Shown here one piece after another: positions 1-22,826 of a stretch of 22,826 nucleotides of DNA. The notes under the pieces were generated by a model that made no database searches, was not told where the DNA came from, and saw only the letters and a program-made list of their open reading frames with translations. The stretch's first letter is position 1, and each line of letters begins with the position of its first letter. The DNA lies in the IMG/VR virus record IMGVR_UViG_3300025907_000030, positions 1 through 22,826 of that record; one strand, written 5' to 3'. Position numbers and translations under genes: made by a program. This DNA comes from a virus.

Positions 1-81
1 AAGGGTAGCAATGCCGCATTGGCCTCTTTGCTAAATGCTTTGGCAAGTTACGGTCTTGTGTTAGATACTACAACAGCTTGA
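1..81 (+). CDS. C-terminal end of a virion-region protein (partial)
   Basis: Frame 1 is open from the window edge to TGA at 79-81 and encodes 26 residues (LNALASYGLVLDTTTA at the end). The Ala/Leu-rich ending resembles the C-termini of small phage structural proteins, but too little is visible to name it. The next gene begins 7 bases downstream on the same strand, so it belongs to the rightward virion block. The 5' part lies outside the window. Confidence 0.6.
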   Translation, partial: KGSNAALASLLNALASYGLVLDTTTA

Positions 82-88
82 GGGTCAG

Positions 89-292
89 ATGATAGATAAC
101 AATACTATGATTGAAGTGGTAATGACTGCCCAACAATGGAATGCAGTATTGACCTATTTGGCAGAGGGTCCATATAAGTTAGTTGCTCCATTGGTGAATG
201 ATATACAGCAACAATGTCAACGTTATGACACTGATAGTATTCGCCATCGAACCAATGGTGAAATTATTCCTCCTGGCCAGGAGTTAGCATGA
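89..292 (+). CDS. small phage protein, function unknown (67 aa)
   Basis: The gene encodes 67 aa, with AGGG (82-85) as a modest ribosome binding site before ATG 89. It is predicted mostly helical around MTAQQWNAVLTYLAEGPYK. Short phage proteins with a 'T-x-x-E/Q-W-N-x-x-L' helix are common next to tail genes, but I know no established function. The stop TGA (290-292) overlaps the ATG of the next gene (289) as ATGA, indicating translational coupling. A perfect 14-bp palindrome at 270-283 lies inside its 3' end and also supplies the Shine-Dalgarno sequence for the next gene. Confidence 0.7.
   Translation: MIDNNTMIEVVMTAQQWNAVLTYLAEGPYKLVAPLVNDIQQQCQRYDTDSIRHRTNGEIIPPGQELA
270..283. repeat. CTCCTGGCCAGGAG perfect palindrome, also the RBS of the next gene
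   Basis: This is a 14-bp perfect palindrome made of the genome-wide 8-mer CTCCTGGC and its complement. The GGAG (280-283) lies 5 bases before ATG 289, so the site doubles as a ribosome binding site. Folded as RNA, the palindrome could hide that site. The identical palindrome occurs at 14983-14996 inside a - strand gene. Confidence 0.75.
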
Positions 293-2016
293 GCGATCCT
301 ATCATCAACAACATCACTATTTCGGTTACTGGAACCATAGATTCATCTATGGTGATTTCGCTAGATACATCAGGATTAGTTGTAGTTGATACTATACCAA
401 TACCACCAGAACCCACACCACCGCCAATACCAGCAGCGGAAACTTTGACTGTTGAATTAACTTATCAAGGCAAAGTTTATTTGTTCGATGAAAGTATTGG
501 CATTGATTTAGGTGATTATGTAGAACCTGGTGGTCATTTCGTTCAGATGTGTATGCTAACCATACATCCTGAATTGCCAGGATTTAGAGTGATGTTCCGT
601 CCCGATGCTAATGGTCACCGTGAAGAAGTAGTATTTGAATTAGGCGGAGTATTTGGCAACCCTACGCCATTTAATATGCTAGATTATACAGTCAAGATCA
701 AAAGAGGCGGCCAGGAGGTTGCTAATATTGCTGCGCCCTGTCATTATTGGAATGCAAGATGGCGTTGGCAATCCGCGCCACGTCCCATTATCTATTCAGT
801 GGATGATTTGATGGGTGATATATTGCCTTGCTATAGTGAAGAATTATTTGGTGATAAGATACCTTTGTCGGTGCCACGAACTTATACTAAGCCAATGGAC
901 CTAGCTGGCATTACACCATACATACCCAGCACTGGCGAGCGTGATGAAATTGGCTTGTTTACTGAAGCACAAGCCGAATATCTCTGTCAAAGAACTCAAA
1001 CCGCATGGGCATCAGTTCAGGCACAACTAGAGGCATCCGGCACTATACCTTGGCATTTTCGCGATGAGAAAACTAACGCACCATTAGATGTCAACGAATA
1101 TCCGCAAGCAACTATGTATGGTTCTACTGGCGATCCGTTGATTAAAAATCCGACCAGTCCAATAACATTAGATGATTCGCATGAAGGATCATTTGCTTTC
1201 TTGTCATTTGCATTGACAGGAGATCCATATGCCCTAGAAGAAATGCAATTCTATACGACATATAACACTATTTGTGTGCCGCCTAACGCTAGACAAAACT
1301 GGAACCTTGGCCATGCAGTAAGAGCAGTAGCATGGGCATTACGCGCATTAGCACAAAATGCTACGATGACACCAGTAGAAGTGCCGTCCTGGCTTATGCC
1401 GAGTGAATACTTCAAAACGTTGTTAGATCAAGAACGTGAATGGTTTATGACGCGATGGGTTGGTAGCACTACTCCACCAGCTAGTAACTTCAACATAGTT
1501 AGTGATGGCAATGGTGCACCGGCATCGCCACCTATTCCTGCTAATGGCTACGTATCAATTTGGATGGAAGATTTTCTTTCGGCAGTATTAGGTTGGATTG
1601 TTTGTGCTGGCCATGAAGATTGGCGCCCAATCATGAATTGGAAAGCCAAAGATATAATGGCAAGAACAAATGGAATATCAGGATGGGTTCGTGCAGTGCC
1701 AACATTGTATACTATGGTGATAAGAGGAACATCATCTGGGCCTTATGCTGATGATTGGTTGGAAGCATGGCAACTCAATGAACAATTTCAATCTACTAAA
1801 GTTAAATATACTGATGCCAATGCATTTCCAACTACACTAGATTTGACTTATCCCAGCTATATTATGGGAGCATTAGCATTGTTGAGTGCTGCTGGCGCGC
1901 CAGGAGCAGATGACAGTTACGCTTGGATACTTGAGCAAATGCAAAAGAATGTTGTAGCTAATAGCAAATATCCTAGACGTAAATGGGCAATTGCTCCTGG
2001 CCCGGTATCTGTGTAA
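289..2016 (+). CDS. virion-associated protein, possible glycan-active alpha-toroid (575 aa)
   Basis: The 575-aa protein sits between small virion genes and the tail-fibre gene, so it is probably part of the particle or tail tip. Residues about 1-30 are Ile/Thr/Ser-rich; residues about 38-50 form a proline linker (PPEPTPPPIPAA); residues about 50-150 look beta-rich. The remainder is helical with repeated Trp/Leu helices (for example WNLGHAVRAVAWALRALAQ, and a late segment ending in ALALLSAAGAPGADD), a pattern like (alpha/alpha)n-toroid polysaccharide lyases. I cannot identify catalytic residues, so enzyme activity is only a guess. Start ATG 289 overlaps the preceding stop and has GGAG 5 bases upstream. 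It ends 11 bases before the next gene. Confidence 0.75.
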   Translation: MSDPIINNITISVTGTIDSSMVISLDTSGLVVVDTIPIPPEPTPPPIPAAETLTVELTYQGKVYLFDESIGIDLGDYVEPGGHFVQMCMLTIHPELPGFRVMFRPDANGHREEVVFELGGVFGNPTPFNMLDYTVKIKRGGQEVANIAAPCHYWNARWRWQSAPRPIIYSVDDLMGDILPCYSEELFGDKIPLSVPRTYTKPMDLAGITPYIPSTGERDEIGLFTEAQAEYLCQRTQTAWASVQAQLEASGTIPWHFRDEKTNAPLDVNEYPQATMYGSTGDPLIKNPTSPITLDDSHEGSFAFLSFALTGDPYALEEMQFYTTYNTICVPPNARQNWNLGHAVRAVAWALRALAQNATMTPVEVPSWLMPSEYFKTLLDQEREWFMTRWVGSTTPPASNFNIVSDGNGAPASPPIPANGYVSIWMEDFLSAVLGWIVCAGHEDWRPIMNWKAKDIMARTNGISGWVRAVPTLYTMVIRGTSSGPYADDWLEAWQLNEQFQSTKVKYTDANAFPTTLDLTYPSYIMGALALLSAAGAPGADDSYAWILEQMQKNVVANSKYPRRKWAIAPGPVSV

Positions 2017-2027
2017 GGAATAGTTGA

Positions 2028-3086
2028 ATGCCAGCTAATTGGTTTAATCGTTTTACGAAATGGTGGGCTTCAAGCGGCACTCTACAAGACCCTAGTGATA
2101 CTCAAGCTGCCGCTGGTTGGTCTTATATTGGTCAAGCGCCACCTACTATTGAACAATTCAATTCTGTTCAGCAGTGGAATGATCAAAAAGATAACTACCT
2201 GTATGGTCAGATCGCCAGCGTATTGGCTTGGGGTGGACAAACCCCAATAGATACTAATCCCAATACGTTGCGCGATGCGATTAGCGGTAAGTTCAAAACT
2301 GTGCTTACTGCTAACACTAATTACTATATTGATATTGCTGGTAATGATACTACTGGAACTGGTGCGGTTGGTTTGCCTTGGCGAACATTACAATTCGCAG
2401 TCAATTGGATAACATCGCATATTGATCCGGCAGGCTTTACTGTCAATCTTCAATTGAAAACTGCGGGGACTTATGCGCAGGTTATTTTCTCAATTCCCAT
2501 TAACGGAATGTGGATGATTACTGGTGATAAACTTAACCCCAGAAACTATATCGTAAAGAATACTGATGGCCCTGCAATCCAAGCAACTCAAAGTTTAGTA
2601 GTTGTTGCTCAAGGGCTTTCAGTAGAAGGCACAGGCATTAGCACTGGACAAGATTACAAGACTCTTGGTTATGGCTTATATGCCAGTAGAAGTGCTGTAA
2701 TTTATTACGATGCTGTTGCACTTGGTCCATGTTCACATGGACAAATGGTGGCAGATAATGGTGCCGTAATATATCCGTTCAATACCACACTAACTACATT
2801 GAGTGTTTATGGTTCAGCACCAAATATGATTTCTTCAGCATCTGGAGCTAGTATTACATTAGTCAGCGTAACAACTACATTCACTGGTTCTCCAAATTAT
2901 TCTTCAGCAATAATACAAGCAGGAGCGGTAGGGCAAGTGAATGCAACGACCTGGCCTACATCTGGAACTGTCACTGGAGCAAAATACAATGCATTTCTTA
3001 ATGGCATTATTACCACAAGCAATGGAGGGGCTACGCTACCAGGCAGCGTAGCAGGAACAGTTGGAACTGGTGGACAAATACTCTAA
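2028..3086 (+). CDS. tail fibre / tailspike-like protein with beta-helix segment (352 aa)
   Basis: The 352-aa protein probably acts in host recognition. The N-terminus (about 1-90: FNRFTKWW, then AAGWSYIGQAPPTIEQFN) resembles particle-anchoring ends of phage tail proteins. From about residue 103 the segment YYIDIAGNDTTGTGAVGLPW, followed by RTLQFAVNWI, matches the entry motif of right-handed beta-helix tailspikes. The rest is Gly/Ser/Thr/Val-rich with short beta repeats. No catalytic Asp/Glu pair can be assigned by eye, so it may bind glycans without cutting them. AAGGA at 2015-2019 serves ATG 2028. The C-terminus is Gly/Thr-rich without an obvious intramolecular chaperone domain. Confidence 0.8.
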   Translation: MPANWFNRFTKWWASSGTLQDPSDTQAAAGWSYIGQAPPTIEQFNSVQQWNDQKDNYLYGQIASVLAWGGQTPIDTNPNTLRDAISGKFKTVLTANTNYYIDIAGNDTTGTGAVGLPWRTLQFAVNWITSHIDPAGFTVNLQLKTAGTYAQVIFSIPINGMWMITGDKLNPRNYIVKNTDGPAIQATQSLVVVAQGLSVEGTGISTGQDYKTLGYGLYASRSAVIYYDAVALGPCSHGQMVADNGAVIYPFNTTLTTLSVYGSAPNMISSASGASITLVSVTTTFTGSPNYSSAIIQAGAVGQVNATTWPTSGTVTGAKYNAFLNGIITTSNGGATLPGSVAGTVGTGGQIL

Positions 3087-3099
3087 TAGGAGAAGCACT

Positions 3100-3279
3100 G
3101 TGTCTGATGAAATCAATGTCTTACCTGCCGACCCACTCGCTACAGTCCCGCCTGTAGTTAATTTACACGCTATTCCTGAAGAAGTTGTGGCCAATGCTAA
3201 TGCTCTGATTGAACAGGCCAATATAGAAATGGGCAGAGTGCCTCCGCCAGGAGCAAAAACAGAGGAACAAAAAGAATGA
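3100..3279 (+). CDS. small acidic protein, function unknown (59 aa)
   Basis: The start is GTG 3100, preceded by an excellent AGGAGAAG (3088-3095). A longer reading frame runs back into the tail-fibre gene, but the ribosome binding site and the 13-base gap after the previous stop favour GTG. The 59-aa product begins MSDEINVLPADPLATVPP, has one helix (about 25-44), and ends in a charged Lys/Glu tail. It contains one GCCAGGAG word (3246-3253), read as Pro-Pro-Gly-Ala. TGA 3277-3279 overlaps the next ATG. Function unknown; a small virion or lysis-region protein is possible from position only. Confidence 0.7.
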   Translation: MSDEINVLPADPLATVPPVVNLHAIPEEVVANANALIEQANIEMGRVPPPGAKTEEQKE

Positions 3280-3452
3280 GTATTGTCACGTTACTGCTAA
3301 TTATACTTGTGATATTTATATTGATGGGTGGATGGGGATGGCATTCAGGTTATTATAACAGCTCGCCATATGGGCCTTATTATGGTGGTGGTATAGGTAT
3401 TGTTGTATTGATAGTGATATTGTTGCTTATATTTGGCGGACGCATTTGGTAA
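3276..3452 (+). CDS. DUF3309-like small membrane protein (58 aa)
   Basis: The 58-aa protein starts at ATG 3276 (ATGA overlap with the previous stop). It has two hydrophobic segments, about residues 3-17 (IVTLLLIILVIFILMGG) and 40-54 (IGIVVLIVILLLIF). They flank a Trp/Tyr/Gly loop (WGWHSGYYNSSPYGPYYGGG). This layout, with a WxxHS...YGP...GG loop followed by a second helix and Gly-Arg-Ile at the end, is that of the DUF3309 family of small bacterial membrane proteins. Molecular function is unknown for the family. It stops directly against the next ATG (3453). Confidence 0.75.
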   Translation: MSIVTLLLIILVIFILMGGWGWHSGYYNSSPYGPYYGGGIGIVVLIVILLLIFGGRIW

Positions 3453-3671
3453 ATGTCCGAAACGAATGGCAATGGTAGACATGGGTTAATTGGCAGGATA
3501 AGCGACAAACTTATTTCCGTATTACCACCAGCATTTTTATTACTGGTAATTATCAATATTATATTTCTTGGATTTGTAGTATGGTTCATCAATAATAATG
3601 CTGAACAACGCAATGCTTTGCTCACTGAAATCGTGCGCAAGTGTTTATTGCAACAGGAAAGGATAAAGTAA
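3453..3671 (+). CDS. single-pass membrane protein, function unknown (72 aa)
   Basis: The 72-aa protein has a polar N-terminus (MSETNGNGRHGLIGRISDK), one transmembrane helix (about 23-46, PPAFLLLVIINIIFLGFVVW), and a charged, probably coiled-coil C-terminus. Its ATG immediately follows the stop of the DUF3309-like gene with no spacer, and its stop TAA (3669-3671) shares a base with the next ATG. The position after tail genes and the N-in/C-out-type shape would fit a lysis accessory protein such as a holin or inner-membrane spanin. No diagnostic motif supports this, so function is left open. Confidence 0.7.
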   Translation: MSETNGNGRHGLIGRISDKLISVLPPAFLLLVIINIIFLGFVVWFINNNAEQRNALLTEIVRKCLLQQERIK

Positions 3672-3766
3672 TGGCATGTGGTGCCTGCACTAAAATACGT
3701 TCAATAGTTATCAATTACATTAGAATGCCGGTAAAAACCAAACCTTTACCGATAAAGAAAATTTAA
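3671..3766 (+). CDS. 31-aa basic microprotein with CGAC motif
   Basis: ATG 3671 overlaps the previous stop (TAATG), and the frame stops at 3764-3766, directly against the TTG start of the next gene. The product is MACGACTKIRSIVINYI followed by a Lys/Pro-rich tail, with a Cys-x-x-Cys pair at residues 3 and 6. The exact tiling between two convincing genes is the main evidence that it is translated. A one-metal site or a dimer through the cysteines is possible. Function unknown. Confidence 0.5.
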   Translation: MACGACTKIRSIVINYIRMPVKTKPLPIKKI

Positions 3767-4060
3767 TTGTTTTCTAAAATTGCCGAATGGGGTTCTGCGG
3801 CGGCCGGGACTGGCATTGCCTTTTGCATTGCCTTGATACTTATTATTGTATGGATAATATCCGGACCAATATTTAATTGGTCAGATACTTGGCAACTGGT
3901 GATCAATACCGCTACAACAATCATCACGTTTCTAATGGTGTTCTTATTACAGCACACGCAAAATCGCGACACCAATGCAATTCAATTAAAACTTGATGAA
4001 TTAATTCGCGCCAGTGAAAGAGCCGATAATAGAGCAATTGGTATTGAGAAACGCATCTGA
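3767..4060 (+). CDS. low-affinity iron permease family-like membrane protein (97 aa)
   Basis: The 97-aa protein starts at TTG 3767, immediately after the preceding stop. It has two transmembrane helices, about residues 14-35 and 44-62. The stretch FNWSDTWQLVINTATTI, then TFLMVFLLQHTQNRD and later QLKLDELIRA, is the hallmark of the low-affinity iron permease family (Pfam Iron_permease, PF04120) as I know it. Bacterial members are somewhat longer, so this is a compact version missing some of the C-terminal tail. Transport activity is poorly established for bacterial members. It is the last gene of the rightward block. In a phage it could be cargo affecting host metal uptake or a repurposed small membrane protein. 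Confidence 0.8.
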   Translation: MFSKIAEWGSAAAGTGIAFCIALILIIVWIISGPIFNWSDTWQLVINTATTIITFLMVFLLQHTQNRDTNAIQLKLDELIRASERADNRAIGIEKRI

Positions 4061-4080
4061 TGTCAAGTAATACAAATGAA

Positions 4081-4112
4081 AAGCGCACCAACAACTAAAT
4101 GTTAGTGCGCTT
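4081..4112 (-). terminator. intrinsic terminator of the leftward transcript
   Basis: Arms 4081-4093 and 4100-4112 form a 13-bp stem around a 6-base loop. One position is C.A on the + strand but G.U in a - strand RNA. The - strand RNA runs from the stem into UUUUC (the end of the stem plus 4078-4080), a short U-tract. It may also slow rightward transcription leaving the gene that ends at 4060, but the + strand has only two Ts after the stem. Confidence 0.7.
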
Positions 4113-4114
4113 CC

Positions 4115-4312
4115 CGCGCGTCCATCGAATATGAGTAGTTTGTTCCTCGCGCGCCAATCATACCCGGCCCGAACTTATGCTCCGCAGCATACATTTAGTT
4201 CGTTGATCGCCTCTACGATACCGAGCAGGATCATCTATTTACATAAGTAAATAGCTCTCTGCTGCGGAAGTAGAAGCGATCTAGGCGTCGGACGCGCGAG
4301 GAAGCGCAACTA
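4115..4312 (-). ncRNA. candidate multi-helix structured RNA between the convergent gene blocks
   Basis: No gene lies in 4061-4355. A closing stem pairs 4136-4140 + 4143-4153 with 4293-4303 + 4308-4312 (5 bp plus 11 bp, split by an internal loop). Inside it are hairpin A (4170-4181 with 4186-4191 and 4197-4202) and a long arm B: 4205-4216 with 4270-4281, 4221-4228 with 4259-4267, and tip stem 4235-4242 with 4247-4254. Arm B has a C.A mismatch (4211/4275) that becomes G.U on the - strand, as in the adjacent terminator, so a - strand RNA is favoured. It could be a 3' UTR protecting the helicase mRNA, a processed small RNA, or a DNA cruciform or origin. I recognise no known RNA family. Confidence 0.6.
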
Positions 4313-4355
4313 TCCTTATAGAGAAATACCTAGGTCGCGTCGAGTAACGATACCG

Positions 4356-5807
4356 CTATTCCTCTAAAAATCTTACGACGTCAGTCAAATTACGAAACGC
4401 TATTGAATCTTTCTGCTTATTCAACAGTGCTCTCAACAATTTATCATCTACAGTATTAGGCACTACCATATCATGATATGTTACTTTATCGTTTTGACCA
4501 ATACGATGGTTGCGATCTTCTGCCTGAATTCTATCGGTAGCCGACCAACTATTGCTGTAAAAGATAGTTGTTGTTGCTTCATTGAGCGTTAGTCCTATTC
4601 CGCCAGTAGCAGTGGTCATTACTAGAGCCTTCAAATGAGGTTCTTTTCTCCAACGATCTATTTCCGCCATACGATTGTTACCATCAACTAATGATGATAT
4701 ACCAATAGAACCAATACCAGCATTGGCTAAAGCTAATACCACCAATTCTACATCTTTAATGAAACGACAAAATACAATCACCTTGCTACTGGCCTCATCG
4801 ACTATTTCAGCCACGTATGATGCTCTATTGGATGGTATTGTTTCGACGTGTTGTCTAGACAATAAATATTGCGTTTTACCGTCTGATTGAATTCTTTCAG
4901 AACTATTCAAGTGACCACAAAGTATTTGTTGTAGTCGTATTATTCTAGTCACAGCCATTGTTGCATCTACGATGGTTCCATTCTTCAACTCAATTATCAA
5001 TTCTTCTTCTAGTTGCCGATATAATTTAAATTGCTCCATAGTCGGCGATATTTCATGTCTCACATATACTTTATCAGGCAAGTCTAAACAATCCTTCTTG
5101 CGCTTAGAATAAATATGAGGTGCAATATTTTTGGCCAATATAGTTTCGTTTCGGTATCCTTTGATCTCTCTATTCTCAAATCCACCCATTACACAAAACA
5201 TAGCCTTAAATGCGGTATATGATCTAGTGCCGATAATGTTCGGATCAAGAAACTTAAATTGAGAGAACAAATTTTCAATACCTTCTTCTGCCTCTGTTCC
5301 GGTAGCGATACGTCTGATCTTGGCAAATTTGCTCAACTCTATGGCTGATTTTGTTCTGATGGCGGTAGGATTTTTGATCTTATGGCTTTCATCTATAGCC
5401 AAATAAGCCTTTCTTCTGGCGCTAAGTATTCGTTTGAGATACTCCCGGCCAGTAGTTGTGGATATAGCTTCGATGTTCATCAAGAACACCAGTGTTTTTC
5501 CAGAGTTCAAAATGGCTTTGGTTTCCGCTTCACGTTTTTCTTTGTCTTGACCTGATCGCCAAATCTGTATTCCTATCTTCTCAATATTAGGACAATGAAT
5601 GAAAAACTCTGACTTCCAATTTACGTGAACGTTATTGGGAGCCAATATAATCGCACAATTGATTTCTTCTCGTTCAATCAGATGACTGATTTCATGGATA
5701 ATGATAGCTGATTTGCCGGTCCCCATCTCCATGAACCAAGCAAATGCAGTTTTATCGTATGCAACATTTAGTGCTTCTTTTTGATGGAAGTATAGTTCAG
5801 GTTGCAT
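4356..5807 (-). CDS. SNF2-type superfamily 2 DNA helicase/ATPase (483 aa)
   Basis: This is an ATP-driven DNA translocase, probably in phage replication, recombination or repair. The 483 aa carry Walker A MGTGKS (28-33), Walker B DESH (139-142), motif III as TGTE (169-172, where TGTP is usual), motif IV VIVFCRF (343-349), motif V TGGIGLTL (401-408), and motif VI QAEDRNHRIGQ (428-438) with the arginine fingers. The RNHRIGQ form is typical of SNF2 enzymes. Both RecA-like lobes are present with no extra domains, as in compact phage versions. Start ATG 5807 is preceded by AAGGA overlapping the stop of the zinc-ribbon gene 7 bases upstream. It is the last gene of the leftward replication block. Confidence 0.93.
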   Translation of the reverse strand: MQPELYFHQKEALNVAYDKTAFAWFMEMGTGKSAIIIHEISHLIEREEINCAIILAPNNVHVNWKSEFFIHCPNIEKIGIQIWRSGQDKEKREAETKAILNSGKTLVFLMNIEAISTTTGREYLKRILSARRKAYLAIDESHKIKNPTAIRTKSAIELSKFAKIRRIATGTEAEEGIENLFSQFKFLDPNIIGTRSYTAFKAMFCVMGGFENREIKGYRNETILAKNIAPHIYSKRKKDCLDLPDKVYVRHEISPTMEQFKLYRQLEEELIIELKNGTIVDATMAVTRIIRLQQILCGHLNSSERIQSDGKTQYLLSRQHVETIPSNRASYVAEIVDEASSKVIVFCRFIKDVELVVLALANAGIGSIGISSLVDGNNRMAEIDRWRKEPHLKALVMTTATGGIGLTLNEATTTIFYSNSWSATDRIQAEDRNHRIGQNDKVTYHDMVVPNTVDDKLLRALLNKQKDSIAFRNLTDVVRFLEE

Positions 5808-5814
5808 TTATTGC

Positions 5815-6141
5815 TTATCCTTTACATGTTGAACAATAGTGGTATTTTTTATCGGATAAATTCGGCACTTTGAATCTTTTGTTACAAATATAGCAGCGCC
5901 GATATCGTTTAATTATATCAAAATTTTGTCGTATTTCTTTATTGGCTTTCAAATAACGTTTGCGTTTTAATTTCGGCTTAACACTTGGTGGTTTAATGAT
6001 TGGAATTTCAAACCAAGTTTTTGTATTGTTATCAATTGGCATTCCAAATTGATTTAATTCATTTTCCACAATATATTTGATCACAGGCTCAATATATGCA
6101 GGTTTAATAATTGATTTGCCGTTAAGTATCACATACTTCAT
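5815..6141 (-). CDS. zinc-ribbon protein (108 aa)
   Basis: The 108-aa basic protein has a C-terminal four-cysteine knuckle, CYIC (83-86) and CSTC (103-106), spaced like a zinc ribbon, after a Lys/Arg-rich stretch (about 55-82). This suggests binding of nucleic acid or a replication partner. Start ATG 6141 overlaps the stop of a 30-aa gene (ATGA). The helicase gene follows after 7 bases, so the two are probably co-translated. No family can be named; a helicase accessory factor or a transcription factor are both possible. Confidence 0.75.
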   Translation of the reverse strand: MKYVILNGKSIIKPAYIEPVIKYIVENELNQFGMPIDNNTKTWFEIPIIKPPSVKPKLKRKRYLKANKEIRQNFDIIKRYRRCYICNKRFKVPNLSDKKYHYCSTCKG

Positions 6142-6230
6142 TGTTTTCTCGTTTCCGTTATCGTTTTCGATAAAGCGGTTTCTAGGGCGGTTGTAGTGTT
6201 CTCATTATTCCATTCATCTCCATATTTCAT
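6138..6230 (-). CDS. 30-aa microprotein tiled between two zinc-finger genes
   Basis: ATG 6230 overlaps the stop of the upstream gene as ATGA, and its own TGA (6138-6140) overlaps the next ATG as ATGA. The product is MKYGDEWNNENTTTALETAL followed by a charged tail, largely helical. Nothing marks its function. The exact tiling at both ends, in an operon that uses the same junction throughout, is the evidence that it is translated. Confidence 0.5.
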   Translation of the reverse strand: MKYGDEWNNENTTTALETALSKTITETRKQ

Positions 6231-6550
6231 TCTATGCTGCTTTCATCTTCGATGCCGATAGCCTCATGATCATCATATCCAAATATGCCATTGCCTCTAT
6301 AATAATTGGTTCTATCATCCATCTTTAGAATATTTTGAGGATGATAAACATGATCGCTCATAGGCTTGCGAATGGCTTGTCCAGCAGTATTTACATAACT
6401 AAAATTTTGGATCTGTTTAGTATTTTTGATATTCTTTATTTTGGTAGAATGATGATAGTGGTATAAAACTCTACAGTTTTCAGAGCAAAATTTAGCATTT
6501 GTTCTACTGGTAACATGCGATTTATTACATTGAGCGCAAATAATAATCAT
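6227..6550 (-). CDS. small zinc-finger protein (107 aa)
   Basis: The N-terminus carries CAQC (5-8) and CSENC (22-26), followed by RVLYHYHH. This 'FCS-x-x-C-R' treble-clef/zinc-ribbon form is seen in many phage and bacterial proteins that bind nucleic acid or protein. The remainder (about 40-107) is polar and probably disordered or weakly folded, with an acidic end. Start ATG 6550 has GGGAG upstream. A 12-bp hairpin (6566-6624) lies in its leader, after the polymerase gene, and may separate its expression from the polymerase. Confidence 0.7.
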   Translation of the reverse strand: MIIICAQCNKSHVTSRTNAKFCSENCRVLYHYHHSTKIKNIKNTKQIQNFSYVNTAGQAIRKPMSDHVYHPQNILKMDDRTNYYRGNGIFGYDDHEAIGIEDESSIE

Positions 6551-6565
6551 TCTATTTCTCCCGCT

Positions 6566-6624
6566 CTACCCGTTAAAGAATAGCCTACGTCCGAGCTATC
6601 GTCTAGAGCCTATTTAACGGGTAG
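6566..6624 (-). promoter_or_regulatory. 12-bp stem-loop between the polymerase gene and the next gene
   Basis: Arms 6566-6577 and 6613-6624 are perfectly complementary over 12 bp around a 35-base loop. It follows the polymerase stop (6670) by 46 bases and precedes ATG 6550 by 16. There is no U-tract, so it looks like a stability or processing element or a leader structure and not an intrinsic terminator. Confidence 0.55.
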
Positions 6625-6669
6625 TAATACTATGCCAAGTATTGCGCAACCTATGTAAATCTATAGGAT

Positions 6670-9459
6670 CTAGCTAGCCGCCCCGATAAACTTAAACCGC
6701 TCTATATATACTCTGCGACCATTGCGCACCATGCCTCCCACAATGAACCAATCACCCAAGTTATGTTTATTGAGCAACGTGACTCCCATAGATGGATACT
6801 TGAACCGACTAACGGTAGCATATACCGTTGCCGTATCATCTTCCAATATGACGTTGAGCCATTTGTCGTTGGGCACCTTGATATTATCGCGTTGGACTAA
6901 AAACATAGTTTCGTTCAATGATCGTTCGTTTCGATGAACCATCTTCGCAATGAATACTACTGGCCCCTCATAATCATCGCTGATGTCGATTAAGTCTGAT
7001 CTTTTATGATGAATGATATTGTATTTGCGAGGATTGGCCATTATATCAGCGAACCTAGTTCTGCCTTCAAACAAATTGTCGTATGGAGTAACGATCGGAT
7101 TAGGCAACATGAATGGTCTATTACCGGGAGGCGCCAGGAGTATTCTTGCGGCTTTCTTGGCCCCTATGCCTTTGATATTAGTCAATCCGCCCAAGAATTG
7201 ATTATCTTTATAGGACCATCCTATCTCACTAAGCATCGGATCGTGACTTTTAACCGCAAATCCAGCGCGATCTAGTTCTCTGAGATACCGTTTAATAGAG
7301 TTAACATCACCGGTATTGCGTATGCATGCCAGAGCAAATTCAATCGGATAATGTCCTTTAAGGATACAACAATAATAGCTAAGCATACCATAAGCGACAG
7401 CGTGAGATTTATTAAAGCACCAAGACCCCATAGTATTGATAGCATCCCAAATCTTCTTCGCAGTTTCTTCTTCGAAACCATGTTCTAGAGCACCAGCCCT
7501 AAATTTAATCCAATAACGATCAAAGTATTCTACACCGAGTGACTTACTCATAGCCTTACGGATGAGCGACGTATCTTCCCAAGATAGATGACCGACTTCT
7601 CTAACTATTTTCATTACTTGTTCTTGGTAGACAATGAGTCCATATGTGCTACCAGTAATGGCTTCCGTTACTGGATGAATATGAGATACCTCCTGGCGGC
7701 CCATTCGTCGTTGAACCCAATCGTTACTCGCGCCAGAAGCAAATGTTCCTGGTCTGGCCAATGCTGTTAATACTGATACATCATCGAAACGATCAATATG
7801 AACTCTTCTGGCCAATGTCTGTAAAGCCTGTCCCTCATATTGAAATATACCACAGAATTCAAATCGCCGCAATACTTGAAATGCTACATCATCATCCAAT
7901 GGATGTTTAAGCAGATCATTATATGTCCAACCTATTGCCGCTAGACAATCGGATACAATGGATAACGTTTTGAGGCCGAGAGCATCTATCTTAAGTAGAT
8001 TGATATGCTCAATATCAAATTTGTCTAGATGAACGGTATTGGTTCTGATATCTTTAGAAACGTAATTGATTAGCGGCTTATCAGTAATGACGACTGCGGC
8101 CGCATGTTTACCAGTATAATGAGCGTGTCCCTCTAGATCACCGGCAATCTTCATCGCAGGATATTTCTTGAGGAATGCTTGTCCCACCTCTAGTTCTGAG
8201 AACGTATCCATTATACAATAGGTCGCACGAGAATCACCGCCGGATCGTTTTAATATTGAATCTTTAACGGATTTGGTTTCCCAATCTGGTATTTGTAATG
8301 CTTTAGCAGCATCCGATATAGCTGACTTGGGCTTATACCTCAATACAGTTCCAAGTCTAGCTACATTCTCCTGCCCGTATTTGTTTTGTATATACTCAAA
8401 TACCATTTCGCGCTTATTGTCTTGGAAGTCAATATCTATATCAGGCAAATCAGATCTAGTTAGATCAATAAAACGCTCAAATATGAGATCATGAGGTATA
8501 GGGTCAATGTCAGTAATACCCAACAAATAACAGACAAGACTACCGCTAGAGCTACCGCGAGCAGGTCCAACGATCATATTCCTTTTCGCATATCTAACCA
8601 TATCATGTATTACATAGAAGTAGTCCGTGAAATCTTTATGTTCGATCAGCTCTAGTTCATAGTTCATTCGATCAATATATACTTGGTTTAGTTCCAGTCC
8701 ACGCTCCTGGGCGCCAGCTATACACAACTCCAACAATGACTGATTGGTTCTATATCGGATGTTGTCGGCGATTTGTATTGTAGCATTACATTCTTCAGCG
8801 AGTCTATCCGCCAGGAGAAACGATTCATCTTCTAGTTCAATTTCGTTTTTGATTTCCCATTCATCTAAGATATGCATTGGTGATGGGCGATCATTTTTAT
8901 TCTTACCAGCCAATATTTCATAGGCTGATCTGTCGTTAACAGTAATCATATAGTTGTCAGATACCGGCACTAGATTATTATTTGATAATAAAGAGTAGAG
9001 CGTGGACGGACTAGCCGATACGTAGCCGGGTAATTTTCCGCAAAAGCCTTGACCTAGACCTGTGTTCCCCGACAATATTATTACATCTTGAGAAAAATCA
9101 TTTACTTTGTTAAAAGATAAGCGAGGCACATAATGAAACTGACTAGTGGCTTCTTCCATTGCTGCGTATATTTCTCTCAATCCAGCATTGGTTCTAGCCA
9201 CTATAGGCAAATAGAACAACTTCTGGCGCTTTTCTTTAACTGTAGCATCCTCAATAAATGCAAATTCGCAACCAAATAACGGCTTGATTCCCACTGTCTT
9301 GCAGTGTTTATCCCACGGTATATGTCCAAAGGTAGAGTTACGATCAGTAATGGCCGCAGCTTGACAACCCATTTCTTTAAGTCTGGACGTTACTCTACCA
9401 ACATGACCATAAGCCCAACGAAATGAATATTCAGTTCTGATCTGTAGTTGGGTTTTCAT
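6670..9459 (-). CDS. dnaE: DNA polymerase III alpha subunit (DnaE-type), phage replicative polymerase
   Basis: This C-family polymerase would copy the phage genome. The 929 aa compare with about 1160 for E. coli DnaE. Palm motifs are intact: GPARGSSSGS (298-307), PDIDIDF with D340 and D342 (339-345), and KIDALGLK with D492 (490-497). A helix-hairpin-helix is at about 760-773 (LTNIKGIGAKKAARIL), and an OB-fold-like region occupies about 830-925. The C-terminal tau-binding domain is absent, which explains the length. The N-terminal PHP domain has lost metal ligands (LQIRTEYS where LxVHxxYS is usual; TDR for TDH), so proofreading is probably left to the separate exonuclease at 9792-10346. Start ATG 9459 lies 29 bases inside the upstream gene. 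Confidence 0.95.
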   Translation of the reverse strand: MKTQLQIRTEYSFRWAYGHVGRVTSRLKEMGCQAAAITDRNSTFGHIPWDKHCKTVGIKPLFGCEFAFIEDATVKEKRQKLFYLPIVARTNAGLREIYAAMEEATSQFHYVPRLSFNKVNDFSQDVIILSGNTGLGQGFCGKLPGYVSASPSTLYSLLSNNNLVPVSDNYMITVNDRSAYEILAGKNKNDRPSPMHILDEWEIKNEIELEDESFLLADRLAEECNATIQIADNIRYRTNQSLLELCIAGAQERGLELNQVYIDRMNYELELIEHKDFTDYFYVIHDMVRYAKRNMIVGPARGSSSGSLVCYLLGITDIDPIPHDLIFERFIDLTRSDLPDIDIDFQDNKREMVFEYIQNKYGQENVARLGTVLRYKPKSAISDAAKALQIPDWETKSVKDSILKRSGGDSRATYCIMDTFSELEVGQAFLKKYPAMKIAGDLEGHAHYTGKHAAAVVITDKPLINYVSKDIRTNTVHLDKFDIEHINLLKIDALGLKTLSIVSDCLAAIGWTYNDLLKHPLDDDVAFQVLRRFEFCGIFQYEGQALQTLARRVHIDRFDDVSVLTALARPGTFASGASNDWVQRRMGRQEVSHIHPVTEAITGSTYGLIVYQEQVMKIVREVGHLSWEDTSLIRKAMSKSLGVEYFDRYWIKFRAGALEHGFEEETAKKIWDAINTMGSWCFNKSHAVAYGMLSYYCCILKGHYPIEFALACIRNTGDVNSIKRYLRELDRAGFAVKSHDPMLSEIGWSYKDNQFLGGLTNIKGIGAKKAARILLAPPGNRPFMLPNPIVTPYDNLFEGRTRFADIMANPRKYNIIHHKRSDLIDISDDYEGPVVFIAKMVHRNERSLNETMFLVQRDNIKVPNDKWLNVILEDDTATVYATVSRFKYPSMGVTLLNKHNLGDWFIVGGMVRNGRRVYIERFKFIGAAS

Positions 9460-9607
9460 TCTTATACCTATCCATTATTGCTGCGGTTTCTTTTAGTTGT
9501 TTTATATAGACTTCTCTACGTTGTTCTCTAGCCTTATCATGATTGAGCCCATTCTTTTTCCACCATTCTTCTAGCGTTTCATTTCCTTTCAATAAATGAT
9601 GTGTCAT
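9431..9607 (-). CDS. small charged protein, function unknown (58 aa)
   Basis: I place the start at ATG 9607, which overlaps the upstream stop as ATGA and has GGGGAAG upstream; an in-frame ATG 21 bases earlier lies inside the neighbour. The 58 aa begin MTHHLLKGNETLEEWWKKNG and continue as a highly charged, probably helical chain. It overlaps the polymerase start by 29 bases, so polymerase translation is likely coupled to it. Function unknown; a polymerase accessory peptide is possible from context only. Confidence 0.65.
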   Translation of the reverse strand: MTHHLLKGNETLEEWWKKNGLNHDKAREQRREVYIKQLKETAAIMDRYKNENPTTDQN

Positions 9608-9795
9608 GGCGCTACTTCCCCTCTCCATAATACTTCATATTCTCCTGGCGTCATTGTATGAACTGGTGTTTTTTCTATACTAACATGCCAACTAATTGTA
9701 GCTTCATTCCATTCCCACGATACCAATATGCCTTGCGTATCAGATTGAATCCATACTATAGTATGTCGTTCTTGTATATCTGTATTAACCATCAT
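9604..9795 (-). CDS. small protein, function unknown (63 aa)
   Basis: The start is ATG 9795, which overlaps the stop of the exonuclease gene (ATGA); a longer frame begins inside that gene but has no better signal. The 63 aa look like a small beta-rich domain (HTIVWIQSDTQGILVSWEW), tryptophan-rich, and end in a proline. The sequence contains CTCCTGGC at 9642-9649. It lies between the exonuclease and polymerase genes in an unbroken coupled chain. No family recognised. Confidence 0.65.
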   Translation of the reverse strand: MMVNTDIQERHTIVWIQSDTQGILVSWEWNEATISWHVSIEKTPVHTMTPGEYEVLWRGEVAP

Positions 9796-10346
9796 AGCGC
9801 TGGTCCTTTCATCCAATCCTTACGTATCATTTCTTTATAGACACGCAATAACGCCTGAGTATCAGCTTCTGCCGAATGAGCAGCATCAAACCGCATACCA
9901 AATAATTCTTCGTGTAAATCTCCAAGTGACATGCGATGTCCTTTCAGCTTTTGTATTTCCTCAACTGTACACACGTTGTTTATTGGCCAAGGGAAATGAA
10001 ACTGTTTATTGATGCGTTGTAGTTCATATATCATTAGTCTTTTGTCGAATTGAAGATTATGTCCGATCATATATACACTGCCGGTGAAGAACCGGGCCAA
10101 TTGCTTATACTGACCAGCAAATGGTTTCTCAGCCGATACTTTATCATCATTGATACCATGTATTTTAATTACCTCATCGGGTATTTTTATTGGTGGTTTT
10201 ATCAACGTATGGAATATTGATATTGTCTCCAAATCTTTATTCGTTTTGATACAGTATATTTCTACAATGTATGGCTGATGTTGTAGTTCAGCAGCTTCTG
10301 GCGCCAGGAGCGATGTCGTTTCTGTATCGAGAAAAATGATAGTCAT
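9792..10346 (-). CDS. DnaQ-like 3'-5' exonuclease (DEDDh), probable proofreading subunit
   Basis: The 184-aa exonuclease carries all five catalytic residues: D7 and E9 in FLDTET, D101 in GHNLQFD, and H157 and D162 in HSAEAD. This is the DEDDh family of the polymerase III epsilon subunit, present here as the bare catalytic domain without the C-terminal alpha-binding tail of E. coli DnaQ. It is encoded three genes upstream of a DnaE polymerase with a damaged PHP domain, so it most likely proofreads in trans. Start ATG 10346 overlaps the methyltransferase stop (TGATG). A GCGCCAGGAG word lies at 10301-10310. Confidence 0.92.
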   Translation of the reverse strand: MTIIFLDTETTSLLAPEAAELQHQPYIVEIYCIKTNKDLETISIFHTLIKPPIKIPDEVIKIHGINDDKVSAEKPFAGQYKQLARFFTGSVYMIGHNLQFDKRLMIYELQRINKQFHFPWPINNVCTVEEIQKLKGHRMSLGDLHEELFGMRFDAAHSAEADTQALLRVYKEMIRKDWMKGPAL

Positions 10347-10861
10347 CAGTCACCACCTTTTATCATTTGTGTTAATACGATCAAGTTCCGTTCCACCACA
10401 CCTATGATCAAGTTGATACCAATATTGAGTTTCCATTCAAAACTATCCGCCAACCAATATTGTTTTTCGAACAATTTCTTCCAAGTGGTTTCCGTAAACC
10501 ATGACTTATGGTATATATCCTCCCAGGCTAGACTAGACTTGTAGAAAGCCACACTTATGTTAAGTGTTCCTCCTGGCGCTAATACGCGCTGACACTCACC
10601 AATAAAATTAGGGACGTTGCTAATATGATCAAGCATACCGAAACAATATATCACACCTACACTTTCATCGTCGTAAGGTATATCATCAGTATTAGCATTC
10701 CAATCAGGCAAGTCAAGCTCAATAGTATTTTGGATACGCTTAAAGCCTGGTCCTATGTTCAATTTGAGCAACTCCTGGCGGCCAGGAGAATACTCTGGTA
10801 TGGTTCTAAGCATAGCAGTATAGAACAAACTTGATAGATCATTAGGTTCATTTAACGTCAT
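10346..10861 (-). CDS. class I SAM-dependent methyltransferase-like protein (171 aa)
   Basis: The 171 aa carry motif I LNIGPG (34-39), an acidic post-I residue (ELDL, 48-51), DIPYDDESVGVIYCFGMLDH around motif IV, and ECQRVLAPGGTLNIS, the 'LxPGGxL' strand typical of Methyltransf_11-type enzymes. The substrate is not visible; nucleotide, DNA, lipid or small-molecule methylation are all possible. It is shorter than most family members but includes the full SAM-binding core. Start ATG 10861 has AGGAG 9 bases upstream and overlaps the previous gene by 14 bases. A CTCCTGGC-G-GCCAGGAG inverted repeat lies inside it (10772-10788). Confidence 0.85.
   Translation of the reverse strand: MTLNEPNDLSSLFYTAMLRTIPEYSPGRQELLKLNIGPGFKRIQNTIELDLPDWNANTDDIPYDDESVGVIYCFGMLDHISNVPNFIGECQRVLAPGGTLNISVAFYKSSLAWEDIYHKSWFTETTWKKLFEKQYWLADSFEWKLNIGINLIIGVVERNLIVLTQMIKGGD
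10772..10788. repeat. CTCCTGGC-G-GCCAGGAG inverted repeat
   Basis: Two copies of the genome-wide 8-mer face each other with a 1-base centre, inside the methyltransferase coding sequence. The placement in a gene, in a frame different from other copies, suggests the DNA word itself is kept. Confidence 0.75.
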
Positions 10862-11144
10862 TGATATACTCCTGGTCCAGTTCCATTAGTATTGCGGAAT
10901 ATACTGCTAGATCATGTAGACTATCACAATGACCAGTTTGCCAATTAAAACTATATCTAATGATTTTGTTAATGATTTGCATAAGAATAGCAAATCTGTT
11001 GTAATCCTCAATTGTTTTGATTTCTAATCCATCTTTGAATAGTTGCTTAAATATTACGCCTGCTACCTTATAGTTGTCGCCATATATCGCATTGCGTTCA
11101 CGATATGTGGACAACATTTGTTCTATATTGTCTATTGCGTTCAT
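10848..11144 (-). CDS. conserved all-alpha phage protein, possibly MazG/DUF6378-like (98 aa)
   Basis: The 98-aa helical protein has segments RERNAIYGDNYKVAG, then NRFAILMQIINKIIRYSFNW, then HCDSLHDLAVYSAILMELD. The 'Y-G-D-N-Y ... KIxRY ... D-S-x-x-D-L-A-x-Y' layout recurs in phage proteins often grouped near the all-alpha NTP pyrophosphohydrolases, where acidic residues bind magnesium. I see the helices and the conserved Asp, but not a full EExxD metal motif, so hydrolase activity is uncertain. It overlaps the SDR gene stop by one base (TAATG). Neighbours in nucleotide metabolism fit a role in the nucleotide pool. Confidence 0.75.
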   Translation of the reverse strand: MNAIDNIEQMLSTYRERNAIYGDNYKVAGVIFKQLFKDGLEIKTIEDYNRFAILMQIINKIIRYSFNWQTGHCDSLHDLAVYSAILMELDQEYINDVK

Positions 11145-11893
11145 TATCTTTGTCCACCAGTAAGATCTATGTTCCCTCCACTCAAGTAATCAGCTTTGCC
11201 GCTAACTAGGAAAGCCACTAGTTCGGCAATATCAGTTGATTGTAGCCAGTTAAGTCTAGGTAATCCGTGTCCCCAATATTGTTCTGCTTCATCTCTGGTT
11301 AAGTTACGGTATCGTTGTAGATCAACTATAGTTTTTTCCGTCATTGGAGTTCCTTCAGTATTACTTGGATGTATACAGAATACATTATAGTTCTTGGGTG
11401 CCAATTCGTAAGCGATACATCTAGCGAAATGAGCCAATCCAGCCTTAGCTGCGCAATATGGCGCCGAACCATTAAGCACTGATCTATACGCCATAGACCC
11501 AATAAATACAATATATTTCGGCCACGGATTATTGATCGTATTTTGCACGAAATGTTTAGCGGCCAACATTGATACCGATAAGTTGACAAATACTGACTCT
11601 ATGATTTCTTTGTCGGGTTGATTTTCAATCCAGTCTAGATGAGTATAACCATTGGCCAATACTATAGTTGATAAATGATTACCATGTTCCGCTAACGCAA
11701 ATGGACTCCAATTTTGCTTTTCAAATTCAGTTACAGTCCATAGTTTTTTTCTCAATAATTTGGCTATATTGGCACCGATATTATTTTGTTTATCGCTACC
11801 AACTACAAATGCTTCATAGGGATATTCATTGTCAGATAGATACTTGGTTTTGGTTTCTTGCAGATAATTAATTGAGATGGCTTCTTTACTCAT
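11144..11893 (-). CDS. short-chain dehydrogenase/reductase (249 aa)
   Basis: This is an NAD(P)-dependent oxidoreductase of the SDR family. Numbering from the third of three consecutive ATGs (11893): an atypical dinucleotide-binding segment FVVGSDKQNNIGANIA (about 29-44), LANG (about 79-82, the usual NNAG), catalytic Ser in FIGS (133), and YCAAK with Tyr146 and Lys150. The C-terminus GGNIDLTGGQR is the classical SDR end. I chose the third ATG because GAGGAG then lies 8 bases upstream. The usual TGxxxGxG motif is degraded to GSDKQNNIG, so cofactor binding may be altered. Substrate unknown. It overlaps the upstream gene by 8 bases. Confidence 0.88.
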   Translation of the reverse strand: MSKEAISINYLQETKTKYLSDNEYPYEAFVVGSDKQNNIGANIAKLLRKKLWTVTEFEKQNWSPFALAEHGNHLSTIVLANGYTHLDWIENQPDKEIIESVFVNLSVSMLAAKHFVQNTINNPWPKYIVFIGSMAYRSVLNGSAPYCAAKAGLAHFARCIAYELAPKNYNVFCIHPSNTEGTPMTEKTIVDLQRYRNLTRDEAEQYWGHGLPRLNWLQSTDIAELVAFLVSGKADYLSGGNIDLTGGQR

Positions 11894-12047
11894 CATCATT
11901 CTCCTCTAACGGCGGCGTTAGTTCGATTATCCAATATTCCGTTAGATTTATTTCACCATATTCTTCTGCCGCCCTTTCATCTGGAAATGTTCCATATACA
12001 TCGAAACCAACTAGTGGATTGCCGGCTATTATTACATACATGTTCAT
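11886..12047 (-). CDS. small protein, function unknown (53 aa)
   Basis: The start ATG 12047 shares a base with the thyX stop (TAATG), and the GCCAGGAG word at 12050-12057 serves as its Shine-Dalgarno. The 53 aa (MNMYVIIAGNPLVGFDVYGT, then an acidic tail) resemble small beta-alpha phage proteins in which a residue run '...GPFxxxxEAxxY' forms one helix. Here it reads GTFPDERAAEEYGE. Function unknown. It ends in EENDDE and overlaps the SDR gene. Confidence 0.65.
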   Translation of the reverse strand: MNMYVIIAGNPLVGFDVYGTFPDERAAEEYGEINLTEYWIIELTPPLEENDDE

Positions 12048-12790
12048 TACTCCTGGCGAAGTATATCCAGATATTTCATTGCTGCCCAAGCCTCAGTTTC
12101 GTTTTGTGATTTACCTGTTTCTTTCACTTCTTTGTTCAGTTGAACAGTGAAATAACGTGACAACGCAATGAACGCATCACTATGTCTAGGCATGATAAAC
12201 GTTAGTGCCCAAGGCCATATTTTCAATACTTCTTCTACCATCAGCTTCAATACTTGAGCGTATTCATCTTGAACTCGTGGACTAGAGCGTTTCTTGACTA
12301 GATCAGAAAACGCCCTGAGATTCATCTTCATGCAGATATTGGTGAGAATATCAGTAGGCAATACACCACGAGCATCTTCTGGTTTCGCCCCAGCTTTTAT
12401 TAGATCGCCGTAACAATCACTAATCGCTATCATTTCTGCATCGTATAATTCTTTGGCAGCTTCGTTGTTCTCAATAGATGGTCCAACGTGATAATCGAAC
12501 CCAGTCATATCAACTATACGCATAGCCTGTTGGGCAAATGAAGCTGTTCTTGTCCTCACCAATTGATGAGTAAAGGCACGCGATACGCCTTCAATACAAA
12601 AGGTAAGGTCTACAAACTCCCATGAACTGGGAATTGTAGTTGACATATACTTTAATTCTTCCATCTTCTTTTCTCTCGGCCAGGAGCGTATGTCGGCCAT
12701 TCCTTTCGGACCCATATTGAGTCGAGTATTCTTGGTAAAGATGAGCAACTCTATGGCTTCTGGCGTGCAGGATATTACCGTGACTTTCAT
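12047..12790 (-). CDS. thyX: flavin-dependent thymidylate synthase ThyX
   Basis: It makes dTMP from dUMP with FAD, NADPH and methylene-tetrahydrofolate. The 247 aa contain the ThyX signature region as QLVRTRTASFAQQAMR (76-91), where the canonical RHRxxSxNxxSxR keeps the first two Arg, the Ser and the last Arg but has Thr for His80 and Gln/Ala at the Asn and second Ser positions. The same pattern is known in other phage ThyX proteins. The second dUMP-site region appears as RSSPRVQDEYAQ. Length is normal. ATG 12790 overlaps the stop of the FAD oxidoreductase (ATGA), coupling the two. It would support DNA synthesis independent of host thymidylate supply. Confidence 0.92.
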   Translation of the reverse strand: MKVTVISCTPEAIELLIFTKNTRLNMGPKGMADIRSWPREKKMEELKYMSTTIPSSWEFVDLTFCIEGVSRAFTHQLVRTRTASFAQQAMRIVDMTGFDYHVGPSIENNEAAKELYDAEMIAISDCYGDLIKAGAKPEDARGVLPTDILTNICMKMNLRAFSDLVKKRSSPRVQDEYAQVLKLMVEEVLKIWPWALTFIMPRHSDAFIALSRYFTVQLNKEVKETGKSQNETEAWAAMKYLDILRQE

Positions 12791-13713
12791 TGTGCGGTTT
12801 CCTTTCTGCGTTCATAGTTGTTTCGCTGAACAATCCATTTCGTTATCAGTCGTAAATCTTTCACCAAATCATCCAATAGTATTTGTCTCCAAGTAGCATA
12901 TCTCCCCAATGAATATACATTATGATTATCAGTAGCCCACATCATAAACGATTGCCGTTTATCATCCGATACCGGAATAATCTTGCCATAATTTTGTAGC
13001 TTTAATGCTTTTGATTTGATATAAACGTTAGCGTGATACCAGTTGGGCAACAACAAGTCCATATAATATTCCACTAATTCTTGATGATCCTCTAATGGTT
13101 CTGTAGCGAACTCTAAAGTCATTTTGTTACCAGTAATACTCACTCGATACGGATGGCTATCAATATAAGGAACATACAACGTTTGGTAGACATCGACATT
13201 CGCCAACTCTATATTGATAGTCCAAATAGGTTTATATTGGAAAGGAATAGCATGAGGATACTCTAGCATAATCATTAGTTCAGGCATAGGTATTGTAGAA
13301 ATAATAGGCCCATCTGCCGTATAGACCAAATCTTTCGCATCCATATTGTAAGTAATGTTTAGGTTATCGCTCAATGTAGAGATTAACCCGCCAGGAGCAA
13401 TGTATCGTTTCGATGGCGCTAGATTAATAATAGATCGCTCTGATACTTGTCCGGTGACCTTTATAGAATAGGCATTGAAATCTCGTATTGTTGGAGTATT
13501 GGTTATGATTCCACTTTCAGTCAACACACCTTTATAGACATTGACTTCTTTGAAAGGAAGCCCAGTAATCTGGGCTATTTCATTGCTACGGAAACGCAAT
13601 AATGCGCTATGATTATTGGGAAGTGATGATTGTTTCTCCACAATAATGGGTTTGAATTGTTGTAAGCTCCTGGCGGCGAGCAAACCGCTAAGTCCAGCGC
13701 CTAATATGATCAT
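12787..13713 (-). CDS. FAD/NAD(P)-binding oxidoreductase coupled to ThyX (308 aa)
   Basis: The N-terminus MIILGAGLSGLLAARSL (1-17) is a textbook Rossmann GxGxxG flavin-binding start, followed by an acidic residue at the end of strand 2 (IVEK). The C-terminal NVYSLGRYATWRQILLDD resembles the second FAD-contacting motif of amine-oxidase/UDP-galactopyranose-mutase-like flavoproteins. I chose ATG 13713, which overlaps the upstream stop (ATGA), over an ATG 15 bases earlier. Reaction and substrate cannot be read from sequence. It is translationally coupled to thyX, a flavoenzyme. Supplying reduced flavin or acting in the same pathway is a hypothesis only. Confidence 0.85.
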   Translation of the reverse strand: MIILGAGLSGLLAARSLQQFKPIIVEKQSSLPNNHSALLRFRSNEIAQITGLPFKEVNVYKGVLTESGIITNTPTIRDFNAYSIKVTGQVSERSIINLAPSKRYIAPGGLISTLSDNLNITYNMDAKDLVYTADGPIISTIPMPELMIMLEYPHAIPFQYKPIWTINIELANVDVYQTLYVPYIDSHPYRVSITGNKMTLEFATEPLEDHQELVEYYMDLLLPNWYHANVYIKSKALKLQNYGKIIPVSDDKRQSFMMWATDNHNVYSLGRYATWRQILLDDLVKDLRLITKWIVQRNNYERRKETAQ

Positions 13714-14192
13714 TGAATCCATTCCCAATATGGTGCATATGGATCAAGCTTATACATATAACCAGATTTAGTGTGAAATGGCCATTGCTTTCCCATTACT
13801 TTGAGGTATATTTTCTTCATCGTAACCAAGTGCCGATTGGACAATCTTACGTCTTCAAAACCTTTATCCGCATAGTCTACCATTTCCAATTCTTTGTCGT
13901 ATAGTTTCTGGCGATACTTGGTCTTACACTCGTAAAGAAACTGCTGAAACTCAGCCACTTCAACTGGATTATCTAACAAATTGTAGGGTATTTGTTGACC
14001 ATAGGCTTTGACTTCTTCTTCAGCGGTCATTTCATCTCTAGACTTATTGCTATCAAATGATTTCCTCGGCATTACTGGAGATGCTGATGGAGGTTCTTCA
14101 TCATTATAGATAGCAGTAATCATCTTCTCAATTTTAGCCAATCGTTCATCAATACTATGAACAATTTCAGTATAATTGACCGGCGTTGCCAT
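13710..14192 (-). CDS. phage protein, function unknown (160 aa)
   Basis: The 160-aa acidic-then-basic protein has an N-terminal helix (MATPVNYTEIVHSIDERLAK), a Pro/Ser linker with EEPPSASPVMP, a helical middle (EFQQFLYECKTKYRQKLYD), and an aromatic C-terminus (MYKLDPYAPYWEWIQ). AAGGA precedes ATG 14192. No motif is recognised. The first gene of the ThyX group, it overlaps the next by four bases (ATGA). Confidence 0.75.
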   Translation of the reverse strand: MATPVNYTEIVHSIDERLAKIEKMITAIYNDEEPPSASPVMPRKSFDSNKSRDEMTAEEEVKAYGQQIPYNLLDNPVEVAEFQQFLYECKTKYRQKLYDKELEMVDYADKGFEDVRLSNRHLVTMKKIYLKVMGKQWPFHTKSGYMYKLDPYAPYWEWIQ

Positions 14193-14304
14193 GATTTAGT
14201 TTCCTTGTGTATGGATTAGTGGGTGCGGTTATCTTTACTCTTTGTTTTTTACCTGAGGAAAGTTTGCCCATACAATTTGGGAGGGAGCCGATAAGAGGAC
14301 CCAT
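14167..14304 (-). CDS. possible 45-aa basic protein
   Basis: In the otherwise unassigned gap 14193-14382 a frame runs from ATG 14304 to TGA 14167-14169, overlapping the next gene start by 26 bases. The product is basic, with MGKLSSGKKQRVKITAPTN and YTRKLNHGNAGQ. A second in-frame ATG lies 33 bases further in. No Shine-Dalgarno sequence is visible before either ATG, which lowers confidence. The composition resembles small phage DNA- or RNA-binding peptides. Confidence 0.35.
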   Translation of the reverse strand: MGPLIGSLPNCMGKLSSGKKQRVKITAPTNPYTRKLNHGNAGQLY

Positions 14305-14382
14305 AATTGTTAGGGAAGAATAACCATGTCGCCATGTGCACCCGTCATGTGAGAGTTGCCTCAGAACCTCAATCTGAATTTG

Positions 14383-15237
14383 TTAGAACGCTACGGCGTC
14401 ACCATCTAGATCATTATTGGTGTCGATTGGTTGATCAAAGGTATCTTGTTGAATGGTTCCTTCCAAGAATTGAGTTTGGAATAACTTGGCCTTTTCAAAT
14501 GTCTCCTGGCCGTTAGGCATATCTTGAGTTCTAACGTGTTCACCTTTATCGTTGGTGTATTTGACGAATTTAGGTGACCACCACGTGCCCTTTTCATTGG
14601 TCATACGCTCTATCGTGCACTTGTAGAGATAATAATAATATGGTGGAGTAATGATCGTCTTGCCGTCGCCCATCTTCAATCTGACTTGAGTAAGCATTGT
14701 GGATAGATGGCTGGCCACTCTATTACTGGTGCCTTTCATATTGAAGAAACTAGGATCATCCGCACCAGTTTTGGGGTCTATATCAAAGATCAAGAATGAT
14801 CTTTGTTTATCTATAGTGTGACCATCTTTCGTTACTGGATTTAAAGCCTCTCGTTGATCGGGTTCGCACAATGCTTTCCAGCCATCGTCCATACCCCAAA
14901 TCTTTACTAGACCGCTGCCGGCTGATCTAGGTATCCATTCGATCACTTGTTTCTGGTGCCCAATGATGCAACAAATCATCCCCTCCTGGCCAGGAGTAAG
15001 TTTACCAGATGATGTATTGTATAACATTCCTGGTTTCGCACCATTAACGTATTGATTGCCTCCATCTTGAACTTCTGGGCTCAATGGCTGCAATATCTTG
15101 AGTCTTGGAACAACTAGTTCATTTCGATCAAATTTCGTATTCTTTTGAGCAAGTTTGATAAGTTCTTCTTCTTCCGCTGTAAGTGTGGCGGGAAGTTGTT
15201 CAGTTACTGAGTCCATACGACTAACACGTTTGACCAT
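14383..15237 (-). CDS. single-stranded-DNA-binding-like replication protein (284 aa)
   Basis: The 284-aa protein has a helical N-terminus (about 10-45), a conserved NELVVPRLKILQPLSPEV block, a beta-rich central body (about 75-220), and an acidic tail DTNNDLDGDAVAF ending in Phe. An acidic tip finishing in a hydrophobic residue is how E. coli SSB and T7 gp2.5 recruit partners. I therefore favour an SSB role, but the fold itself is not proven. I chose ATG 15237 over a TTG 12 bases upstream because it begins just after the previous stop. The CTCCTGGCCAGGAG palindrome lies inside (14983-14996). Confidence 0.6.
   Translation of the reverse strand: MVKRVSRMDSVTEQLPATLTAEEEELIKLAQKNTKFDRNELVVPRLKILQPLSPEVQDGGNQYVNGAKPGMLYNTSSGKLTPGQEGMICCIIGHQKQVIEWIPRSAGSGLVKIWGMDDGWKALCEPDQREALNPVTKDGHTIDKQRSFLIFDIDPKTGADDPSFFNMKGTSNRVASHLSTMLTQVRLKMGDGKTIITPPYYYYLYKCTIERMTNEKGTWWSPKFVKYTNDKGEHVRTQDMPNGQETFEKAKLFQTQFLEGTIQQDTFDQPIDTNNDLDGDAVAF
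14983..14996. repeat. CTCCTGGCCAGGAG perfect palindrome in the SSB-like gene
   Basis: This 14-bp palindrome is identical to the one at 270-283, 14.7 kb away and in a gene on the other strand. Here it is wholly internal to coding sequence, and no start codon follows it on either strand that would explain it as a ribosome binding site. Confidence 0.75.
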
Positions 15238-15241
15238 TGTA

Positions 15242-15745
15242 TTATCCAATCACTGTTTTGTTGCTGCGAAAGATTGAAAATAGTTCTTCTGGTATAACTA
15301 TACCCTCTCTCTCGCACTCGCGGCCCCAAGCACCAAGTGTCTGAGGATGTATTACTCGTTCAGTTTGCACATCGCATCCTACCTTTTCACGCAAGTATTC
15401 GGCTATTTGATTGAGGACGTAATTGTCGACACCTGTCGGCAACAATACTCGAGTTTTGACCATACCGTCATGTTGATGTTTAACCAACCATTGGTAAGCG
15501 CTCTCCATTTTGTCTTTAGTAACGCTGATCTTAAATACGGGAGCGATATTGATTTTCGTTCCGTCAGACAAAGTAAAACTGCTCAAGTTGATTTCTGCCA
15601 TCAACTCAGGCAATTCTACCGCTGATATTTGATCGTGCTGATTAGTCAAGGCTTTTAATCGTTTCTGTATAACTGTTATTTCGTTTTCTAAATCCCTCAT
15701 ATTCTCTGCTAAATTGGTGATTTTTTCTAGCCTTACATCTTTCAT
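15242..15745 (-). CDS. coiled-coil phage protein, function unknown (167 aa)
   Basis: The 167 aa have an N-terminal coiled coil (about 1-50, with AENMRDLENEITVIQKRLKA), then a compact domain (about 51-150) with FTLSDGTKINIAPVFKISVTK and DNYVLNQIAEYLREK. Such two-part proteins commonly sit directly upstream of the SSB-like gene in phage replication modules, but their role is not known to me. ATG 15745 has AAGGAAC 6 bases upstream. It stops 4 bases before the next ATG. Confidence 0.75.
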   Translation of the reverse strand: MKDVRLEKITNLAENMRDLENEITVIQKRLKALTNQHDQISAVELPELMAEINLSSFTLSDGTKINIAPVFKISVTKDKMESAYQWLVKHQHDGMVKTRVLLPTGVDNYVLNQIAEYLREKVGCDVQTERVIHPQTLGAWGRECEREGIVIPEELFSIFRSNKTVIG

Positions 15746-15788
15746 TGCTTGTTCCTTTTCTTGTAGCGAAGGAAGTCTAGCGGAAAGC

Positions 15789-15809
15789 GCGGGGCGCGTA
15801 AAGCCCCGC
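15789..15809 (-). terminator. GC-rich hairpin after the HPD-motif gene
   Basis: GCGGGGC (15789-15795) pairs with GCCCCGC (15803-15809) around a 7-base loop, with outer GGAA/TTCC pairing possible. It lies 16 bases after the stop of the 15825-16799 gene. The RNA continues GCUUUCC, a poor U-tract, so termination may be partial or the stem may protect the mRNA end. Confidence 0.6.
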
Positions 15810-15824
15810 TATTCCACTTGTATA

Positions 15825-16799
15825 TTATTTGTTCTTTCTTCTGGCCATCATTTCCGCCAGAGTTTTGGGCATTGAACTGTGTAATGCTCTTATGGCATTT
15901 TCACGCTCTTCAGCATCATTGATCATTTTGAATTTATAACGGGTGAATATTCTAAATGCTTCCTCCATTTGTTCTTTGGTTCTAGTGTGTCCAGTATCAG
16001 GATGTAATGCTCGTAAAATTATATTGTATTCAGTTTTATACATAACAGCATTACGGGGATTGTTAAACATTTGCAAATCAGAATCAATTCGTTTCATGAA
16101 AAATGAAATGCCACTTTCATCTGCCCATTTTTGGCATCTTTTACTGACAGCTTCATCAAATCCACTCCATACAGTTTTATCAAGTTTCAATAAACGTTTC
16201 TTTTCCGATTGATTTGAAAGTGCATTAACTTCTTTCAACCATTCCTCTCTATTATATGGTGGATTTTCTGCTTCTTGTCTAATTTCTTCTTTGGCTTCTA
16301 ATCTGGCCTTTTCAGCAACAATTGCGTTAGCAACAGTCCAATTTGGAATGTTGTGTTCATTAGATATTTTGTCTCTAATAATAGGCTCGTTAGATTCCAA
16401 TTTTTCTCTGACAATTTTTCTGGCCGCATCTAATTTTGGGGTTACACGTTGATGTTTCTTTTCAGAAATTATTACGTTATCACGCGTTCCGCTTACGTAA
16501 GCGGAACGCGGCTTTATTTCTTCTCGCCAAATATATTGATATGATTTACGTTTAGTTTCTTGTAAAACTATTTTAGTCAGAGTCAATTCATGCGCCATAT
16601 GAAGTAATGCTTCTCTATCATGTTCGTTGATAGCAAGCTTATTGCTTTTCAACCAATCTCCAAATTTATTGTTATTTGGATGTTTATTCCTTGCTTCTAA
16701 CAAATGTTGGCATAGAGACAATGTGCCTTCCACCCATTCATTATCAGCTTTTTCTATTCTTACTAGATCATTACGAATTTGCTCTGCTAGTTTGTCCAT
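15825..16799 (-). CDS. HTH-like protein with C-terminal HPD (J-domain-like) motif (324 aa)
   Basis: The start is ATG 16799, preceded by a strong GGAGGAA; a TTG further upstream would run through a hairpin and is rejected. The 324 aa are helical: a ParB/KorB-like or Fic-neighbour-type N-terminal half, a segment VREKLESNEPIIRDKISNEH that could be a helix-turn-helix (about 105-160), and a C-terminal region YNIILRALHPDTGHTRTKEQ plus MEEAFRIFTRYK. The LHPD followed by an 'AFxxF' helix is the core of J-domain proteins and recurs at the end of several phage proteins. Transcription or replication regulation is a guess. It opens the leftward replication block after a hairpin boundary. Confidence 0.75.
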   Translation of the reverse strand: MDKLAEQIRNDLVRIEKADNEWVEGTLSLCQHLLEARNKHPNNNKFGDWLKSNKLAINEHDREALLHMAHELTLTKIVLQETKRKSYQYIWREEIKPRSAYVSGTRDNVIISEKKHQRVTPKLDAARKIVREKLESNEPIIRDKISNEHNIPNWTVANAIVAEKARLEAKEEIRQEAENPPYNREEWLKEVNALSNQSEKKRLLKLDKTVWSGFDEAVSKRCQKWADESGISFFMKRIDSDLQMFNNPRNAVMYKTEYNIILRALHPDTGHTRTKEQMEEAFRIFTRYKFKMINDAEERENAIRALHSSMPKTLAEMMARRKNK

Positions 16800-16814
16800 G
16801 TGTTCCTCCAAAAA

Positions 16815-16840
16815 TGGGCCAGAAGTATGCTCCTGGCCCA
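16815..16840 (-). terminator. intergenic hairpin TGGGCCAG/CTGGCCCA
   Basis: An 8-bp stem (16815-16822 with 16833-16840) surrounds the loop AAGTATGCTC. It lies just after the stop of the 133-aa gene (16848). The loop matches those at 17622-17643 and 21975-22004 nearly base for base, while the stems differ. No U-tract follows on the - strand, so a processing or stability role is as likely as termination. Confidence 0.6.
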
Positions 16841-16847
16841 ATTGTTG

Positions 16848-17249
16848 TTACTCGCCGTTAACCACTCTACCATCAATGGTAGAAGCACGTTCTTTGCGAG
16901 TCATTTTGTAGCGTTTCAGAACAACATTAAGTGCTTTAACAATTGTTGCTAGTTTCTTGGTTGCAACATAAGGCATTCTATCATCTTGCAATGCCCAATT
17001 ACGAATGATCTCTGCAGCTTTGGCATTATCAATTGCTAGAGAACCTTCAACTGCATCCTCATCGTAAACTGCATCTAGCAATTTTTGGTATTCTTCATTT
17101 GACTCTGCCCATAATGCTTTATGTATATCATCTACATAGTCATTAAGGGTGCGTTTGTCAGGCATTGTGCGCTTAGCAATCATTTCTTCTACAGTGATCG
17201 GTAGAGGAATGATTTGCTTTACAACAGCATTTGAAGTATTATCAGACAT
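16848..17249 (-). CDS. phage protein, function unknown (133 aa)
   Basis: The start ATG 17249 has GGAG 7 bases upstream; an upstream in-frame ATG lies inside a leader hairpin and is rejected. The 133-aa acidic-helical protein (QIIPLPITVEEMIAKRTMPD, then DDRMPYVATKKLATIVKALN) ends in a basic stretch. No motif is recognised. Hairpins stand on both sides (16815-16840 and 17264-17289), so it looks like a single-gene cassette. Confidence 0.7.
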   Translation of the reverse strand: MSDNTSNAVVKQIIPLPITVEEMIAKRTMPDKRTLNDYVDDIHKALWAESNEEYQKLLDAVYDEDAVEGSLAIDNAKAAEIIRNWALQDDRMPYVATKKLATIVKALNVVLKRYKMTRKERASTIDGRVVNGE

Positions 17250-17263
17250 AGACTTGCTCCAAT

Positions 17264-17289
17264 AATGATTTGCGCCATTACAAATCATT
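17264..17289 (-). promoter_or_regulatory. 9-bp leader stem-loop upstream of the 133-aa gene
   Basis: AATGATTTG (17264-17272) is the exact complement of CAAATCATT (17281-17289), with an 8-base loop. It sits in the leader directly before ATTGGAGC, the ribosome binding site of ATG 17249. A structure this close could regulate translation or be an operator. Confidence 0.5.
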
Positions 17290-17344
17290 TGCCCATCCAA
17301 GGGCGGAGTAAGTCTAGCGCGAACGAAAGGGGAAGTAAATCCCT

Positions 17345-17584
17345 CTATTTTTTCTCCAATTTCCCTTCAATCAAAAAGGCAACAGTTGCTATTCTATAAC
17401 AGTAATGATTACCAGACGTCAAATATCTACCAGTTTTGATAAGCATAGTGCCACCAGGCAATACAACTATATCTGGAGGAACATCTTCATTCCAAACAAG
17501 ATTGTTCAATTCAAGAGCAAGTGGCGCAACCTTATATGGATCATCTGACGTGCCTTCTACCATCAAGTCAAACGTTTTGTCCAT
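17345..17584 (-). CDS. small protein, function unknown (79 aa)
   Basis: The start is ATG 17584 in the context GGAACAATGG, shared with several genes to the right; AAGGAAC is further upstream. The 79-aa product begins MDKTFDLMVEGTSDDPYKVA, has a beta-rich middle (PPDIVVLPGGTMLIKTGRYL) and ends with two Lys. Function unknown. The downstream sequence contains a weak GGGG..TCCC hairpin at about 17320-17335. Confidence 0.65.
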   Translation of the reverse strand: MDKTFDLMVEGTSDDPYKVAPLALELNNLVWNEDVPPDIVVLPGGTMLIKTGRYLTSGNHYCYRIATVAFLIEGKLEKK

Positions 17585-17621
17585 TGTTCCAGTTCCTTTC
17601 ATGCTCAATCGAGCAAAGCGA

Positions 17622-17643
17622 CGCCAGAAGTATTCTCCTGGCG
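17622..17643 (-). terminator. intergenic hairpin with AAGTATTCTC loop
   Basis: CGCCAG (17622-17627) pairs with CTGGCG (17638-17643) around AAGTATTCTC, the same loop as at 21985-21994. It lies just past the stop of the coiled-coil gene (17654). It includes CTCCTGGC (17635-17642). Confidence 0.55.
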
Positions 17644-17653
17644 CCAAATATAG

Positions 17654-17839
17654 TTACGGCTGAACAGCAGGCTTATTCAATACATCTTGATCTTTTATTG
17701 GTGAGGAATCAATATCATACACGTGATTTATCTTACGCTCTAATTCTTTGATCGTTTTGTCCATTTTCTTGATCTTGTTCTCCAGCAACCGAATTTTTCT
17801 GTCGGTTTCTGATTCTTTCTTAATTGGTTTCTTGGCCAA
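17654..17839 (-). CDS. small coiled-coil protein (61 aa)
   Basis: The start is TTG 17839; no ATG is available before residue 26, and AGGGGG lies 7 bases upstream of the TTG. The 61-aa protein is a Lys/Glu-rich coiled coil over about residues 8-40 (DRKIRLLENKIKKMDKTIKE), followed by a flexible tail ending QP. It starts 2 bases after the previous stop, so the two are probably co-translated. Function unknown. Confidence 0.65.
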   Translation of the reverse strand: MAKKPIKKESETDRKIRLLENKIKKMDKTIKELERKINHVYDIDSSPIKDQDVLNKPAVQP

Positions 17840-17841
17840 AT

Positions 17842-18045
17842 TTATGCCCCCTCAATATAGGTTTCATTGTTGATTATCCAATCACACAATGTTCCTATTT
17901 TGAGAAAGCTTGGCGATATACTCAATTTGCGTTTCTTTACCACATATTGAGTAGAGCCACTGGAGAGAAACGAAGTGATTCTGCAATTGTTGCTTCGCAG
18001 AATCATTTCCGCTATATCAAGTTTGATCATATCAGTATTTTCCAT
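17842..18045 (-). CDS. small protein, function unknown (67 aa)
   Basis: The start ATG 18045 lies in the conserved leader context, with CTAGAAAGG (18055-18063) and GGAACGATGG. The 67 aa start MENTDMIKLDIAEMILRSNN, contain a beta-like QYVVKKRKLSI segment, and end with a short helix. The arrangement could be a small winged or HTH fold, but I cannot support this. Coupled to the coiled-coil gene downstream. Confidence 0.65.
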   Translation of the reverse strand: MENTDMIKLDIAEMILRSNNCRITSFLSSGSTQYVVKKRKLSISPSFLKIGTLCDWIINNETYIEGA

Positions 18046-18086
18046 CGTTCCATTCCTTTCTAGATCCAGCACTATCGCTGGCGTAA

Positions 18087-18115
18087 TGAGCCACCAGAAT
18101 TACTTCTGGCGCTCA
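18087..18115 (-). terminator. intergenic hairpin after the 110-aa gene
   Basis: TGAGC (18087-18091) pairs with GCTCA (18111-18115), and CCAGAA (18094-18099) with TTCTGG (18104-18109), around the loop TTAC. There is a small asymmetric bulge. It lies between the stop at 18131 and the next leader. It is related in sequence to the CCAGAAGTAT hairpins but has a shorter loop. Confidence 0.5.
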
Positions 18116-18130
18116 CTACGTCAACCTGTG

Positions 18131-18463
18131 CTATTCGTTCATCAATCTCCATATAGCAGAATAGGATAGATAGACGAACGTCATTTGTCGCGTTTCGTTA
18201 CTGCCGATACGTTTCAATACAACTTGATCATTCAATTTATCAATATTGTCCAAATACTTTCTGCGTCCTGAATTCTCAAACACAGAGAATATCGTTTGGA
18301 CTTCCCAAATACTGTCGTGGTCTAGTCTACCAAAATTAAGCAGTTTCGTTCCCAATTCTATTTGAGACCGATGGATGAAAATGTTGTCCAATCCCTGCCA
18401 TTTGGTTCCGGCGCGAGGCTGTGAGTTCTCGACAACCAATTTTAGTTTCCGATTGGTAACCAT
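18131..18463 (-). CDS. phage protein, function unknown (110 aa)
   Basis: The start ATG 18463 shares one base with the stop of the exported-repeat gene (TAATG), with CAGGAG upstream. An in-frame ATG 9 bases earlier is less likely. The 110 aa begin MVTNRKLKLVVENSQPRAG and continue with a mixed alpha/beta pattern (FIHRSQIELGTKLLNFGRLD). It has no signal peptide or membrane segment, unlike its coupled neighbour. Function unknown. Confidence 0.7.
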   Translation of the reverse strand: MVTNRKLKLVVENSQPRAGTKWQGLDNIFIHRSQIELGTKLLNFGRLDHDSIWEVQTIFSVFENSGRRKYLDNIDKLNDQVVLKRIGSNETRQMTFVYLSYSAIWRLMNE

Positions 18464-18717
18464 TAGTGGCACTCCTGCCGAGTATAGCCAAGTGAGTTAG
18501 TCCGCCCAATACATTCTATTGTCCTGTTGTCAGAACGGACAGAAGTATGAGTTTGACCAAGACTATCTCTGCGAGAAATACCAGAGAAATGGTTACCATT
18601 CCGATCAGTGCCGTCGATGTGCGTTTGGCCAATACTGTCTTTCCTAGTATTGAGAGTTTGTGCATTGGCCCCAACAGCAAGCATACTGATGGCGATAACA
18701 AGTCGTAACTTTTCCAT
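18463..18717 (-). CDS. exported protein with three 24-residue repeats (84 aa)
   Basis: The N-terminus MEKLRLVIAISMLAVGANAQ is a clear signal peptide with cleavage expected after ANA (residue 19). The mature 65-residue chain carries repeats about 24 residues apart: RKDSIGQTH (25-33), RRDSLGQTH (49-57) and RTNSLGYTR (72-80). It has two cysteines (69, 83) that could form a disulfide in the periplasm. I chose ATG 18717, which gives the signal peptide. Another ATG 5 bases upstream, in a different frame, is nearer the Shine-Dalgarno site but gives an unconvincing protein. CTAGAAAGG (18730-18738) precedes it. A superinfection-exclusion or envelope-modifying role is only a guess. Confidence 0.75.
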   Translation of the reverse strand: MEKLRLVIAISMLAVGANAQTLNTRKDSIGQTHIDGTDRNGNHFSGISRRDSLGQTHTSVRSDNRTIECIGRTNSLGYTRQECH

Positions 18718-18752
18718 ATCATTTATTTTCCTTTCTAGGTTCCACCATGAGG

Positions 18753-18790
18753 TGGTCGCTCCTGGCCCGTATTCCGGCCAGGAGGAATCA
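18753..18790 (-). repeat. dispersed hairpin repeat, copy 1
   Basis: A 38-bp element beginning TGGTCGCTCCTGGCCCG and ending CGGCCAGGAGGAATCA. It contains a 9-bp stem (18759-18767 with 18776-18784) around an 8-base loop. It starts 2 bases after the stop of the 35-aa membrane gene. Copy 2 at 19189-19227 is the same apart from a few loop bases. Confidence 0.75.
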
Positions 18791-18792
18791 CG

Positions 18793-18900
18793 TCATAGTT
18801 TACTGAGTAACCACCCCAGAAATACTATAGCTAGACTAGCAAAGATAAATCCAGCCATGTATATGCTGATCGTTACTGTCATAATATCAGCGGGAGGCAT
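18793..18900 (-). CDS. 35-aa single-pass membrane microprotein
   Basis: ATG 18900 lies 14 bases inside the end of the 91-aa gene, with AGGAC 11 bases upstream; the frame stops at 18793-18795. The product begins MPPADIMTVTISIYMAGFIF and continues as one hydrophobic helix (about 7-31), ending WLLSKL. A second in-frame ATG (residue 7) is possible. The shape is that of many phage single-helix peptides acting on host membranes or on holin-like functions. Evidence is the overlap and the clean membrane helix only. Confidence 0.5.
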   Translation of the reverse strand: MPPADIMTVTISIYMAGFIFASLAIVFLGWLLSKL

Positions 18901-19162
18901 TTTTGATTTGTCCTGGCAGAAGATCAATTTGAACTGATATTGTTTTTTCATCTTTCGTTGGAATAACTATTATCCAACGTTCCAAATGACCGGCATATCC
19001 AGTATTGTGTTCTTCGATGAACACCAATGTCCCTTTGATAATTGCATCATCTTTCGCAATTTTGCGAAGATAATCAAAGTTTAGTTCTCGATGTGGAGTT
19101 GCAATTTTACTACATTGTTTATATGCTGTTTCCAACTCATTAAGAGTCATTGTATTCTCCAT
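18887..19162 (-). CDS. small protein, function unknown (91 aa)
   Basis: The start ATG 19162 in the GGAACAATGG context is favoured; an in-frame ATG at 19150 is an alternative. The 91 aa have an N-terminal helix (TLNELETAYKQCSKIATPHR) and a beta-rich second half (HLERWIIVIPTKDEKTISVQ). The end overlaps the 35-aa membrane gene by 14 bases. Unlike its neighbours it has no CTAGAAAGG but a GAGGAAC site. Function unknown. Confidence 0.7.
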   Translation of the reverse strand: MENTMTLNELETAYKQCSKIATPHRELNFDYLRKIAKDDAIIKGTLVFIEEHNTGYAGHLERWIIVIPTKDEKTISVQIDLLPGQIKNASR

Positions 19163-19188
19163 TGTTCCTCATCCAGAACACTTTGTCC

Positions 19189-19227
19189 TGGTCGCTCCTG
19201 GCCCGCGTTCTCGGCCAGGAGGAATCA
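19189..19227 (-). repeat. dispersed hairpin repeat, copy 2
   Basis: This 39-bp element differs from copy 1 (18753-18790) only in the loop. The stem is 19195-19203 with 19213-19221. A further 7-bp outer pairing, CTTTGTC (19181-19187) with GACAAAG (19229-19235), makes a longer rod with an internal loop. It begins 10 bases past the stop of the 69-aa gene. Confidence 0.75.
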
Positions 19228-19236
19228 AGACAAAGA

Positions 19237-19446
19237 CTAATTACGCACAATGGGTCCGGCAAGCCTAGCAATATCATTCATGAATCTAACGGCATCAATC
19301 TTATCCAAGTTGGTCATTACTTGGGTATTATTGTCGCCATCAGCATCCATATCGCTGAGGATGAACATGACTATATCAGGACGTTTCACTGTCTTGAGAA
19401 TTTGTTCCCAAAGCAGTTTGACTTTGTTTCGGTCCTCAGAGGTCAT
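19237..19446 (-). CDS. small protein, function unknown (69 aa)
   Basis: The start ATG 19446 has GAGGA 6 bases upstream and lies within the end of the upstream gene (11-base overlap). An ATG 6 bases earlier would be too close to the Shine-Dalgarno site. The 69 aa begin MTSEDRNKVKLLWEQILKTV, with an acidic SDMDADGDN stretch that looks like a possible calcium- or magnesium-binding loop but lacks the remaining EF-hand pattern. Function unknown. Confidence 0.65.
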   Translation of the reverse strand: MTSEDRNKVKLLWEQILKTVKRPDIVMFILSDMDADGDNNTQVMTNLDKIDAVRFMNDIARLAGPIVRN

Positions 19447-19729
19447 TGTCATTCCTCAAATAATTGTGATATAGATCTCTCATATCGGCGGCAAAATGTT
19501 CGATGAATTGTTCCATATTTTCTTCAGACAAATCCATCATAGACATAGTAAAAGCTAAAATAGAACATGATAATGCCATAATGATGTCCGCAACTACATC
19601 GCCCATGATACGTTTGGCGCGATTAGGACTAGCAATTGTTTTGGCAAGCGCAGCATCCCAATGTGTCTTCATCACCTCAGTTAATTCAAGCATTATGAGG
19701 CTTTGCCGATTCCGCCTTTCATCTTCCAT
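19436..19729 (-). CDS. phage protein, function unknown (97 aa)
   Basis: The 97-aa all-helical protein has a central hydrophobic stretch (VADIIMALSCSILAFTMSMM, about 46-65) that could be a transmembrane helix or a buried core helix, flanked by charged helices. ATG 19729 follows the leader CTAGAAAGG (19740-19748) and GGAACAATGG. The end overlaps the 69-aa gene. Function unknown. Confidence 0.7.
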   Translation of the reverse strand: MEDERRNRQSLIMLELTEVMKTHWDAALAKTIASPNRAKRIMGDVVADIIMALSCSILAFTMSMMDLSEENMEQFIEHFAADMRDLYHNYLRNDNDL

Positions 19730-19821
19730 TGTTCCTGTCCCTTTCTAGATTGCCTTGGCTCTGTATTACTTGCGGGCTGGCCACCGCCATTGGCTACATT
19801 ACTAAGCGATAGTCTAGCGCG

Positions 19822-19848
19822 CCTAGGCCCTAGCGTATAGGGCCTAGG
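19822..19848 (-). terminator. 11-bp perfect hairpin after the 65-aa gene
   Basis: CCTAGGCCCTA (19822-19832) pairs exactly with TAGGGCCTAGG (19838-19848), loop GCGTA. It begins 10 bases past the stop at 19858. No U-run follows on the - strand (it runs into CGCGCTAGAC), so it is not a classical intrinsic terminator. It is built of CTAG words like the region at 20440-20600. Confidence 0.65.
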
Positions 19849-19857
19849 TTCACCAGT

Positions 19858-20055
19858 TTAGTCACCAGCTACTTTATGCACATATAGTGCATGCACAGTT
19901 TTCAATACATCCATAGCTTCATCAAGCTCATTGTTATCAAGGCGCTCGATGATACTTGAAAGTATCGTCATCATTTGGACATTGATATGTCGTTGCAGTT
20001 TGCGATTTTCAGATATTATATCCAATAATCGCTCATTCAGTTCTTCTGGCGTCAT
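19858..20055 (-). CDS. small helical protein (65 aa)
   Basis: ATG 20055 directly follows the stop of the 102-aa gene (TAAATG). The 65-aa protein is almost entirely helical (PEELNERLLDIISENRKLQR, later ERLDNNELDEAMDVLKTVHA), probably a helical hairpin or dimer. Function unknown. It closes a two-gene cassette ended by the 11-bp hairpin at 19822-19848. Confidence 0.7.
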   Translation of the reverse strand: MTPEELNERLLDIISENRKLQRHINVQMMTILSSIIERLDNNELDEAMDVLKTVHALYVHKVAGD

Positions 20056-20364
20056 TTAGTCAATCCTCGCAACTTCAAAAGAACCATCACGCTGCATTAT
20101 TGCCAACCAATCATGTTCATAGAACAAGATGGTTTCGTTTCGCAAGTGTGTCATCGCGAGCAGTCTTGTTGGCGGATCACCAGGATACAGAAGATTGCCA
20201 TTGTCGGCCATCTTGAATCCCTGGAAAGTATGCCAACCAGAGATGTAGTTGGCATGTATTTGTTCCTTAGCAGAACGCGGATCATTTTCATCCAGAAAGC
20301 CAGGAATGAATCCCAGCATATCATGGGTAGCACGCGGATGCATCATTATCCAAATCATTGCCAT
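20056..20364 (-). CDS. conserved phage protein, function unknown (102 aa)
   Basis: The 102 aa begin MAMIWIMMHPRATHDMLGFI, with PGFLDENDPRSAKEQIHANY, a central GFKMADNGNLLYPGDPP, and a terminal beta hairpin (EHDWLAIMQRDGSFEVARID). I recall proteins of this layout in tailed phages, but no function is known to me. ATG 20364 follows the leader CTAGAAAGG (20374-20382) and GGAACAATGG. The upstream leader contains one member of the conserved-loop hairpin family (20408-20425). Confidence 0.75.
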   Translation of the reverse strand: MAMIWIMMHPRATHDMLGFIPGFLDENDPRSAKEQIHANYISGWHTFQGFKMADNGNLLYPGDPPTRLLAMTHLRNETILFYEHDWLAIMQRDGSFEVARID

Positions 20365-20598
20365 TGTTCCGTTCCTTTCTAGATCATTCTCCCCTCACCT
20401 TTCGCACTCTGGACTTGGGACCAGACGATGGCGGTTTAGAGAAGCCTCTAGGATCGCGCTAGAGGCGTAGGCTAGAGGATCCGCGCCTAGGGTAGCGGCC
20501 CCCTCCGTTCTACGGCCCTAGGATCGTCCCTAGGGCGTCTAGCGGGAGGCTCCCGCGCCTAGTCCTAGGCTACGCTCGCCTAGGCGCGGGAGGATAGG
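20365..20598 (-). other. 234-bp non-coding, CTAG-rich multi-hairpin region
   Basis: No gene is visible. It separates the 76-aa gene (stop 20599) from the 102-aa gene (ATG 20364). Stems: 20444-20451 with 20459-20466 (8 bp); 20515-20522 with 20529-20536 (8 bp); 20550-20562 with 20580-20592 (13 bp, exact). A competing inner pairing is 20564-20570 with 20578-20584. Between 20440 and 20600 the word CTAG occurs 11 times, against fewer than one expected. On the - strand side nearest ATG 20364 are the 20408-20425 stem-loop and the CTAGAAAGG leader. It may be an RNA structure, a protein-binding array or a recombination site. Confidence 0.65.
20408..20425 (-). promoter_or_regulatory. leader stem-loop, conserved-loop family member 1
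   Basis: TCTGG (20408-20412) pairs with CCAGA (20421-20425); the 8-base loop is ACTTGGGA on the + strand. It sits 44 bases before ATG 20364. Members 2 and 3 lie at 21210-21225 and 21642-21657. Confidence 0.55.
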
Positions 20599-20829
20599 CT
20601 AGAGCGGAGCGGAATCGTTATCCACATCCTCCCATTCGTTGACATGAGTATATCCGTCAACGATATTCGTGATCTTGGACATTACGAGTTCGGCTTGATG
20701 TGCCGCTCTAGCGACAGACACTAGATTATCGCCAGTTTCGCAAGTATTCAACGCATCTTGGATAGCGCGAATGAGCGCCTCCAACTTTGCGATATGAACG
20801 TCGCGTTGTTGTATCGGGGATTTAGCCAT
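20599..20829 (-). CDS. small helical protein, function unknown (76 aa)
   Basis: The 76-aa helical protein (MAKSPIQQRDVHIAKLEALI, then SVARAAHQAELVMSKITNIV) ends in an acidic tail (EWEDVDNDSAPL). ATG 20829 lies 8 bases inside the end of the zinc-binding gene. Third gene of a coupled three-gene cassette (21168 to 20599). The composition suggests a dimeric helical bundle. Function unknown. Confidence 0.7.
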   Translation of the reverse strand: MAKSPIQQRDVHIAKLEALIRAIQDALNTCETGDNLVSVARAAHQAELVMSKITNIVDGYTHVNEWEDVDNDSAPL

Positions 20830-21031
20830 TGACTTTCACCCATGCGCTACCCAGCTTTTCGTAATGCTGGCCTTTGCCTTGCCCAAGACCCACACCGTGA
20901 GACTTGAAACAATTGTGGCAAAGACAACCCCACTGGCCCGTTCTTGTTCGGGCATCATAGAATTCAGCTGTGATCTTGTGGGAGCAAACATCACACTCTG
21001 ATGGAGGAGCACCAGTCCATGTTACTTGCAT
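20822..21031 (-). CDS. small zinc-binding protein (69 aa)
   Basis: The start ATG 21031 shares a base with the stop of the membrane gene (TAATG). The 69 aa carry CDVC (13-16) and CLCHNC (36-41), a rubredoxin-like or treble-clef zinc knuckle, after the opening MQVTWTGAPPSEC. Small phage proteins with 'W-T-G-A-P-P-x-E-C-D-x-C' are familiar to me from alphaproteobacterial phages and prophages, without known function. The C-terminus is Gly/Lys-rich (GVGLGQGKGQHYEKLG). Zinc-dependent binding of host protein or nucleic acid is plausible. Confidence 0.75.
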   Translation of the reverse strand: MQVTWTGAPPSECDVCSHKITAEFYDARTRTGQWGCLCHNCFKSHGVGLGQGKGQHYEKLGSAWVKVNG

Positions 21032-21168
21032 TACAACACTCCCGCATTTCTGAGCAGAAATATGGTTCCCATGATGACGACTGACCAAAAGAGAATGGCC
21101 ACAGCCACATCGAACATGAGCGATACCATTGCCAGCATTCCGCCAGCAATCAATATTAGCAAATACAT
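21031..21168 (-). CDS. small two-helix membrane protein (45 aa)
   Basis: ATG 21168 follows the leader CTAGAAAGG (21179-21187) and GGAACAATG, and the frame stops at 21031-21033, sharing a base with the next ATG. The 45 aa begin MYLLILIAGGMLAMVSLMFD and continue with VAVAILFWSVVIMGTIFLL, which is two transmembrane helices with a short turn, ending LRNAGVL. The strong leader and exact junction make it convincing although very short. It may act on the host membrane. Function unknown. Confidence 0.65.
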   Translation of the reverse strand: MYLLILIAGGMLAMVSLMFDVAVAILFWSVVIMGTIFLLRNAGVL

Positions 21169-21209
21169 TGTTCCTTGTCCTTTCTAGTTGCCCACTCTGT
21201 ATTTCGCAT

Positions 21210-21225
21210 CCCGGCTTGTGACGGG
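21210..21225 (-). promoter_or_regulatory. leader stem-loop, conserved-loop family member 2
   Basis: CCCG (21210-21213) pairs with CGGG (21222-21225); the 8-base loop is GCTTGTGA on the + strand. It lies 42 bases before ATG 21168. Stem bases differ from members 1 and 3 but pairing is kept. Confidence 0.55.
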
Positions 21226-21241
21226 CAAAGGCTACATTAGG

Positions 21242-21262
21242 CTCCTGGCGCGCGGCCAGGAG
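21242..21262 (-). terminator. CTCCTGGC/GCCAGGAG hairpin after the 106-aa gene
   Basis: Two exact 8-mers (21242-21249 and 21255-21262) face each other across CGCGG. It stands 23 bases past the stop at 21286 and before the next leader. No U-tract follows. It belongs to the iterated-word family and marks a cassette boundary. Confidence 0.6.
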
Positions 21263-21285
21263 TAGACATCAATCATTGTCAGTCA

Positions 21286-21606
21286 TCACTCGTTCCTCCC
21301 GTGCCACGTGCCGAGAGGATCATCATCCTCGCGGCTGGACAAGTAATTGGCGAATGCTTCTGCATCTTCACCAATCCTGATCTTGTCTTGGTGAATAAGC
21401 CACAGAACATCGTCACCACCAGCCTCAATTTGTTCATAATCAAGCACCATTGTATAGACATCGGCATGCTTAACCGACATCTTATTATGCTGCTCACGAG
21501 CAGCATCGATGGCCTCTTGTAGATCAGTAAAACCTTCGGCCCACCAATCTTGATTCTCAAGAGGATAGTCACCCACATAACTGGCGACTGTATAAAGTTT
21601 TTCCAT
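21286..21606 (-). CDS. acidic phage protein, function unknown (106 aa)
   Basis: The 106 aa begin MEKLYTVASYVGDYPLENQD, with helices around DLQEAIDAAREQHN, and end in an acidic stretch (SSREDDDP). The strongly negative charge is typical of host-takeover proteins or DNA mimics, but nothing more specific is visible. ATG 21606 follows CTAGAAAGG (21617-21625) and GGAACAAATGG. A single-gene cassette with a conserved-loop stem-loop in its leader (21642-21657). Confidence 0.7.
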   Translation of the reverse strand: MEKLYTVASYVGDYPLENQDWWAEGFTDLQEAIDAAREQHNKMSVKHADVYTMVLDYEQIEAGGDDVLWLIHQDKIRIGEDAEAFANYLSSREDDDPLGTWHGRNE

Positions 21607-21616
21607 TTGTTCCTAT

Positions 21617-21625
21617 CCTTTCTAG
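21617..21625 (-). promoter_or_regulatory. CTAGAAAGG leader motif (representative - strand copy)
   Basis: The exact 9-mer CTAGAAAGG occurs before seven - strand start codons (18055-18063, 18730-18738, 19740-19748, 20374-20382, 21179-21187, here, and 21912-21920) and before one + strand start (22569-22577). A one-mismatch copy is at 22496-22504. The AAGG half is a Shine-Dalgarno core; the conserved CTAGA in front is not needed for ribosome binding and needs another explanation. Confidence 0.7.
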
Positions 21626-21641
21626 ATTTAACGCACAATAT

Positions 21642-21657
21642 CTGGACTTGTGACCAG
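21642..21657 (-). promoter_or_regulatory. leader stem-loop, conserved-loop family member 3
   Basis: CTGG (21642-21645) pairs with CCAG (21654-21657); the 8-base loop is ACTTGTGA on the + strand. It lies 35 bases before ATG 21606, at nearly the same distance as the other two members. Confidence 0.55.
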
Positions 21658-21680
21658 CAGTCTTTCGACCGGTGCATTAA

Positions 21681-21698
21681 GCCGCTATTACTAGCGGC
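21681..21698 (-). terminator. GCCGCTA/TAGCGGC hairpin after the 64-aa gene
   Basis: A 7-bp perfect stem (21681-21687 with 21692-21698) with a TTAC loop, 8 bases past the stop at 21707. No U-tract follows. It contains CTAG, like the other intergenic hairpins. Confidence 0.55.
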
Positions 21699-21706
21699 CC
21701 ACTCTG

Positions 21707-21901
21707 CTAATCGCCATACTTAATAGCACCATTCAATTTAGAATATAGCGACTGATATTCACGCAATTCTTTGATCAATTCTCTCGCGCGACCAATATCA
21801 TCGTTTTCAACTGCAGTCGCGATCCAATTCTTTAGCGCGCTGCAATGGCTTTTGACTTGCCCAAACAACATAGCTGCTTCGCTATTATTTAGATTTACCA
21901 T
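21707..21901 (-). CDS. small helical protein, function unknown (64 aa)
   Basis: The 64 aa are almost all helical (MVNLNNSEAAMLFGQVKSHC, then RARELIKELREYQSLYSKLN), probably a two-helix hairpin. ATG 21901 follows CTAGAAAGG (21912-21920). It forms its own cassette between hairpins at 21681-21698 and 21975-22004. Function unknown. Confidence 0.7.
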   Translation of the reverse strand: MVNLNNSEAAMLFGQVKSHCSALKNWIATAVENDDIGRARELIKELREYQSLYSKLNGAIKYGD

Positions 21902-21974
21902 TATTCCGTTCCCTTTCTAGATATCTGTTTCGCTCTTTAGAGCTCATCAGGCAGGATACACATCCCACTACAGT

Positions 21975-22004
21975 AGGGCGCCAGAAGTATTCTCCTGGCG
22001 CCCT
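21975..22004 (-). terminator. 10-bp hairpin with AAGTATTCTC loop after the 157-aa gene
   Basis: AGGGCGCCAG (21975-21984) pairs exactly with CTGGCGCCCT (21995-22004). The loop is AAGTATTCTC, as at 17628-17637 and, with one base changed, at 16823-16832. It is 5 bases past the stop at 22010. No U-tract on the - strand. Confidence 0.65.
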
Positions 22005-22009
22005 TAGTA

Positions 22010-22483
22010 TTACGCACTCGCCTCAAGAACAGGCGCGGATTTGGACGGCTTATTCTTGGACTTTGCTGTCCTAGTAGCAATCAACTTCTTGGCCTCATTT
22101 TCCGAATACCAATTCCAATTATCGGAAGCGCCAACGCGAGCACGACCACCGTTAAGCGACAAACCCTTAGACGCGATATTTTCGATCAACTTGGCGGCAA
22201 CAATCCTCGCCTCAGTCCGGTCAGTATAGGTAGCAATCCGCCGGATCTCATGGGAGTTAAAGCCATACCGGCGAACACTCCAAGCTAGAGGCGAACGATC
22301 CGCATCGTTATTGACGGTCATCGCCACGATACGCATAAACGCCTCGCCGGACATATTCTGGCGAACGGTATAGTATTTGCCGCCCGTTTTGGCGCACTCG
22401 ATCACATACAAGTGAAACACCGGCTTAACAAAGTCACCCTTGTTAAGATAAGCGGTCAGCTGAGCAGAAGTGAGCTTTGACAT
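22010..22483 (-). CDS. possible degenerate GIY-YIG-fold protein (157 aa)
   Basis: The 157 aa have, in order, FHLYVIECAKTGGKYYTVRQ (about 23-42), a helix with two arginines, SPLAWSVRRYGFNSHEIRRI (about 64-83), DRTEARIVAAKLIENI, then GLSLNGG. This order (Y-V-I, K-Y-Y, 'RRYG..', 'T-x-EA', 'LNGG') follows GIY-YIG nucleases. However, YIG is YYTV and the catalytic Glu position appears to be Ala, so it may have lost nuclease activity. A Lys/Ser/Ala-rich tail (about 135-157) follows. It is GC-richer than neighbouring genes. It is the first gene of the leftward block here, behind a variant leader (CTAGTAAGG, 22496-22504). Confidence 0.55.
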   Translation of the reverse strand: MSKLTSAQLTAYLNKGDFVKPVFHLYVIECAKTGGKYYTVRQNMSGEAFMRIVAMTVNNDADRSPLAWSVRRYGFNSHEIRRIATYTDRTEARIVAAKLIENIASKGLSLNGGRARVGASDNWNWYSENEAKKLIATRTAKSKNKPSKSAPVLEASA

Positions 22484-22535
22484 TTTACATACATTCCTTA
22501 CTAGGGGCTCTGTGTTTTAGGGCTTGCCAACCTTT

Positions 22536-22557
22536 ATTGTTAGAACATTCTAACAAT
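22536..22557. promoter_or_regulatory. 9-bp inverted repeat between divergent leaders (operator-like)
   Basis: ATTGTTAGA (22536-22544) and TCTAACAAT (22549-22557) form a perfect inverted repeat with a 4-base centre. It is 53 bases upstream of the - strand ATG 22483 and 25 bases before the + strand ATG 22582. The symmetry and position suit a repressor or activator site. As an RNA hairpin it has no U-tract on either strand. No convincing -35/-10 pair can be picked by eye. Confidence 0.45.
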
Positions 22558-22568
22558 AGCCACATTAC

Positions 22569-22577
22569 CTAGAAAGG
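22569..22577 (+). promoter_or_regulatory. CTAGAAAGG leader motif in the opposite orientation
   Basis: This is the same 9-mer as in seven - strand leaders, here on the + strand and followed by AACAATGG, identical to the usual start context. It implies rightward expression beginning at ATG 22582. Confidence 0.65.
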
Positions 22578-22581
22578 AACA

Positions 22582-22632
22582 ATGGATATCGCAACGGTAA
22601 TAAACCCCTCCGCAAACAATAGTCGCAGGTAA
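22582..22632 (+). CDS. possible 16-aa peptide or start of a rightward gene
   Basis: ATG 22582 has the full conserved leader (CTAGAAAGGAACAATGG) but the frame ends after 16 codons (MDIATVINPSANNSRR) at TAA 22630-22632. It could be a leader peptide, or the 5' end of a longer gene read through a +1 frameshift: the +1 frame is open from 22604 to the window end, and CCC-T at 22606-22609 is a known type of +1 slip site. It could also be a recent frame-disrupting mutation. Confidence 0.3.
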   Translation: MDIATVINPSANNSRR

Positions 22633-22826
22633 AGAGGCTATTTCGTTACGATTAGACCAGATTTACTATATACCGGAAACACGCAAAGTTTCCCGTTCTA
22701 GGGGCGCATATTCAGCCCGCTCTAGAGGTTCCTTTACGCTACCGTATACACCGTTTCAAAGAATTTCGGAAAGTCAACGATACCCCATCGAAATGGCCAC
22801 CCAACGAGAACCGCCCGCTACAATCT
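22633..22826. other. right-edge region without a confident gene
   Basis: The + strand frame starting at 22604 stays open for about 74 codons to the edge (with YYIPETRKVSRSRGAYS) but has no ATG, GTG or TTG start near its beginning. The - strand frames all contain stops. It may be coding on the + strand by frameshift from the preceding short frame, or non-coding leader of a gene beyond the window. Confidence 0.35.

Follow-up and report, generated by a model that had tools for sequence, protein, structure and literature searches.

A strongly folding spacer with competing stems where two phage operons converge, a candidate composite transcript-end island

The window, by which we mean the whole analysed stretch of 22,826 nucleotides from the viral record IMGVR_UViG_3300025907_000030, contains a spacer on which two oppositely oriented gene blocks converge. 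The gene for an SNF2-type helicase (4356 to 5807, minus strand) was the terminal gene of the leftward operon, and the converging block ended with a gene (3767 to 4060, plus strand) for a small membrane protein of 97 amino acids that was assigned to PF04120 and PHROG 3485. The first-pass annotation had taken the latter for the last virion gene, which is incorrect, since the match to PF04120 (E 2e-44) relates the protein to membrane proteins of the "low affinity iron permease" family. Dozens of phage contigs that are otherwise unrelated also encoded relatives of this protein. The phage in the window was also recovered as identical contigs, the longest of which (G001, 45 kb) contained minus-strand genes at 1 to 21213 and 40311 to 45078 and plus-strand genes at 21888 to 40015. 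The minus-strand block is continuous if the phage genome is circular or permuted, as we infer, but the two blocks converge at the junction whether it is circular or not, and the element described here lies where both the helicase operon and its opposing operon come to an end. Elsewhere in the leftward operon, host-like metabolic genes for a FabG-like reductase (11144 to 11899) and a ThyX-type thymidylate synthase (12047 to 12790) were identified. Near the start of this operon, a Type-P5 twister self-cleaving ribozyme was located on the minus strand at 21642 to 21708 (Rfam score 51.2 bits, cut-off 37.6), overlapping the ORF call at 21279 to 21677.

Read from the minus strand, the spacer between positions 4115 and 4312 folds into a multi-helix structure of about 200 nucleotides. 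In the minimum-energy fold, an outer closing stem is formed by UAGUU at 4308 to 4312 and AACUA at 4136 to 4140, and is followed by an inner closing stem of 11 to 13 bp between 4303-4291 and 4143-4155. The closed region carries 2 arms, here called arm B and arm C. Arm B (4205 to 4281) consists of 3 stacked segments, namely a 12-bp helix (4205-4216 with 4270-4281), a middle segment and an 8-bp hairpin (4235-4242 with 4247-4254), whereas the side hairpin, arm C (4170 to 4202), consists of 6 + 6 bp, with 4170-4175 paired to 4197-4202 and an inner helix of 6 bp. The segment at 4191-4200 in arm C is also complementary to the loop of the adjacent terminator (4093-4102). The two-part closing stem, the side hairpin and the three-segment arm had all been proposed in the first-pass annotation, which rightly judged the region to be more elaborate than a simple terminator hairpin and to belong to no recognised family. 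A search of Rfam 15 (4,227 families) at gathering and loose thresholds gave no match to the region at E values up to 10, and no tRNA or tmRNA was identified in the element with ARAGORN.

The folded structure in the convergent spacer was confirmed by comparisons with shuffled sequences. For 271 nucleotides around the element, the predicted free energy of the minus strand was -110.4 kcal/mol, compared with a mean of -77.5 kcal/mol for the shuffles (z -6.7), and none of 200 shuffles was as good. The corresponding values for the plus strand were -94.5 and -65.7 kcal/mol (z -5.95), and a z value of -7.2 was obtained for the element with DNA parameters. The shuffles of the two strands also differed by about 12 kcal/mol, so the energy gap between the strands is mostly an effect of composition. 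The region of 262 nucleotides contained 7 perfect inverted repeats of at least 8 bp, as compared with a mean of 0.46 in shuffled sequences, none of which reached 7 in 300 trials. This was the highest density of inverted repeats in G001, where the mean was 0.82. In a plain energy scan of the same contig, the element came fifth among the 2,250 windows scanned, those ranked above it being overlapping windows from two other locations, and strong folds are thus not confined to the convergent junction.

It had been argued that mismatches which become G.U pairs on the minus strand point to RNA-level structure on the leftward transcript. The mismatch C4211.A4275 in arm B is indeed a G.U pair in minus-strand RNA, one pair of this type is also present in the adjacent terminator, and we noted a further U.G pair in the closing stem that works in minus-strand RNA only. 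The argument involves only 2 pairs and is weak in view of the equally strong DNA-parameter fold, and the strand assignment is unproven because the homologous element described below folds equally well from either strand.

The strand that opens the inner closing stem, here called A (UUCCUCGCGCGUCC, 4290 to 4303), was found from the inverted repeats and energy folds to have two alternative partners on the minus strand. In state I, A pairs with B (GGCGCGCGAGGAA, 4143 to 4155) through 13 pairs, including the one U.G pair. In state II, A extends to position 4308 (UGCGC) and pairs with a third copy, B' (GGACGCGCGGGAAGCGCA, 4106 to 4123), which shares positions with the 5' arm of the terminator, while X (GGGUAUGAU, 4157 to 4165) pairs with Y (CUCAUAUUC, 4127 to 4135). 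The A:B and A:B' helices are mutually exclusive. The competition for strand A had escaped the first-pass annotation, as had the finding that 4 of the 7 perfect inverted repeats represent alternatives to the minimum-energy fold, where 0.25 would be expected. The predicted energies of the two states were -110.1 and -108.0 kcal/mol, a gap of about 2 kcal/mol that lies inside the prediction error, and the simulated folding of a growing transcript went from A:B to A:B' and back again.

Immediately downstream on the leftward transcript, the terminator scan identified an intrinsic-terminator-like hairpin with a U-rich tail (4078 to 4115, minus strand), in which a G+C-rich hairpin of 16 pairs is followed by UUUUC; this signal accounts for only a part of the region. 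On the plus strand, CCCGCGCG follows the hairpin at 4081-4112 in place of the U run that a bidirectional terminator would have on both strands, and the scan of the window reported no plus-strand site at 4081-4112 and none for the rightward transcript.

The only homologue found was an element of 146 bp in the record IMGVR_UViG_3300036846_000061 (L007), located directly after a helicase gene whose product was 66% identical to that in the window. The two elements were matched by blastn at E 2e-13, with 68% identity over 111 nucleotides and 81% over 36 nucleotides. A covariance model built from L007 (R1) was weak, giving the window element no more than 11.5 bits (E 0.6), and the homology is therefore based on sequence similarity and position. 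Common to both phages were the junction GGCCGG(A)GUAUGAUUG and a block 5' of A, TCGTTACT-N19-CTCTATAAG.ATA.TTGC (4306 to 4350, minus strand), which directly follows the stop codon of the helicase gene. We considered CTCTATAAG as a promoter, but this is a weak candidate since the block also pairs, and the possibility that the element encodes a conserved small protein was rejected because the two phages share no reading frame there. The Rfam search with the L007 element returned only microRNA models far below the cut-off. Scanning viral contigs with patterns from the conserved blocks recovered no element beyond those of the identical phage and L007, and the further matches that were checked were unrelated and mostly coding. 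Searches via the polymerase, its bacterial relatives and the neighbouring membrane protein gave no further homologues, and those via the bacterial relatives returned only bacterial polymerases.

The comparison with L007 gave a divided answer to the expectation of compensatory changes in the stems: these were seen on both sides of the closing stem, whereas the internal arms B and C were not conserved and were replaced by one short hairpin. In the A:B helix, 12 of 14 columns were paired in both phages, and in the A:B' helix 11 of 13 comparable columns, with 3 both-side changes in each. Under independent drift of the partner strand, the chance of such agreement was estimated at p ~0.011 for A:B and ~0.023 for A:B'. 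The changes at positions 6 and 8 of A were matched in B as well as in B'. On this alignment, the closing-stem pairing is kept between the two phages, although two sequences cannot separate selection from copying. The X:Y pairs were also retained (8 of 9 in the window and 9 of 9 in L007), with GUAUGAUUG in X conserved. The L007 element folded with a z value of -4.53 on one strand and -4.65 on the other, and its two states had predicted energies of -52.6 and -54.4 kcal/mol, such that two exclusive folds of similar energy have been kept in both of the phages available. The A:B' pairing in L007 ends directly at UUUU, a weak U run (U4) with no local hairpin beside it. The terminator in L007 would therefore depend on A:B', whereas that in the window is compatible with either state, and in these predictions the two folds do not have opposite effects in the same sense across the homologues.

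The junctions of related phages were variable. In L009 and L010, which are sister phages of L007 with helicases 79% identical to its own, the stop codons of the helicase gene and the opposing gene overlapped and no element was present. The helicases of L008 and L011 were 98% identical, but the junctions differed, with a plain perfect 10-bp hairpin in the former and a 190-nt spacer containing a two-way, A/U-flanked hairpin terminator in the latter. Nothing comparable was observed at the junction of L125, and the weak model R1 found no copy elsewhere in the records of the related phages. Since the relatives contain nothing, a plain hairpin or a two-way terminator, the element is patchy and dispensable, and the junction turns over fast.

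The best explanation, to which we would assign roughly even chances, is that the region is a composite terminator or 3'-end island where two genome-length operons meet, and that it was probably rebuilt by inverted duplication. The leftward transcript of the helicase operon would pass the stop codon and fold into a long closed stem (A:B plus the outer pairs) carrying the arms, and would then meet the terminator hairpin and U tail (4115-4078), which would release the RNA. The folded stem would seal the 3' region of the mRNA and may help to prevent RNA polymerase from transcribing the opposing genes in the antisense direction. Inverted duplication at the DNA level has probably enlarged and renewed the sequence itself, and this history would account for the two competing partners of A and the many coexisting alternative pairings. 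The convergent operon ends, the leftward hairpin with its U tail, the strong fold, and the hairpins and terminators at the L008 and L011 junctions argue for this island, as do the both-side changes that keep A:B and A:B' and the position of the L007 A:B' helix against UUUU, while the excess of mutually exclusive inverted repeats (4 versus 0.25) speaks for the duplication. Counting against it, the terminator needs none of the 200 nucleotides upstream, no rightward terminator-like signal was found in the window, the U4 in L007 is weak, and L009, L010 and L125 manage with nothing at the junction. For phage tf, a predicted two-way terminator lies between the two converging units (PMC3517423). The convergent-operon terminators of the tf and LUZ24/PaP3 type resemble the element in their position and in the terminator-like hairpin, but they are about 40 nt long, whereas the element is about 230 nt and multi-helix, with a closing stem, alternative partners and a U tail on one strand only. 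If the terminator-island reading is correct, it illustrates the freedom with which phages remodel colliding operon ends, with nothing, a hairpin, a two-way terminator or a large fold.

That A tracks two partners makes a two-state RNA attractive, in which A:B forms early and is then invaded by B', together with X:Y, the choice controlling termination or the fate of the RNA. The two near-equal states in both phages, the exchange of A:B and A:B' in the growing transcript, the changes of A, B and B' in step and the retained X:Y helix are as this reading predicts. We nevertheless consider it unlikely: its logic is not conserved, the window terminator fitting either state while A:B' itself abuts the U run in L007, the downstream sequence is only antisense to the opposing genes and offers no obvious target to regulate, the distribution is patchy, and three matching copies are also expected from inverted duplication. 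Attenuators and the expression platforms of riboswitches likewise place one strand with two exclusive partners beside a terminator, but the element lies at an operon end and not upstream of a gene, its logic differs between the phages and it matches no Rfam aptamer. A bolder proposal is that the ends of convergent operons harbour a new class of phage RNA, conserved and bistable, one strand of which would have co-evolved with two exclusive partners and would time termination or sense the opposing polymerase or transcript; we regard this as improbable. A switch of this sort, if real, would represent RNA control of a new kind where two operons meet. Both-side stem changes can accompany three competing copies and are in themselves no proof of RNA function. 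Hairpins with apparent compensatory changes are known to arise and to be maintained through template switching (PMC8794818), and they share with the element the excess of inverted copies and the coordinated multi-base changes, although the element offers no intermediate states that would reveal single events. By this documented mechanism, repeated template switching could have made and corrected inverted repeats in a non-coding gap that serves for spacing only, which would agree with the patchy occurrence, the many alternative repeats, the similar fold strength on both L007 strands and with DNA parameters, and the comparable structured islands elsewhere in these genomes. We think this rather unlikely too, in that both helices, as well as the unpaired or weakly paired blocks CTCTATAAG and GUAUGAUUG, have been kept across a distance of 66% helicase identity.

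An independent small RNA, transcribed from a promoter of its own a short distance upstream of A, where TATAAG at 4320-4315 resembles a -10 box, would fit with the conservation of TCGTTACT-N19-CTCTATAAG immediately ahead of A in the two phages and would end at the terminator-like hairpin in the window. It seems a poor prospect, given that no -35 match lies at normal spacing, that the promoter scan reports none there and that the sister phages are without the element; moreover, the conserved block also makes up the outer part of the L007 stem, as indicated by a reverse-strand self-match, and need therefore not be a promoter. A DNA-level site to which a protein of replication, partition or recombination binds, or which is extruded as a cruciform, could account for the three copies of a motif of about 13 bp (two direct, one inverted) that change together between the phages, and for the DNA fold (z -7.2). 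Here, we recognised no AT-rich unwinding tract, the scanned proteins, many of which had no family match, included no initiator, HUH endonuclease, integrase or other protein matching an origin or cruciform site, and the sister phages replicate with the same polymerase and helicase set in its absence, which makes this reading very improbable. Like REP and BIME repeats at operon 3' ends, the element consists of folding intergenic inverted repeats after stop codons, but it is known from two phages only and lacks the several copies per genome that define REP/BIME or MITE-type repeats: a DNA search of its own record found one place, the flanking conserved motif occurred once in this phage, and R1 gave no second copy in the relatives.

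Other repeated and structured sequences were observed in these genomes. The 8-mer GCCAGGAG/CTCCTGGC was present in about 30 copies in the window and in all seven related genomes checked, at about 1 per 850 bases, in both orientations and inside as well as between genes (52 copies in 45 kb and 61 in 52 kb). Its 9-mer forms numbered 27 to 45 per genome in the four largest records, versus 0.2 to 0.3 expected, and were often paired into hairpins. This is a genome-wide signal, of which some copies look like ribosome-binding sites while most do not. The genomes of the phages represented by L007 and L010 (G002 and G004) contained the repeated palindrome CGTATATACG, the 9-mer CGTATATAC of which occurred in 25 to 26 copies per genome, often as intergenic hairpins. 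Finally, a very G+C-rich island of CCTAGGC palindromes at 20411-20670 in the window reached about -119 kcal/mol in 260 nucleotides (-115 kcal/mol on the window minus strand, which is the plus strand of G001, and -119 kcal/mol on the other strand). It had no Rfam match and folded more strongly per base than the element at 4115-4312. CCTAGG-rich islands were also located in G004 (at 13521) and in G002 (at 42361), the latter with about -126 to -132 kcal/mol and roughly as far from the helicase end as the island in the window.
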